In this document: one piece after another, positions 1 to 61,787 of the stretch
How positions within the stretch are numbered: the stretch's first letter is position 1
Layout: every line of letters begins with the position of its first letter
Origin: Thermodesulfobacteriota bacterium
GTDB lineage: Bacteria; Desulfobacterota; Desulfobulbia; Desulfobulbales; JBFMBH01
Direction: 5' to 3'
Length of the DNA stretch: 61,787 nucleotides
Assembly (NCBI GenBank): GCA_040755095.1
Contig: JBFMBH010000007.1
Coordinates: 1-61,787, forward strand
The notes under the pieces: model-generated
What the model saw: only the letters and a program-made list of their open reading frames with translations
Database searches by the model: none
Told to the model about the DNA's origin: nothing
Made by a program: the position numbers and the translations under genes

Positions 1-1433
<1,433 letters not shown>

Positions 1434-1530
1434 GCTCTTTTCCCGATGATGGCTCCCTGACGCCGGCCACGGCCAGCCGGAAACCCCCGGCTCCATGCCC
1501 GGCTGGCTGGCATTCCCTATGGCAGCGACA

Positions 1531-2762
1531 CTATACCTCGATACGGGCCTCGCTGCCGCCAGTCAAAAGGGCATGGATCAAGGTCAGGTATTCCCGGAGA
1601 TGGCGGGTGAGAAGAAAATTCTCTCGCACGAATTCCCGGGCCTTGTTTCCCATCTCGGCGATCAGCTCCCGGTGATGGAGGAGGAAGCGGGTCCGGTGGG
1701 CGGTCCCTTCCGGGGTGCTGACCAGAAAGCCGGTGTGATAGTTCACCACCTGCCGCCGGATGCCCCCCACATCCCCGCCCAGAACCGGCTTGCCCTTCCA
1801 CAGCCCCTCGGTGACGGTCAGCCCGAAGCCCTCGCGGGTGGATTTCTGGATGACGATGGTGGCCAGGCGCTGCAGGGCGTTGATCGTACGGTGGGCGTCC
1901 GGCGGCAGGAGCAGGACATGGATGTCCCGATCCCCCTCGGCGGCCGCCAGCACCTCGTCCAAGACCTCCCTGCCCTCCGGGTCGTCGGTGGCGCCCCCCC
2001 GCCGGCCAGGACCAGCTGCACGGGCAGGATCTGCCGGACCAGGCGGTAGGCCTTGATCACGCCCAGGGGGTCTTTGAAGCGATCGAAGCGGGAGATCTGG
2101 ACCAGGAGGGGCCGGGCCGGGTCCAGGTTGAAGCGGTTGCGCACCGCCTCCAACTCCTCGGCCTCCAGATCCCGGTTCTTGGCGCTCAGGGGGTCGATGC
2201 TGGGAGCCACCAGAAACTGGGGGTGGGGCAGGATCTGGGCGAACTCGGCCATGGAAAAGATGCTGGCGTCGTACTGGGCGACATAGGGCTGCAACGCCTT
2301 CCAGACCGCGCGCACCGGCTGGCTGATATCGATATGCCCCCGCCAGATCCACTTGCCCTTGCGGTTGGGACAAAGCGCCAGGAGGGCCGCCGGCTGCGGA
2401 TCGTGGATGACCACCACCTCCGCCTCCTCCAGCAGCGGCCTGAGCCTCTCGGCGTTGTCCGCGTTGACCTCTTCGTAGACCCGCCAGGCCTTCCGGTCCA
2501 GAAGCACCGGGTGACCCTGGAGCCCGTTATGGATGGACTTGGTGACGGCAAAGAACTCGCCGCTACCCTGGAGCACCTCCCAGTGGGCATCAAGGCCCAG
2601 GTCCCGCATGAGCGGCAGCATCCAGCCCAGGATCTCGGCCACCCCACCCCCTTCCCGGGTGGAATTCACGTGGATCACCCGCCGGCCGGCCAGCTTCCGA
2701 CCCAGCATGCGCAGCTGGTCGATCACCGCCGCCCCCACCACCGCCTCGTAGGCATCTAGCAC
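1531..2762 (-). pseudogene. Trehalose-synthase-like GT4 glycosyltransferase (TreT type), interrupted by a frameshift
   Basis: Glycosyltransferase family 4 protein resembling TreT-type trehalose synthases, which join a nucleotide-activated glucose and glucose. The N-terminal two thirds read in one frame from GTG 2762 (HVNSTREGGGVAEIL, then FLVAPSIDPLSAKNRDL and VQISRFDRFKDP). The C-terminal third (TDDPEGREVLDEV, then STREGFGLTVTEGLWKGKP) reads in a second frame to the stop at 1531. The switch falls at a run of seven C (seven G in the coding strand) at 1994-2000, just after the LAGGG loop. Adding one G or removing two restores a continuous protein of about 410 residues with every family motif. 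This is either a sequencing or assembly homopolymer error or a recent inactivation. The start overlaps the stop of the DUF5752 gene by 7 nt (GTGCTAG), which implies translational coupling. Confidence 0.8.
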
Positions 2763-3412
2763 GGCTGCCCTCCGTGCTCCCGGAGGCGCCGCACCACCTC
2801 GGCCCGCAGCTCCGCCAGGGTGAAGAAGGTGATATCGATGCCATGCAGCGCCTCGACGGCAGGCTGGTATGCCGGACCGGCATCCGTGAGCCAGGCCGAA
2901 AAATCGTCGCTCCCCGCGCGGGTCCGGCGCCGGGCCTCCAGAAAGTGGTAGTAGACGGAGCTGGTGGTCATCCGCTCCACCGCCCGGCACAGCTCCTCGG
3001 GCCGGGCCACCCGGCGGCCGGTATCGAACACCACCGTGGTGGCCTCCATGAAGAAGAGCTCCGAGCCGACAGGCGCCTGCGGCACCACAAAAACCTCGCT
3101 CAGGCGCTGGTCGAGGAGCTCCACGACCTGCTCCCGCAAGGCCTCCAGATCAGGATAGGCATAGGGATCGATGGTGCCCAGCCGCTCGGCGAGAACCCGA
3201 TCCCCGAGGTGAAACTTGGCCCAGACCGCGAAATCGTTCCGGTAGTCCGGGTTGTCGAAGGAGGGCACCAGGGGCGTTTCACAGAAGTGGTGGTACAAAA
3301 CCGCAGGGCTTGCGACCGCCAGCCGCTCCCGGAGCTCCCGCAGGTTGACGGCCGCCGGCAGGCCACTCATGCGGATCAGAAGGGCGCAGTCGCGGATGAC
3401 GAATTCTCCCAT
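2756..3412 (-). CDS. DUF5752 family protein
   Basis: Predicted 218-residue soluble protein of unknown biochemical role. DUF5752-type proteins are commonly encoded next to TreT-like glycosyltransferases, and here the two genes overlap. Visible features are an N-terminal segment beginning MGEFVIRDCALLIRMSG, a central LYHHFCETPLVPSFDNPDYRNDFA-like block (about residues 35-60), and a second half repeating a similar pattern (SSVYYHFLEARRR followed by SDDFSAWLTD). This suggests an internally duplicated fold. The ATG at 3412 was chosen because the conserved N-terminus begins there; the 41 upstream in-frame codons look like non-coding sequence. It probably supports or regulates trehalose or glycogen-like sugar synthesis with its partner, which is inference from adjacency. 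Confidence 0.72.
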   Translation of the reverse strand: MGEFVIRDCALLIRMSGLPAAVNLRELRERLAVASPAVLYHHFCETPLVPSFDNPDYRNDFAVWAKFHLGDRVLAERLGTIDPYAYPDLEALREQVVELLDQRLSEVFVVPQAPVGSELFFMEATTVVFDTGRRVARPEELCRAVERMTTSSVYYHFLEARRRTRAGSDDFSAWLTDAGPAYQPAVEALHGIDITFFTLAELRAEVVRRLREHGGQPC

Positions 3413-3843
3413 GCCTTGGCCCCCGAAGCGTGAAAGGCGGCTGCCGGTCGGCGGTTGCCGCCCCGGGTCACCCAGGACCGGAGGCAACAGCTGGCCGCCA
3501 GGCGCCAATCCTCCTGGTCGGATACCTGAATCCACCGCCGGCTGTCAAGGGGAACTGTCCCGGCCGGATGGCGGTGGCCGCTGCCGCCTGGCCGCGGCGC
3601 GGGGCCTATCCTGGCCTGTTTCCGCTACGATTTGCTGTTCCCACCCGGAGACGCCTCTGCTATCCTGAGAAGGGCCTTGACCGCAGACCGCTTGCGGCGT
3701 GAGCCTGCTTCACACGGATGACACCTGCTGCACGGAGCCGACAACGGGCACGCTGCCTGGAGCCAACGGCCTGTCCCCGGAAGAGCCGTTCGTGTCGGCC
3801 ACCGGCTGTGGCCGGTTCCCGGGCTGGGAGGGAGGGACGCAGG
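3413..3843. other. Divergent intergenic region, no gene seen
   Basis: About 430 bases between the divergently transcribed DUF5752 and chemoreceptor genes. Open frames here have no family signature and unlikely composition. The right end carries a strong ribosome binding site (GGGAGGGAGGGA) for the chemoreceptor at 3844. Promoters for both flanking genes must lie here, but no convincing -35/-10 pair was found. Confidence 0.5.
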
Positions 3844-6153
3844 ATGAGCAGGATGACGGTTGGAGGGCGGATGGGGATCGGTTTCGGCACGGTGCTGGTG
3901 CTCCTGGGGCTGGTTCTGGCCTTGAGCGTCGCGGGCATCAGCTCCATTGTCGGCACCGCCGGCGGGGTGGTGGCGGGCAGCCAGCTGGACACCGAGCTGG
4001 GCAACCGGTTCCTGGACCATCTGCGCTGGCGGGACAAGGTGCTGGCGGTGCTGAGCGAGGGCACCGCCGCCTCCTTCGAGGTGGAGAAGGACCCCCGGCA
4101 CTGTGCCTTCGGCCAGTGGTATTACGGTGCGGGCCGGCAGGAGGCCCAGGCCCTGGTGCCTGCCCTGGCGCCCCTCCTGGCGGAGATGGAGGCGTCCCAT
4201 TCGGCCCTGCATCAGTCGGTGGTCGACATGGAGGCCCTCTACCGCCCGGCCGACCGGCTTTTGCCCACCACCCTGGCCACGATCCAGAACGCCCACCTGC
4301 GCTGGGCAGCGGCGGTGCGGGATGCCCTGGTGGAGAAACGGTCCAGCCTGGGGGTCGAGCTTGACCCCACCCGCTGCGGCCTGGGTCAATGGCTGGCCGC
4401 CAGCGGCTCCCGGCAGGCCTATGCAGCCGCCAGCCCGGCCTTCCGCCAGGCCTTCGACGCCCTGGTGGCCGCCCACGAACGGCTCCATGCCTCCGGCCGG
4501 GCCATCGAGGGCAAGATGGCCTTCGAGGCTGCGACCGCCGCCGAGAAGGACCTGCAGGCGGCCCAGGCGCAGCTCCACCTGGCAGACAGTGAGGTCTTCT
4601 CCAGCATCACCTCTGTGATGGAGGAGTACATCAACCCCAGGCGGGACGCGGCCCAAAGCTCTGGCGACTTGGCCCGCATCCGCCACTGGAACGATCTCGA
4701 CATGTTCACCAACGAGGAGGTCCTGCAGGGCTTCCTCATGGCGAGCCTGCTCCTGGGCCGCCTCCAGACCGCCGGCGACAGCAGCGCGGTCTGGGACGGA
4801 TTCCAGGAGCAGTGCCGGCAGCTGGCCGCCGGGCTGGCCCACTGGCAGCAGCTGGTTCAGGGCGATCCCACCCTGGAGGCCCTGGCCGGCCGCGTCACCA
4901 CGACGATCGACGGCTGGCAGGCGGCGGCGGACGCCTTCTGGCGCGCCCTCCAGGAGGAGCGCCAGGCGGCGGCCACCATCGCCGAGGCCGTCCGCATCCA
5001 TGATGAGGAGACCCGGCCGCTGCTCCGGGAGGTTCTGGGGCAGCTGGACGCCATGAAGAGCGAGGCCGTGTCGGCCCTGGAAGGGTACGAGCGGGCACGG
5101 GACATCTTCAAGACCGAGACCGCTCCGGCCCTGGCCGCGGTGAGCGAGCTGTTCACTCGGCTGCGAGCCACCGTCAGGGAGAGCATCGGCACCGACACCG
5201 CCATTCTGGCTGCTGCCGAGAGGGCGCAAGCCCGAGTGCTGGCCGCCGGCGGCCTGGCCCTGACCGCCGGCCTCGTGGCGGCCTGGCTCATCACCCAAGG
5301 CCTGACCCGCCTGCTTTCCCGGGTCTCGGCCGGGATGCACCAGGGCGCCACCCAGGTCCGGCAGCAGGCCCAGCAGCAGGCCGGGGCCGGTCAGAGCCTG
5401 GCAGAAGGGGTGGCTGAGCAGGCAGCCAGCCTGGAAGAGACCTCCGCAGCCGTGGAAGAGATGGCCGCCATGTCGCAGCAGAATGCGGACAACGCCAGCC
5501 TGGCCAACGGGGTGATGCAGGAGGTGAGCGGTGTGGTCCGGCAGGCGGACGCCGTCACCCGGGACCTCACCCAGGCCATGGCCGCCATTGCAGCCAGCAG
5601 CAGCGATACGGCCAAGATCATCCGCGCCATCGACGATATCGCCTTCCAGACCAATCTCCTCGCCCTGAATGCTGCCGTGGAAGCGGCCCGAGCCGGCGAA
5701 TCCGGAGCCGGCTTTGCGGTGGTCGCCGACGAGGTGCGCGGCCTGGCCGGCCGGGCCGCCGAAGCGGCCCGGCACACCGGCACCCTCATCGAGTCCACCA
5801 TGGACAAGGTCCGGGCTGGCACCGCCCTGGCGGACCGCACCAACCAGGCCTTCGCGTCCCTGGCGGCCAGTGCCGGCAAGGTGGAGGCCCTCTTGGCCGA
5901 GATCGCCGCCGCCTCCCGGGACCAGGCCAAGGGGGTCGAGGAGATCAGCACCGTGGTCAGCCGGATGGATCAGGTGGTGCAGCAGACCGCGGCCAATGCC
6001 GAAGAGTCCGCCGCCGCGGCCTCCGAGCTGCATCGCCTGGCCGAGGGCATGCAGGGCGAAATGGCGACCCTGATGCTCCTGACCACCGGCCAGGCCGCGG
6101 CCACCGACACCCCCCCCGGCTCCGTCCCCGGTCGCCTGACCCTCCCCCGCTGA
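3844..6153 (+). CDS. Methyl-accepting chemotaxis protein with two tandem CZB zinc-binding domains
   Basis: Chemoreceptor of 769 residues. A first membrane segment (about 12-35) is followed by a large extracytoplasmic region, a second membrane segment (about 467-490, [15 protein letters not shown]), and a C-terminal signalling domain with the hairpin tip around [19 protein letters not shown]. The outer region holds two copies of the chemoreceptor zinc-binding (CZB) pattern. The first has HLRW at His59, CAFGQWYY at Cys87, and His119/His123. The second has HLRW at His151, CGLGQWL at Cys178, and His211/His215. Each supplies the 3His/1Cys zinc ligands of the family. CZB domains are usually cytoplasmic and single, so a tandem pair between the membrane segments is unusual. 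No HAMP domain is obvious. The start at 3844 has GGGAGGGACGCAGG upstream. The likely stimulus is zinc or an oxidant acting on the zinc site (inference). Confidence 0.9.
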
Positions 6154-6180
6154 CCAGCCGCCGCATCGCCTCAGCCCTGC

Positions 6181-6223
6181 CCCGGGGCCGCCCTCCTGCC
6201 GGAGAGCGGCCCCGGGCCTTTTT
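6181..6223 (+). terminator. Rho-independent terminator after the CZB chemoreceptor gene
   Basis: An 11-bp GC stem, CCCGGGGCCGC at 6181-6191 pairing with GCGGCCCCGGG at 6206-6216, is followed by CCTTTTTGG. It lies about 28 bases after the chemoreceptor stop. Confidence 0.8.
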
Positions 6224-6384
6224 GGCGGCACCGCGGGGGCGCAGCCCCGCTGTCCTGAGCACCTGCCGGCCCGGCAGGTGCCGGCGGCAGCAAAGGCATG
6301 GCCCCCACCGCCGGCGGCCATGGCCAGGTGGTGGTTTCGTACGGGTTCTAGGGCTGGCGCTGCCAAGACGCCGCGCCTGGTCTT

Positions 6385-6431
6385 CCAAAAGACAAGGGGC
6401 CGCCCCCCGATGTGGGGAGGGCAGCCCCTTG
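6385..6431 (-). terminator. Rho-independent terminator after groEL
   Basis: On the minus strand, CAAGGGGC pairs with GCCCCTTG (6424-6431 with 6393-6400), extended past one mismatch by GGGC/GCCC. A TCTTTT tract follows. It begins about 29 bases beyond the groEL stop. Confidence 0.8.
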
Positions 6432-6459
6432 TTGGTCTTCTGCGGAGGCGGCCAGCGGC

Positions 6460-8109
<1,650 letters not shown>

Positions 8110-8166
8110 TTATCGGTTCTTGGTTGCGTCCGTCGATGTCAGCGTCTGCACGACCCTGCCGGGTCG

Positions 8167-8457
8167 TTACTTCTCCACGATGGCCAGCACGTCGTCCTCC
8201 CGGAGGATGAGGTACTCCTCGCCCTCCAGCTTGACCTCGGTGCCGCCGTACTTGCCGAACAGGATGATATCCCCTTCCTTGACGTCCAGGGTCATCCGCT
8301 CACCCTTGTCGTTCAGCTTGCCCTTGCCAACCGCCACCACCTTGCCCTCCACCGGCTTCTCTTTGGCGGTGTCCGGGATGATGATGCCACCCTTCGTCTT
8401 CTGCTCCTCCTCCACACGCTTGACCAGGATGCGGTCATTCAACGGCCGAATCTTCAT
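8167..8457 (-). CDS. groES: Co-chaperonin GroES (10 kDa)
   Basis: Heptameric lid of the GroEL cage; the 96-residue length is typical. Conserved features include the N-terminal [18 protein letters not shown], the mobile-loop region [15 protein letters not shown] and the core [26 protein letters not shown]. The start at 8457 is preceded by GTAGGAGGAGGTTTGCACA, a strong ribosome binding site. It is the first gene of the groES-groEL operon and has a long leader (see the promoter and hairpin entries). Confidence 0.98.
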
Positions 8458-8504
8458 TGTGCAAACCTCCTCCTACGCTGTCGAGTTGTTGGGTGATGAC
8501 CGGC

Positions 8505-8521
8505 GGGGCGCAGGGCGCCCC
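8505..8521. other. GC hairpin in the groES leader
   Basis: A perfect 7-bp inverted repeat, GGGGCGC-AGG-GCGCCCC, lies about 50 bases upstream of the groES start codon. It could form a leader hairpin affecting translation or mRNA stability. It lacks a T-tract and does not match the CIRCE operator. Confidence 0.4.
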
Positions 8522-8586
8522 AGGGAAAAACACAAGAAAAACAACAAGATCGGCGAGAATCCCCTTGCCGGGCTCGCGAATGGCGC

Positions 8587-8618
8587 AAATGGTAGTCACG
8601 GGCCTTTCGAAAATCAAG
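8587..8618 (-). promoter_or_regulatory. Possible heat-shock (sigma-32-like) promoter for groES-groEL
   Basis: On the minus strand CTTGATT (8612-8618) is followed after 16 bases by CTACCATTT (8587-8595). This is similar to the sigma-32 pattern CTTGAAA with CCCCATnT but not identical. It lies about 130 bases upstream of groES. No CIRCE element was seen. Confidence 0.35.
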
Positions 8619-8656
8619 GGCAGGCCGGGAAAAATCCGCTACCAAGGGACGAGACG

Positions 8657-9100
8657 TCAAGGGCGGGCGCGAAGCCGGTCCAGGACCAGACCAAAAAAGC
8701 GAAGGCCGCGGCCCTGGAACAGCCAGCCCAGATGGGCGTGGCAGCGGCAGCACAGGACGTAGCTCCAGGCGCAGCCGGGGAACCAGGTATGCTCCAGGGT
8801 GGGCAGGCCGGCCGCGCTGGCCCCAGGCGCCGCGTCAAAACAGCCGATGGTGAAGGCAAAGCCCGCCGGGTTGAAGAAGGTGTGGACATGACCACCGGCA
8901 ACAGCGATCGCAGCCTCGGGCGTGGTGACTGGCTGGCCGCAGGCCGCGCACAGCAGCTGCGGTCCTTCGCCAGGGTGCGGGCGGCCCGGGCGGGCTTCCT
9001 CATGCTGCACCGGGACGATCTCGCTGGCCGGGCGCAACAGGTGCCAGGGCAGGACATGGTCTTCCGGGCCGATCCGGGCCGATGGTGACCAAGAAAACAT
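8657..9100 (-). CDS. Cereblon-like CULT-domain protein
   Basis: Small 147-residue protein whose C-terminal part (about residues 48-145) carries every hallmark of the CULT domain, the thalidomide-binding domain of eukaryotic cereblon that also occurs as stand-alone bacterial proteins. The zinc ligands are Cys51/Cys54 (LCAACG) and Cys117/Cys120 (CCRC). The aromatic cage appears as His104, Trp106 (EHTWFPG), Trp112 (AW) and Trp126/Phe128 (HLGWLF). An NPAGF motif is at residues 77-81. Some 45 N-terminal residues precede the domain. No catalytic partner such as a Lon N-domain is fused. The start ATG at 9100 lacks a strong ribosome binding site and lies 13 bases after the read-through stop of arsS, so the two are probably co-transcribed. 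The natural ligand is unknown; uridine-like and cyclic-imide compounds bind known members. Confidence 0.82.
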
Positions 9101-9137
9101 GGCTTTGGCCAACCTAGGCCGCGATGGAGCCGCCTCA
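9101..9137 (-). promoter_or_regulatory. Candidate selenocysteine insertion signal (UGA plus bacterial SECIS-like hairpin)
   Basis: The in-frame UGA at 9135-9137 is followed on the minus strand by 18 bases and then a hairpin. GGCC (9117-9120) pairs with GGCC (9107-9110) around the loop UAGGUU, and an outer GGCU/AGCC pairing (9128-9131 with 9101-9104) extends it. The UGA-to-loop distance fits bacterial SECIS elements. The loop has GG but not within its first two bases, so the match is imperfect. Confidence 0.5.
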
Positions 9138-10118
9138 GGTGAAGCCGGCACCCGCGGTGCAGGCGTAGCAGTGGTCACCCACCGCGATGGGCCGTCCTGC
9201 CAATGGCAGGGTCGCCAAGTCCTGGACCCGGAGGCGACCGGCCTCCCAGGTAAGCCCTGCCGCCAGGTTGAAATCGCAGTCCGCCAGTTGGCCATGCCAG
9301 CCCACGGAAACGAGCGTCCGGCACATGAGGCCGTCCAGGGTGCAGGGATTGAAGCACGCCGCCAACCGGCCCTGGTAGCGCTCCAGGTTGCCTGAGGACT
9401 TGAGCCAGGAGCGGAAGCGGCCCAGGGGCGCGTTGGCGAAGGTGAAGAGCCGGTTGAAGCGGATCCCCCAGCGGCTGGCCAGGACCCGCCGGAACTGGCG
9501 TTGGGCCTGCTCCTGGCCGGGCGGCAGGAAGGCACCGGCGGGATTGACCACCAGGTTAAGGGTCAGGCCGGTGTCCTCCTGGCCGTAGCCCAGCCGGTTA
9601 AGGGCCGCCAGCGCCGCCAGACTGCGCTCCCAGACCCCGCGGCCGCGCAGGCTCGCGGTCTGGCCGGGATCGGTGGAGGGGAAGGAGGCCACCAGCGCCA
9701 CCTGCAGGCGCCGCAGGAGATCCAGCAGCGGCCGGCCGCCGGGCTCGGTGATGAGGGTAAGGTTGGTGCGGAAGAGCAACTGCCGGCCGGGTTGCACCAG
9801 GCCGGCCACCAGTTCCTCGATCCCGGGCACCAGCTCCGGGGCGCCGCCGGTGATGTCGCAGACGTCTACCCGGGCGGTGGCGGCATAGGCCATGACCGCA
9901 GCCATGGTCTCGCCGTCCATGATCTCCGGGCGATCCGGGCCGGCCTCCAGATGGCAGTGGCGGCAGGTCTGGTTGCACAGCCGGCCGACGTTGATCTGCA
10001 GGGTGGTGATCCCCGTGCGCCGCAGCTCCAGGCCCTGGCCCTCCAGGCGCCGGGCAAAAGGCAGCCAGCTGGCCCGCTCCGGGGCGCCCTCCTCCTGGGC
10101 GGCGGACTGGAGGCTCAC
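9114..10118 (-). CDS. arsS: Arsenosugar biosynthesis radical SAM protein ArsS, predicted selenoprotein
   Basis: Radical SAM enzyme of the ArsS family, which builds the arsenosugar precursor from a methylated arsenical and the SAM-derived deoxyadenosyl group. The [4Fe-4S] motif CNQTCRHC sits at about residues 48-55 after LQINVGRL. A C-terminal Cys-rich region follows (CFNPCTLDGLMC, then CDFN, then CYACTAGAGFT). In family members the segment after GAG usually ends with a Cys before GG. Here that codon is UGA at 9135-9137, and reading continues in frame through GGSIAA to a TAG at 9114. Selenocysteine forms of this family are known, so the UGA is read as Sec (about 334 residues). A conventional caller would stop at 9135. 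The start GTG at 10118 lies 13 bases after the AhpD-like gene; an upstream in-frame start would overlap that gene heavily. No arsM lies beside it. Confidence 0.82.
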
Positions 10119-10131
10119 GGGCAGCGGCTGA

Positions 10132-10464
10132 TCACAAGGAGATGTCCCGGGCCCGGCGGCGCATCTGCACGCCGTGCACCAGGGAGGCGCCGCCCCGGAT
10201 GGCAGCTGCCACATGCACCGCCTCGGTCATTTCGGCCAGGGTGCCCCCCTTCTCCAGGCAGCCAGTCGTGTAGGCATCGATGCAGTACGGGCATTGCAGG
10301 GCGTGGGCCACGGCCAGGGCGATGAGTGCCTTCTCCCGCTCGCTCAGCGCCCCCTCGGCGAATACCGACTGGTAGTACGCGAAAAACTTTTCGGCCAGCT
10401 CTGGCGCCTCATTGCCGATCTCGGCGAAGCAGGCCAGATCTTGGCACTGGTAGTAGTCGGACAC
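10132..10464 (-). CDS. Arsenosugar-associated AhpD/carboxymuconolactone decarboxylase-like protein
   Basis: A 110-residue member of the AhpD-like peroxidase family that accompanies ArsS in many genomes. The core is EGALSEREKALIALAVAHAL followed by the redox motif CPYC (in QCPYCIDAYTTGC), then EAVHVAAAIRGGASLVHG. The CxxC cysteines should be the active pair; here they are ordinary Cys, not UGA. The start is GTG at 10464, fixed by GGAGGAG five bases upstream; an earlier in-frame ATG would place that ribosome binding site inside the gene. It is the first gene of the arsenosugar cluster and is followed directly by arsS. Its exact chemistry is not established. Confidence 0.85.
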   Translation of the reverse strand: MSDYYQCQDLACFAEIGNEAPELAEKFFAYYQSVFAEGALSEREKALIALAVAHALQCPYCIDAYTTGCLEKGGTLAEMTEAVHVAAAIRGGASLVHGVQMRRRARDISL

Positions 10465-10533
10465 AGCTCTCCTCCGCATTTCTTGACGAGCCGCTCCTGC
10501 CGCCACCGTCCGGCGACCGGCGCGGCATCCTGG

Positions 10534-11937
10534 CTAGGCCGCCTCCGGCAGGCGACCGGCCCGCAGATCCTCGCCCTCCAGGAAGCGCCGGACGGACTCA
10601 GCCGCCTCCTTGCCCTGCAGCACCGCTTTGGCCACGGTCTGGGGGCCCAGCACCGAATCGCCGCCGGCAAAGATCCAGGGGATGCTGGTCTGCAGGGTCA
10701 CCGGATCCACCACAACGGTGCCCCAGCGGGTCAGGTCCAGCGACGCGTCGCCGGTGACCGTGCGGTCAACGTCCTGGCTGATCGCCGGGATGATCGCCTC
10801 GGCCTCGATGATGAAATGGGAATCGGGCACCGGCACCGGACGGCACCGGCCCGAGGAATCGCATTCGCCAAGCTGCATGCGGATACACTCCACCCCGGTC
10901 ATGCGGCCGTTCTCACCGATGATCCGCACCGGCGCCGCCAGGAATTCGATCTTCACCCCTTCCTCCTCCAGGTGGTGGATCTCCGCCCTGGAGGCCGGCA
11001 TCTCCTCCCGGCCCCGCCGGTAGAGGATGAAGGCCTGGTCGGAGCCGGTACGAAGGGCCGTACGGGCCACATCGATGGCCACGTTGCCGCCCCCCACCAC
11101 CACCACCCGTTTGCCCAGGTTGAAGCGCTCACCCAGGTTGACCCGGCGCAGATAATCGACCCCGTGTACGACGCCGGCCAGCTCCTCACCGGGAATGCCC
11201 AGCTTGCGGCTGACGTGGGCGCCCACCGCCACGAACACGGCGTCGAAGCCCTCGGCCCGCAAGCTGGCCAGGTCCCTGTCCTGGCCGATCCGCACCCCGG
11301 TAACCACCTCGACGCCACAGCTCTTCAAGGCCGCAAACTCGGCCGCGACGATGTCCCGGGGCAGGCGGTAGGCGGGGATGCCCACTGTCAGCATCCCCCC
11401 CAGGATGGGCAGAGACTCGAAGATTGTGCAGCTGTAGCCGGCATGCGCCAGATAGAAGGCCGCCGCCATGCCCGCCGGCCCCGACCCCACCACCGCAACC
11501 TTTTTCCCCTTGGGCAGCGCGCACGGGGTCGTGAGGTCCTTGTCATGGCTCACCATCCAGTCCACGACATACCGCTCCAGCAGCCCGATGGCCACCGGCT
11601 CGCCCTTCTTGCCCCGCAGGCACGCGCCCTCGCATTGGAGCTCCTGGGGACAGACCCGGGCGCAAACCGCCGGCAGACAGCTTGTCCGCCGGATGGTCCA
11701 GTAGGCGTCCTCCACCCGCCCCTCCCGCAGGCAGGCAATAAAGCCCGGAATGTCGTTGCCCAGTGGGCAGCCCTTGCGGCAGCCCGGCTTCTTGCAGGAG
11801 AGGCACCTCTCCGCCTCCAGGCGGGCCCCAGCCTCGTCGATACCGCAGCTCACCTCGGCAAAGCCCTGCACTCGCTCGGCGACCGGGAGCTCCCGCGGCT
11901 GCTGGCGGGAGATCTTCATCCGTTCTTTGACATCCAT
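10534..11937 (-). CDS. GltD/NfnB-type NAD(P)H-dependent FAD oxidoreductase (glutamate synthase small-subunit family)
   Basis: A 467-residue flavoprotein. An N-terminal iron-sulfur domain carries CLSCKKPGCRKGC (about residues 45-57) and CARVCPQELQCEGAC (about 92-106). It is followed by an FAD-binding Rossmann motif VAVVGSGPAG (about 149) and an NAD(P)H-binding motif VVVVGGGNVAIDVA (about 286). IFAGGDSVLGP near the C-terminus closes the FAD site. This architecture serves as the electron-input subunit of NADPH glutamate synthase and as NfnB in electron-bifurcating transhydrogenase. No glutamate synthase large subunit or NfnA gene is adjacent, so the partner is encoded elsewhere or it works as a homomer. 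GAGGAGGAA precedes the start at good spacing. Confidence 0.88.
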   Translation of the reverse strand: MDVKERMKISRQQPRELPVAERVQGFAEVSCGIDEAGARLEAERCLSCKKPGCRKGCPLGNDIPGFIACLREGRVEDAYWTIRRTSCLPAVCARVCPQELQCEGACLRGKKGEPVAIGLLERYVVDWMVSHDKDLTTPCALPKGKKVAVVGSGPAGMAAAFYLAHAGYSCTIFESLPILGGMLTVGIPAYRLPRDIVAAEFAALKSCGVEVVTGVRIGQDRDLASLRAEGFDAVFVAVGAHVSRKLGIPGEELAGVVHGVDYLRRVNLGERFNLGKRVVVVGGGNVAIDVARTALRTGSDQAFILYRRGREEMPASRAEIHHLEEEGVKIEFLAAPVRIIGENGRMTGVECIRMQLGECDSSGRCRPVPVPDSHFIIEAEAIIPAISQDVDRTVTGDASLDLTRWGTVVVDPVTLQTSIPWIFAGGDSVLGPQTVAKAVLQGKEAAESVRRFLEGEDLRAGRLPEAA

Positions 11938-12119
11938 GACTGCTCGTTCCTCCTCAGGCAGTTTCTCCAGGCCACGGACCCGTGGCCGGGGCGGCTCGTT
12001 GATGCACGGCGAAGGTTAGCAGCCTGAGCCAGGAATGCAACGCGTTTTTCCAGGCCGGCCGGCCAGCCTCCGGTGGGCAACCCGCGCCGCTTCCTGCCGT
12101 TTTCACAAATCCTTTGGCC

Positions 12120-12148
12120 TTGTTGCTTGACAAGGAACTGAGTATTAT
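12120..12148 (+). promoter_or_regulatory. Possible sigma-70 promoter for the CheX-like gene
   Basis: TTGTTG (12120-12125), 17 bases, then TATTAT (12143-12148). The -10 matches 5 of 6 consensus bases and the -35 is weak. It lies 60 bases upstream of the start codon in a locally AT-richer stretch. Confidence 0.45.
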
Positions 12149-12207
12149 CGGAAGCTGAAAAGGATGTTGGGCCTTCGTCCGTCAACCAGCTAGCGGGTAA
12201 GATCTGC

Positions 12208-12690
12208 ATGGATGCCAATCTGATCAATCCCTTTCTGATCGCGGCCAAAAACGTCATCGAGACCATGGCGCAGACGCCGGTCAAGCCCCAGAAGCCGCGG
12301 CTCAAGCAGGCCAAGACCACCTACGGCGAGGTGACCGGCATCATCGGCATGATCTCGGATCAGGTGGCCGGCAACATGATCCTCTCCTTCAGCAAGGCCT
12401 GCATCCTGAAGATCGTCGCCAACATGCTCATGGAGCCGGAGAAGGATCAGGTGGATGATTCCATCATCGACGCCGTGGGCGAGCTCACCAACATGATTTG
12501 CGGCGGCGCCAAGGCGGAGCTGGCCAAGAAGGGCATGAAGTTCAATCTGGCCACCCCCACCATGGTGGTCGGCAAGGGTCTTGAGATCTCCTACTACTCG
12601 GAAGCTCCGACCATCGTCATCCCCTTTGAGACCCCGGGGGGGGAGTTCGTCATCGAGGCCAACCTGGGCACCCGTGCCAACAGGGGTTGA
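12208..12690 (+). CDS. CheX-like chemotaxis phosphatase domain protein
   Basis: A 160-residue single-domain protein of the CheC/CheX/FliY phosphatase superfamily, which removes phosphate from CheY-type receivers. It has an N-terminal MDANLINPFLIAAKNVIETM helix, a central beta region (YGEVTGIIGM..., MILSFSKACILKIVANML), and the catalytic-helix signature with Glu92 and Asn95 in GELTNMICGGAK. That E-x-x-N pair is the family's catalytic motif. A single such motif and this length point to CheX rather than CheC. It is monocistronic, with a promoter candidate upstream and a strong terminator 9 bases downstream. A potential substrate is one of the many receiver domains in the genome (for example 34366-34779), which is inference. 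Confidence 0.88.
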   Translation: MDANLINPFLIAAKNVIETMAQTPVKPQKPRLKQAKTTYGEVTGIIGMISDQVAGNMILSFSKACILKIVANMLMEPEKDQVDDSIIDAVGELTNMICGGAKAELAKKGMKFNLATPTMVVGKGLEISYYSEAPTIVIPFETPGGEFVIEANLGTRANRG

Positions 12691-12698
12691 ACAGGCTC

Positions 12699-12753
12699 GC
12701 TACAAGCACAAAAGGGCCATCGCCTGAGGCGACGGCCCTTTTGTGCTTGTAGC
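12699..12753. terminator. Long bidirectional terminator between cheX-like gene and atpC
   Basis: A 26-bp stem (12699-12724 with 12728-12753) has a TGA loop and one A/C mismatch. AAAA in the left arm and TTTT in the right arm give a T-run after a GC core on either strand. It sits between two convergent genes and can serve both. Confidence 0.85.
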
Positions 12754-12775
12754 TCCTGCTGGTGGGGGGAGACGA

Positions 12776-13189
12776 TCAGCTGCCCCGCGCCACCTTCAGC
12801 CGTGCCATGGCCCGCTGCAAAGCTGCCTGGGCCCTGGCCACATCGATCTGCTCCCGCTTCTGGACCGCCTCGGCCAGCCGTTGCTCGGCCCGCTCCCTGG
12901 CCCGCATCGCCCGGTCGACGTCGATCTCCTTACCCCGCTCCGCGGTCTCCACCAGGAAGGTGATCTTGTTGTTGGAGACCTCACAGAAGCCGCTCGAGAC
13001 CATCAGCGTCTCCTCCTTGCCCCCGGCCTTGTAGCGAAGTATGCCGATCTTGATCGTGCTCAGGAAGGGCGCGTGGTTGGCCAGGACACCGAACTCGCCG
13101 GCGATGCCGGGGGCGGTGACGATGTCCACCTCCTCGCTCACTGCCGCGCCCTTCGGGGTCACGACCTCCATCTTGATCCGTTCAGCCAT
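12776..13189 (-). CDS. atpC: ATP synthase epsilon subunit
   Basis: Central-stalk subunit of the F1 sector that couples rotation and can inhibit ATP hydrolysis. The 137 residues comprise an N-terminal beta-sandwich ([45 protein letters not shown]) and a C-terminal two-helix segment ([16 protein letters not shown]...). It is the last gene of the atp operon, 27 bases after atpD. AAGGAGATCTCGCC precedes the ATG. The shared terminator at 12699-12753 follows. Confidence 0.96.
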
Positions 13190-13216
13190 GGCGAGATCTC
13201 CTTGTCCCTGGCGTCA

Positions 13217-15569
<2,353 letters not shown>

Positions 15570-15603
15570 TGCGCGGTCCCCTGACCTGAAGAGAAATCCC
15601 GAG

Positions 15604-17124
15604 TTAGAGGCCCTTGGCCGCCTTGAACACCCCGGCAAAGGCGGTCAGGTTCTTGCGCATCCGCTCCTCAAGGGCGGCATCAATCTGCTGCTTGTCCTTG
15701 AGCTCTTTGTACATGCCGGGATCGTTCTGCTCCACATAGCTGAAGAGCTGCTCCTCGTACTCCGCCAGCACCGTGAGAGGCAGCTCATCCAGGAAGCCGC
15801 GCGTGCCGGCAAAAAGGATGGTCACCTGCTTCTCCATGGAGAGCGGCTTGTACTGGGGCTGCTTCAGGATCTCCACCAGGCGTGCCCCCCGGTTCAGCTG
15901 ATGCTGGGTGGCCTTGTCCAAATCAGAGCCGAACTGGGCGAAAGCCGCCAGCTCCCGGTACTGGGCCAGGTCCAGACGCAGGGTGCCGGCCACTTGCTTC
16001 ATGGCCTTGCACTGGGCGGCGCCGCCCACCCGGGACACGGACAGACCGACGTTGATGGCCGGCCGGACGCCCGCGAAGAACAGGTTCGGCTCCAGATAGA
16101 CCTGGCCGTCGGTGATGGAGATCACGTTGGTGGGGATGTAGGCCGAGACGTCTCCGGCCTGGGTTTCGATGATGGGCAGCGCAGTGAGTGACCCGGCGCC
16201 CAGCGCATCGCTGACCTTGGACGCCCGCTCCAGCAGCCGGGAGTGGTTGAAGAAGATGTCGCCAGGAAAGGCCTCCCGTCCGGGGGGCCGCCTGAGGAGC
16301 AGGGACAGCTGCCGGTAGGCCACCGCCTGCTTGGACAGATCGTCGTAGATGATCAGAGCGTGCTGGCCGTTGTCCCGGAAGTACTCGCCCATGGCGCAGC
16401 CGGCATAGGCGGCCACGTACTGCAACGGCGCCGGATCCGAGGCGCAGGCCGCCACCACCGTGGTGTACTTCATGGCGTCGTGCTTGCGCAGGGCCTCCAC
16501 CACCAGGGCGACGGTGGACTTCTTCTGGCCGATGGCCACGTAAATGCAGTGAACGTCGGTCTCCCGCTGGTTGATGATGGCGTCCACGCACAGCGCGGTC
16601 TTGCCGATCTGGCGGTCGCCGATGATAAGCTCGCGCTGGCCACGGCCCACCGGCGTCATGGCGTCCACCGCCTTGGAGCCGGTGTACATCGGCTCATGCA
16701 CCGACTTCCTGGCGATGACGCCGGGAGCCAGCACCTCGATCCGGCGGTTGTCCTTGGCATCGATGGGGCCCAGGCCGTCGATGGGCTTGCCGACGGCGTC
16801 CACCACCCGGCCTTCCACCGCCGGCCCCACCGGCACCTCGGCGATGCGGCCGGTCCGCTTGACGATGTCGCCTTCCTTGATGTGCTCGACATCGCCCAGG
16901 ACCGCGCAGCCGACGTTGTCCTCCTCCAGGTTCAGCGCCAGCCCCAGAATGCCGCCAGGAAACTCCAGGAGCTCCATGGCCATGCAGTTCTCCACCCCGT
17001 GGACACGGGCGATGCCGTCACCCACCGAGATGACCGATCCGGTCTCGCTCAAATCGATCTTGGACTGGTAGTCCTTGATCTGCCCCTTGATGATCTGGCT
17101 AATCTCTTCGGCTTTGATCTGCAT
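15604..17124 (-). CDS. atpA: ATP synthase alpha subunit
   Basis: Non-catalytic nucleotide-binding F1 subunit, 506 residues. Walker A is [13 protein letters not shown], followed by [12 protein letters not shown] and the alpha-subunit signature with the arginine finger region [16 protein letters not shown]-terminal [19 protein letters not shown] is typical. It begins 5 bases after the atpH stop. Confidence 0.98.
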
Positions 17125-17129
17125 GATCG

Positions 17130-17675
17130 CTACTCACTCCTCTTGATGGAATCTTTCAGCCCGACCAGCTGGCTCTTGATGCTCCCGTCCAGTACCAGGT
17201 CACCCACCTTGGCGACCATGCCACCGATGATTGCTGGATCCACGCGGGGCTCCAGAACGACCGTCTTGCCGGTGATCTTCTCCATGGCCGTCTTGACCTT
17301 CTTGGCCATGGCGGCATTGATGGGCAGCGCTGTGGTCACGGTTGCCCGGCAGACGTTACGGACCTCGTCCACCATGGCCTCCAGCTGGCGGGCGGTGTCG
17401 ACGATGATGCCGGCCCGCCGCCGACTCACCAGGAGCCGGAGAAAGTTGGCCACCATCTCGGGCGCCCCCATGGCCTTAATGAGCTCCTCCATGCACTTGG
17501 CACGGGCATCCAGGGGATAGAGGGGGTTGCTCAGGGCGTCCCCGATCTCCGGATGCGCCGCGAGCACGGCGGCCAGGCCGCTCAGCTGCTGGCTGTAAGC
17601 CTCGTACTGGCCGTCTTCCTTGCCAAGGGCAAACATGGCCTTGGCGTACCGCTTAGCGAGGACTGTACTGGTCAC
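17130..17675 (-). CDS. atpH: ATP synthase delta subunit
   Basis: Peripheral-stalk connector (OSCP type) of 181 residues. It opens with an N-terminal [17 protein letters not shown] segment and closes with the family signature region [30 protein letters not shown]. It starts at GTG 17675, overlapping the atpF stop in a GTGA arrangement, so it is translationally coupled. Confidence 0.96.
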
Positions 17676-18313
17676 TGGATGCGCCCCATGCCTTTCTGGT
17701 AGTCTTGGCTGGCTGCCCGCTCGAGACAGCTCTCAAGCAGCCGCATCTGATCCTCGGCCTTGATCTTGTCACGGATCATCGCCTCGGCCATCTCCACTGC
17801 GCCCTCGGCCACCTCTTCCCGCAGCCGGCGGATGGCGGCAGCCAGCTCCTGCTGGATGGCCATCTCCGCCTGGCGCTTCAGATCAGCGGCAGCCCGGGTC
17901 CCCTCCTCGATGATGCGGGCCTTCTCGGCCTCCCCCTGCTTCACTGCTCCATCGATGATGGCCGTGACCTCCTGCTCGATGGCCGTAAGCTTCTGCTCAT
18001 ACTCCCGGTAGGTCCGCTCCGCCGCCGCCTTCTGGCTTTCCAGGTCGGTGAACTGCTGGCGGATGGACTCGCGCCGGGACGCCAGGCCATTGGCAATGGG
18101 CTTCTTCAGATACTTGATCAGGATCAGCAAGAGGGCGGCAAAATTCAGGGTCCGCCAGAGGAGATCCCACCACTTCTCCGGCGGATAGCCGCCCCCATGG
18201 CCGCCGGCCTCGCCGCCGCCCGAGGCATATGCCACCGCCGCCGCCACCAGGACGGCCACCAGGGAAAGCCCGATGGCCGCCTTCCTGCCCCACGTCTTGG
18301 CTCGCATCGTCAC
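17672..18313 (-). CDS. atpF: ATP synthase b subunit
   Basis: Peripheral-stalk subunit of 213 residues. An N-terminal hydrophobic segment (about 12-30) and a Gly/His-rich linker (GGGEAGGHGGG) precede the membrane anchor LLWRTLNFAALLLILIKYL (about 50-68). A long charged coiled coil follows. The extra N-terminal segment, longer than E. coli b, is common in Desulfobacterota. Start GTG 18313 overlaps the b' stop (GTGA); ATG 18307 is an alternative. It pairs with the neighbouring b' subunit. Confidence 0.93.
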   Translation of the reverse strand: MTMRAKTWGRKAAIGLSLVAVLVAAAVAYASGGGEAGGHGGGYPPEKWWDLLWRTLNFAALLLILIKYLKKPIANGLASRRESIRQQFTDLESQKAAAERTYREYEQKLTAIEQEVTAIIDGAVKQGEAEKARIIEEGTRAAADLKRQAEMAIQQELAAAIRRLREEVAEGAVEMAEAMIRDKIKAEDQMRLLESCLERAASQDYQKGMGRIQ

Positions 18314-18735
18314 ACCGCCCTCCCCAGCACCTTGCTGGCAATCTCCTTGGCGAAGGAATCGATCTGCCCCTTGAGCTCGCCCTGGGCTGCGACCAGCTGC
18401 CGGCCAATCTCGGCCATCTGGGTCGCCTTGCCCGCGTCCAGTTCCCCGCGGAGCGCCGCCAGGGCCTCGGCCTGCTCCTTCTGGGCCACTCCCCGGACGC
18501 CATCCAGCTCGCCCTTGGCCTTGGCCCGGGCGTCCCGCAGCTTGCGCTCGATCTCCTCCAGGCGCAGCCTGGCGTTCTTGTTGAGGTCGTCGATGGACCT
18601 CGTCAGGCCGGCCAGGGCCTTCTCCCGCTCGGCAAGGACGCCCCGGATCGGCCGGTACAAATACATGTTGAGGACCACGATGAGCAGCAGGATGTTGATG
18701 ATCTGGATCGGCATCGTGATGTCTATGTCGATCAT
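18310..18735 (-). CDS. atpF': ATP synthase b' subunit
   Basis: Second peripheral-stalk subunit, 141 residues. A single N-terminal membrane helix (MPIQIINILLLIVVLNMYLY, about 8-27) is followed by a charged helix through the C-terminus. The start is ATG 18735 with AAGGAGG upstream; 26 further in-frame codons upstream are excluded. It is the first gene of the operon, downstream of the promoter at 18820-18848. Genes for subunits a and c (atpB, atpE) are absent from this operon, as in other deltaproteobacteria, so F0 must be encoded elsewhere. Confidence 0.92.
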   Translation of the reverse strand: MIDIDITMPIQIINILLLIVVLNMYLYRPIRGVLAEREKALAGLTRSIDDLNKNARLRLEEIERKLRDARAKAKGELDGVRGVAQKEQAEALAALRGELDAGKATQMAEIGRQLVAAQGELKGQIDSFAKEIASKVLGRAV

Positions 18736-18819
18736 GGGCGCCTCCTTGGGGTGCCGCCCCGCGTGGACGGCCTGGGCTGCTGGTGTGAGACTGAATGACG
18801 ATTCAGAAATCAAGACCGT

Positions 18820-18848
18820 TTTCTAATCGATTCTCCCATACCTGTCAA
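18820..18848 (-). promoter_or_regulatory. Sigma-70 promoter for the ATP synthase operon
   Basis: On the minus strand there is a perfect TTGACA (18843-18848), a 17-base spacer, then TAGAAA (18820-18825, 4 of 6 consensus). It lies about 85 bases upstream of atpF' in an AT-rich island and is the best promoter match in the window. Confidence 0.8.
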
Positions 18849-18978
18849 CGCTTTTTGTCGCTTTTTTGAACAAGGAGGCTGTGGCCCGCGGGCGCTACGG
18901 CCATAAGGCTCCCCGGCAGGCGCCGTCCGGTGGCCGGCGACCGCAGCCCTCTCCGGGCGTCGGAGCACCCCCGGTCGC

Positions 18979-21627
<2,649 letters not shown>

Positions 21628-21718
21628 GGGCAACAATCCCGAAAGAGGTGTGAGTGGACAGCAGGTCCGTCTCCGGGGCCGGGCGCGGCCGTGGGCCGCA
21701 GCCGCCGGACAGGTCGGA

Positions 21719-21740
21719 CGGGTCGGACCGGTCCGACCCG
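21719..21740. repeat. Perfect 22-bp palindrome between recA and alaS
   Basis: The sequence CGGGTCGGACC followed by its exact reverse complement, with no loop base. Two further GGTCGGAC copies lie immediately to its left (about 21711-21727). It starts about 17 bases past the recA stop on the minus strand. It could end the recA transcript as a hairpin, though no T-run follows, or serve as a protein-binding site. Confidence 0.6.
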
Positions 21741-21756
21741 GAACAGAGCCGGTTGG

Positions 21757-22827
21757 TCAGCGGCCGGCCGCGGCTTTGCCGCCCGGGGGAGGCGTCTCAG
21801 GCCCGGCACCGGTGGCGGCCTCTGCGGCCAGGGCCGGCAGGGCATAGGCCAGGCGCACCTTGTTCTCGATCTCCGCACAGATCTCCGGATGCTGGCGCAG
21901 AAACTGGCGGGCGTTCTCCTTGCCCTGACCGATACGCTCGCCGCCGTAGGAGTACCAGGCACCGCTCTTGTCGATCACCTCGATGGCCACGGCCAGATTG
22001 AGGACGTCACCCTCCCGGGAGATGCCTTCGCCGTAATAGATGTCGAAATCGGCGCTCTTGAAGGGCGGCGCCACCTTGTTTTTCACCACCTTGACCCGGG
22101 TCTCGTTGCCGATGACCTCCTGGCCGTCCTTGATGCTCTGCTGCCGCCGGATGTCCAGGCGCATGGAGCTGTAGAACTTGAGGGCATTGCCGCCGGTGGT
22201 GGTTTCCGGATTGCCGAAGGTGATGCCGATCTTCATCCGGATCTGGTTGATGAAAATGAGGGCGGTGTTGGTGCGCTTGAGGACGCCGGTGAGCTTGCGC
22301 ATGGCCTGAGACATCAGCCGGGCCTGCAGGCCCATCTGGGGATCGCCGATGTTGCCCTCGATCTCCGCCTTGGGCACCAGGGCTGCTACCGAGTCGACGA
22401 CGATGACGTCCACCGCGCCGGAGCGGATCAGAAGCTCGGCAATCTCCAGGGCCTGCTCGCCGGTATCCGGCTGGGAGACCAAGAGATCGTCGACATTCAC
22501 CCCCAGGCGGCCGGCGTAGGCCACATCCAGGGCGTGCTCGGCATCGATGAAGGCGGCTGCCCCACCCCGCTTCTGCGCCTCGGCGATGACGTGCAGGGCC
22601 AGGGTGGTCTTGCCGGAGGACTCGGGGCCGTAGATTTCGGTGACCCGGCCCCGGGGCACCCCCCCGACGCCGGTGGCGATGTCCACGGACAGGGAGCCTG
22701 TGGGGATGACCGGGATGTGCTCGTGCTCCTGGCCGCCGAGACGCATGATGGCGCCACGACCGAACTGCTTGTGGATCTGGGTGAGGGCGATCTCGATGGC
22801 CTGACGCTTCTCTTCGGTGACGGTCAT
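21757..22827 (-). CDS. recA: RecA recombinase
   Basis: ATP-dependent strand-exchange protein and SOS co-protease; 356 residues. Walker A is GPESSGKT (about residue 67) and the signature [14 protein letters not shown] is intact. L2-loop sequence [12 protein letters not shown] and the C-terminal acidic/low-complexity tail ending GGKAAAGR are visible. GGGGGAAGAC precedes the ATG. It lies 102 bases downstream of cinA on the same strand, an arrangement (cinA-recA) common in bacteria. No convincing LexA box was recognised in the gap. Confidence 0.98.
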
Positions 22828-22929
22828 GTCTTCCCCCTGAGGCGGCGGGGCGCCGGGGGCTCTCCCGGCGGTCCGCCGCTCATGGCTTGTGTTGTCGGAA
22901 GCCTGAAGTGCTGGCCCCAGTCCTGGCCT

Positions 22930-24183
22930 TCAGGCCCCGGCCCGGACGACCAGCAGCCGGCGCCGGACCAGATCGAGGCCGGTGTGGGCCGCCAGCTCCT
23001 GGATCTGCCAGCGGTCGCCCGAGAACAGGAAGCGGTGGACCTCCCCTCCCCCTTCCCAGGCCAAGGCGATATACACGGTGCCCACGGGCTTGTCGGCGCT
23101 CCCGCCCCCAGGGCCAGCGATGCCGGTGAGACCGAGGCCCAGGTGGGCGCCGGCCAGCCGGCGCACCCCCTGGGCCATGGCCTGAGCGGTCTCGGCACTG
23201 ACGGCACCCCGGGCAGCCAGGATGGCGACCGGCACGGCCAGCACCTGCTCCTTCAGGCGATTGGAGTAGGCCACCACCCCGCCTTCAAAGCTGGCCGAGA
23301 TCCCCGGCACCCGGACAAGTGCCTGGCAGACCAGGCCGCCGGTGCAGGATTCAGCCACCGCCAGGGTGCGCTTGGCCTCACCCAGCAGCCGCCCCACCTC
23401 GGAGGCCATGGTCGTCCCCTCGTGGCCGAAGATGGCCCCCGCAAGTCTGGCCTCCACCTCCCTGCCGGCGGCGGCCAGCAGCCGCTCCACCTCGGCCTCG
23501 TCCTCGTCGATGGCGGTCAGCGACAGGTGCACCTCCGGAAAGACCGGGTAGTAGCCGATGCGGACCCGGGGGTGATCCCGCTCCACCAGGGCCAGTCGCT
23601 GGTTGATGGCGCTCTCCTCCAGGCCGAACACCTTGTACAGCCGCTGCCCCACCTTCTTGCCGGCGTCTTCGGCCCAGGCATCAAGCCAGGGAATCACCCG
23701 CTCCACCAGGAGCTCCCGCATTTCGTGGGGCACGCCGGGCAGAAAGAAGATTGGCTTGCCACTGTGAACCAGGAGGTAGCCGGCCATCCTGGCCTGGGGG
23801 TTCAAGACCTCGGCCCCGGCCGGCAGCCAGGCCAGCTTTTCCAGGCGGGCCTGCGCCTCCGGATCCCGGCCAGCGGCGCTGGCCCTGATCCGGGCCAGGA
23901 TCTCGGGGTAGAGGGTGACTGGCCGGCGCAGAACCCGGGAGACGGTCTCGTTGGTGCGGTCATCGGTGGTCGGGCCGAGGCCGCCGGTCACCAGCACAAA
24001 GTCGGCGCGGTTCAGGGCCTTCTCCAGGGCCTCCTCGATGGCGGCAGCGCTGTCCCCCACTGTGGCCATGGCGATGATCTCGTGACCAGCGGCAAAAAGC
24101 TTGCTGGCAGCGAAGAAGCTGGTGGTGTTGAGAATCCGGCCCGAGGTCAGCTCGTCGCCGATGGCAATGATCTCCCCCAGCAC
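22930..24183 (-). CDS. cinA: CinA family nicotinamide-nucleotide amidohydrolase / competence-damage protein
   Basis: Full-length 417-residue CinA. The N-terminal MoaB/MoeA-like (COG1058) domain contains IIAIGDELTSGRILNT and VTGGLGPTTDDRTNE, and is associated with ADP-ribose pyrophosphatase activity. The C-terminal CinA domain (about 255-417) contains the pyridine-nucleotide deamidase motifs AESCTGGL and TGIAGPGGGSADKPVGTVYIA. It recycles NMN or cleans damaged nucleotides. The start is GTG 24183, supported by GAGGAGGGG just upstream; it begins 10 bases after the mtaB stop, so the two are probably co-transcribed with recA. Confidence 0.94.
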   Translation of the reverse strand: MLGEIIAIGDELTSGRILNTTSFFAASKLFAAGHEIIAMATVGDSAAAIEEALEKALNRADFVLVTGGLGPTTDDRTNETVSRVLRRPVTLYPEILARIRASAAGRDPEAQARLEKLAWLPAGAEVLNPQARMAGYLLVHSGKPIFFLPGVPHEMRELLVERVIPWLDAWAEDAGKKVGQRLYKVFGLEESAINQRLALVERDHPRVRIGYYPVFPEVHLSLTAIDEDEAEVERLLAAAGREVEARLAGAIFGHEGTTMASEVGRLLGEAKRTLAVAESCTGGLVCQALVRVPGISASFEGGVVAYSNRLKEQVLAVPVAILAARGAVSAETAQAMAQGVRRLAGAHLGLGLTGIAGPGGGSADKPVGTVYIALAWEGGGEVHRFLFSGDRWQIQELAAHTGLDLVRRRLLVVRAGA

Positions 24184-24193
24184 AGCCCCCTCC

Positions 24194-25510
24194 TCAACCG
24201 GCCACCACACTGGCCAGAAGACCGGCCGCGGTGGGCGGCCCGATGCGCACCCGCACCAGGGCATTGACCAGGGCCGATGACCCCTGAACGATCACCGGCA
24301 GATAGTTGTCGGTGTGGCCGGTGAGGCCGATGCCCCGCCGCGGGCGGCCCTCGATGAGGGCGGGCCGTTCCTGGCCCAGGAAACGGCCGGCAAAGGCGGC
24401 CCGCTTGTCCCGGTCCAGGCCGGCCAAAAGCTGCCGCCGCCGCTCCTTGTCCGCTGGCGGCACCTGATCGGCCATGGCGGCCGCCAGTGTGCCGGGGCGG
24501 GGCGAGTAGGCAAAGACATGCAGGGAGCTTAGAGGCAGCGCTTCGACCAGGGCAGCCGTGCGGCCAAAGGCCGCGTCGTCTTCCCCGGGGAAGCCCACCA
24601 GCACATCGGCGCCGATGGCCGCCTCCGGCAAAGCGGCATGCACCGCCTGCACCACCGCCCGGTAGTCTTCCATGCGGTATGGCCGGTGCATGCGGGCCAG
24701 CACGCCGTTGTCGCCGCTTTGCAACGGGATATGGAAATGGGGCATCAGCCGGGGCTGGGCGGAAAAGAGGGCCAGCAGCTCCGGGGTGATCTCGCTGGGC
24801 TCCAGGGAGCTCACCCGCAGCCTGGGCACGCGGGTCTCGGCCAGCAGCAGGCGCAAGAGGCCGGCGAGGGATCGGGGCGGCGCGAGATCGTGGCCATAGG
24901 CGCCGGCATGGATGCCGGTGATGACCAGCTCCCGGTAGCCGGCAGCCGCCAAGGCCTGCGCCTGGGCCAGCACCGCCTCCGGCGCCAGGCTGCGGCTCGG
25001 TCCCCGGGCCTGGGGCACGATGCAATACGTGCAGCCGTTGTCGCAGCCGTCCTGCACCCGCAAAAAGGCCCGGGTGCGGCCGGCCATGGCCGGCAGCGGC
25101 AGCTGCGCCACGTGGCGGCAGTCCGTCATGGGTGCCAGGTGACGACCGGCCGCCGGCCAGGGCTCGGCCAGGGCCAGGGCCACCAGCCGGTCCTTGGCGC
25201 TGTTGCCCACCAGACAAAGGGGCGCGGCCACCGATGCCGCCAGTTCGTCCGGCGCCGTCTGGGCATGGCAGCCGGTGACCACCAGCCGGGCCGCCGGCTG
25301 CAACCGGGCGACGCGCCGAACCAGCTGCCGGGACTGGCTGGCGGCCCGGGCGGTGACCGCGCAGGTGTTGACCACCACGATGTCCGCCGGCCCCCCCCAG
25401 GGCACCACCGCCAGGCCGGCCTGCCGGAAGCCGGTGGCCAAGGCCGCGGTCTCGTACTGGCTCACCTTGCAGCCCAGAAAGGCCAGGGCCGCCGTGCGAG
25501 GCTCGGTCAT
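24194..25510 (-). CDS. mtaB: tRNA (N6-threonylcarbamoyladenosine37) methylthiotransferase MtaB
   Basis: Radical SAM methylthiotransferase (438 residues) that adds the methylthio group to t6A37 of tRNA. The N-terminal UPF0004 domain shows LGCKVSQYETAAL, VNTCAVT and VTGCHAQ, supplying the three auxiliary-cluster cysteines. The radical SAM motif is CDNGCTYCIVP (about residues 145-155) with GPSRS after it, and a C-terminal TRAM-like domain follows. LGCKVSQYE and CTYC features favour MtaB over MiaB or RimO. The start ATG 25510 has GGGGGAG 9 bases upstream; the long upstream extension of the frame overlaps mnmA and is rejected. Confidence 0.92.
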   Translation of the reverse strand: MTEPRTAALAFLGCKVSQYETAALATGFRQAGLAVVPWGGPADIVVVNTCAVTARAASQSRQLVRRVARLQPAARLVVTGCHAQTAPDELAASVAAPLCLVGNSAKDRLVALALAEPWPAAGRHLAPMTDCRHVAQLPLPAMAGRTRAFLRVQDGCDNGCTYCIVPQARGPSRSLAPEAVLAQAQALAAAGYRELVITGIHAGAYGHDLAPPRSLAGLLRLLLAETRVPRLRVSSLEPSEITPELLALFSAQPRLMPHFHIPLQSGDNGVLARMHRPYRMEDYRAVVQAVHAALPEAAIGADVLVGFPGEDDAAFGRTAALVEALPLSSLHVFAYSPRPGTLAAAMADQVPPADKERRRQLLAGLDRDKRAAFAGRFLGQERPALIEGRPRRGIGLTGHTDNYLPVIVQGSSALVNALVRVRIGPPTAAGLLASVVAG

Positions 25511-25538
25511 GCCGAAGCTCCCCCGGCCGCCAGCAACC

Positions 25539-26597
25539 TCAACCCGTCGCCGGCGGCACGATCTCGCCGCCCCCCAGGACCAGGTCACCCAGGTAGAGGA
25601 CAGCGTACTGACCCGGTGTGACGGCGCGTTGCGGCTGATCGAAGACCAGCCTCCCTCCCAGCCCTCCCGGGACGGGATAGAGGGTTGCCGGCGCCTGGCG
25701 CTGGCGGTAGCGGATACGGGCCGCGCAACGCAACGGCAAGGCCGGCGGCCGGCCCGCCACCCAGGACAGGGGGGCCACCAGGACCTCCTGCTGCCAGAGG
25801 TCGGCCTCTTTGCCCACGACCACCCGGTCGCGATCGGCATCGATGGCCAGCACATAATAGGGGGAAGCGTCAGGAATGCCCAGCCCCCGCCGCTGGCCCA
25901 CGGTGAAGTGGTGGATGCCCGGGTGCCGGCCCAGCACCCGCCCCATCCGGTCCACCACCTCGCCAGCCAGCCGGCCGGCACCCGGGCGGGCGGTCAGAAG
26001 ATCCTCCACCGCTCCCCCAGCCAGAAAGCACACGTCCTGGCTCTCCGGGCCATGGAGCCCGGCCAGGCCGAGAGACCAGGCCAGCCGGCGCACCGCGGCT
26101 TTGGTCAGGCGACCCAGGGGGAAGCGCACCTCAGCCAGCTGCTCCTGATCGAGAAGGGCCAGGAAATAGGACTGATCCTTGGCGATGTCCCGGCCCTGGC
26201 CCAGGCCGATCCCACCGTCAGGGAGCGCCAGCCGGCGGGCGTAGTGCCCGGTGGCCAGGAACCGGCAACCCAGTTGGCGAACCCGGTCCAGGAGAGCGCC
26301 GAATTTTATTCTTCGATTGCAGATCGTGCAAGGATTTGGCGTGCGGCCGGCCAGGTAGGCCGCGACAAAGGGGGAGAGCACCTCCACCTCGAAGCGGTCG
26401 GCCAGCTCCAGAACTTCGAGCTCAATACCGAGGCGGACCGCAATACCCGCCACCCGGGACTCCTGGCGGTCGGCATCCGGCTGCCCCAGGTGCAAGAACA
26501 TGCCCTTGACCGGCAAGCCTCGGCGGACCAGGAGGGCGGCGGTGACGGAGCTGTCCACCCCGCCGCTCATGGCCACCGCCACCGGTGCCCCCGGCAT
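25539..26597 (-). CDS. mnmA: tRNA-specific 2-thiouridylase MnmA
   Basis: Thiolates U34 of Lys/Glu/Gln tRNAs; 352 residues. The PP-loop ATP-binding motif is AMSGGVDSSV at the N-terminus. The catalytic cysteines lie in NPCTICNRRIKF (about residue 95) and CFLAG (about 193). Central FGALLDRVRQLGCRFLATGHYAR and GIHHFTVGQRRGLGI are characteristic. The ATG 26597 has GGAGAGGGG upstream. It sits in a tRNA-modification run with mtaB and, farther upstream, tgt. Confidence 0.96.
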   Translation of the reverse strand: MPGAPVAVAMSGGVDSSVTAALLVRRGLPVKGMFLHLGQPDADRQESRVAGIAVRLGIELEVLELADRFEVEVLSPFVAAYLAGRTPNPCTICNRRIKFGALLDRVRQLGCRFLATGHYARRLALPDGGIGLGQGRDIAKDQSYFLALLDQEQLAEVRFPLGRLTKAAVRRLAWSLGLAGLHGPESQDVCFLAGGAVEDLLTARPGAGRLAGEVVDRMGRVLGRHPGIHHFTVGQRRGLGIPDASPYYVLAIDADRDRVVVGKEADLWQQEVLVAPLSWVAGRPPALPLRCAARIRYRQRQAPATLYPVPGGLGGRLVFDQPQRAVTPGQYAVLYLGDLVLGGGEIVPPATG

Positions 26598-26640
26598 CAG
26601 CCCCTCTCCTGCCAGCAACGATCGGCCTCCGCCAAAACGC

Positions 26641-26682
26641 CTTCGGCCCGGTCAGGGCGCTGGGCGCTCTGCCGGGCCGAAG
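26641..26682 (-). terminator. Hairpin terminator after yajC
   Basis: CTTCGGCCCGG (26641-26651) pairs with CCGGGCCGAAG (26672-26682), 11 bp, with a further partial stem inside. On the minus strand GCGTTTTGG follows. It lies about 55 bases beyond the yajC stop and before mnmA, so it probably separates the tgt-yajC unit from mnmA. Confidence 0.6.
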
Positions 26683-26736
26683 CCCAGTGCCACATGCTCC
26701 GTCCCATCACCGATGAGACTACGAGCGCCGGATCCC

Positions 26737-28400
<1,664 letters not shown>

Positions 28401-28473
28401 GTGCTTTTCGTTGTCAACCATCTTCGGCCAGATAACCTCCCAACCCCACAGGCATTCCCGAGAAGGAACCAGC

Positions 28474-28914
28474 ATGGCTGTCCAGAGCAACGATCCCATC
28501 TACCCGATCAGCGTCGCCGCGAAACTCCTGGGCGTCCACCCCCGTACCATCCGCATCTACGAGGACGAAGGTCTGATCAAGCCGGCCCGCCTCGGCCAGA
28601 AGCGTTACTTCTCCAACGACGACGTGGAATGGATCCGGTGCATCCGTCATCTCATCCACGATCAGGGCATCAGCATCCCGGGCATCAAGAAGCTTCTGGA
28701 GCTGACCCCCTGCTGGGAGATCAAGGACTGCCCCACCGAGAAGCGCGAGAGCTGCTCCGCCTATGTGGACCGCTCCATCCCCTGCTGGCAACGGGCCTGC
28801 ACCGCCTGCCGCCGGGAGGCCAAGGCGTGCGAGCACTGCGAGATCTACCGCAAAGCGGCGCAGGAGACCCAGGGTGTCGCCGCCGCCCGCAAGGCCGTCG
28901 CCGCCCGGGCCTGA
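28474..28914 (+). CDS. MerR-family transcriptional regulator with Cys-rich C-terminal domain
   Basis: A 146-residue regulator. The N-terminal MerR winged helix (about residues 10-76) contains SVAAKLLGVHPRTIRIYEDEGLIKPAR with the wing KRYFSNDDVEWIR, similar to HspR/GlnR-type MerR proteins. The C-terminal portion carries eight cysteines (Cys80, 86, 94, 104, 109, 112, 119, 122), including CWEIKDC and CWQRACTAC, which could bind a metal or an iron-sulfur cluster. Effector-binding Cys-rich tails of this type suggest redox or metal sensing (inference). AGAAGGAACCAGC precedes the ATG at 28474. It is transcribed divergently from tgt and faces nosL. Confidence 0.85.
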   Translation: MAVQSNDPIYPISVAAKLLGVHPRTIRIYEDEGLIKPARLGQKRYFSNDDVEWIRCIRHLIHDQGISIPGIKKLLELTPCWEIKDCPTEKRESCSAYVDRSIPCWQRACTACRREAKACEHCEIYRKAAQETQGVAAARKAVAARA

Positions 28915-28980
28915 TCTTCCCGCCACCGCGGCAAGCAGCAACCGCTGCTGCCAGGCTGGCAGGGCAAGTCTCCGCACGGG

Positions 28981-29463
28981 CTATTGCCCGGCCCGCAGGG
29001 ACTCCACCAGCTCCGGCGTGATCTCGGCAAAGCCCAGCACGCGCTTGCCCTTGTGATCGGCCCGGAAGCTCTCCGCCGCCGCCCGTGTCCCGAAGGGAAT
29101 GAGCTCGTGGCCCATGGGCCCCAGGGTGTCGCTGCCCAGCACATACCAGGCCAGGCGGCCGTCCACCCACGCCAGGGTGTAATAATCCTTGACCCAGATC
29201 TCCAGGGGCTGGCCGCCGGTCTTGTCGCCATACCGGCCAGGCTCCCCGAGATAGACGGCCATATCCTTCACCCCGTCAAAGTAGGCCACCGAGCCGTCCC
29301 TGTGGCGAACCTGGGCCTGCCAGACCGGATACTTGGCCACGAACATGCCGCAGACCGGACACCTGGCCCTTTCCGGCGCCAGGGCCGGCTCGGCGGCAGC
29401 CATGCCGATGGAGACAAGAGCCCCCAGAATCCCAAGGAAGATGCCATGCAGCCGCCGCACCAT
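28981..29463 (-). CDS. NosL-family copper lipoprotein-like protein
   Basis: A 160-residue secreted protein of the NosL family, periplasmic copper-binding proteins linked to nitrous oxide reductase assembly and found more widely. An N-terminal hydrophobic signal (LHGIFLGILGALVSIGMAAA) is followed by the copper-site motif RCPVCGMFVAKYP, then FDGVKDMAVYL and a C-terminal GHELIPF region. There is no lipobox Cys near the signal, unlike canonical NosL. Start ATG 29463 is favoured by AGGGGGG at 8 bases; ATG 29469 is an alternative. No nosZ lies nearby, so the client enzyme is unknown. Confidence 0.82.
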   Translation of the reverse strand: MVRRLHGIFLGILGALVSIGMAAAEPALAPERARCPVCGMFVAKYPVWQAQVRHRDGSVAYFDGVKDMAVYLGEPGRYGDKTGGQPLEIWVKDYYTLAWVDGRLAWYVLGSDTLGPMGHELIPFGTRAAAESFRADHKGKRVLGFAEITPELVESLRAGQ

Positions 29464-29702
29464 GTCCATTCCCCCCTCACGCGCGCGTGGTGATCCCCGA
29501 GGCCTGCCGGGTGCCGCCCATCCTAGCCCGGAGCCGCCGCTTGCGCAAGGCAGACGGGCCGCCCGCCTGCGCTTGCCATTTCGCCTTGCCTTGGGGTACG
29601 ATCCAATGATGAGTCAACAGGCTGAGGAATCTGCCGGGAAACCGCCTGGTTGTGGCCGGAAGGCCCGTCACGCCCCTTGCGCTCGATCTTGAGGAGGTGA
29701 TC

Positions 29703-30608
29703 ATGAGACAAGCCGCGGTGCTCCTGTCTGTCCTTGTCGCCGTCCTGCTGGCCGGGCCGGGGCGTCCGGCGCCGGCCATCGCCCAGGATGCCAGCCGGCC
29801 CTTGGTGATCGGGCTTCTGCCCGAGCTCAATGTCTTCGCGCAGATGGAGCGGTTCCGGCCCCTGGCTGCCTACCTGGGGCCACGCCTGGGCCGACCGGTG
29901 CAGCTCACCATGCTCAGCCGCTACGGCAACATCATTGACCGGCTCCGGGACGGGGAGGTGGACGGTGCCTTCCTGGGCTCCTTCACTGGCGCCCTGGCTA
30001 TTGCTCAGCTCCATGTGGAGCCCCTGGCCCGACCGGTGAATCTGGACGGCACCTCCACGTACACCGGTCTCCTCTTCGTTCGCCGGGCCAGCGGCATCCA
30101 TTCCATTGCCGACATGAAGGGCAAGAGCCTGGCCCTGGTGGAGCGGGCCACCACGGCCGGCTATGTCTTCCCGCTGGCCTTCGTGCGCTCCCAGGGCATC
30201 CCCAGCCTGGAGGATCACTTCCGGGAAATCTTCTTTGCCGGCAGCCATGACGCGGCCATCCAGGCGGTCCTGGACGGCCGGGCCGACGTGGGGGCCGCCA
30301 AGAATACCATCTTCCAGCGCCTGCGGCTCGCCGCTCCAGCCCTGGACGAGCGGCTGACCGTCCTGGCCGAATCGGCACCCGTGCCCTCCAACGGCCTGTG
30401 CGTCAAGCCCGAGGTGCCCGCTGCCGACAAGAGCCGTCTGAAGTCCCTGCTCCTGGGCCTGGACATGGATCCGGACGGCCGCGAGACGCTGGCGGCTCTG
30501 GGAGCGCTGCGCTTCCTGGCCACCAGCGCCGACGACTACCAGCCGGTGCGCCAGCTGACCCATGAGGCTGGCCTCCGGCTTGCGGACTACCAGTACCACA
30601 ACGAATGA
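29703..30608 (+). CDS. PhnD-like periplasmic substrate-binding protein (signalling operon)
   Basis: A 301-residue periplasmic binding protein of the phosphate/phosphite/phosphonate (PhnD-like) class. A signal peptide (MRQAAVLLSVLVAVLLAGP) ends around residue 28. The fold signatures RPLVIGLLPELNVFAQMERFRPLAAYL and GEVDGAFLGSFTG are present, with SIADMKGKSLALVERATTAGYVFP in the hinge region. GAGGAGGTGATC directly precedes the ATG. Its stop overlaps the start of the histidine kinase gene (ATGA), and no permease or ATPase gene follows. It is therefore more likely a ligand sensor for the kinase than a transporter component. Confidence 0.88.
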   Translation: MRQAAVLLSVLVAVLLAGPGRPAPAIAQDASRPLVIGLLPELNVFAQMERFRPLAAYLGPRLGRPVQLTMLSRYGNIIDRLRDGEVDGAFLGSFTGALAIAQLHVEPLARPVNLDGTSTYTGLLFVRRASGIHSIADMKGKSLALVERATTAGYVFPLAFVRSQGIPSLEDHFREIFFAGSHDAAIQAVLDGRADVGAAKNTIFQRLRLAAPALDERLTVLAESAPVPSNGLCVKPEVPAADKSRLKSLLLGLDMDPDGRETLAALGALRFLATSADDYQPVRQLTHEAGLRLADYQYHNE

Positions 30609-33034
30609 TCCGCATCATTGTCGGCTCCTTTGCCGTCATCTTCGCCCTCTTCCTGGGCGGCTCCGGGCTCATGCTCCGGCAGCTGGCGGACTCCACCGAC
30701 CGACTACGCACCCTGATCGTGCTGCACGAGATCGAGGATCTGCGCCAGGACCTGGCCGAGCACGTCCAGAATATCCGCTACGTCATCCGTTCCACCCCGG
30801 CTGAATTCACCACCCACCTGGACAGCGTCATCGACAGCGTCCGGGGCATGAGCCAGGCCATGGCCCACTGCCACGACTGCCATCATGGGGCCAGTGTCCA
30901 GGAGGAGCTCGATTATACGAGCCAGCTGGTGGCGGATCTGCAGGAGCGCCTGTCCTTTCTCATCACCTCCCTGGGAGAGGGCCCCTGGCGCCAGGAAAAC
31001 GCCGGCCGCGTCGAGGCGGTCGGCGAGGTGATCCTGACCATGGTTCAGGCCATGGCCCGGCGGGCGGCGGTCACCATCCAACTCCGCACCCAGGCGGTGA
31101 CCGCCACGGTGGAGCGATCCGAGGAGCTTCTGGCCCTCACCCTGGTCGCCACCCTGCTCACCGCCCTGCTCGTGGCCCGCCATCTGACTGTCCAGGTCAC
31201 GCGGCCCTTGGCTTCCCTGGTGGCCGCCACCCGCCAGCTGACCAGTGGTGCGACCGGCACCCAGGCGCCGCTGCAAGGTCCCGGCGAGATCCAAGAGCTC
31301 ATCGGCAGCTTCAACACCATGAGCACCGCCCTGGCGAACAAGGAGATCCTGCTGGCTGAAACCATCGACCGCCTGGAGCGCCTGAGCACCCTGACTCTGC
31401 CGTTGCACACCTCGCGCCAGAGCGCCAGCCCGGATAGCGACTCCCTCCTGGCCCAAGTGGAGACCAGCCTTCTGAGCCTCATGGACTGCGAGGTAGCCGG
31501 CACCCTGCTGCCAGCCGGCGACCAGGGCTTTCGTTTGCACCTGGTGGCTGGGCCGGAAAGCGAATTCGGCCCCCTCACCCTCCTGGTGGACCGGTCCACC
31601 GTGGTGGCGGCCCGGCAATCCTCCTCCGACGCCGACCCCGCCTGGCCGTTCGGCCAGCTGCCCCGGGGGCTCGCGCCCCGTCACCTCCTGGTGGCCTGGC
31701 TGCCAGACAAGGACCAGGAGCCGTCAGGAGCGCTGGTGGCGATCAACCGCCGCCAGGGCGCGCCAAGAAGCCAAGACAGGACCATCCTCACCCTGTTGGC
31801 CAGCCATCTGGGCATCGCTCTGGACAACGAGCGGCTGTATGCGGATCTGGAGCACGGCCTGCTTGAGCTGCGGCAGACCCAGCGCCAGCTGGTGGATGCC
31901 GAGAAGCTCACCGCCCTGGGGACCCTTGCCGGGGGTATCGCCCACGACTTCAACAACATCCTGTGCGGCATCCTGGGCCATATCGCCCTGTTGAAAAGGA
32001 GCCGGCCCGCGGGGGACCCGGTCACCCCCGTCCTGGACATCATCGAGCAGGCCGGCTTGCGGGCCGCCGGTCTGACCAGGCAGCTCCTGGCCTTCGCTCG
32101 CCGCGGCACGGCCAGAACAGAGCCCGTGGATCTGAACCGCTCCGTCGCCAGCGTCGTGGCGATCGTCCGCAACACCATCCCCAAGACCATCACCATCCGC
32201 AGCGAGCTGGCGGCCGATCTGCCGCTCCTGGCGGGGGATGCCAGTCAGCTGGAGCAGGTGATCATGAACCTGTGCGTCAACGCCCGGGATGCCATGCCGC
32301 AAGGCGGCGAGATCCTGATCGCCACCACGGCCATGGAGGTGGACGAGGCCTTCAGCCGGCTGTTCGCCGGCGCCCAGCCCGGCCCCCACGTGCGCCTTCT
32401 GGTCAGCGATACCGGCGTCGGCATTCAGCGGGAGATCATGTCCCGCATCTTCGAGCCGTTCTTCACCACCAAGGAGGTGGGCAAGGGCACCGGCCTCGGC
32501 CTGTCCACCGTGTACGGCATCGTCCGTGGCCACAACGGGTTCTGCCACGTGGACAGCCAGCCGGGGCACGGCACCCGGTTCAGCGTCTTCCTGCCAACCC
32601 AGGCGGCGGCCAAGGCGGTTCCCGCCGAGCCCGCCAGGCCCGAGGGCGCGGCGACTGCACCCAGCCCCTGCCGGGGCCGGATCCTGGTGGTGGACGACGA
32701 GGAGCCGGTGGCCGGCATGCTGGCGGAGTACCTGGGCTCCCTGGGCTGTACCGTCAGCGTGGCCACCAACGGCCAGCACGGGGTCGAGCTGGTGGCCCAG
32801 GCCGAAGTCCCCTTCGACCTGGTGATCCTGGACGTCAATATGCCGGTCATGGACGGCCGGGAGGCATTCCAGCGCATACGCTCCCTGCGCCCGGCGCTCA
32901 AGGTTCTTGTCTCGTCCGGCTATCCTGAGGATGGCGTCGTCCAGGACATCCTGCGCCAAGGCGCCGACGCCTTCCTCCAGAAGCCCTATTCCCTTGATGC
33001 GGTGACTGTCAAGCTCCGGCAGCTTCTGCCCTGA
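30605..33034 (+). CDS. Hybrid histidine kinase with periplasmic CxxCH haem motif
   Basis: Membrane-bound hybrid sensor kinase, 809 residues. Membrane helix 1 is about residues 5-25 and helix 2 about 175-195. Between them lies a helical periplasmic domain containing CHDCH (Cys89, Cys92, His93), a covalent c-type haem attachment motif. HAMP is about 196-250 and a GAF-like region about 280-410. The HisKA phospho-accepting His447 lies in AGGIAHDFNN. HATPase boxes are NLCVNARDAM (N), DTGVGI (G1) and GTGLGLSTVYG (G2). A C-terminal receiver (692-809) has the phospho-Asp at about 743 in LDVNMP. It overlaps the upstream PhnD-like gene (ATGA) and is followed by two receiver genes. Likely input: redox state through haem, and a ligand through the PhnD-like protein (inference). 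Confidence 0.92.
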   Translation: MIRIIVGSFAVIFALFLGGSGLMLRQLADSTDRLRTLIVLHEIEDLRQDLAEHVQNIRYVIRSTPAEFTTHLDSVIDSVRGMSQAMAHCHDCHHGASVQEELDYTSQLVADLQERLSFLITSLGEGPWRQENAGRVEAVGEVILTMVQAMARRAAVTIQLRTQAVTATVERSEELLALTLVATLLTALLVARHLTVQVTRPLASLVAATRQLTSGATGTQAPLQGPGEIQELIGSFNTMSTALANKEILLAETIDRLERLSTLTLPLHTSRQSASPDSDSLLAQVETSLLSLMDCEVAGTLLPAGDQGFRLHLVAGPESEFGPLTLLVDRSTVVAARQSSSDADPAWPFGQLPRGLAPRHLLVAWLPDKDQEPSGALVAINRRQGAPRSQDRTILTLLASHLGIALDNERLYADLEHGLLELRQTQRQLVDAEKLTALGTLAGGIAHDFNNILCGILGHIALLKRSRPAGDPVTPVLDIIEQAGLRAAGLTRQLLAFARRGTARTEPVDLNRSVASVVAIVRNTIPKTITIRSELAADLPLLAGDASQLEQVIMNLCVNARDAMPQGGEILIATTAMEVDEAFSRLFAGAQPGPHVRLLVSDTGVGIQREIMSRIFEPFFTTKEVGKGTGLGLSTVYGIVRGHNGFCHVDSQPGHGTRFSVFLPTQAAAKAVPAEPARPEGAATAPSPCRGRILVVDDEEPVAGMLAEYLGSLGCTVSVATNGQHGVELVAQAEVPFDLVILDVNMPVMDGREAFQRIRSLRPALKVLVSSGYPEDGVVQDILRQGADAFLQKPYSLDAVTVKLRQLLP

Positions 33035-33044
33035 GGTCGGAATC

Positions 33045-34391
33045 ATGAGCCGCTATCCCGTACTCCTGGTGGAGGACAGCCGCTCCCTGGCCCTGTTCGT
33101 ACGCCGCAAGCTGGAGGCGGCGCTGCCCGTGGTGGTCACCTGGGCCCAGGACTACCGGGAGGCGGTGGCGCACCTGGCCAGCGGCCGCGACTTCACCTTG
33201 GGCATCCTCGATCTCACCTTGCCGGATGCCCCGCAAGGCCAGATTGTCGACCTGGCCGCGACCCGGGGCCTGCCGGCTATCGTTTTCGCCGGTCAGTTCG
33301 ACGAGCGCCTCCGGGAGGAGCTGTGGGCCAAACGGGTGGTGGACTATGTGCTCAAAGAGTCCCCCGAGACCATTGACCTTCTGGTCGGCCTGGTACGGCG
33401 CCTCTTGCGCAACCGCGAGATCAAGGTGCTGGTGGTGGACGACTCCCGGGGAGCCCGCCAGGAGCTGCAGGAGCTGCTGGCGATCCACGGGTACCAGGTC
33501 TTCACCGCCAGCTCCGGCCAGGAGGCCCTGGCAGTCGCTGCCCAGGAGCCCGATCTGCGGCTGGTCCTGGCCGACTACGCCATGCCGGAGCCCAACGGCG
33601 TCGAGCTGACCCGGCGGTTGCGCGCCCGCTATTCCAAGGACCAACTGGCCATCATCGGTCTGTCCGCCCGGGCGGATCGGCATCTGTCGGCCATGTTCCT
33701 CAAGAACGGCGCCAATGATTTCGTGCACAAGCCATTCCTGGCCGAGGAGCTGTACTGCCGGGTGAGCCAGAACATCGAGCTCATCGAGCACATCGCGGCC
33801 ATCCAGGAGAGCTCCAACCGGGACTTCTTGACCGGCCTTTACAACCGGCGCTACCTGTTCGAGCTGGGCGAGAACCTGTTAGCCTCCGCCTTGCGGGGCC
33901 ACATCACCCTCACGGTGGCCATGCTGGATATCGATTTCTTCAAGAGGATCAATGACACCCACGGCCACGACGTCGGGGACATGGTCCTCAAGCACCTGGC
34001 CGGGATTCTGGCCAAGCGCTTCCGGGCCACCGACGTCGTCAGCCGTTATGGCGGGGAGGAGTTCTGCCTCCTGGCCGTCAACATGGACCGGGCCGCGGTA
34101 CCGCGGGTGTTTGCGGAGGTTCGAGACCGGATCGCCGCGTCCACCCTGGAGGCAGGAGGCCGGACGGTCAAGGTCACGGTGAGCATCGGGGTGAGCACCG
34201 TCATCGGCAGCTCCCTGGAAGAGATGATTCGGCAGGCGGATGCCATGCTCTACGCCGCCAAGGCCGCCGGCCGGGATCGGGTGGTGGTGGATGAGCCGGA
34301 GCCCGCCGACCTTGGCGGGCCCGAAGCAACAACCAGCGACAGGCTAATGAGGAGGGAGGAGGCCCATGGCCAAAATTCTCGTGGTGGATGA
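33045..34391 (+). CDS. Response regulator with two receivers and a GGDEF diguanylate cyclase domain
   Basis: PleD-like regulator of 448 residues. Receiver 1 has its phospho-Asp at Asp56 (GILDLTLPD) and receiver 2 (about 125-245) at Asp177 (VLADYAMPE). The C-terminal GGDEF domain (about 258-415) begins DFLTGLYNRRYLF and has the intact catalytic loop GGEEF (336-340). An RxxD inhibitory site, RATD, sits at 327-330, so it should make cyclic di-GMP and be product-inhibited. It lies 10 bases after the kinase gene and overlaps the next receiver gene by 26 bases. It is the probable output of the upstream kinase. Confidence 0.93.
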   Translation: MSRYPVLLVEDSRSLALFVRRKLEAALPVVVTWAQDYREAVAHLASGRDFTLGILDLTLPDAPQGQIVDLAATRGLPAIVFAGQFDERLREELWAKRVVDYVLKESPETIDLLVGLVRRLLRNREIKVLVVDDSRGARQELQELLAIHGYQVFTASSGQEALAVAAQEPDLRLVLADYAMPEPNGVELTRRLRARYSKDQLAIIGLSARADRHLSAMFLKNGANDFVHKPFLAEELYCRVSQNIELIEHIAAIQESSNRDFLTGLYNRRYLFELGENLLASALRGHITLTVAMLDIDFFKRINDTHGHDVGDMVLKHLAGILAKRFRATDVVSRYGGEEFCLLAVNMDRAAVPRVFAEVRDRIAASTLEAGGRTVKVTVSIGVSTVIGSSLEEMIRQADAMLYAAKAAGRDRVVVDEPEPADLGGPEATTSDRLMRREEAHGQNSRGG

Positions 34392-34779
34392 TGAGCCGTC
34401 GATCCGGGACCTGCTGCAGCGCCTCCTGGCAGACGCCGGTCATGCAGTCAGGACCGCAGCCGACGGCGAGGAGGCGTTGACCTTCTTCCAGCAGGAGCCG
34501 GCGGATCTGGTCATCGTCGACCTGATTATGCCCCGCAAGGATGGCCTCAACACCATCGTCGACATCCTGGAGGCGTCGCCCAACACCGGGGTGATCGCCA
34601 TCTCCGGGGGCGGCCAGGCTATCGGCGCCGGCCGCTACCTGCGCCTGGCCCAGGAGCTGGGGGCCGTGCATGTGCTCTCGAAGCCCCTGGACATGCTGGA
34701 GCTGTTCGGGGCCATCGATGCCACCCTGGCCCGGCGGTCATCGGGGAAAGGCCTCGGGGATCCCGGCGTCCACGGGTAG
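34366..34779 (+). CDS. Single-domain response regulator
   Basis: A 137-residue CheY-like receiver. ILVVDDEPSIRDLLQRLL carries the acidic pair, the phospho-Asp lies in VIVDLIMPRKDG, and the conserved Lys is in HVLSKPLDM. It overlaps the end of the diguanylate cyclase gene by 26 bases, and AGGAGGGAGGAGG lies just upstream of its start, inside that gene. Its last 14 codons overlap the end of the convergent aldolase/dehydrogenase gene by 42 bases. No output domain is present, so it acts by interaction or in a phosphorelay with the hybrid kinase. Confidence 0.9.
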   Translation: MAKILVVDDEPSIRDLLQRLLADAGHAVRTAADGEEALTFFQQEPADLVIVDLIMPRKDGLNTIVDILEASPNTGVIAISGGGQAIGAGRYLRLAQELGAVHVLSKPLDMLELFGAIDATLARRSSGKGLGDPGVHG

Positions 34780-36828
34780 GGAGGCCCCCGTGGTCGGGGT
34801 CAGATCCGAGGCAAAGAAGACCACGGCGTTGCCCACATGCTCTGCCGTCACCTCGGTCTTGAGCAGGCTCCGGCTGCGGTAGAACTCCCGCAGTCCCGCC
34901 GGATCCAGATTCCGGGCCCGCATCCGCTCCGGGCCCACCGTTTCCCAGAGTCCGGAGGCCACCGCCCCGCCGGCGAACACCGCGTCCGGATTCACCATAT
35001 TCACCCGCACCCCCAGCGCCGCCAGCTCCAGGGCAGCGATCCGTCCCAGCTGGTGCGCACCGGCCTTGGAGGCGCTGTAGGCGCCGAAGGCCGCCCCTGG
35101 CGCCAAGACATTCTTGGAGCTGATGATCACCACGTGGCCGCCGGTGCCCTGCCGCCGGAAGACAGGGATGCTCGCCTTCATGACCAGGAACACGCCCACC
35201 AGGTTGACGGCCAGGAGCCGGGACAGATCCGCCAGCTCCAGCTCGGCCAGCGGGGCGACATGGGCTACCCCGGCGTTGGGCACCAGGATGTCCAGCCCGC
35301 CGGCAGCGGCCACCACTGCCGACAGCCCCCTGGCCACCGAAGCCGGATCGGTGACGTCCATGACCAGGGTGGCCACCCGCTCCGCCGGGAAGCGCTGCGT
35401 CAGCTCGCCTTGCACCACGGCCAGGCGGCCGGCGTCCAGGTCAGCCAGGAACAGCTGGGCGCCGGCGGCCAGGAGCTGCCGGCCGACGCCACAGGCCACC
35501 GCCCCACCGCCACCGGTCACCAGGGCCACCTTGCCGGCCAGGGGCAAAGGCTGGGTCCGGCCGAGCTTGGCCTGCTCCAGGCTCCAGTACTCCATCCCGA
35601 AGATGGTCGCCTCGTCCAGGTCCTGGTAGATGCCGACGGCCGCGGCCGCGGTCTTGGTCACCAGGGTGCGCTCGGCAATGTCTGCCACCACGCCGGCCTC
35701 CCGGAGGCTCGCGCCCGCCGCCGCCAGTCCCAGTCCTGGCACCAGGATCACCCGGGGGCTGGTGTCCAGCTTGACGAAGGTCCGACCGCGCGCCTGCGCC
35801 TGGGCGGCGAAGTAGTCGTCATAGCGCTGCCGGAAGGCCGCCACCGCGCCCCCCACCGCGGCCATCGTCCCGGCCTCGTCCTCCCGGCCTGAAAGCTCCA
35901 GGAACAACGGCCGATTCTTGGTGCGGATGACATGGTCCGGGGTCACAACGCCGGTGGTGAGCAGGGAAAACGCCTGGGGATGCGCCAGGGCGGCCTTCAC
36001 CTCTGGCCCATGCCGCCAGGCCAGAAGCCAGGTTTGCCGGCGACCGCCGGCCGCCGGATTCGCCAGCGCCCCCCGCAGGATGGGCAGCACGAGATCAGGA
36101 TCCAGGGCGGACGCGCCGGGGATGAGGGCGGGGGCCGGCCGGCGGCGGGCGGCGATGAAGGCCTCGGCCCGGCTGACCACCTGGATCATCCGCTCGTACG
36201 CCTCGCGGGCGGTGCCGCCAAAGGTGAACAGGCCATGGTGGGCCAGGACCAGGGCCTCCATCCCGGGGCGGGCCGCGTACAGCTCCGCCACCGCCTTGGC
36301 CAAGGGAAATCCCGGCATGATGAAGGGCAGGATGCCCACCTCCGGACCCAGGGCCTCGGACACCAGCTCCGCGGCATGGGGCTGGTTGGTGAGAACCAGG
36401 ATGGCGTCGGCGTGGGTGTGATCCACAAAGGCATGGGGCAAAAAGGCATGCACCAGGGTCTCGATGGAAGGGGTGGGGGCCTTGGCATCGAGAAGATGGG
36501 TGCGGAAGGCGTTGACCATGGCCTCGTCGTCCAGCCGGTCCAGGGCCCGCAGGCGCCGCAGATACGCCAGGTCCACCGCGGCGAAGCCCTGGGGCTCAAT
36601 CGAGGCCAGATCCCAGCCGCTGCCCTTGACCCAGATCACCTCCTGCTCCTCTCCCAACAGGCTTGTGACCCGACCTTTGACCGAGGTGTTGCCGCCGCCG
36701 TGCAGGACCAGGCCCGGCTCGGCGCCCAGCAGCCGCGAGGTGTAGACCCGCAAAGCCAGCTCGGGCGGCTCGGCGGCATACTGGCTCGCGAGCTGGGCTG
36801 CCACGGCCTCGTCGTATCGGTTGTCCAT
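34738..36828 (-). CDS. Bifunctional aldolase / short-chain dehydrogenase (rhamnulose-1-phosphate aldolase-lactaldehyde dehydrogenase-like)
   Basis: A 696-residue fusion. The N-terminal class II aldolase/adducin-type domain (about 20-400) contains LHGGGNTSVKG, HAFVDHTHADAIL and LVLAHHGLFTFG, whose histidines would bind the catalytic metal. The C-terminal short-chain dehydrogenase (about 430-696) has VALVTGGGGAVACGVGRQL (nucleotide binding) and the YSASKAGAHQ catalytic Tyr/Lys. It ends in the canonical LPVDAGIPEAFPR. Relatives handle rhamnulose-1-phosphate and lactaldehyde, but no rhamnose genes are nearby, so the substrate is uncertain. Convergent overlap with the receiver gene is 42 bases. 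GGGGAG precedes the ATG. Confidence 0.92.
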   Translation of the reverse strand: MDNRYDEAVAAQLASQYAAEPPELALRVYTSRLLGAEPGLVLHGGGNTSVKGRVTSLLGEEQEVIWVKGSGWDLASIEPQGFAAVDLAYLRRLRALDRLDDEAMVNAFRTHLLDAKAPTPSIETLVHAFLPHAFVDHTHADAILVLTNQPHAAELVSEALGPEVGILPFIMPGFPLAKAVAELYAARPGMEALVLAHHGLFTFGGTAREAYERMIQVVSRAEAFIAARRRPAPALIPGASALDPDLVLPILRGALANPAAGGRRQTWLLAWRHGPEVKAALAHPQAFSLLTTGVVTPDHVIRTKNRPLFLELSGREDEAGTMAAVGGAVAAFRQRYDDYFAAQAQARGRTFVKLDTSPRVILVPGLGLAAAGASLREAGVVADIAERTLVTKTAAAAVGIYQDLDEATIFGMEYWSLEQAKLGRTQPLPLAGKVALVTGGGGAVACGVGRQLLAAGAQLFLADLDAGRLAVVQGELTQRFPAERVATLVMDVTDPASVARGLSAVVAAAGGLDILVPNAGVAHVAPLAELELADLSRLLAVNLVGVFLVMKASIPVFRRQGTGGHVVIISSKNVLAPGAAFGAYSASKAGAHQLGRIAALELAALGVRVNMVNPDAVFAGGAVASGLWETVGPERMRARNLDPAGLREFYRSRSLLKTEVTAEHVGNAVVFFASDLTPTTGASLPVDAGIPEAFPR

Positions 36829-36876
36829 GGTGTCTCCCCAGGCTGAAGGAAGGTCTCGCCGGGCAGGGGGAATCTT

Positions 36877-37602
36877 TCAGATGCCGGCAAACACCCGGCG
36901 GTGCCGCCCGAAAGCCGCATCCGCCAGGCGGGAAAGCCGGCCGCGCACCGCCGCCAGCTGCGGCAATGCCGGCACCACGGGGAAGATCTCCTCCAGGGGG
37001 ACCACCGGCGTGAGGAGCAGACGGCGATCCAACTCGTCCGCCGGCGCACAGGTGCCGGGCACCGCCAACCCCCCTGCCAGCTGGCCACACTCCAGGCTGC
37101 GCAGGAACTGCAGGATCTCGCCCAGGTCGTTTTGCCGGTAGAACTGGACGATCTCCTCGTTGATCAGCTCCCGTTGCGCGGCCAGATTGTCCAGCCCCTC
37201 CCGGTAGGCGGCCACATCCTTCGCCAGCTGGTCGTAGCTTAAGAAAACCAGACGCCGGAAACGGCCGCGCTGGGTGAAGCCCCGCAGGACAAAGCCCCGA
37301 AGCAGCCGCTCCTGGAGCTGCCGCGACTCCCGGAAATAGGGGTCATAGCAGACCAGCTGTTCCAGACCGACGACAGCCAGAAAGCTCTGGATGAGGTCCT
37401 CATCCCGCAGCAAGATGTAGAGCCGGGCCAGATCGGTGCACAGGCTCTGCTCCAGGGTGAGGGTGTGCTCGCGGACCTGGCCGGCAAAGGCGGCCTTGTC
37501 CTCCTCGATGAGCTTGCGCTGTCCGAAAAAGCGCTCGGCCAGCTCCCGCTTGAGCTGGCAGGTGAGGGCCAGCCCGATGTCGGGCTCCATGCGCCAGGCC
37601 AC
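36877..37602 (-). CDS. Hypothetical protein, conserved-looking
   Basis: A 241-residue protein I do not recognise. It is soluble, rich in Leu, Arg and Glu, and mostly helical. The middle (ELINEEIVQFYRQNDLGEILQFLRSLECGQ, given here only as about residues 144-173) looks like a long amphipathic helix. Start GTG 37602 has GGGGATGC just before it; ATG 37590 is an alternative. Codon usage matches its neighbours. It is transcribed divergently from dnaG and lies 48 bases upstream of the aldolase/dehydrogenase gene, so the two may share a transcript. No function can be assigned. Confidence 0.6.
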   Translation of the reverse strand: MAWRMEPDIGLALTCQLKRELAERFFGQRKLIEEDKAAFAGQVREHTLTLEQSLCTDLARLYILLRDEDLIQSFLAVVGLEQLVCYDPYFRESRQLQERLLRGFVLRGFTQRGRFRRLVFLSYDQLAKDVAAYREGLDNLAAQRELINEEIVQFYRQNDLGEILQFLRSLECGQLAGGLAVPGTCAPADELDRRLLLTPVVPLEEIFPVVPALPQLAAVRGRLSRLADAAFGRHRRVFAGI

Positions 37603-37657
37603 GCATCCCCGGTCCCCGGGCCACAGGTAACACCCGGGAAACCTTATCGGTTTGCAC

Positions 37658-37686
37658 TTGACACCAGAGGGGCTTCCCAGAATACT
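37658..37686 (+). promoter_or_regulatory. Sigma-70 promoter for dnaG-rpoD
   Basis: TTGACA (37658-37663, perfect), a 17-base spacer, then AATACT (37681-37686, 4 of 6). It lies about 150-185 bases upstream of the dnaG start candidates. Confidence 0.65.
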
Positions 37687-37837
37687 TAGGCCCTGTGATC
37701 ATAGCCCCCCGAGGGACGCGATCGCCCCCCTGTGGACGGCATTATATACCGTGTTGCTGGAGGCCGCGCACCCCCCTTTCGGTTGGCCGGCTGTGGCCGC
37801 GATCCCTTGGGGGCACCGCCGGCCCCGGAGGCGAGGC

Positions 37838-39661
37838 GTGAGCCTGCCGGTGCGAGGGCACAAGAGCGTCATGGCGACCTCCTATCCTTCCGAGAGTGTC
37901 CGCCGGGTCAAGGAGGCGGCAGACATCGTCGAGGTGGTTGCGGGCCATGTGGCCTTGAAGAGGACCGGCGGCTCGTACAAGGGGCTTTGCCCTTTTCACG
38001 GCGAGAAAACCCCCTCCTTCGTGGTGCACCGGGAGCGCGGATTCTACCATTGCTTTGGCTGCGGCGAAGGGGGAGACGTCATCGCCTTTGTCATGAAGCA
38101 GCAGGGGTTGAGCTTTCCTGAGGCGGTGCGGGAGCTGGCCCAGCGCTTCCACGTTCCTTTGCCAGCAGAAGAAGCAGGCGACGACGGCCGGGAGCGGCGC
38201 CTGCGCGCCGCCCTCTATGAAGCCAACCGCAAGGCCGCGGAGCTGTTCCGGCGCCTGCTGTTGGGCCCGCCGGGCGCAGCCGGCCGCCGCTACCTGGCCG
38301 AGCGGGGCATTCCCGGCGCCCTCGGCGAGCGGTTCGGCCTGGGCTTTGTGCCGGACCGCTGGGACACCCTGGTCAAGGAGGCTCCCCGTCTCGGGCTGGA
38401 CCCCGAAACGCTGCTCGCCGCAGGCCTGGTCAGCCGTCACGAAACGGGTCGGCTCTATGACCGCTTCCGCGGCCGCCTGATCTTCCCGATCTTCGATCCC
38501 CGGGGCCGGGTGATCGGTTTCGGTGGCCGGATCCTGGGGCCGGGGGAGCCCAAGTATCTCAACAGCCCCGAGACCCTCGTCTTCGACAAGGGCCGAACCC
38601 TCTTCGGCCTGTGCCAGACCCAAGCCGCCATCCGCCAGGCAGGCCGTTGCGTCCTGGTGGAGGGCAACTTCGACCTCTTGGCCCTGGTGGCCCATGGCAT
38701 TGAGGCCGTGGCCGCCCCTTTGGGCACCGCCCTGACCCGGGCTCACCTGCGTCTCTTGCGCAGCCATTGCCAGGAGCTCATTCTGCTGTTCGATGCCGAT
38801 GCTGCCGGCCTCAAGGCCGCCTTGCGCGCCGTGCCCCTGGTCCTGGCCGAAGGCTTTGAGGCCCGGGTGGGAATCCTGCCCGCGGGTGAGGATCCGGATA
38901 CCTTCGTCCGCCGCCACGGCCGAGCCGGCCTGGAGGCATGCCTGGCGGCGGCCCAACCTTTGCCGGAGTTCGTCTGCGAGCGGCTGGTGGCCGAGCACGG
39001 GCTGTCCATCGCTGGCAAGGGCCGCATCCTCGGGGAGTTGGCGCCGCTGATCCGGGACATGGCCCAGGATCCCATCCGTCGCTCGGTCCTGGTCTCCCAT
39101 GTCAGCGACCGCCTGAAGTTGGCGCCGGACCAGGTCCTGGCGGCGGTATCCCGGCCCCAGCCCCAGACACTCCCCCCACCACGCCAGTCGGCTGGGCGCC
39201 AGGTCGACCTGCCCCTGCAGGAGCGGGAGCTCCTGAACTTCCTCTTGGCCTGCCCCGGCGAGCTCGACCGCCTCGCCGCGGCAGGGGTAGGCGCCGTGTT
39301 CAGCTCGGCCGCCGGTCGCGCGATCTGGGAGGCCATGCAGACGGTCCGGCAGCAGGAAGGCTGCCCGGACTGGAGCGCGCTCACCCTGTTGCTGGGGGAC
39401 GGGCCGGAACGGATCCTGGTGACAGCCGGCCTGGCGGCTGCCCCGGCTTGGACCCCGGAGCTGGCTGCCCAGGCTGCCGCCGAGATGCTCACCCGCCTGG
39501 AGCGCCTGCACCTGCGCCAGGAGCGTGATCAGATCCTCACCCGCATCCAGGAGGCGCAGGCTGCCGCCAACGACCGCCTCCTGGCCGAGCTCCTCAAGGC
39601 GAAAATGGCCTTGGACCTCCGCCTGGCTTCCCCGCCCGGGGCTGGCGGCCACTTCCACTGA
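37838..39661 (+). CDS. dnaG: DNA primase DnaG
   Basis: Synthesises RNA primers at the replication fork. The CHC2 zinc finger is CPFH...CFGCGEGGD with family spacing, followed by the TOPRIM catalytic domain ([29 protein letters not shown] with EGxxD-like acidic residues, then [13 protein letters not shown]) and a C-terminal helicase-binding domain. Start GTG 37838 is preferred because GGAGGCGAGGC lies directly upstream (607 residues). ATG 37871 gives a 596-residue form that better matches the family N-terminus but has no ribosome binding site. It is followed 16 bases later by rpoD, part of the conserved macromolecular synthesis operon. Confidence 0.95.
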
Positions 39662-39677
39662 GGACACAACACGAGCC

Positions 39678-41339
<1,662 letters not shown>

Positions 41340-41388
41340 TGCCGCCCATTCCTCCCCCTGCCCGGCCAGGGACCATCGGGAAAAGGCC

Positions 41389-41418
41389 TTGACAGGCCGC
41401 CCTGCCATCGGGTAGTTG
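41389..41418 (+). promoter_or_regulatory. Possible promoter for dprA-topA
   Basis: A perfect TTGACA (41389-41394) is followed after 18 bases by TAGTTG (41413-41418), a weak -10. It lies 165-190 bases upstream of dprA and 50 bases after rpoD ends. Confidence 0.4.
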
Positions 41419-41581
41419 TTGCCCGCATCTCGGTGTCTGCCGGCCGAGGCGGTTGCTCGTAAGGTCCCTGTTCGCCGGACCGGTTTTTCGCTTCGAGATC
41501 CCACGTGCTGATCAATCCCTTGCCCTCGCGCCTGCCTCCCGCTCCCTGGCGGGGCCGTCCCTGGCTGCCGGCCCTCCCGCC

Positions 41582-42700
41582 ATGCCCTCGGTGCACGACT
41601 GGCTGACCCTGGCCCTGGTCCCCGGCATGGGGCCGGTGACCATGCGGCGTCTTCTGGAGCGCTTCGGCGATCCGGCGGCGGTGCTGGCCGCCTCCCGGGA
41701 GAGCCTGGCCGGGGTGCCGGGGCTGAAGCCGGCCCTGGCTGCGGCAATCGTGACCCAGCCACCCCGCCAGGAGGCGGACCGGATCCTGGCCAGAAGCGCC
41801 CGCCTGGGGGCCAGGATTCTGACCTGGGAAGCGGAAGATTATCCGGAGAACCTGCGCACCATCCCGGATCCGCCGCTGGTGCTGCACATCCTGGGCAATA
41901 TCCTGGCCGAAGATCGGCTGGCGGTGGCCATGGTCGGCTCCCGGGACGCCAGCGGCTACGGCCTGGCGGTGGCCAACCGTTTGGCGGCCGGCCTGGCCGG
42001 TTGCGGCGTCGCGGTGGTCAGCGGCCTGGCCCGGGGCATCGACGGCGCCGCCCATCAGGGAGCCCTGGCTGCCGGCGGCCGCACCCTGGCCGTCCTGGGC
42101 TGCGGCCTGGATCGGATCTACCCGCCAGCCCACGCCGCCCTGTTCCGGGAGATCGCCGGCAAGGGGGCGATCGTGACCGAGCTGCCTTTAGGCACCCGCC
42201 CCAGTCCCTGGCATTTCCCAGCCCGCAACCGGATCATCAGCGGCTTGGCCCTGGGGGTGGTGGTGGTGGAGGCGTCTGGCCGCTCGGGATCGCTCATCAC
42301 CGCCACTCTGGCTCTGGATCAGGGACGGGAGGTCTTTGCCGTCCCTGGCCGGGTGGACTCGGCCACCAGCGAGGGGACCCACCGCCTGCTCCAGCAGGGG
42401 GCGAAGCTGGTCCAGAACGAGACCGACATCCTGGAAGAGCTCAGGCTGACCGTCGCCGCCCGGAGTACCGTACCGGCGCCGGCCAGCCCGCCGGCACCGG
42501 CCAGACCTCGGGAGCAGGAGCGGATCCTCGGCCTGCTGGCCGCCGGGCCGCTGGACATCGATGCCATCATCCACGCCGCCGCCATGCCGGCCGCGGCCGT
42601 CAGCGAGGCCCTTTTGCTGCTGGAGCTTGCCGGGCTGGTGACCGTGCTGCCCGGCCGCCGCTACCAGGGGCCCTCGGGACCTGGCCGCGGCAAGACCTGA
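41582..42700 (+). CDS. dprA: DNA processing protein DprA (Smf)
   Basis: Binds incoming single-stranded DNA during natural transformation and loads RecA. Of 372 residues, an N-terminal helical/SAM-like region (SVHDWLTLALVPGMGPVTMRRLLERFG) precedes the Rossmann-like DprA core (MVGSRDASGYG, VVSGLARGIDGAAHQGAL, AVLGCGLDRIYP and PLGTRPSPWHFPARNRIISGLA). A C-terminal winged helix (about 310-372) ends the protein. The start ATG 41582 has no clear ribosome binding site; upstream in-frame codons lack family similarity. The dprA-topA order is a widespread pairing. Confidence 0.95.
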   Translation: MPSVHDWLTLALVPGMGPVTMRRLLERFGDPAAVLAASRESLAGVPGLKPALAAAIVTQPPRQEADRILARSARLGARILTWEAEDYPENLRTIPDPPLVLHILGNILAEDRLAVAMVGSRDASGYGLAVANRLAAGLAGCGVAVVSGLARGIDGAAHQGALAAGGRTLAVLGCGLDRIYPPAHAALFREIAGKGAIVTELPLGTRPSPWHFPARNRIISGLALGVVVVEASGRSGSLITATLALDQGREVFAVPGRVDSATSEGTHRLLQQGAKLVQNETDILEELRLTVAARSTVPAPASPPAPARPREQERILGLLAAGPLDIDAIIHAAAMPAAAVSEALLLLELAGLVTVLPGRRYQGPSGPGRGKT

Positions 42701-42742
42701 TCATCCCCGGGCCGGCGCCACACCGGCCGCCAACGTGATCCC

Positions 42743-45028
42743 ATGGGAAAATCCCTCGTCATCGTCGAATCGCCGGCCAAGGCCCGCACCCTGCAAAAAT
42801 ATCTGGGCCGGGACTTCCTGGTGAAGGCCTCGGTGGGCCATGTCATCGACCTGCCCCCGCGGGCCCTGGGGGTGGACATCGAGCACGACTTCACGCCCCA
42901 GTATGTGACCATCAAGGGCAAAGGGCCGGTCATCAAGGACCTGCAAAAGGCAGCCGGCCAGGCCGACACCATCTTCCTGGCCTCGGATCCGGACCGGGAG
43001 GGGGAGGCCATTGCCTGGCACATCGCCCAGCTCCTGGCCGCCGCCCGCCGGCCGATCCGGCGGGCGCTCTTCCACGAGCTGACCAAGAAGGCCATCCTGG
43101 CCGCCCTGGCAGAAGCGGCCGATCTCAACCAGGACCGCTTCGAGGCCCAGCAGGCCCGCCGGATCCTGGACCGGCTGGTGGGCTACCAGATCTCGCCGCT
43201 CCTCTGGGACAAGGTGCGACGAGGGCTGTCCGCCGGGCGGGTCCAATCGGTGGCGGTGCGGATGATCTGCGACCGGGAGGAGGCCATTGAGGCATTCCGG
43301 CCCGAGGAGTACTGGACCATCGGCGCCGGCCTGACCGGCCCCAGGCCCCCGGCCTTTGTCGCCCAGGTGGACAAGGAGGCGGGCAAAAAGATCCGCCTGC
43401 CGGACGAGACGGCGGCCCTGCGGGTGGTGGCGGATCTGCGACCCGCTACCTTCGTCGTCCGCGACCTCGATCGCAAGGAGAAGAAACGGCACCCCAGCCC
43501 GCCTTTCATCACCAGCACCCTGCAACAGGACGCCAACCGCAAGCTGCGCTTCTCCGCCAAGAAGACCATGACCCTGGCCCAGCGCCTCTACGAGGGCATC
43601 GAGCTGGGCGATGAAGGCCCGGTGGGCCTCATCACCTACATGCGCACCGACTCGGTGCGCACGTCGGCAGAGGCCATCGCCGAGGTGCGCACCCTCATCG
43701 ACACCCGGTTCGGGAAGGACCACCTGCCCGGCAAGCCGGTCTTCTACCGGAGCAAGAAGGGCGCCCAGGACGCCCACGAGGCCATTCGGCCCACCCAGGT
43801 CGCTCTGACCCCGGAGGAGGTAGCTCCTCTCCTGGATCGGGATCTGGCCGCCCTCTACAGCCTGATCTGGAAGCGCTTCGTTGCTTCCCAGATGGCGCCG
43901 GCCCTCTATGATCAGACCGTGATCCTGATCGAGGCCGGCCGCTATGAGCTCAAGGCCACAGGCTCGGTGCTCCGCTTCCCCGGCTTCTTGGCCGTCTACG
44001 AGGAGGGCCGGGACGAGGGGGCCGAGGAGGAGGCTGCCCTGCCGCTCCCGGCCCTGGCGAAGGGGGAGACTCTCACCCTTACGGAGCTCACCCCCAAGCA
44101 GCACTTCACCCAGCCGCCTCCCCGGTACACGGAGGCCACCCTGGTCCGGGCCCTGGAGGAGAACGGCGTCGGCCGGCCCAGCACCTACGCCACCATCCTG
44201 TCCACGATCGTCGACAAGGAATATGTGGCGGTGGAGGAGCGCAAGCTGCGTCCCACCGATCTGGGACGCCTGGTCAACGGGCTTCTCGTCCAGCATTTCC
44301 CCGGGATCCTGGACGTGGAATTCACCGCCGGCATGGAAGAGCATCTGGACCAGGTGGAGGACGGCACGAGACCCTGGCTGGCGATTCTGAAGGAGTTCTA
44401 CGGCCCCTTTGCCGAGAGCCTGGAGCGGGCCCGGGAGGAGATGCAGTCGGTGCGCCGGCGAATCACCCCCACCGGCATCCCCTGCCCCGCCTGTGGCGCC
44501 AAGCTGGTGGTCCGCTGGGGCCGCAACGGCGAATTTCTGGCCTGCGAAAACTACCCCACCTGCAAGCACACCGCCGACTTCCAGCGCCAGACCGACGGCA
44601 CCATCGTCCCCCTGGAGCGACCCTCTCCCGAGCCCAGCCAGGAGATGTGCGACAAATGCGGCCGGCCCATGGTCTTCAAACAGGGCCGCCTGGGCCGCTT
44701 CCTGGCCTGCTCTGGCTACCCGGAGTGCAAGAGCACCCGGGCCCTGGGAACCGGCGTCCCCTGCCCGGCCAGCGACTGCGACGGCGAGCTGGTGGCCCGG
44801 GTCTCCAAACGGGGCAAGCCCTTCTTCGGCTGCAACCGGTATCCCAAGTGCACCTTCGCCCTCTGGGACAAGCCGGTGGCCCGCAGCTGCCCGGCCTGCA
44901 GCGCCCCGTACGTGGTGGAGAAGGTGAGCAAGGACGGCCGGCGCCGGCTGCGTTGCGCCCAACGGTCCTGCCGGTGGAGCGAGGCGGTCCCCACCTCGTC
45001 TCCGGACGAGGCGAATGCCGCGGAGTAG
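42743..45028 (+). CDS. topA: DNA topoisomerase I
   Basis: Type IA topoisomerase that relaxes negative supercoils; 761 residues. The TOPRIM domain is at the N-terminus (SLVIVESPAKARTL, then FLASDPDREGEAIAWH). The catalytic Tyr lies in GLITYMRTDSVR (about residue 300). The C-terminal third holds several zinc ribbons: CPACGAKLVVRWGRNGEFLACENYPTC (about residues 580-606 region), then CDKCGRPM...CSGYPECK, CPASDCDGE...CNRYPKC and a last CPACSAPYV. It begins 42 bases after dprA with only a weak ribosome binding site. Confidence 0.97.
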   Translation: MGKSLVIVESPAKARTLQKYLGRDFLVKASVGHVIDLPPRALGVDIEHDFTPQYVTIKGKGPVIKDLQKAAGQADTIFLASDPDREGEAIAWHIAQLLAAARRPIRRALFHELTKKAILAALAEAADLNQDRFEAQQARRILDRLVGYQISPLLWDKVRRGLSAGRVQSVAVRMICDREEAIEAFRPEEYWTIGAGLTGPRPPAFVAQVDKEAGKKIRLPDETAALRVVADLRPATFVVRDLDRKEKKRHPSPPFITSTLQQDANRKLRFSAKKTMTLAQRLYEGIELGDEGPVGLITYMRTDSVRTSAEAIAEVRTLIDTRFGKDHLPGKPVFYRSKKGAQDAHEAIRPTQVALTPEEVAPLLDRDLAALYSLIWKRFVASQMAPALYDQTVILIEAGRYELKATGSVLRFPGFLAVYEEGRDEGAEEEAALPLPALAKGETLTLTELTPKQHFTQPPPRYTEATLVRALEENGVGRPSTYATILSTIVDKEYVAVEERKLRPTDLGRLVNGLLVQHFPGILDVEFTAGMEEHLDQVEDGTRPWLAILKEFYGPFAESLERAREEMQSVRRRITPTGIPCPACGAKLVVRWGRNGEFLACENYPTCKHTADFQRQTDGTIVPLERPSPEPSQEMCDKCGRPMVFKQGRLGRFLACSGYPECKSTRALGTGVPCPASDCDGELVARVSKRGKPFFGCNRYPKCTFALWDKPVARSCPACSAPYVVEKVSKDGRRRLRCAQRSCRWSEAVPTSSPDEANAAE

Positions 45029-45134
45029 CCGCTCCCCATCCCGGTCTTGCCAGGAGGGCTCCTGTTTGCGACAATGGTGGAAGGGGACTGGCGCCCGCGG
45101 TCGGGCCTTACCACGGTCCCCAGGAGGTCTTGCC

Positions 45135-45488
45135 ATGATCGACGGGATCAAGAGCGCCATGTCCGGGCTCCAGGCCCAGGCCAAACGGCTGGGGGTCACG
45201 GCCAACAACGTCGCCAACGTGGAATCGGATGGCTTCAAGAAGGGGCGGACCGTGCTGGCCGAAACAGCCGGCGGCGGCGTGACGGCCCGGGTGGAGACGG
45301 TGGCCACCCCCGGTCCGGAGGTGCTGGAGGAGACGGCGGCCGGCCTGGTGCTGGTGGAGAAATCCAACGTCGACCTGACCGAGGAGATGCCCCACATGCT
45401 CCTGGCCCGCCGGAGCTTCGAGGCCAACCTCAAGGTGATCCAGACCGGCGACGAGATGCTGGGCGCCCTCCTGGATCTCAAGACGTGA
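45135..45488 (+). CDS. Flagellar basal-body rod-like protein (FlgC/FlgG family), orphan
   Basis: A 117-residue protein with both terminal signatures of flagellar rod/hook proteins. The N-terminus MIDGIKSAMSGLQAQAKRLGVTANNVANVESDGFKK contains the rod consensus ANNVANVxxxGF. The C-terminus NVDLTEEMPHMLLARRSFEANLKVIQTGDEMLGALLDLK is the coiled-coil C-domain. Length is close to FlgC (about 135-145) but shorter, and no flagellar gene neighbours it. CAGGAGG precedes the ATG. It may be a stand-alone structural paralog conserved beside topA in related genomes (inference). Confidence 0.8.
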   Translation: MIDGIKSAMSGLQAQAKRLGVTANNVANVESDGFKKGRTVLAETAGGGVTARVETVATPGPEVLEETAAGLVLVEKSNVDLTEEMPHMLLARRSFEANLKVIQTGDEMLGALLDLKT

Positions 45489-45901
45489 TCGACCCGTCAC
45501 GCGGCGGCCGACCCCATCGGGGCTGACCTGGCGCACCTGGCCCGGTGGCGGGCCGCGCGATTCCGAAAGGCCGCCCGGGATCTGCCTGAACCGGGCGGCG
45601 AGGCTTCTTCCTGCCCGCCCCTCGCCGGCCCAGGCCTTCGGCGGCCCCGAGCGGTCCCTCGGCGCCTTGAGCGAAAAGGGCTGACCGCTGGGCCGAATGG
45701 ATCCTCACCGTACGCCAGACCTGCCGCCTCCGCCGCCTGCCCACCTTCCCCATCGCGGTCGCCGCCATCGCCGCCGCCAAAGGCCAAGCTCCGGCCCTCT
45801 CCCGGCTCAGGAAGGAACCGCGACTCCGCCACCTCACCCAGGCCCCCGAGCCGGCTCGGGCGTGGCCCCCCTGTGATCAGGCACCCGGGTGGGGGCACCC
45901 G
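45489..45901. other. Intergenic region with one GC hairpin, no gene seen
   Basis: About 410 bases between the rod-like gene and a convergent CPBP gene. Overlapping open frames on the minus strand are low complexity and lack family signals. A hairpin GCCGCCCGG (45570-45578) with CCGGGCGGC (45591-45599) is followed by AGGCTTCTTCC, a possible terminator for the rod-like gene with a poor T-run. Confidence 0.45.
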
Positions 45902-46549
45902 TCACCGGATGGCGCCGCTGTAGAAATACCAGCCAAAGCCGGCGGTGAACAGGAGGTTGCCCCACAGGGCATGCTCAATGCTGGTGGCGAGCAGCGATTG
46001 GGAGCGGAGATAGCGCCACCCGAACAGGATGCCGCCGAAGCCGGACAGGACCGGCGCCAGCCAGTTGCCGTAGACGGCGTGGGCGATGCCGAAGCTTACG
46101 GCATTGACCAGGATGAGATGCCGGTCATCGGCGAACAGGGGGCGGTAGCGCTGGAAGAAGAAGGCCCGGAAGACCAGCTCCTGGGGATAGACCATGACGG
46201 CCGGGTAGAGGAGCATGACCAGGCCCCACAAAAAGGGCCGGGTGCGGGGAAAGGCCAGGAACTGCCGGGGCAGGAAGTGCCAGGCGGCAACGGTCAGCAC
46301 CAGGGCCAGAGGCAGGAAGATGCGCAGCATCTCGGCCAACTGCCGCCGCAGGGCCTTGGTGTTCCAGAGCATGGCCCGGTCGAAGCCGTCGCACCTGGCC
46401 AGATACAGGCCGCTGGCCAGCGCCAGGCCGCACACCAGGGGGATGATCCGGAAGGCCATGGCGAAACGAACGAGGTACAAGGCGGCCGGAGCGACGAAGA
46501 ATAGGAGCCCGCATTCGAGCCCCAGACCGACCCTTCCTCCCGGCCTCAC
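45902..46549 (-). CDS. CPBP-family intramembrane protein (CAAX protease-like)
   Basis: A 215-residue membrane protein with about six hydrophobic segments and the three CPBP motifs near the C-terminus. Motif 1 is QELVFR (about residues 128-133), where the usual first Glu of EExxxR is Gln. Motif 2 is FGIAH. Motif 3 is HALWGN, preceded by SIE. Family members are CAAX-like proteases or interaction proteins, and the Glu-to-Gln change casts some doubt on peptidase activity. The GTG start at 46549 overlaps the AmrS stop (GTGA), so the two are translationally coupled. Confidence 0.82.
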   Translation of the reverse strand: MRPGGRVGLGLECGLLFFVAPAALYLVRFAMAFRIIPLVCGLALASGLYLARCDGFDRAMLWNTKALRRQLAEMLRIFLPLALVLTVAAWHFLPRQFLAFPRTRPFLWGLVMLLYPAVMVYPQELVFRAFFFQRYRPLFADDRHLILVNAVSFGIAHAVYGNWLAPVLSGFGGILFGWRYLRSQSLLATSIEHALWGNLLFTAGFGWYFYSGAIR

Positions 46550-47559
46550 GACCAGATGCCCTCGATCCGCTCCCGGCAGGCAAAGCACCGCCCCTCCTGC
46601 AGCCGGTTGGCGAGCACGCTGAAGCCCAACCGCTCCACGAGCGTCTCCCCGCAGGCCGGGCAGGTGGTGTTTTCGCCGCCCGCCCCCGGGACATTGCCTT
46701 CGTAGACGAACCGCAGGCCCTCCTCCCGGCCGATCTCCCAGGCCCGGCGGACCGTGGCCACCGGCGTGCGCGGCCGGTCGGTCATCCGGTAGGTGGGATG
46801 GAAGGCGCTGACATGCCACGGCATGGCCGGGTCGACCCCCTTGACGAAGCGGGCGATGTCCCGCAGCTCGGCCTCGGAGTCGTTCCAGCCGGGGATGACG
46901 AGGGTGGTGATCTCCACCCAGACGCCCAGCTCGTGCATCAGGCGCACGTTGTCCAGCACCGGCGCCAGCTTCGCCTTGCAGACCTCCTTGTAGAACCGCT
47001 CGGTGAAGGCCTTGATGTCGATGTTGATGCCGCCGAGCACCGGCGCCAGGTGCCGGGTCACCTCGGGCCCCATGTAGCCGTTGCTGACAAAGACGTTGGC
47101 CAGCCCCTGGGCCCGGGCCGCCTGCGCGCAGTCGTAGGCGAATTCGTAGAAGATGGTCGGCTCGACGTAGGTGAAGCAGACGCTTTGGCAGCGGGCGCGG
47201 ATGGCGGCGGCGACGATCTCTTCCGGGGTGCGCTCGCCGCCGATGATATCCGCCCCCTTGGTATGGGGATACTGGGAGATCTGGTAGTTCTGGCAGTGCT
47301 CGCAGAAGAAGTTGCAGCCGACGGTGGCGATGGAGTAGGACCGGGAGCCGGGCTGGAAGTGGAACAGGGGCTTTTTCTCGATGGGGTCAGGGTTCTCGGA
47401 CACCGTCCGGCCATAGACCAGGGTGTACAGGGTGCCGCCCCGGTTCTCCCGCACCCCGCACAGCCCCCGGCGGCCGTCCTTGATGTGGCAGTGGTGGTGG
47501 CACAGCCGGCAGCCGGCCACCAAGTCCTTCTCCTTTTCATAGAACATCGCTTCCTTCAT
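46546..47559 (-). CDS. amrS: AmmeMemoRadiSam system radical SAM enzyme
   Basis: A 337-residue radical SAM protein of the AmrS family, usually found with Memo (AmrB) and AMMECR1 (AmrA) proteins; its reaction is unknown. N-terminal CRLCHHHCHIKDGRRGLCGVREN is typical (about residues 17-39). The radical SAM motif is GCNFFCEHC (about 81-89). The C-terminal CPAC...CFAC pair (about 296-330) is consistent with a zinc ribbon. GGAGGAGCGCC precedes the ATG. amrA and amrB are not in this window. It lies 28 bases after the type II NADH dehydrogenase gene and is coupled to the CPBP gene. Confidence 0.92.
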   Translation of the reverse strand: MKEAMFYEKEKDLVAGCRLCHHHCHIKDGRRGLCGVRENRGGTLYTLVYGRTVSENPDPIEKKPLFHFQPGSRSYSIATVGCNFFCEHCQNYQISQYPHTKGADIIGGERTPEEIVAAAIRARCQSVCFTYVEPTIFYEFAYDCAQAARAQGLANVFVSNGYMGPEVTRHLAPVLGGINIDIKAFTERFYKEVCKAKLAPVLDNVRLMHELGVWVEITTLVIPGWNDSEAELRDIARFVKGVDPAMPWHVSAFHPTYRMTDRPRTPVATVRRAWEIGREEGLRFVYEGNVPGAGGENTTCPACGETLVERLGFSVLANRLQEGRCFACRERIEGIWS

Positions 47560-47587
47560 GGCGCTCCTCCAACAAGGCTCTGCACGG

Positions 47588-48877
47588 CTACGGGTCGGGA
47601 CAGCCCTTCTTCGGCTGGCCGTTGTAGAAGCGCCACTGCTTGCCGACGATCAGTCGGGCACCCCGGCGCAGGGTCAGGAAGGACCAGGCCCATTGCAGAA
47701 TGACAAAGACCCGGTTCCGGAAGCCGGTCAGATAGAAGATGTGGACCAGGAGCCACGCCATCCAGGCCAGCGCCCCCGACAGCCTGATCCGGCCGATCTC
47801 CAGCACCGCCTTGCTCCGGCCGATGGTGGCGAGCTGCCCCTTGTCCAGGTACCGGAACGGCCGCCGGGACTCACCTTTCTGCTCGGCGACAATGGTCCGG
47901 GCGATGAAGCGGCCCTGCTGCAGGGCCACCGGGGCCAGGGCCGGCAGCGGGCCACCGGTCTGGTGGGAGAAGTTGGCCAGGTCGCCGGCCACGAACACCT
48001 CCGGGTGGCCCTTGATGCTGAGATCCGGCTCCACCAGCACCCGGCCGCTGGCATCGAGGTCGGCCCCCAGCCGCCGGCCCAGCTCCGAGGCCTTGATGCC
48101 GGCCGCCCACAGCACGGTACCGGCTTCGATCCTCTCGTTCATGATCTCCACGCCGCCGGCATCCAGGCGCGTGACCATGCTCGATGTCCAGACCTGAACA
48201 CCCAGGCTTTCCAGGTCCCGGGTCGCCCGGCTCGCCTGCTCGGCGGTGAACGCCGGCAGAATCCGCGGCCCGCCTTCCACGAGCATGATCCGCGTCAGCT
48301 TGGGGTCGATGTTGCGGAAGTCCTTGACCAGCGTGTATCGGCTCATCTCGCCGATGGCGCCGGCGATCTCAACGCCGGTGGCGCCGCCGCCGACAACGAC
48401 GAAGGTGAGCAGCTTCTTGCGGATGGCCGGGTCCGGCTCGCCTTCGGCCTTTTCGTAGGCGGTGAGGATGCGGCGCCGGATCTCGGTGGCCTGCTCCAGG
48501 GTTTTGAGGCCCGGGGCGTGCTCCTCCCATTCGGAATGGGCGAAATAGGTGTGCTGGGCGCCGCAGGCCACCACCAGGTAGTCGTACCCAAGACGGCCGA
48601 TGGAGGTCTCCACCGACCGCGCCGCCAGATCGAACGACCGGACCTCGGCCAGCAGCACCCCGATGTTCTGGTAGCCCGCCAGGATGCTGCGGATGGGCAT
48701 GGCGATGTCCGCCGGGTTGAGGCCGCCGGTGGCCACCTGGTAGAGGAGCGGTTGAAAGAGGTGGTGGTTCTTGCGGTCCACCAGTTCCACCGCAATGCCA
48801 TCCCGGTTGCCGAGCCTCTTGGCGACATTGAGCCCGGCAAAACCGGCGCCGAGGATGAGAACGCGTTTTCGGTCCAT
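47588..48877 (-). CDS. ndh: Type II NADH:quinone oxidoreductase (Ndh)
   Basis: Single-subunit, non-proton-pumping NADH dehydrogenase that feeds electrons to the quinone pool; 429 residues. It has two Rossmann motifs, VLILGAGFAGLNVAKRL (FAD, residue 6 on) and TFVVVGGGATGVEIAGAI (NADH, about 163). The sequence AQHTYFAHSEWEEHAPGLKTLEQA is characteristic, and GHPEVFVAGDLA closes the FAD site. A C-terminal amphipathic/membrane-associating segment (WMAWLLVHIFYLTGFRNRVFVILQWAW, about 374-400) should anchor it to the inner face of the membrane. Confidence 0.93.
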   Translation of the reverse strand: MDRKRVLILGAGFAGLNVAKRLGNRDGIAVELVDRKNHHLFQPLLYQVATGGLNPADIAMPIRSILAGYQNIGVLLAEVRSFDLAARSVETSIGRLGYDYLVVACGAQHTYFAHSEWEEHAPGLKTLEQATEIRRRILTAYEKAEGEPDPAIRKKLLTFVVVGGGATGVEIAGAIGEMSRYTLVKDFRNIDPKLTRIMLVEGGPRILPAFTAEQASRATRDLESLGVQVWTSSMVTRLDAGGVEIMNERIEAGTVLWAAGIKASELGRRLGADLDASGRVLVEPDLSIKGHPEVFVAGDLANFSHQTGGPLPALAPVALQQGRFIARTIVAEQKGESRRPFRYLDKGQLATIGRSKAVLEIGRIRLSGALAWMAWLLVHIFYLTGFRNRVFVILQWAWSFLTLRRGARLIVGKQWRFYNGQPKKGCPDP

Positions 48878-48959
48878 AGGTCCGGAAGATCCTGCCTCGG
48901 CCGCCTACCGGGGACTTCGGCACCGGGCACCGGTGCCGGATGTTGTTTTGGGCCAGTAC

Positions 48960-49502
48960 TCACTGGATCCGCAGGAAGGGATAACGCTCCAGGTCGGGTC
49001 GCTGCCAAAGCGCCAGCCCGGCCCGGGGTCCCACGGTCTCGATGGCGATGACCGCCTCCGGGCTGGCAAAGCGGATCTGGCCCGGGGTGCCCGCCTCCTC
49101 CAGGGCCGCCAGGAGGAAGTGGTCCAGGAAGCGCTCCTCGTCCATGCTGGACAGCCGGCCCTTGAAGCCCCGGCGGGTCATCCGCACATGGAACGCCTTG
49201 TTGGCCAGGGCCGGCACCAAGGCGGCCACGATCTCCTGGGCCTGGGATTCGAACTGCGCCGGCGTCTGGAAGTTGAAGACCGCGCTGGCCGGCAGCACCC
49301 GGGCCAGGACCTGGCTCAGGAGATCCGGCTCGGCCGTCACCTGCTCCCGGAGCGTTTCCATGTACTGCGGCCGATCGCCGGCCTTCATCACCAGGACGTT
49401 GTAGAAATCTGTCCGGCCCACCTCACCGAGGCTCTCCAGCAGACGCCGCGCCCGGGCGAAGCCCCCTTCCCGCACCGTGATCACCACATTCCAGTCCCGC
49501 AT
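48960..49502 (-). CDS. THUMP-domain protein
   Basis: A 180-residue protein resembling stand-alone THUMP-domain RNA-binding proteins. N-terminal MRDWNVVITVREGGFARARRLLESLG is followed by a small beta region, then FNFQTPAQFESQAQEIVAALVPAL and the THUMP-like core NKAFHVRMTRRGFKGRLSSMDEER. SPEAVIAIETVGPRAGLAL fits the final strand of the fold. No methyltransferase domain is fused. It probably binds tRNA (inference). The start ATG 49502 has AGAGGG upstream, and the gene's 5' side borders the intergenic inverted repeat. Confidence 0.8.
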   Translation of the reverse strand: MRDWNVVITVREGGFARARRLLESLGEVGRTDFYNVLVMKAGDRPQYMETLREQVTAEPDLLSQVLARVLPASAVFNFQTPAQFESQAQEIVAALVPALANKAFHVRMTRRGFKGRLSSMDEERFLDHFLLAALEEAGTPGQIRFASPEAVIAIETVGPRAGLALWQRPDLERYPFLRIQ

Positions 49503-49520
49503 CAGGCCCTCTGAAACATC

Positions 49521-49635
49521 GAATGTCGAATCTCGAACAAGGAATGTCCAACCGCAGAAGGGACCGGCAGCACGGATCCGAAACGTCAACGACCAGTCCC
49601 TTCGACCTTCGAAATTCCTTGTTGGACATTCTGCG
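49521..49635. repeat. Imperfect intergenic inverted repeat
   Basis: Two arms of about 45 bases. The left arm (about 49521-49567) reads GAATGTCGAA...CAAGGAATGTCCAA...GAAGGGACCGG; the reverse complement of the right arm (about 49593-49635) reads GAATGTCCAA...CAAGGAATTTCGAA...GAAGGGACTGG. The arms align with one four-base gap and a few mismatches. The stretch is AT-richer than its surroundings and fills the gap between the THUMP and multicopper oxidase genes. It resembles dispersed GAATGTCGAA-type intergenic repeats known in several bacterial genomes. Confidence 0.65.
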
Positions 49636-49637
49636 GT

Positions 49638-50909
49638 TCATCTGATCCCGTCCGCGGCCAGCTCCTCGGCTGTGGCCGGCCGGGCCGTCGTGCCGGCCGG
49701 CTGCCGGTACCAGCCCGGATCCTCGTAGCTCGCAAGGCCTGGGCGCACCTTGAGGACGGTGACCATGCCGCCCATGTCGATAAAGCCCCAGGGCCCCTCC
49801 TTGCCGGCCATCGGGATGCTGTTGCGGGGCACCGGCATGCCCATTTCCGCCATGCCGGCCATGCCGGTCTGGCCTATGATCATGGAGCCGGACACCAGAT
49901 CGCCCACCCGCTGATCCAGGCCTGCCGGGTCCAGGCCCAGCAGGCTCGGGCCATGTCCCATCTGGTTCATGACGTGGTGGGTCATGTGGCAATGCATGAG
50001 CCAATCACCGGCATGCGAGGCGACAAGCTCGATGTCCCGGGTGGTGCCCACCGGCACCAGGACCGTGGTTTCCGGCCACTGCGCCGGGGCTGGGATCGGG
50101 CCGCCATCCGTGGCGGTGATCTTGAAGGAGTACCCATGCAGGTGGATGGGGTGATGCTCCATGGCGCTCAGGTTGCCCAGGCGGATGCGCACCCGCTCGC
50201 CCTGACTCGCCACCAGGGCATCGGTGGCCGGGAAGGCCTTGCCATTGATGGTCAGCACATTGAAGCCGCTCATGGCCCCCGGATGCGGCCGCCTGGTGCC
50301 GGGCTCGATCAGCCACTCGTGCAGCATCAGGGCAAAATCCCGGTCGGCCCGCTCCTCCTTGCCCAGCCGGGGATGCACCACAAACATGCCGGTGAGCCCC
50401 ATGCCCATCTGGATCATCTCGTCCCGATGCGGGTGATACATGAAGGTGCCGGCCGTGCGGAGGGTGAACTCGTAGCGGAAGGTCTCCCCTGGCCGGATCT
50501 CCCGCTGGGTGAGCCCAGCCACCCCATCCATGCCGTTAGGCACGATCATGCCGTGCCAATGGACGCTGGTGCCTTCCGGCAGGCGGTTGGTCACGTAGAT
50601 CCGCACCCGGTCCCCTGCCACGGCCTCGATCACCGGGCCAGGGGTCTGCCCGTTGTAGCCCCAGACCCGGGCGATAAGGCCGGGCGCGAATTCATGCTCG
50701 AATTCCGCGGCCACGAGATGGAAGACCTTGACACCCTCCACCAGGTGCCAGGGCAGGGTGGTGCCGTTGGGCACGACCACCGGCGCATAGTCGCGACCAG
50801 GCCGGCCCGGCGCGGCGGCCCAGGAGGGGAGCCTGGTGCCCGGGACCGCCAGGGCCCAGACCACCAGGATCAACAGCGCTGCCTTGCCGATACGCCCGGT
50901 CACCGTCAT
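49638..50909 (-). CDS. Periplasmic multicopper oxidase
   Basis: Three-cupredoxin multicopper oxidase of 423 residues with a signal sequence (IGKAALLILVVWALAVPG). The copper motifs are complete: SVHWHGM (T2/T3), FMYHPHRDE, HPIHLHGYSF and the T1 site DWLMHCHMTHHVMNQMG. The Met-rich stretch (GQTGMAGMAEMGMPVP) after the T1 site resembles metal-binding inserts in copper-detoxifying oxidases such as CueO. It probably oxidises Cu(I) in the periplasm. Start ATG 50909. It lies 7 bases after the TolC-like gene in a metal-handling operon. Confidence 0.92.
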   Translation of the reverse strand: MTVTGRIGKAALLILVVWALAVPGTRLPSWAAAPGRPGRDYAPVVVPNGTTLPWHLVEGVKVFHLVAAEFEHEFAPGLIARVWGYNGQTPGPVIEAVAGDRVRIYVTNRLPEGTSVHWHGMIVPNGMDGVAGLTQREIRPGETFRYEFTLRTAGTFMYHPHRDEMIQMGMGLTGMFVVHPRLGKEERADRDFALMLHEWLIEPGTRRPHPGAMSGFNVLTINGKAFPATDALVASQGERVRIRLGNLSAMEHHPIHLHGYSFKITATDGGPIPAPAQWPETTVLVPVGTTRDIELVASHAGDWLMHCHMTHHVMNQMGHGPSLLGLDPAGLDQRVGDLVSGSMIIGQTGMAGMAEMGMPVPRNSIPMAGKEGPWGFIDMGGMVTVLKVRPGLASYEDPGWYRQPAGTTARPATAEELAADGIR

Positions 50910-50916
50910 TCCTCGC

Positions 50917-52314
50917 TCAATGCCCGGCACTGCCGCCGGAACCGGGGGCCGGCCGCGCCCCCATGGCCGGCTCCATCCCCGCAGCCGGCGGCAGGCGGCC
51001 ATTGAGGATCTGCTCCAGTTCGGCCCGGGCCAGCCAGTAGTCGCCAAGCGCCGCAACCGCCTGGCGCCGGGCCTGCGTCTCCTGCCGCTGGGCGGCCAGA
51101 AGATCGGCGGGGCCGATCTGCATGGCGTTCAGTGCCAGGAGGGTTTCGGATGTGATCGTCTCGTGGAGCGGCACCAGCACCGTGGCGCAGTACCGGGCCC
51201 GCTGGCGCGCCGCCATGAGGCGCTGGGCCGCAGCCCGCGCCGCGGCGCGCACCTCCACCGCCATGGCGGTGTATTCCCGCCAGGAGCCCCGCAGCTCGGC
51301 CTCAGCCGCCATGGCCGGTCCCTGGCCCCAGTCGACGATGGGGACGGCCACCTCCACCGCGGGACCCGCCGACCATTCGCCTGCCTCCCGCTGCAGGTCG
51401 GCACCAAGCCCGGCGCCGTCGAGGAGCTGCTGCAGCCGGCCGCTGCCCAGGCGCTCGGCCGCCACTGCCGCCCGGTGGCGGGCGATCCCCAGGTCCAGGC
51501 TCGCCTCGATCGCCCGGCGCTCCACCTGGGCCGGCTCCGGATCCGCGGCCGGCAGCTGCGGCAAGGGTGCGGCCCGCCAGGCGGTATCCTCGCCGAAGAG
51601 GCCCAAGAGCCCGTTCAGCCGCTCCCGGCCCGCGGCCACCGCCTGTTCCGCCTCCGCAAAGTCGAGCCGGACCCCTGCCGCCATCGCCCGCTCCCGGGCC
51701 AGATCCAGATCGGTCAAGTTGCCGGCCGCATGGAGCCGCCGGGCGATCTCCGCGGCCAGCTCGGCGCTGGCCACAAGTCGGCGCCCGAGCGCCAGCTGCT
51801 CCAGCTCCGTCTGGTAGCGCAGAAAGGTAGCGCGAACCTCCCAGGCCAGATCCAGGACCGCACCCACCACCCGCCGCTGGGCCAGCGCCAGCTCGGCTGC
51901 GGCCAGCCGCTGCCGGAGCGGGATGGCGAAGATGCCCAGAAAGCTCTCCGCCACCGCCAGCTCGATGGCCGGCGAGCCGCCGTCCTCCCAGCGCACCGAG
52001 GCGGCGAGCACCGGATTGGCGAGCAGGCCGGCCTGCACCAGATCGGCATGGGCGACGCCCACCTCCTCGTACACCGCCTGCACCCGCCGGTTGTTGAGCA
52101 GCGCGATCTGGACGGCGCGGTCGGCGGTCAGCTCCTGCCGGAGCAGCTCCGGTACCGGCGCCGGCGCCGTTCCCTCGTCCGAGAGCTGCCGATTCCAGGG
52201 GGGGACGGTTCCGGCCCTTGCCTCCAGGTCCCGCCGCACCGCCTCGAAGCCCCGGTCCTGGGGCACGGCTGCGCAGCCGGCAAGAAGAAGCAGCGCGACC
52301 CAGACGGCCTTCAT
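50917..52314 (-). CDS. TolC-family outer-membrane efflux lipoprotein (CusC/OMF type)
   Basis: A 465-residue outer-membrane factor. A lipoprotein signal with lipobox LLAGC precedes the mature protein, and two repeats of the OEP fold follow, with ADRAVQIALLNNRRVQAVYEEVGVAHADLVQAGLLANP typical of heavy-metal efflux OMFs. The second half carries IEASLDLGIARHRAAVAAERLG and VEVAVPIVDWGQG. It would form the exit duct for a tripartite pump, but no RND pump or adaptor gene is present in this window. Its start overlaps the stop of the small lipoprotein gene (ATGA). Confidence 0.9.
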   Translation of the reverse strand: MKAVWVALLLLAGCAAVPQDRGFEAVRRDLEARAGTVPPWNRQLSDEGTAPAPVPELLRQELTADRAVQIALLNNRRVQAVYEEVGVAHADLVQAGLLANPVLAASVRWEDGGSPAIELAVAESFLGIFAIPLRQRLAAAELALAQRRVVGAVLDLAWEVRATFLRYQTELEQLALGRRLVASAELAAEIARRLHAAGNLTDLDLARERAMAAGVRLDFAEAEQAVAAGRERLNGLLGLFGEDTAWRAAPLPQLPAADPEPAQVERRAIEASLDLGIARHRAAVAAERLGSGRLQQLLDGAGLGADLQREAGEWSAGPAVEVAVPIVDWGQGPAMAAEAELRGSWREYTAMAVEVRAAARAAAQRLMAARQRARYCATVLVPLHETITSETLLALNAMQIGPADLLAAQRQETQARRQAVAALGDYWLARAELEQILNGRLPPAAGMEPAMGARPAPGSGGSAGH

Positions 52315-52544
52315 GGGTGCCCCCCCTCTGCCCCGTGGCCGTGGTGGTGTCCGGCCGCAGGATGGGCCGGCGCCGGCGGTTGCGCGGCCTCCTGCTCCGC
52401 CGGGGCAGGGGCGGCCGGCCAGGGCCTCGCCTCCGGGGCCGCCACATGCGCCGGATGGGAGAGCGGGAGATCGGGCAGCGGTACCGGCGCGCAGCCGGCG
52501 ACCAGGAGGCAGGTGGAGAGCGTGACGGTCAGGAGGCGCATCAT
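52311..52544 (-). CDS. Small His-rich lipoprotein of the metal operon
   Basis: A 77-residue protein. A lipoprotein signal MMRLLTVTLSTCLLVAGC (lipobox VAGC) is followed by a Pro/Ala-rich linker and a C-terminus ending GHHHGHGAEGGHP. The histidine cluster could bind copper or another metal. Start ATG 52544 or 52541, with a weak ribosome binding site. It overlaps the downstream TolC-like gene by 4 bases and is the first gene of the set. Confidence 0.65.
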   Translation of the reverse strand: MMRLLTVTLSTCLLVAGCAPVPLPDLPLSHPAHVAAPEARPWPAAPAPAEQEAAQPPAPAHPAAGHHHGHGAEGGHP

Positions 52545-52938
52545 GCTATCGCCCATTTGCAAGACCAGGGCCGGACGCGCCCTGTCCCGCGTCCGGCAAA
52601 GGAGAGATGGTGGGGAATGCACTCGGCGGGCGTGGACCTTCGGTCAGGCTGCATCAGCCTGGCACAGGCCCCAGCCAAAAGGCAAGGGGCAGGCTGCCGG
52701 CACGGGGAGACACCGGCTGCTGGTCGGCGCGGCTGGCGATTCGGGTCTTTTCTTGCAGCACAGGACAAATCCTGCCGCGATGGACAGTTCGGCCCTCCGG
52801 CGCTTGGCGGCCGCCGTCCGCTCAAACGCCTTCTCCGACGATGGTATGCAAATCTCTGGGCAGAGATATGGCAAATGGTGTACCACAGAAGAGCCGGCGT
52901 TGCCCAGGCCGGCGGAGGGAGGGCGCAGGGAGGATGAC
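52545..52938. other. Divergent intergenic region with 16-bp palindrome
   Basis: Nearly 400 bases between the metal operon and malic enzyme. ATCTCTG-GG-CAGAGAT (52852-52867) is a perfect inverted repeat, flanked by similar segments ATGGTATGCAAAT and ATATGGCAAATGGT. It sits about 72-87 bases before the malic enzyme start, a place suited to an operator. No gene or known riboswitch was recognised in the rest. Confidence 0.4.
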
Positions 52939-54675
52939 ATGCCGAACCGGCCAGTGAGCTTTGTCTACGACCAGTATGGCAACACCCGGCGGCTGCTGGC
53001 GCACCGGCGGGGGGTAGAGGTGCTGGCCAACGGCTTCACCAACAAGGGCACCTCATTCGGCCTGGCAGAACGGCGGGCCCTGGGGCTGGAAGGGCTGGTG
53101 CCGCCGGCGGTGCGGACCATGGCCAGCCAGGTGGCCAACTGCCGGCTGCGGGTGGAGGCCAAGGCGGATCCCATCGACAAGTTCATCGAGATCCGCTCCC
53201 TCTTCGACCGCAACGCCACCCTGGCCCATGCGCTTGTGGCCAGCGACATCGAGGCCTTCATGCCCATCATCTACACGCCCACCGTGGGCCTGGCCTGCCA
53301 GCGCTACTCCTCCCTGTTCCGCCGGGCCCAGGGCGTCCATTTCTTTCCCGGCAACATCGGGCAGGCGGAGGCCATCCTGGAGCAGTTCGGCCACCGGGAG
53401 ATCCGGGTGGCGGTGGTCACCGACAACCAGGGCATCCTGGGCATCGGTGACCAGGGGGCGGGCGGCATCGCCATCTGCCTGGGCAAGCTGATGCTCTATA
53501 CCCAGGGGGCCGGCATCGCCCCCTGGCACTGCCTGCCCATCTCTCTGGACGTGGGCACCGACAACCAGGCCCTCCTGGACGATCCCGACTACCTGGGCTG
53601 GCGCCACCCCCGCCTCCAGGGCGAAGAATACGTCCGGTTCGTGCAGCGCTTCGCCCAGGCCTTCCGGGCCGTGTTTCCCAATGCCCTGTGCCAGTGGGAA
53701 GATTTTTCCAAGCAGAACGCCTTTGCCATCCGGGATGCCTATCTCCACGACCTCATCTCCTTCAACGACGACATCCAGGGCACCGGTGCCGTGACCCTGG
53801 CGGCGATGCTGTCCGCCATGGCCATCAAGAAGGAGCGCCTGGCCGACCAGGTGTTCCTCATCCACGGCGCCGGGGCCGGCGGGGTGGGGATCGCCGAGCA
53901 GATCGCCGTGGCCCTGGAGGAGGAGGGGGCGACCCCGAATGAGGCCCGGGCGCGGATCTTCACCGTGGACCGCCGGGGCCTGGTAACCTTGGATCGGCCG
54001 CTGGAGCCGTACAAGGTGAAGTTCGCCAAGGAGCCGGCGCTCTTCGCCCCGTTGCTCGCGGACCGGCCGGCCAGCCTGGCCGGGATCATCCGCCAGACCC
54101 GGGCAACGGTGCTGGTGGGCACGTCCGGCCAGGCCGGCTCCTTCACGGCCGAGGTGATCGCGGCCATGGTCGCCAACAGCCCCCGGCCGGTCATTCTGCC
54201 CTTGAGCAACCCCACCGCCAACTGCGAGGCCACGCCGGAGGCGATCATGGCCGCCAGCAACGGCCGGGCCCTGGTGGCCACCGGCAGCCCGTTTCCGCCC
54301 CTGACCGGGGGCGGCCGGTCCGCCCGGGTCGGCCAGGCCAACAATGTCTTTGTCTTCCCGGGCCTCGGGCTGGGGGTGCTGGCCTCCGGCGCCCGGGCGG
54401 TGCTGCCGGCCTTCTTCACCGCCGCGGCCCGGGCGGTGGCGGCCCAGGTGAGCGCCGCCGACCGCCGCCAGGGGATCCTGATGCCGAAGGTGGCCTCGTT
54501 GCGGACCATCAGCCTGGCCGTGGCCCACGCCGTGGGCCAGGCCGCCATCCGGGAAGGGGTGAGCGGCCTTTGCGTGTTCTCCCAGTTCCAGCACAACAAC
54601 GACCCGGAACGGCTGCGCACCCTGGTGGAGCGGCTGCGCTGGCGACCCGAGTACCTGCCGGTGGATCCCGCCTGA
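52939..54675 (+). CDS. NAD(P)-dependent malic enzyme (large, eukaryotic/SfcA type)
   Basis: Oxidative decarboxylation of malate to pyruvate, 578 residues, the long SfcA/MaeA-type form. The substrate site shows FMPIIYTPTVGLACQRYS and the metal/catalytic region EDFSKQNAFAIRDAYLHDLISFNDDIQGTGAVTLAA. A nucleotide-binding motif HGAGAGGVGIAEQIAVAL follows, then LPLSNPTANCEATPEA and NNVFVFPGLGLG. Start ATG 52939 has GGGAGGATGAC upstream; the long upstream extension of the frame overlaps other genes and is not coding. A typical source of pyruvate and reducing power. Confidence 0.94.
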   Translation: MPNRPVSFVYDQYGNTRRLLAHRRGVEVLANGFTNKGTSFGLAERRALGLEGLVPPAVRTMASQVANCRLRVEAKADPIDKFIEIRSLFDRNATLAHALVASDIEAFMPIIYTPTVGLACQRYSSLFRRAQGVHFFPGNIGQAEAILEQFGHREIRVAVVTDNQGILGIGDQGAGGIAICLGKLMLYTQGAGIAPWHCLPISLDVGTDNQALLDDPDYLGWRHPRLQGEEYVRFVQRFAQAFRAVFPNALCQWEDFSKQNAFAIRDAYLHDLISFNDDIQGTGAVTLAAMLSAMAIKKERLADQVFLIHGAGAGGVGIAEQIAVALEEEGATPNEARARIFTVDRRGLVTLDRPLEPYKVKFAKEPALFAPLLADRPASLAGIIRQTRATVLVGTSGQAGSFTAEVIAAMVANSPRPVILPLSNPTANCEATPEAIMAASNGRALVATGSPFPPLTGGGRSARVGQANNVFVFPGLGLGVLASGARAVLPAFFTAAARAVAAQVSAADRRQGILMPKVASLRTISLAVAHAVGQAAIREGVSGLCVFSQFQHNNDPERLRTLVERLRWRPEYLPVDPA

Positions 54676-54845
54676 GGTCCGCTCCGGCAGCTGGTGCTCC
54701 GGCCGGCCCGGTCGCCCCCCTCCGCCCTTGACGCTCCTCGCTGCCTTGTGCGCATGATAGAGAAGGCCCGGAAGCCAACCTGGGGATGGCCGACTGCAAT
54801 CCCTTGGCGCTTCCTAGAGTTCACCTTCGGGGGGAGGGACGGGCG

Positions 54846-57011
54846 ATGGAACGTCAGGCGTCGCGGTGGCTGCTCGGTATCGTGGGATCTCTCACCATCA
54901 TCATCGGCACGGCGGGGCTGGGATGGGCCTTGGATGAGGGGGCAGCGGCTGCCGGCCATGGCAGTGCGCCGGCCCGGACCGCCACGGTGGGCACGGACCC
55001 GGGATTGGCAGCGGAGCTGGGCCGGGGGGCGACGGTGCGGGCCGAGGGCGCCCGGCCGTTGCCGGCGGAGTCGGCCAGAGCCGCGGCTACCGCCGGGCGG
55101 GAACCGGTGTCCCAGGCCCATGGTGGCGGCAGCGAGGAAAGCCAGGCCGGAGCGGTGGCCTGGGCAGCCCTGGGGGTCGGCATCGTCGCCATTCTGCTGC
55201 TCCTGGTGCTGCTCGTCAGAAGTGGCGACAGCCAGCGCTTCATCCGCAACCTGAGCATCGGCGCCAAGATCCTCAGCCTGGTGGCGGTGCTCCTGGTGCT
55301 GATGGTCGCCATGGCCGGCTTCGGGATGACCAAATTCTGGTCCATCGGTGACGAGATCGTCGCGGTCGGCCACCGGGATATCCCGCTCACCGCCATCGTC
55401 ACCGACATCGAGACTCACCAGCTGGAGCAGGCGATGTTTGTGGAGCGGGCCTTGCGCTTCGGCGAGGTGCTGGCGGCCAAGGATGTGGCGGCCACTGGCC
55501 TTGCCCACGCCCAGGAGGCCTTCGGGGCAGCCTCCAAGGTGGTGGAGGCCAGGATCAAGGAGGGCGAAAAGCTGGCCGAGCAGTCCCTGGCCACGGCCGA
55601 CAGCGGCCGCGACCGGGCGGAGCTTGAGGGGGTCCTGGAGCAGCTGGCCAGAATCGCCCAGGAGCACGAGGACTTCGCCAACCATGCCGAGCGGATCTTC
55701 GGCCTCATCAAGGCCGGCCAGGTGCACGAGGCCGAGGCCTGGGCCGAGCGGGCGGAGGAGGAGGCGGATCAGCTGGACAGCGAACTGGGCGCGCTCTACG
55801 CCGAGATCGAGGCCTTCACCGAGGAGGCCATGGCCACGGTGGAGGCGGACGAGAAGGCGGCGGTGCGGGGCATGGTGGTGGTGAGCCTGCTCTCCCTCCT
55901 CTTCGGACTGGGGGCGGGCATCTTCATCGCCCGGGCCATCACCCGGCCGGTGGCCCGGATGGTGGAGTTCATCAGGAAGGTGGCCCAGGGGGATCTCACC
56001 GACACCTTTGCCGTGGATTCCACCGACGAGGTGGGCGTGATGGGCAAGACCCTGAACCTCATGGTGAGCGAGCTGCGGGGCATTGTCCACAAGGTGCAGG
56101 ATGCGGCCAACAACATGGCCGCCTCCGCCGAGGAGGCGGCCAGTGCCGCCCAGATGCTGTCCCAGGGGGCCTCCGAGCAGGCGAGCAACGTCGAGGAGGT
56201 CTCGGCGGCCACCGAGGAGGTCTCCTCATCCATGGAGGAGATGAACGCCTCGGTGAGCCAGAACGCAGACAACGCCCAGGCCACCCAGGCCCTGGCCGTC
56301 AAATCGGCGGAGGATGCCATCCGCGGCGCCCAGGCCGTGCAGGAGATGGCCCAGGCCATGGGGGATGTGGCCCAGAAGATCGTGATCGTCGAGGAGATTG
56401 CCCGGCAGACCAACCTTCTGGCCTTGAACGCCGCCATCGAGGCGGCCCGGGCCGGGGAGCACGGCAAAGGCTTCGCGGTGGTGGCCTCGGAGGTGCGGAA
56501 GCTGGCCGAGCGGAGCCAGAGCGCAGCCCAGGAGATCAGTGAGCTGTCCCGCCGGACCATCAGCGTCAGCGACGACACCTGCCAGCTCATCAGCGGCGTG
56601 GTGCCGGATGTGCGCAAGACCGCCGAGCTGGTGCAGGAGATCTCCGTGTCCAGCAAGGAGCAGGCCTCGGGGGTCGCCCAGGTATCCCGGGCCCTGGAGG
56701 AGATCTCCAACTCCATGCAGCAGGTGGAGAAGGCCATCGGCCAGAACTCGGCGGCGGCTGAAGAGATGGCCTCCACCAGCGAAGAGATGTCGGCCCAGGC
56801 CGAGGTCTTGCGCCAGCAGATCGCCTTCTTCAAGGTGGAGGCCGGGGCCAGCCCGGCGCCGGCCCCGGCACCGCGGGCCAGGCCGGCCAGGCCCGAAGCC
56901 GGCCCTGCCTTCGGCGGCAGCGTGGCGCTGCCAGCGTCACCGGAAAAGAAGGGAGCGGCCGCCTCGGGCTGCAACCTGGACCTGGACAACGAATTCCAGC
57001 GGATGAGCTGA
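54846..57011 (+). CDS. Methyl-accepting chemotaxis protein with extended membrane N-terminus
   Basis: Chemoreceptor of 721 residues. An N-terminal hydrophobic segment (about 8-29), an Ala/Gly-rich extracytoplasmic stretch and a second helix (about 105-128, [21 protein letters not shown]) precede the usual layout. That layout is a helix (about 142-162), a ligand region, a helix (about 346-366, [19 protein letters not shown]), then HAMP with [18 protein letters not shown]. The C-terminal signalling hairpin tip is at [38 protein letters not shown]. Two additional helices before a four-helix-bundle-type sensor are uncommon. No pentapeptide methylation tether (such as NWETF) is present; the tail is Pro/Ala-rich. 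GGGGGGAGGGACGGGCG precedes the ATG. Confidence 0.92.
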
Positions 57012-57017
57012 TCCGGG

Positions 57018-57467
57018 CTAACGCCCGTCGTTCCCGTTCCACGGCACCGGCGCGTCGTAGATGGTCCAGCTGTCCACCCGGTCGTTGAGGAGGACGACCT
57101 CTTTCGTGATCACCTCCCGCTGCACGGTGTAGGGCTGGTCGATATACTCCCAGCGGCCGCTGCGCTCGTCGAAGTAGCGCAGGGTTCGATAATAGGTCTC
57201 CGCCCGGTTCCAGGTGTAGATCCAGGTGGTGACCCGGCCCCGACTGCCCTGGGTGACCGCCTCGTGGGAGGGCTTGCCCCAGGCCAGGTAGACCTCCTGG
57301 CTCGAAAAGCCCACGGCCAGCTGGCCGCGATCGATCAGGGCCTGGTGCTCGGGGGGCAGGGAGTGGAAGAAGGGCAGGTTGCGCTCGATGCGGCTGTCCC
57401 GGGTGTCGCAGCCGGCAAGAAGAGGCACCAGGAGGGCGACCAGGAGGGCGGCGGACAACCAGCGCAT
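57018..57467 (-). CDS. Lipoprotein with BamE/SmpA-like region
   Basis: A 149-residue putative lipoprotein. Signal MRWLSAALLVALLVPLLAGC gives a lipobox LAGC. Mature residues LAVGFSSQEVYLAWGKPSHEAVTQG resemble the small two-helix, strand-rich SmpA/OmlA (BamE) fold. The C-terminal half is polar and strand-rich. It lies 23 bases after the thioredoxin reductase-like gene on the same strand and converges on the chemoreceptor gene with a 6-base gap. Exact role unknown. Confidence 0.65.
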   Translation of the reverse strand: MRWLSAALLVALLVPLLAGCDTRDSRIERNLPFFHSLPPEHQALIDRGQLAVGFSSQEVYLAWGKPSHEAVTQGSRGRVTTWIYTWNRAETYYRTLRYFDERSGRWEYIDQPYTVQREVITKEVVLLNDRVDSWTIYDAPVPWNGNDGR

Positions 57468-57490
57468 GGGTAGCCTCGCTCCCGGGCGGA

Positions 57491-59122
57491 TCAGGCCGAC
57501 CCGGATTCGGTCCAGTAGGGGTGCACCAGGTCCTCGAAGATGGCCATGGCCGCCTCTGCTCCCTGGCCGGCCGCGGTGACAATCTGCCGGGCGCCGCCGG
57601 CCACGTCGCCGGCGGCATAGACGCCGGGCACCGTGGTCCGGTGGCGCTCATCCTGCTGCAGATAGCCGTCCGGGGTGAGGCCGGCGCCGATCTTCTTGGC
57701 CAGCTCCACCGCCGGCTGGTAGCCGATGGCGATGAACACCCCCTGGACCGGCACCTGCCGGCGGCTGCCATCACGATTGTCCAGCAGCCGGACCGCCTCC
57801 ACCCTGCCCTCCCCCAGGATCTCCTCCACCTCGTGCTGGAAGAGGATCGGGATGCCGGCAGCCGCCACCGCCTGGACCAGGTGCTCCTGGGCCCGGAAGC
57901 GATCCCGGCGGTGGATGATGGTCACCCGCGCCCCCACGTTCTGGAGGTACAAGGCCTCGGTGAGGGCGGAGTTGCCGCCGCCCACCATGGCCACATCCCG
58001 GTCCCGGAACAACGCGCCGTCGCAGGTGGCGCAGTAGGAGACGCCCCGGCCGCCCAGGCGCGCCTCGCCGGGGACGCCCAGATGGCGGTAGCCGGCACCG
58101 GTGGCCAGGAGCACGGCCCGGGCCTGGAAGCGGCGGCGGCTGGTGGCCACCTCCAGGGGCTGGCCAGCAACGATGTCCAGCACCGCCTCACCGGGGAAGA
58201 TCTGCACGTACTGGAGGGCGTGGCTGACCATGATGTCCACCAGGGTCTTGCCGCCCACCTGGGTGAAGCCCGGGTAGTTCTCCACCACCGGCGTGGTCGC
58301 CACCTGGCCGCCCAGGGCATCCTTTTCGATCACCACGGTCTTGAGCCCCGCCCGGGCGCCGTAGATGCCGGCGGTGAGCCCCGCCGGGCCGCCGCCGACG
58401 ATCACCAGGTCCGCCTCCACCAGGGGCGCGTCACTTTCCGGAATGAAGACCGTCTCCTCCTGGAGCTTCGAGAGGCAGGTCATGAACAGCTCTTCCGGCT
58501 GCGCGCCCCGGGCGATGAGCACGTCATTCGCCCAGACCTGGGGGACGCTGTGGGCGTCGTAGCGGTCGGCCAGGGCGGGATGGATCTGGATGTCGACGAT
58601 GGAAAGGGAGATGAGATCCGGCCGGGCCAAGGCTGCCTTGAGGGCGTTCACGGCCTGCTGGGGACAGTAGGGGCAGGTAGGGCTGACAAAAAGGGTAACC
58701 TGCCGCGGCTCGCTCAGCTTGGCCAGGATGCGCTCGGATTCCGGGGCCAGGCCCAGGTCTCCATAGCCCAGCATGAGCAGAGCCTCCACCAGCACCCGCC
58801 CCTCCTCCCCCAGGGGGGCGCCCAGCCAACGGATGGCGGCCCGGTCCGGGGCCAGGATCAGGGTCGGGGCCGCCGTCACCTCGTGCTCCCGGGCCTTTGG
58901 GTGGCCCAGGTCGAACTCCCGCAGACTCACCTTGGGGGCCATGGTGCGGATCGCCCGCAGCACCTGGCGGAAGGCGTCGCTGAACACCTGATTGGCCGTG
59001 GCACTGGTGAAGAGCAGGAGGGAGACCTCCCGGGGCATGCGGCCGAGGACCGCCCGGAGCTGGGCCTCGGCCTGGTCGAGAACAGCCCGCTCCATACCAT
59101 CCTGGGCAGGGGGCTCGGTCAT
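57491..59122 (-). CDS. Thioredoxin reductase-like flavoprotein with N-terminal glutaredoxin-like domains
   Basis: A 543-residue fusion. The N-terminal 210 residues hold two thioredoxin-fold units, the second with SPTCPYCPQQAVNAL (CPYC active site, about residue 148), as in AhpF and protein disulfide oxidoreductases. The rest is a low-molecular-weight thioredoxin reductase: LVIVGGGPAGLTAGIYGARAG, the redox-active CATC in GVSYCATCDGALF, VAMVGGGNSALTEALYL, and GVYAAGDVAGG. It passes electrons from NAD(P)H to a disulfide or peroxiredoxin. No ahpC lies beside it. CAGGAGAG precedes the ATG. Confidence 0.9.
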   Translation of the reverse strand: MTEPPAQDGMERAVLDQAEAQLRAVLGRMPREVSLLLFTSATANQVFSDAFRQVLRAIRTMAPKVSLREFDLGHPKAREHEVTAAPTLILAPDRAAIRWLGAPLGEEGRVLVEALLMLGYGDLGLAPESERILAKLSEPRQVTLFVSPTCPYCPQQAVNALKAALARPDLISLSIVDIQIHPALADRYDAHSVPQVWANDVLIARGAQPEELFMTCLSKLQEETVFIPESDAPLVEADLVIVGGGPAGLTAGIYGARAGLKTVVIEKDALGGQVATTPVVENYPGFTQVGGKTLVDIMVSHALQYVQIFPGEAVLDIVAGQPLEVATSRRRFQARAVLLATGAGYRHLGVPGEARLGGRGVSYCATCDGALFRDRDVAMVGGGNSALTEALYLQNVGARVTIIHRRDRFRAQEHLVQAVAAAGIPILFQHEVEEILGEGRVEAVRLLDNRDGSRRQVPVQGVFIAIGYQPAVELAKKIGAGLTPDGYLQQDERHRTTVPGVYAAGDVAGGARQIVTAAGQGAEAAMAIFEDLVHPYWTESGSA

Positions 59123-59310
59123 GGTGGCTCTCCTGGTTGATACCGTGGCGAAGAAGTCGTCACCAAAGCCTCCAGCCGTCGCGTTGCAAGCACGATGCCA
59201 CCAACTGCGCGGTCAGGACAAGGCTGTGGGCCTGGAAAATGCGGGGGCCGCTGCCGGCGGCTGGCCCCTGGTCGGGGCTTCAGGAAACCGGGCCCTGCAG
59301 GCGCCGGAGG

Positions 59311-59616
59311 TCACGGGGTCTTGGGCAAGACGGCCGCCAGCCGGGTTTCGGCCTGCTCCCGGGACAGACCCTGGAGCAGGAAGCGCTTCTTGCGGCCGCG
59401 GTCGCCGGCCGTAAGCCGCACCGCAGACTTGGGCAGATCGAAGAGGTCAGCCAGGAAGGCGGCCAGCATGACATTGGCCCGGCCCTCCAGGGGTGGTGCT
59501 GTGATGCCGATCCGCAGCGCGCGGTCATGAAGACCCATGAGCCGGTTGCTGGCGGCCCGGGGCTGGGCGTGGACCAGGAGCAGCACCCCGTCCGCCGCCG
59601 GCTGCAGACAGTCCAT
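59311..59616 (-). CDS. DUF167 (YggU) family protein
   Basis: A 101-residue member of the DUF167/YggU family, small alpha/beta proteins of unknown function. The family core is VHAQPRAASNRLMGLHDRALRIGITAPPLEGRANVMLAAFLADLF. Its ATG at 59616 overlaps the DivIVA stop by one base (TGATG). DUF167 proteins commonly sit beside YggT and division genes, as here. Confidence 0.88.
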   Translation of the reverse strand: MDCLQPAADGVLLLVHAQPRAASNRLMGLHDRALRIGITAPPLEGRANVMLAAFLADLFDLPKSAVRLTAGDRGRKKRFLLQGLSREQAETRLAAVLPKTP

Positions 59617-60506
59617 CAGCGACCGCGGCGCAAGGAGGACGGCCGCTCGATGGCGGGGGGCCGCCGCACCTCCTCCTCCAGGGAGACAACCGGCTGCGGC
59701 TCCCGCTCCAGGGGATCCCGGCTGGGGAACAGGAACTCGTCCTCCAGATCCCCCAACCCGGGCAGCGCCTCGCCGCCCTCCTCCTCGGCCTCCACGGCCG
59801 GACCGTTCAGCACCGCCGGCTCCGGCGCCAGCCCCGGCTCCGGGGCGATGGCGGCAGGCTGCGGGCCGGGCACCAGGGCCGCGTCCAGCTCGTCCGGCAG
59901 CTCGATGCGCTCGTAGAGGTCCCGGTCTTCGGTGGCCAGGGCGCGGCGGTGCGCGGCGGCGGCCGCCGCTCCAGGAGGCGTGGCGGCCGCAGTCGCCGCC
60001 GGGGCCGGCCGGCTGGGCCCGGCCGGCGTCGTGAAGGCCTGATCCAGACCGGACAGGGTACGCTCGAGCAGGGCGCGCAGCTCCTCCCGCACCTGGCTGC
60101 GGAGGCCCTGGAGGCGCTCGATCTCATCCCAGGTATCCTGCAGCTCCTGGTGGGTGCGCCGCTCCAGGTCCTGGGCCCGGCTCACCGCCGCGGCCTCGAT
60201 CTCCTCGGCCTCCCTCCTGGCCTGGGCCAGCCGCTCCTCGCTCTCCTGGCGGCTGCGCTCCACCAGATCGTCGGCGATCTTCTGGGCGGACAGGAAGGCG
60301 TTCTGGAAGGTACGCTCCTGGCCCTTGTACTCCTTGAGGGAGCCCTTCATCTCGACGATCTGATCCTTGAGATGGCTGTTCTCCTCGACGAGCCCCTGCA
60401 TCTCCTCGGCGACCTTCTCCAGAAAGGCGTCCACCTCCGCCATGTCAAAGCCGCGCAGGCGGACATGGAACTGTTGGGCATGGATGTCCTGGGGGGTAAG
60501 CGTCAT
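59616..60506 (-). CDS. divIVA: DivIVA-domain protein
   Basis: A 296-residue protein. The N-terminal DivIVA domain (about 1-60) contains LTPQDIHAQQFHVRLRGFDMAEVDAFLEKVAEEM and is followed by a long coiled coil to about residue 165. The remaining half is Pro/Ala/Glu-rich and probably disordered, with no homology I recognise. DivIVA proteins bind curved membrane at poles and septa. The order YggT-DivIVA-YggU is conserved in many bacteria. GAGGAATCCC precedes the ATG. Confidence 0.88.
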   Translation of the reverse strand: MTLTPQDIHAQQFHVRLRGFDMAEVDAFLEKVAEEMQGLVEENSHLKDQIVEMKGSLKEYKGQERTFQNAFLSAQKIADDLVERSRQESEERLAQARREAEEIEAAAVSRAQDLERRTHQELQDTWDEIERLQGLRSQVREELRALLERTLSGLDQAFTTPAGPSRPAPAATAAATPPGAAAAAAHRRALATEDRDLYERIELPDELDAALVPGPQPAAIAPEPGLAPEPAVLNGPAVEAEEEGGEALPGLGDLEDEFLFPSRDPLEREPQPVVSLEEEVRRPPAIERPSSLRRGR

Positions 60507-60531
60507 GGGATTCCTCGCGGGACTGTCTTGG

Positions 60532-60831
60532 CTAGCCCAGAGAGCTGGCCATCTGGTGCAGGGTCGGCACCAGAAAGCTTTGCAGGAAGATGATGGCCAT
60601 GATGAGAATGATGGGCGAAAAGTCGATGCCGCCGGCAGTCAGGGGCAAAAGGCGCCGGATGCGGCCCAGGACCGGCTCGGTGACCCCGTAGAGGAACTGG
60701 ACAATGGGGTTGTACGGGTCGGGGCTTACCCAGGAGAGGATAGCCCGGGCGATGATCAGCCACATGTAGGCGGACAGGCCGAAATCCAGGATCCTGGCCA
60801 GAGCGACCAGAAGATTGCTCAACACGAACAT
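60532..60831 (-). CDS. YggT family membrane protein
   Basis: A 99-residue integral membrane protein with two hydrophobic segments (about 8-30 and 70-90) and the YggT signature PDPYNPIVQFLYGVTEPVLGRIRRLLP. A cell-envelope or division-associated role is suggested by family context only. AAGGAGCGGGATC precedes the ATG. First gene of the YggT-DivIVA-YggU group. Confidence 0.9.
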   Translation of the reverse strand: MFVLSNLLVALARILDFGLSAYMWLIIARAILSWVSPDPYNPIVQFLYGVTEPVLGRIRRLLPLTAGGIDFSPIILIMAIIFLQSFLVPTLHQMASSLG

Positions 60832-60943
60832 GATCCCGCTCCTTGGCGGTGGAAGGGTATGGATCTCGTCCGCCAGCGCCGGCTGCGGTCCGTGTCCGGA
60901 AGACAGATACCACCTTGCCCGCAGCCAGTCAATGGCCGGCCCC

Positions 60944-61717
60944 TCAGGCTGCGGTCAGGGTACGCAGCCGCTCGGCCACCGCCCGCACCGCCTGGCTGGC
61001 CCGGGCCTCGGGATCGAGCAGCAGGAAGGGCTGCTGCTGGCGGACAGCCCGGGCCACGATCCCGTCCTGGGGGATGATGCCCAGAAGCTCCGGCCGGATT
61101 TTCAGGAACCGCTCCAGCACCATCGCCATGTTGGCGAACACCTCCTCCCCCTCCTTGCGGCTCCGGCAGCTGTTGACCAGAAGCAGGAAGCGCTGCCGGC
61201 CGCCCCGGTTGTGGAGGACCTTGATGAGGGCATAGGCATCGGTCATGGAGGTGGGGTCCGGGGTGAGGAGCACGACGTTGGCGCCGGCCCAGGTGTTGAG
61301 CCACAGGACGGCATCGCCAATGCCGGCGCCGGTGTCCACCAGCACGTGGTGAAAGCCGTCCTGCAGGCGATCCAGGGCGGTGGTGAGATAGGCCTGCTCC
61401 TCCAGGGAAAGCTGCACCATCTCCGGCACCCCCGAGGAGGCCGGCAGGACAAAAAAGCCCGGCGGCACCTCCACCAGGAGGCCGGCCGGATCGCGGCCCA
61501 GCTCCACAGTATCCCGGATGGTGCGGCGGACGTTCAAGCCCAGGATGACATCGACGTTGGCCAGGCCCAGATCGCCGTCCACCAGCAGGACCTTCCGGCC
61601 GGCCTGGGCCAGGGCGCAGGCCAGGTTGACGGCGCAGCTGGTCTTGCCGACCCCGCCCTTGCCGCTGGTGATACTGATGATCCGGGGCAGGGGCCCGGCG
61701 GCGCTCGCGGTGCTCAT
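60944..61717 (-). CDS. FlhG/MinD-like ParA-family ATPase
   Basis: A 257-residue deviant-Walker ATPase. The Walker A motif is SGKGGVGKTSCAVNLA (about residues 19-34). Then DGDLGLANVDVILGL and HVLVDTGAGIGDAVLWL supply the A' and Walker B regions. This is closest to FlhG/YlxH-type regulators of flagellar number or placement, though MinD cannot be excluded without comparison. No MTS amphipathic helix was seen at the C-terminus, which favours FlhG. Start ATG 61717 has GGAG 11 bases upstream; an in-frame GTG at 61729 is an alternative. Confidence 0.86.
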   Translation of the reverse strand: MSTASAAGPLPRIISITSGKGGVGKTSCAVNLACALAQAGRKVLLVDGDLGLANVDVILGLNVRRTIRDTVELGRDPAGLLVEVPPGFFVLPASSGVPEMVQLSLEEQAYLTTALDRLQDGFHHVLVDTGAGIGDAVLWLNTWAGANVVLLTPDPTSMTDAYALIKVLHNRGGRQRFLLLVNSCRSRKEGEEVFANMAMVLERFLKIRPELLGIIPQDGIVARAVRQQQPFLLLDPEARASQAVRAVAERLRTLTAA

Positions 61718-61746
61718 GGGCGGATGCACTCCTTCATAAGAAGACC

Positions 61747-61787
61747 TCAGCGGCCGGGCCGGGCGAAGAGCAGCGCCCGCTCCTCGC
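61747..61787 (-). CDS. C-terminal end of an unidentified gene, cut by window edge
   Basis: On the minus strand an open frame enters from the window edge and ends with EERALLFARPGR then TGA at 61747-61749, 29 bases upstream of the ATPase start. Codon usage fits coding sequence, and spacing suggests an operon partner of the FlhG-like gene, possibly flhF by analogy. Only 12 residues are visible, so no product can be named. Confidence 0.35.
   Translation of the reverse strand, partial: EERALLFARPGR

Follow-up and report, generated by a model that had tools for sequence, protein, structure and literature searches.

A stand-alone cereblon-like CULT-domain protein encoded next to arsS in a Thermodesulfobacteriota bacterium

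Among described bacterial proteins, the closest to the one reported here is MsCI4 (cereblon isoform 4, MGR_0879, of Magnetospirillum gryphiswaldense; PDB 4V2Y, 5AMH), which is likewise a stand-alone CULT protein. MsCI4 binds thalidomide, uracil and uridine (PMC4287342), and a third of it folds upon ligand binding (PMC4449219). The thalidomide-binding domain of human cereblon is alike in fold and cage, and eukaryotic cereblon binds C-terminal cyclic imides (PMC13001092). We analysed a stretch of 61,787 nucleotides from a Thermodesulfobacteriota bacterium (the window), in which the following features define a further protein of this kind:

9100..8657, minus strand: CULT-domain protein of 147 aa (ATG 9100-9098, stop TGA 8659-8657)
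8663..8965, minus strand: CULT/beta-tent domain, about residues 46-146, delimited by PDB match, alignment and model
9032..9046, minus strand: N-terminal motif W19-H20-L21-L22-R23, shared with the tails of bacterial CULT proteins

The initial annotation had the coordinates 8657-9100 right and left the strand unstated; translation of the plus strand of 8657..9100 gives an unrelated sequence. A PDB search with the minus-strand product returned the MsCI4 structures 4v32 (E 2e-22) and 4v2y (4e-22), a match far beyond chance, as well as human cereblon (E about 5e-10). Identity to MsCI4 is 37-40% over the domain. The AlphaFold2 model of the protein has pLDDT values of 92-98 over residues 51-147 and low confidence over the first 40 residues. 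An overlay on bacterial cereblon isoform 4 had been proposed as a check; against the thalidomide-bound MsCI4 crystal structure the model scores Z 19.8 with 1.1 Å over 101 residues (Z 19.6-19.8 for the fold common to the two proteins), and against human cereblon Z 17.9 with 1.5 Å and 30% identity. The predicted beta-tent fold is supported by these comparisons.

The protein is made up of the CULT domain alone, residues 46-146 behind a low-confidence tail, which is longer than that of MsCI4 (the domain starts near residue 46, versus 19 in MsCI4). The family search found no second domain, and, unlike human cereblon, the 147-aa protein lacks the LON domain and the DDB1-binding region that mark the E3 ligase receptor. 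It is thus a new member of the bacterial stand-alone CULT family, a family already known (Lupas 2015), and the identification as a stand-alone cereblon-like domain was correct. The profile search suggested alongside it would have missed the protein: Pfam PF03226 (Yippee-Mis18), which describes a related beta-tent zinc fold, gives just a weak 22-residue match of 17 bits against a gathering cut-off of 26.6. MsrB (methionine-R-sulfoxide reductase), a distant beta-tent relative, is matched at 12.4 bits over 19 residues only, far below its cut-off of 179.

All residues previously assigned to the zinc site and the cage (C51, C54, C117, C120, H104, W106, W112, W126 and F128) are present at those numbers. 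The two CxxC pairs, C51/C54 and C117/C120, constitute a predicted zinc site and are invariant among 61 aligned sequences, so that the claim of conserved zinc ligands stands. W106, W112 and W126 are invariant in the same alignment, and these zinc and tryptophan residues are among its 13 invariant columns. The cage aligns with that of MsCI4 as W106/W79, W112/W85, W126/W99 and F128/Y101; the three tryptophans and an aromatic fourth wall (F128) characteristic of the CULT family are therefore in place. Only the inclusion of His104 among the conserved cage residues has to be withdrawn: this position is Phe in about 90% or more of relatives and in MsCI4 (Phe77). The protein further differs from MsCI4 in having Phe128 for Tyr101 and Cys110 for Tyr83, the latter paired with human Tyr384 (PMC4449219), and shares with it the zinc cysteines, the three cage tryptophans and the NPxG motif (here N77-P78-A79-G80). 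The cage residues fall in the best-predicted part of the model, and the comparison with crystal structures is one of folds, not of side chains. In a poorly resolved CULT tree the protein sits on a long branch, given which it may have lost ligand binding or changed its ligand; it may have come by transfer or by vertical descent. The MsCI4 system used for drug soaking may gain a useful natural relative in the His104/Cys110 variant.

The N-terminal tail carries a recurrent motif. In 68 of 99 CULT proteins, an Arg or Lys directly behind a pair of hydrophobic residues stands 24-34 positions ahead of the first zinc Cys, compared with a mean of 9.7 and a maximum of 18 in shuffled tails; after reduction to 60% identity the motif is retained in 40 of 65. 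It stands 27-33 residues ahead of the first zinc Cys in most relatives, most commonly at 28, which is also the distance from R23 to C51 in the present protein. The presence of W-H-L-L-R at this preferred distance speaks for a start codon that lies ahead of residue 19. We know of no earlier report of an N-terminal motif in bacterial CULT proteins, and it may resemble protease-docking peptides. Judging by its conservation, it is probably a contact site for a partner, and the tail that carries it, modelled with low confidence, is probably a disordered linker. The motif could be used to fish for the partner of the CULT protein.

Put together, these features suggest how the protein may work. The two CxxC pairs would hold a zinc ion and so pin the beta-tent fold, while the three tryptophans and Phe128 would form an aromatic cage. 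Homology suggests that the ligand in this cage is a flat ring, one edge of which resembles an imide. By analogy with the described proteins, candidates are uracil and uridine as well as cyclic imides, for instance one arising at a damaged protein C-terminus. Capture of the ligand would be coupled to folding and followed by signalling or delivery through a partner, for which the hydrophobic-Arg motif on its flexible linker is the probable contact. In this genome only, the gene would come last on an arsS transcript. We consider it likely that the protein is a CULT protein of the MsCI4 type, which recognizes a ligand without catalysis, carries a probable partner motif, and owes its genomic position to rearrangement and not to a role in arsenic metabolism.

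The same features can be read as those of an adaptor, a ubiquitin-free parallel to cereblon: damaged proteins ending in a cyclic imide would be captured by the cage, and the motif would dock a protease or another partner. The cage and zinc site do match cereblon, cereblon recognizes C-terminal cyclic imides (PMC13001092), and the N-terminal motif is conserved on a tail that is modelled with low confidence and is probably a disordered linker; yet no protease gene recurs among the neighbours of CULT genes, no partner of such an adaptor is known, and roughly one CULT protein in three lacks the motif or has it in a form that was not recognised. We regard this reading as unlikely, and hold the broader proposal to be equally doubtful, namely that the bacterial stand-alone CULT family consists of adaptors that read imides, whose cage takes imide-bearing proteins or metabolites and whose N-terminal motif tethers them to a cellular machine, as a ubiquitin-free counterpart of cereblon.

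Bacterial CULT proteins had been described as few in the initial annotation, which does not agree with our survey. Among order relatives, CULT is present in 35 of 96 genomes, representing 25 of 45 genera; phylum-wide it is found in 39 of 395 genomes (35 of 246 genera). A patterned scan of public genomes, built on a closer six-row CULT alignment, yielded 116 confirmed loci, including ones from Nitrospirota, Myxococcota, Rhodospirillaceae and Magnetococcales (organisms taken from record titles).

The recurrent neighbour of CULT is cobA-hemD, an assignment verified with the copy in the present genome. It immediately precedes CULT in 47 loci (among L041-L131), in 45 of which the two overlap or are separated by a gap within 35 bases; start codons were chosen by rule, which makes the lengths of hemD-CULT overlaps approximate. 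Within the order, all 14 CULT genomes of families f11 and f12 have this arrangement, against 0 of the 21 from elsewhere. In both families hemC-cobA/hemD ends with CULT, which mostly overlaps hemD. In the present genome, hemC and cobA-hemD are found on a different contig, with no CULT behind them. An apparent cobA-hemD-CULT fusion (L084/L017, G082:C158), in which HemD and CULT share one open frame, was discarded: the end of HemD is read out of frame there, most likely because of a frameshift close to it. A limited literature search found no report linking cereblon or CULT to uroporphyrinogen genes in bacteria.

A role in tetrapyrrole synthesis, such as an action on HemD or the binding of maleimide-type products of tetrapyrrole oxidation, would account for the 47 mostly overlapping gene pairs and for the complete association in the two families. 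The link does not, however, extend beyond those families. In Nitrospirota, Pseudomonadota, other Desulfobacterota families and the present genome, CULT genes stand without cobA-hemD, and shared descent may hold the operon together without shared function. Common ancestry could by itself explain a synteny confined to two families. We therefore take this synteny as a weak hint at function, and think such a role quite improbable.

The surroundings of CULT in the present genome are different, and consist of the following features:

9114..10118, minus strand: arsS (TIGR04167, 362.6 bits against a cut-off of 300)
9107..9120, minus strand: SECIS-like hairpin GGCC-UAGGUU-GGCC, its first base the 18th counted from the U of UGA
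10132..10506, minus strand: arsenosugar-biosynthesis-associated AhpD/CMD-like protein (TIGR04169, 182 bits against a cut-off of 120)
8167..8457, minus strand: groES-like ORF, identified by reading and not by family search

The likely start of arsS is GTG 10118, just past the stop of the preceding gene, with the frame open from ATG 10214. The gene contains an in-frame TGA at 9137-9135, corresponding to Sec360 of the longest reading, in the motif CTAGAGFT-U-GG; nearly all ArsS matches of relatives that exceed the cut-off have an in-frame TGA as well, and tRNA-Sec and SelB are present in this genome. The distance of 13 bases between arsS and CULT given previously is right with selenocysteine read-through (arsS stop 9116-9114, CULT ATG 9100-9098) and becomes 34 bases if counted from the in-frame TGA. 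A standard gene call would cut ArsS off at this TGA.

The putative SECIS element is a 4-bp GC stem with the loop UAGGUU. This stem is not significant by itself, since 41% of shuffles do equally well, and it does not appear when the arsS-CULT junction alone is folded to minimum energy. Examined sequence by sequence, 17 of 17 relatives have a hairpin starting at the 16th to 20th base counted from UGA, which lends support to an assignment that is weak on its own. The MAFFT-aligned SECIS columns show no covariation because the length of the loop varies. The hairpin overlaps the arsS stop and the translation start region of CULT, ending 6 bases before the CULT ATG, and no clear Shine-Dalgarno sequence is seen between the two. 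This layout makes coupled translation of arsS and CULT plausible.

The groES-like ORF lies 199 bases downstream of CULT. It was rejected as a candidate operon partner because of a ribosome-binding site of its own and because it does not recur in the neighbour clusters. Elsewhere on the contig, ARAGORN reports a 98-base tRNA-Pro at 35328-35425 on the minus strand, inside an aldolase/short-chain dehydrogenase ORF (34738-36828); this call is probably false.

The placement of CULT behind arsS had been offered as a genomic clue to function, with a survey of the neighbours of bacterial CULT genes as a means of following it up. The survey argues against it. A tblastn search with ArsS over about 115 CULT loci gave a match in the present genome only. 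Conversely, CULT is absent within 1.5 kb of all 20 arsS loci fetched from relatives, 16 of which have the AhpD-like gene; the conserved pair is ArsS with the AhpD-like gene, without CULT. Nor do the two genes co-occur: CULT is present in 6 of 23 genomes with ArsS and in 27 of 70 others (odds ratio 0.56, p = 0.32). CULT is thus neither kept next to arsS across genomes nor associated with it in occurrence, as a component of an arsenosugar operon would be. No ArsM scores over the curated cut-off in this genome, the best reaching 102.9 of 263 bits, and arsenosugar synthesis itself is therefore putative. That sub-cut-off ArsM-like methyltransferase (L189, G000:C85) is followed on the same strand by an ORF with a heavy-metal-associated-like domain, and the two might form an arsenic or metal gene set.

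That CULT is an accessory of the ArsS pathway, which binds, shuttles or senses an arsenic-containing nucleoside or sugar, is very improbable: the two genes share a strand and probably a transcript, with CULT 13 bases past the stop of a selenocysteine-containing arsS and its start just past the SECIS-like hairpin, as coupled translation would have it, but against this stand the adjacency at a single CULT locus and at none of the relatives' ArsS loci (1.5-kb flanks), the lack of co-occurrence, the absence of an ArsM over cut-off, and a nucleobase screen on MsCI4 in which uracil and uridine were reported bound and adenine was not (PMC4287342). A position that is a one-off with arsS, and in two related families is the tail of hemC-cobA/hemD, points to local gene rearrangement and not to an arsenic role. 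We infer that the link between arsS and CULT is incidental, though a lineage-specific functional link would look alike in one genome.

The survey thus warns against taking the arsS neighbour as a clue to the function of CULT. The arsS-CULT locus does not reveal the natural ligand of the bacterial CULT domain; the survey provides better handles on it in the form of a large set of CULT genes, two families whose cobA-hemD operon ends with CULT, and the conserved N-terminal motif.

Follow-up and report, generated by a model that had tools for sequence, protein, structure and literature searches.

ArsS adenosylates arsenic in arsenosugar biosynthesis, as described for cyanobacterial ArsS (Cheng et al. 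2021, as cited in PMC12159101). The corresponding NCBIfam model, TIGR04167, bears the name 'arsenosugar biosynthesis radical SAM (seleno)protein ArsS', and the family is counted among predicted selenoprotein families (PMC9312934) and listed as a selenoprotein family with the motif GxxU (PMC13188914); both reviews trace this listing to earlier bSECISearch work. Two forms are of relevance here. The selenoprotein form (rSAM_SeCys, type example AAR34688.1) has selenocysteine (Sec) in place of a C-terminal Cys and an AhpD/CMD partner gene upstream, while the Cys form retains the Cys in a GSS-C context and shares the radical SAM plus DUF3641 architecture and the conserved Cys columns. We analysed a stretch of 61,787 nucleotides (contig JBFMBH010000007.1 of a Thermodesulfobacteriota bacterium, hereafter the window), which encodes a protein resembling the selenoprotein form over the whole length of the family and accompanied, as in that form, by the upstream partner gene. 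As ArsS has been catalogued as a selenoprotein family for about 20 years, the window gene is an additional, well-supported example of a family already known.

Gene model, family membership and neighbouring genes

The features of the locus are as follows.

9114..10118, minus strand: arsS-like radical SAM gene, 334 aa with predicted Sec-328; the chosen start is GTG, its exact position being uncertain
9954..9977, minus strand: radical SAM cluster motif CNQTCRHC, residues 48-55; C48, C52 and C55 are invariant in a 55-sequence alignment
9135..9137, minus strand: in-frame UGA (residue 328), predicted to be read as Sec; the column holds Cys or UGA only (147 loci)
9117..9134, minus strand: read-through tail GGSIAA, a 6-codon tail typical of UGA loci
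9114..9116, minus strand: predicted true stop UAG, within the apical loop of the SECIS-like hairpin
9107..9120, minus strand: SECIS-like hairpin GGCC-UAGGUU-GGCC with 4 G-C pairs, in register with covarying hairpins of relatives
10132..10506, minus strand: AhpD/CMD-type arsenosugar biosynthesis-associated peroxidase-like partner gene, Cys form with CPYC (TIGR04169, 182.3 bits, cut-off 120)

The ArsS frame lies on the minus strand, where it runs through HCYACTAGAGFT to the UGA at 9137-9135, continues as GGSIAA and meets TAG at 9116-9114, exactly as the earlier note had read it. Its statement that a standard annotation ends the protein 7 residues early was also borne out, the table-11 open reading frame terminating at the UGA (9135). 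The frame contains no other stops, and the 18 nt that separate the UGA from the second stop are the standard length. Reading the UGA through corrects the arsS gene model. That the Sec is 'hidden', as had been claimed, holds for a plain ORF caller, but not for the family as such, whose Sec/Cys nature is already in the NCBIfam model name and in the selenoproteome reviews.

The read-through protein scored 362.9 bits against TIGR04167 (cut-off 300; profile positions 2-303 of 303), 155.5 bits against PF12345 and 45.2 bits against PF04055, and it carries both features of ArsS, the radical SAM CxxxCxxC motif and the DUF3641 domain. In a six-frame search of the genome, the Pfam DUF3641 match spans exactly one TGA and reaches profile position 134 of 134; the TIGR04167 match likewise runs through one internal TGA to the last column. 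Apart from the radical SAM motif, the 55-sequence alignment has invariant Cys columns at positions 266, 281, 317, 320 and 328, the last of these being the Sec position. The identity of the window protein to the closest UGA-form ArsS found does not exceed about 59%.

The TIGR04169 partner lies directly upstream of arsS in 61/69 UGA loci and in 17/78 Cys loci. Further upstream of this pair is a gene for a flavoprotein similar to GltD, the small subunit of NADPH-dependent glutamate synthase (10534-11937, minus strand), which scores below the gltA cut-off (443 vs 472) and is a possible electron donor. On the other side, 13 nt past the arsS UAG, the ATG at 9100 opens a reading frame (8660-9100, minus strand) whose product is a bacterial CULT-domain protein (phmmer E 2e-22 to 4v32), similar to the part of cereblon that binds thalidomide, and has no Pfam or NCBIfam match at 1e-3. 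No CULT gene was found beside arsS at the other loci examined, in which respect the window differs from them.

Distribution of the Cys and UGA forms

Among 395 genomes of the phylum, 120 have an ArsS over the cut-off, and about 40 loci contain exactly one internal TGA. The comparison comprised the window and 39 UGA loci, 30 Cys forms and 80 further loci from named genomes; the 147 loci scored leave out two cut by contig ends, and a few may represent one contig present in two collections. The column occupied by the UGA in the window holds Cys in 78 loci, UGA in 69 and nothing else in any locus, which upholds the earlier proposal that UGA replaces the conserved C-terminal Cys of ArsS; the family alignment had been set beforehand as a possible refutation of it. 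An in-frame UGA where homologues have Cys is a feature of bacterial selenoproteins. The same column is invariant in the 55-sequence alignment once Sec is written as C.

The two forms also differ around this residue. The signature GFT-U-GG, present in the window, occurs in 65/69 UGA loci and 0/78 Cys loci, and GSS-C in 76/78 Cys forms. In 59/69 UGA loci exactly 6 codons follow the UGA, this tail mostly reading GG(A/S)I... In many UGA-ArsS genes (L054-L070 and others) the true stop is itself a second UGA, 18 nt past the Sec UGA, so that in one message one UGA would be read as Sec and the other, located inside the SECIS hairpin, as stop.

In the protein tree, built on 314 columns with the Sec column included and written as C in all rows, 38 UGA rows formed one branch with a support of 100/100. 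The remaining two UGA rows (L052 and L053), both GST-U, are a separate pair among the Cys forms, and this position away from the main UGA branch fits at least two Cys/Sec changes; selA was not found in the genomes of L053 (90% complete) or L052 (73%). No other member of the UGA clade has a terminal branch as long as that of the window protein (0.71), whose nearest neighbours in the tree are all UGA forms. For the most part, then, Sec-ArsS forms a single clade that has a sequence signature and a partner gene of its own and a SECIS loop overlapping the stop codon.

These data bear on the idea that the TGA arose from a Cys codon (TGC or TGT) through an error of sequencing or assembly. A single base would be enough, and the host assembly (99.8% complete) consists of 255 contigs with an estimated contamination of 3.5%. 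However, the window carries the GFT-U-GG of the UGA loci, not GSS-C-GG, and sits in the tree among UGA forms only, so that an error of this kind is nearly refuted.

Selenocysteine machinery of the host and the SECIS-like hairpin

The host genome encodes selA (604 bits), selB (358 bits) and selD (348 bits), together with a tRNA-Sec (74.7 bits, anticodon UCA) on which ARAGORN agrees. The search for selA, selB, selC and selD, also fixed in advance as a possible refutation, therefore found the whole set. The sel genes and the tRNA-Sec lie on contigs other than that of the window, and contamination is formally possible for each, though their spread over four separate contigs makes it unlikely. More widely, selA occurs in 33/38 UGA-ArsS genomes and in 27/28 of the well-finished ones, although within the phylum UGA and Cys genomes are not told apart by having selA (33/38 vs 72/80).

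The host selD (L019, contig C121:5522-6445) is itself a selenoprotein gene, with an in-frame UGA before AAKIGP and, 20 nt after this UGA, a perfect 7-bp hairpin (GUCCGAC/GUCGGAC, loop GGCUCU).

Read-through by itself does not name the residue inserted, and the UGA might in principle stand for Trp or some other standard amino acid, through a reassigned code or general suppression. Against this, the aligned residue is Cys and never Trp, the genome holds complete Sec machinery including tRNA-Sec, and many relatives end the same gene with a UGA 18 nt later; we consider such decoding highly improbable.

The earlier note placed a SECIS-like stem-loop 18 bases after the UGA. A hairpin is indeed present; it is its apical loop, not its stem, that starts at 18 nt, the stem being formed by 9120-9117 with 9110-9107. 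In relatives, the apical loop lies 18-21 nt downstream of the UGA and is commonly AGUU or AGGU, and in those with a 6-codon tail the loop or its closing pair overlaps the true stop codon. By simple bSECIS-type criteria (stem, loop, spacing and a G at loop position 1 or 2), a hairpin was found at 64/68 distinct UGA sites vs 2/78 Cys sites; shuffled UGA sites passed in 6.4 cases on average and in 14 at most. Stem covariation scored 0.309 in sub-type A1 (0.165 in shuffles, 0/500 as high) and 0.400 in sub-type A2 (0.155 in shuffles, 1/500 as high), and register slides gave lower scores.

Published rules for bSECIS elements ask for a stem of 4-16 bp, a loop of 3-9 nt, a distance of 16-37 nt from the UGA, a G in the first two loop bases and an MFE of at most -7.5 kcal/mol (PMC13188914). 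The window hairpin is within range in stem, loop size and spacing and borderline in energy (-6.7 kcal/mol bare and -8.2 with short flanks). It differs from those of other selenoprotein-form ArsS in having U/U at the position where U-A, U-G or C-G pairs close the loops of relatives in its sub-type, and it agrees with the loop-G rule only when the opening U of the loop is bulged out or a U/U pair serves as the closing pair. In an alternative drawing, a U is bulged and an A-U pair closes the loop GGU. The E. coli fdhF element has a bulged U, and the redrawn hairpin may be said to resemble it. Folded alone, the window hairpin was no better than shuffles (z -0.3 to -1.5), and an equally good hairpin arose at the site in 14-19% of shuffles. 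The SECIS assignment in the window rests on comparison, as the strict loop rule fails unless the hairpin is redrawn and the energy by itself is unremarkable; the window hairpin is a weak, degenerate member of its set.

The weakened hairpin, with its U/U mismatch and failed loop rule, and the long branch of the window protein could point to a decayed Sec signal in this lineage and to the UGA being a real stop, with ArsS ending after GFT as a truncated and possibly impaired protein. We regard this as improbable: the tail GGSIAA is intact and typical, the second stop stands at the standard 18 nt with no other stops in the frame, the TIGR04167 score exceeds the curated cut-off, the partner gene upstream shows no damage and the host produces Sec proteins besides this one.

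Translation of the UGA as Sec is, in our assessment, highly probable because of the family match, the column restricted to Cys and UGA, the host machinery, the hairpin of the relatives and the clade of UGA forms. The whole reading, in which SelB and the hairpin insert Sec-328, GGSIAA is added and UAG ends the protein, is one in which we have high confidence. The data directly show the UGA, the family, the column, the host machinery and the hairpin conserved in relatives, while Sec incorporation itself, the role of Sec and the substrate in this host are inferred. SelA and SelD would make Sec-tRNA(UCA), and SelB carrying it would bind the hairpin just downstream of the UGA, the loop of which overlaps the true stop UAG; the ribosome would then place Sec at residue 328, add GGSIAA and stop at UAG.

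Predicted position and role of selenocysteine

The AlphaFold model of the protein is a confident radical SAM fold (pLDDT 90.5), except for low confidence at residues 1-9 and 328-334; the predicted structure therefore does not place the Sec. Its best Foldseek neighbours are the SPASM/twitch-type enzymes SkfB (6efn), SuiB and EpeE (best E 9e-11), which have a Cys-rich C-terminal domain in common with the window protein, but share only about 15% identity with it at TM-scores near 0.5 and lack Sec, so that membership in this group is not claimed.

Sec-328, taking the place of the conserved Cys, is on a short, probably mobile C-terminal tail, which would adjoin the Cys-rich (C266, C281, C317 and C320), auxiliary-cluster-like domain. 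Such a position by a likely auxiliary cluster would suit substrate binding, a redox function or a role as ligand. The 'likely catalytic' of the earlier note goes further than this, as the residue could just as well bind a metal or arsenic. Most likely, the selenolate would bind or reduce the substrate (an arsenical, if the named activity of the family holds) or ligate iron.

Synthesis of arsenosugars in the host is doubtful, because neither an arsenosugar-type ArsM nor any other ArsM over the cut-off was found in its genome (NF038099, 20 bits vs 400; NF008823, 103 bits vs 263). The lack of the arsenosugar-type enzyme, along with Sec in GFT-U, sets the window apart from the Cys form. Given this lack, the GFT-U signature and the single clade, we tentatively suggest that Sec-ArsS and its AhpD-like protein might be a functionally distinct branch whose substrate is not the arsenosugar precursor, a possibility to which we attach rather low confidence. 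The Sec-ArsS clade offers a clean set in which the role of Sec can be tested.

Follow-up and report, generated by a model that had tools for sequence, protein, structure and literature searches.

A PhnD-like binding protein paired with a predicted haem-c sensor kinase and its likely link to cyclic di-GMP

We describe four neighbouring genes of a Thermodesulfobacteriota bacterium that most likely (with a probability of roughly 60%) encode a binding-protein-dependent receptor with covalent haem, through which ligand and haem state would act on a kinase and, by way of a diguanylate cyclase and a lone receiver, on cyclic di-GMP (c-di-GMP). An oxyanion-type ligand and a haem signal are probably combined in this one receptor. 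Sequence comparison establishes the pairing of the binding protein with the sensor, the conservation of the haem motif, the absence of a transporter and the fusion of the sensor to c-di-GMP enzymes elsewhere. We propose that the exported PhnD-like protein would bind a small oxyanion-type ligand and would dock on the four-helix bundle that the kinase is predicted to have in the periplasm; this bundle would bear a c-type haem, attached at the motif CHDCH where helix 2 turns into helix 3. Kinase activity would then reflect ligand occupancy together with the state of the haem (redox or bound gas), and the signal would pass via HAMP through the membrane to the kinase core. Phosphate would be handed on to the adjacent PleD-type cyclase and the lone receiver, altering c-di-GMP. 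A preliminary description of this DNA had read the genes as a complete pathway from a periplasmic ligand and haem redox signal to c-di-GMP, an interpretation that our analysis supports in part.

Organization of the four genes

The genes lie tightly packed on the forward strand at 29703-34779 of the window, the 61,787-nucleotide stretch that was analysed (contig JBFMBH010000007.1). The first (29703..30608) encodes a PhnD-like periplasmic binding protein of 301 aa with a Sec-type signal peptide (residues 1-28) and no lipobox, and it shares a 4-base overlap (ATGA) with the gene for a hybrid histidine kinase of 809 aa (30605..33034). The kinase had been described as 'fused in operon' to the receptor and the c-di-GMP output; the genes are adjacent and overlapping, but there is no fusion. 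A gap of 10 bases separates the kinase gene from that of a PleD-type diguanylate cyclase of 448 aa (33045..34391), which overlaps the gene of a lone receiver protein of 137 aa (34366..34779) by 26 bases. The 10-base gap and 26-base overlap suggest that the cyclase and lone receiver are co-transcribed with the first two genes. A scan for promoters and terminators picked up a single weak promoter-like match, lying upstream, and otherwise no clear signal, and no transporter gene adjoining the four genes was found at the locus.

In the kinase, a periplasmic sensor, predicted to be a four-helix bundle, is followed by HAMP (PF00672; 31193..31333), HisKA and HATPase_c (31916..32602) and a C-terminal receiver (PF00072, with LDVNMP, VSSG and QKP; 32681..33010). 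All four of these named domains are Pfam matches, the H, N, G1 and G2 boxes are intact and the receiver aspartate and lysine are present, so that the protein has both domains and all the boxes of a HisKA-type histidine kinase. The putative haem-c sensor domain (residues about 25-172; 30677..31120) belongs to no Pfam family. Its CHDCH occupies residues 89-93 (bases 30869-30883) between the two predicted transmembrane helices, consistent with the periplasmic position claimed earlier. The cyclase has the REC-REC-GGDEF order of PleD, with an intact second receiver and the sequence RATD-VVSRY-GGEEF, in which both the GG(D/E)EF signature and the RxxD inhibitory site are present. The fourth protein consists of one receiver by Pfam, with phosphoacceptor and switch residues intact. 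In gene order, spacing and domain content, the preliminary description was thus accurate.

The PhnD-like protein and its pairing with the sensor

The PhnD-like protein matched PF12974 (Phosphonate-bd) at an E-value of 8e-61, with 206 bits against a gathering score of 27, and passed TIGR01098; against the PhnD equivalog TIGR03431 it reached 164 bits, below the cut-off of 261. ArrX was the top PDB match of its AF2 model (pLDDT 93; TM 0.92), and the PtxB and PhnD structures were matched as well (type II binding-protein fold). The anion-pocket residues Tyr74, Tyr120, Thr150 and His182 are largely conserved in the family, which argues for ligand sensing. At the position of AioX Cys106, as read off alignments, the protein has Gly92 and the family mostly Gly; lacking this cysteine of the arsenic-oxyanion pocket, it was rejected as a member of the AioX/ArxX/ArrX subfamily. 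No PhnE was found near the gene or near 27-28 close homologues, whereas seven remote PhnDs each sit within 1.5 kb of one. The earlier view of a binding protein without transporter partners is upheld by this comparison, by which we rejected a transporter remnant. A phosphonate transporter subunit was likewise rejected, given the missed TIGR03431 cut-off and the absence of a PhnE partner.

Here, as in binding-protein-dependent sensor kinases of the AioXS, ArrXS and TorTS type, the binding protein comes with a kinase gene but no transporter. As in the AioX-AioS-AioR and ArrX-ArrS systems, which sense arsenic oxyanions, a PF12974 protein encoded beside a membrane kinase would serve in sensing and not in transport. 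Those systems differ in that their outputs are transcriptional regulators, AioX has its Cys106, and haem c is not mentioned in the available part of the source (PMC5908839). In the tetrathionate and thiosulfate kinases TtrS and ThsS, a PhnD-like unit is again the ligand sensor and the ligands are sulfur oxyanions, but there it is fused into the kinase, and the portion of the account at hand mentions no haem-c domain (PMC5408782).

The locus search in relatives ran from an alignment of the PhnD-like protein, and the relatives reached included none of the window's own family. It yielded 81 non-redundant pairs of PhnD-like protein and sensor in Desulfobacterota, Nitrospirota, Acidobacteriota and Myxococcota. 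Where the PhnD gene precedes the sensor gene the median gap is 12.5 bases, and 57 of 72 such gaps are 50 bases or less. Partner distance matrices correlate with r of 0.47, compared with at most 0.25 in 2000 permutations, common descent accounting for part of the correlation. Among 395 genomes of the phylum, PhnD occurred in 27, the sensor in 29 and both in 25, where about two were expected (Fisher p 3e-33). By these comparisons the pairing is real, widespread in at least four phyla and far beyond chance. Some genomes also hold sensors without an adjacent PhnD, indicating that docking need not be one-to-one, and the sensor was encoded in every one of a set of 12 Nitrospirota genomes, 11 of them chosen for a PhnD without an adjacent sensor. 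A tblastn search for close relatives among genome contigs gave no hit when the kinase sensor was the only query.

Output to cyclic di-GMP

For the sensor family there is strong support for c-di-GMP as the output, and at this locus it is likely. Of the 81 pairs, 39 have the sensor attached to a kinase, 35 to GGDEF or GGDEF-EAL and another one to an HD-type domain, and the 35 fusions to these domains of c-di-GMP synthesis and degradation support the link to c-di-GMP independently of the locus. In the comparable NspS-MbaA system, a membrane-bound GGDEF-EAL receptor, itself an enzyme of c-di-GMP, is governed by a separate binding protein; the ligand is a polyamine, and no haem c is known there.

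The four-gene set was seen only here among the relatives searched. In the sampled relatives the cyclase and lone receiver do not stand beside the pair, sigma-54 regulators or receivers taking their place, and REC-REC-GGDEF homologues (41-56% identity) sit away from PhnD pairs, two of them adjoining CheA/MCP-like genes. The idea of a conserved four-gene unit is consequently unsupported. This distribution would fit two separate pathways, in which the PhnD-kinase pair signals by way of a remote Hpt and regulator, to transcription or to some other target, while the cyclase and lone receiver answer to other kinases. The kinase is a hybrid and no Hpt was found within the operon, so phosphate may go elsewhere; the host genome has 20 Hpt matches outside it. 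The 10-base gap and 26-base overlap argue instead for co-transcription, and GGDEF-EAL is fused to the same sensor in many lineages; on balance we regard two pathways as unlikely. As for the 'complete' pathway claimed earlier, its c-di-GMP end is supported by the fusions, but the operon lacks an Hpt and the kinase-to-cyclase step is a putative one.

The predicted haem-c sensor and its wider context

The sensor very probably carries covalently bound haem c, judging from its sequence and that of its homologues. In the predicted attachment motif and the histidine that follows it (30869..30886), C89, C92 and H93 are aligned and kept in 80 of 80 sensors, once as CX3CH, in agreement with the conservation expected from the preliminary description, and His94 is kept in 79. 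A sister clade of six pairs lacks the motif. His41 in helix 1 (30725..30727) is a candidate second ligand by its conservation and by its height in the bundle as estimated from helix lengths. It is replaced by Asp in the clade lacking the motif and, being kept in 65 of 80 sensors, may not be a constant second ligand. The host genome contains three genes for cytochrome c assembly.

The domain is predicted to be all-helical. With VIA-align its model best matched the LytS sensor from the XylFII complex (Z 16.1, rmsd 1.8 over 118), and TorS, from the complex with TorT, followed at Z 13.3; similarity at Z near 14 is weak evidence because four-helix bundles match many unrelated structures. When the sensor alignment was searched against PDB sequences, the matches fell essentially in the TM/HAMP region only. 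TorT-TorS and XylFII-LytS share with our locus a separate binding protein and a kinase with a periplasmic helical-bundle sensor, which in those two docks the binding protein; to our knowledge they use other binding-protein types and have no covalent haem. The sCache_heme proteins (DUF3365/Tll0287; GSU0582 and GSU0935) resemble the sensor in their periplasmic haem-c motif and in their kinase, chemotaxis or GGDEF/EAL outputs, and are common in the same phyla (PMC12889525, PMC8396549). They differ in having a Cache fold, and no binding-protein partner has been described for them. We rejected the sensor as a haem-Cache domain given its all-helical predicted fold and the absence of a PF11845 match in the window kinase; that family was also not among the 25 commonest for 21 sensors. 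A review (PMC8396549) also lists two-component proteins of G. sulfurreducens that bear haem-c motifs, for example GSU2314 and GSU2816.

The haem may have a redox role or, just as well, may bind NO or CO. If the haem were five-coordinate or weakly ligated, the domain might be primarily a sensor of NO or CO, with the PhnD-like protein merely modulating or stabilizing it, as could be argued from the variable His41 and from sCache_heme domains that act as NO sensors when fused to signalling modules (PMC12889525). The fold predicted here is unlike Cache, however, and the strongly conserved anion pocket speaks for a binding protein with a ligand of its own, making this alternative improbable. Somewhat less probable again is an anion receptor of the AioX/ArrX kind, in which the ligand-loaded binding protein switches the kinase and haem is structural. 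ArrX is the closest structure to the PhnD model, AioX and ArrX operate with adjacent kinases (PMC5908839), and the motif-free sister clade retains the PhnD-kinase pair; yet a motif kept in 80 of 80 sensors, whatever their output and in no fewer than four phyla, exceeds the need of a merely structural role. That CHDCH is a metal site or redox-active disulfide is very improbable: the motif alone does not discriminate and the neighbouring His94 is also near-invariant, but the spacing is canonical for haem c, the site is periplasmic, cytochrome c assembly genes are present and the CX3CH homologue preserves the order C, C, H.

Receptors with binding proteins are already known, as are haem-c sensors, but we found no description of their combination in one receptor. 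The literature covered, most subscription journals lying outside it, held no account of a PhnD-like protein with a haem-c sensor, and none of a haem-c sensor domain built as a helical bundle. More tentatively than for the dual-input receptor at this locus, we suggest a new receptor class in anaerobic and subsurface bacteria of at least four phyla. In this class, a haem-c four-helix sensor, which would add a second covalent haem-c sensing fold to that of haem-Cache, may read the periplasmic electron or gas state together with an oxyanion brought to it by a PhnD-like protein of its own, and interchangeable outputs (kinase, GGDEF-EAL, HD) might mainly set c-di-GMP by the available electron acceptor. 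In sulfate-reducer, Geobacter and Nitrospirota relatives, c-di-GMP is already linked with biofilms and with extracellular electron transfer. If correct, the proposal would connect respiratory electron acceptors (the anion and the periplasmic redox or gas state) to c-di-GMP in those relatives by a defined route. The host itself is a sediment-type bacterium. The electron-acceptor idea is testable, since at least one relative from the same order has the pair in one operon with genes for a multihaem cytochrome and an MtrB-like porin.

Gene organisation and the partner of the PhnD-like protein

The positions of the four forward-strand genes in the preliminary description proved exact. The first (29703-30608) encodes a PhnD-like binding protein (Pfam Phosphonate-bd), the second (30605-33034) a hybrid kinase with HAMP, HisKA, HATPase_c and REC domains, the third (33045-34391) a cyclase with two REC domains and a GGDEF domain, and the fourth (34366-34779) a lone receiver with one REC domain. 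They show operon-like packing: the first and second genes share 4 bases, 10 bases separate the second from the third, and the third and fourth share 26. Strong ribosome-binding sites stand upstream of the first and last genes. The H, N and G boxes of the kinase are intact and key residues are kept in its REC, in the cyclase's second REC and in the lone REC. The cyclase, which resembles PleD and CbrR, has the intact I-site and active site first read from its sequence (RATD-VVSRY-GGEEF). A NosL-like gene (28981-29469) is divergent from the operon and lies 233 bases upstream of the PhnD start. On the downstream side, a gene for an aldolase/dehydrogenase fusion runs towards the operon. Just upstream of this region, 28384-28914 encodes a MerR/HspR-like regulator with an unusual Cys-rich C-terminal tail (CWEIKDC...CxAC...CEHC).

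We compared the host genome with 37 further genomes of the same order, 38 in all. In these, 28 PhnD homologues stand apart at 163-645 bits, each directly 5' of a kinase or, in two cases, of a GGDEF-EAL receptor. Searching the same 38 genomes for PhnE, the permease of the phosphonate transporter, we found none near any of the 28, whereas seven remote PhnDs (34-75 bits) have PhnE within 1.5 kb. These results bear out the suggestion of a binding protein without a transporter partner and indicate that it belongs with a sensor. The wider sample combined the order-level loci with 80 loci from Desulfobulbaceae, Geobacteraceae and Desulfuromonadales, Nitrospirota, Acidobacteriota and one Myxococcales record; here PhnD and the same sensor domain form 81 non-redundant pairs, and 14 PhnDs have no adjoining sensor. 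Full-length sensors are present in each of 12 Nitrospirota genomes, 11 of which were chosen for such an orphan PhnD. Among 395 genomes of the phylum, PhnD (E below 1e-80) occurs in 27, the full-length sensor in 29 and both in 25 (Fisher p 3e-33). On reading of the sequence, several sensor-less Nitrospirota PhnDs (L078, L081, L082, L099, L105) adjoin a small CutA-like gene; in those genomes the sensors are encoded at other loci. PhnD fusions were suspected from open frames of ~790 residues with PhnD matches (G428:C90, G427:C10, G431:C149, as genome and contig); this reading fails for G428, where PhnD's own start codon gives an ordinary protein of 301 aa.

The probable haem sensor

The proposed haem site, CHDCH in the periplasmic domain of the kinase, is conserved among orthologous kinases. 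C89, C92, H93 and H94 are invariant in 21/21 order-level sensors, and in the larger alignment C, C and H align in 80/80, H94 in 79/80 and the candidate second ligand His41 in 65/80; a single sensor (L128:9875-12193) has CX3CH (CANACH) at the aligned position. The motif is absent from six kinases whose partner PhnDs are more distant. These PhnDs make up one side of a branch with full support in the tree, and the His41 position is Asp in most of the shown sequences of the six kinases. One of the six pairs, a paralogue of the pair in the window, lies in the host genome (L025, G000:C60). That genome encodes three cytochrome c assembly proteins, and the sensor in the window is its only full-length haem sensor.

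A four-helix bundle is predicted for the sensor (pLDDT 88), and the turn that joins helix 2 to helix 3 carries CHDCH. Given the lengths of the helices, His41 is expected near the same level of the bundle. We found no Pfam family covering the domain. The top Foldseek match was NarQ and that of VIA-align the LytS sensor bound to XylFII, a binding protein (Z 16.1; TorS-TorT 13.3), although such scores are only suggestive for helical bundles. Haem-Cache (PMC12889525) is a haem-c sensor of another fold, and the predicted bundle would be a second fold beside it. AioX/AioS and TorT/TorS probably share the same working principle, to which the receptor in the window adds a putative covalent haem. The system appears to be a new combination of known parts. 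The evidence for it is genomic, and the bound haem, the type of ligand, the docking of the binding protein and the route of the phosphate are predictions.

Candidate ligands and electron-transfer neighbours

The structures closest to the PhnD model are ArrX, then PtxB and AioX. Tyr88, Tyr131, Ser161 and His192 (AioX numbering) are given as anion-pocket residues of AioX and PhnD in PMC5908839; they correspond to Tyr74, Tyr120, Thr150 and His182 in the window protein, all well conserved, and Gly92 stands where AioX has Cys106. Pocket conservation and the loss of this cysteine make an oxyanion-type ligand likely and arsenite unlikely. The PhnD-like sensors TtrS and ThsS can read sulfur oxyanions (PMC5408782).

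At L021, a Desulfobulbales locus (8429-13368), the pair is preceded by genes for a multihaem MtrC-like cytochrome and an MtrB/PioB-like porin (Pfam run on both). Gene sizes and numbers of CXXCH motifs indicate the same layout at L018, and one weak MtrB-like match falls in L036. It is possible that the PhnD/haem-sensor kinase regulates an extracellular electron conduit at L021 and L018. A PF04392 binding protein lies just 5' of PhnD in three kinase-type loci (L018:8578-9516, L029:1736-2674, L036:8374-9348), with similar-sized genes at this position in L034, L035 and L021, where size and place make it a probable second binding protein. Receptors at loci with the PF04392 protein possibly read two ligands. 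Multihaem cytochrome genes lie no more than a few genes from 15/82 sensor loci (a raw count), and together these cytochrome and porin neighbours hint at respiratory electron acceptors as the physiological theme.

Output and c-di-GMP

Of the 81 pairs, 39 have a kinase as output domain and 35 have GGDEF or GGDEF-EAL; in the remaining 7 the output is cut off or of another kind. The tree of binding proteins requires at least four switches of partner output between kinase and GGDEF, which makes PhnD and the haem sensor an interchangeable front end. The c-di-GMP enzyme of the window is a separate response regulator, and the kinase carries its own receiver. No Hpt was found in the operon, with 20 Hpt matches elsewhere in the host genome; direct phosphate transfer from kinase to cyclase is a plausible, putative step. 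The four genes had been read as one complete pathway, and their packing points to co-transcription. In relatives, homologues of the cyclase occur apart from the PhnD pairs, in two cases next to CheA/MCP-like genes. The most fitting view of the set is therefore that a conserved sensor and a common output protein were brought together locally. An Acidobacteriota locus (L140:448-7237) encodes in succession a haem-sensor hybrid kinase, PhnD, a haem-sensor HD-domain protein and a GGDEF protein that contains two CXXCH motifs, an arrangement that resembles the logic proposed for the window.
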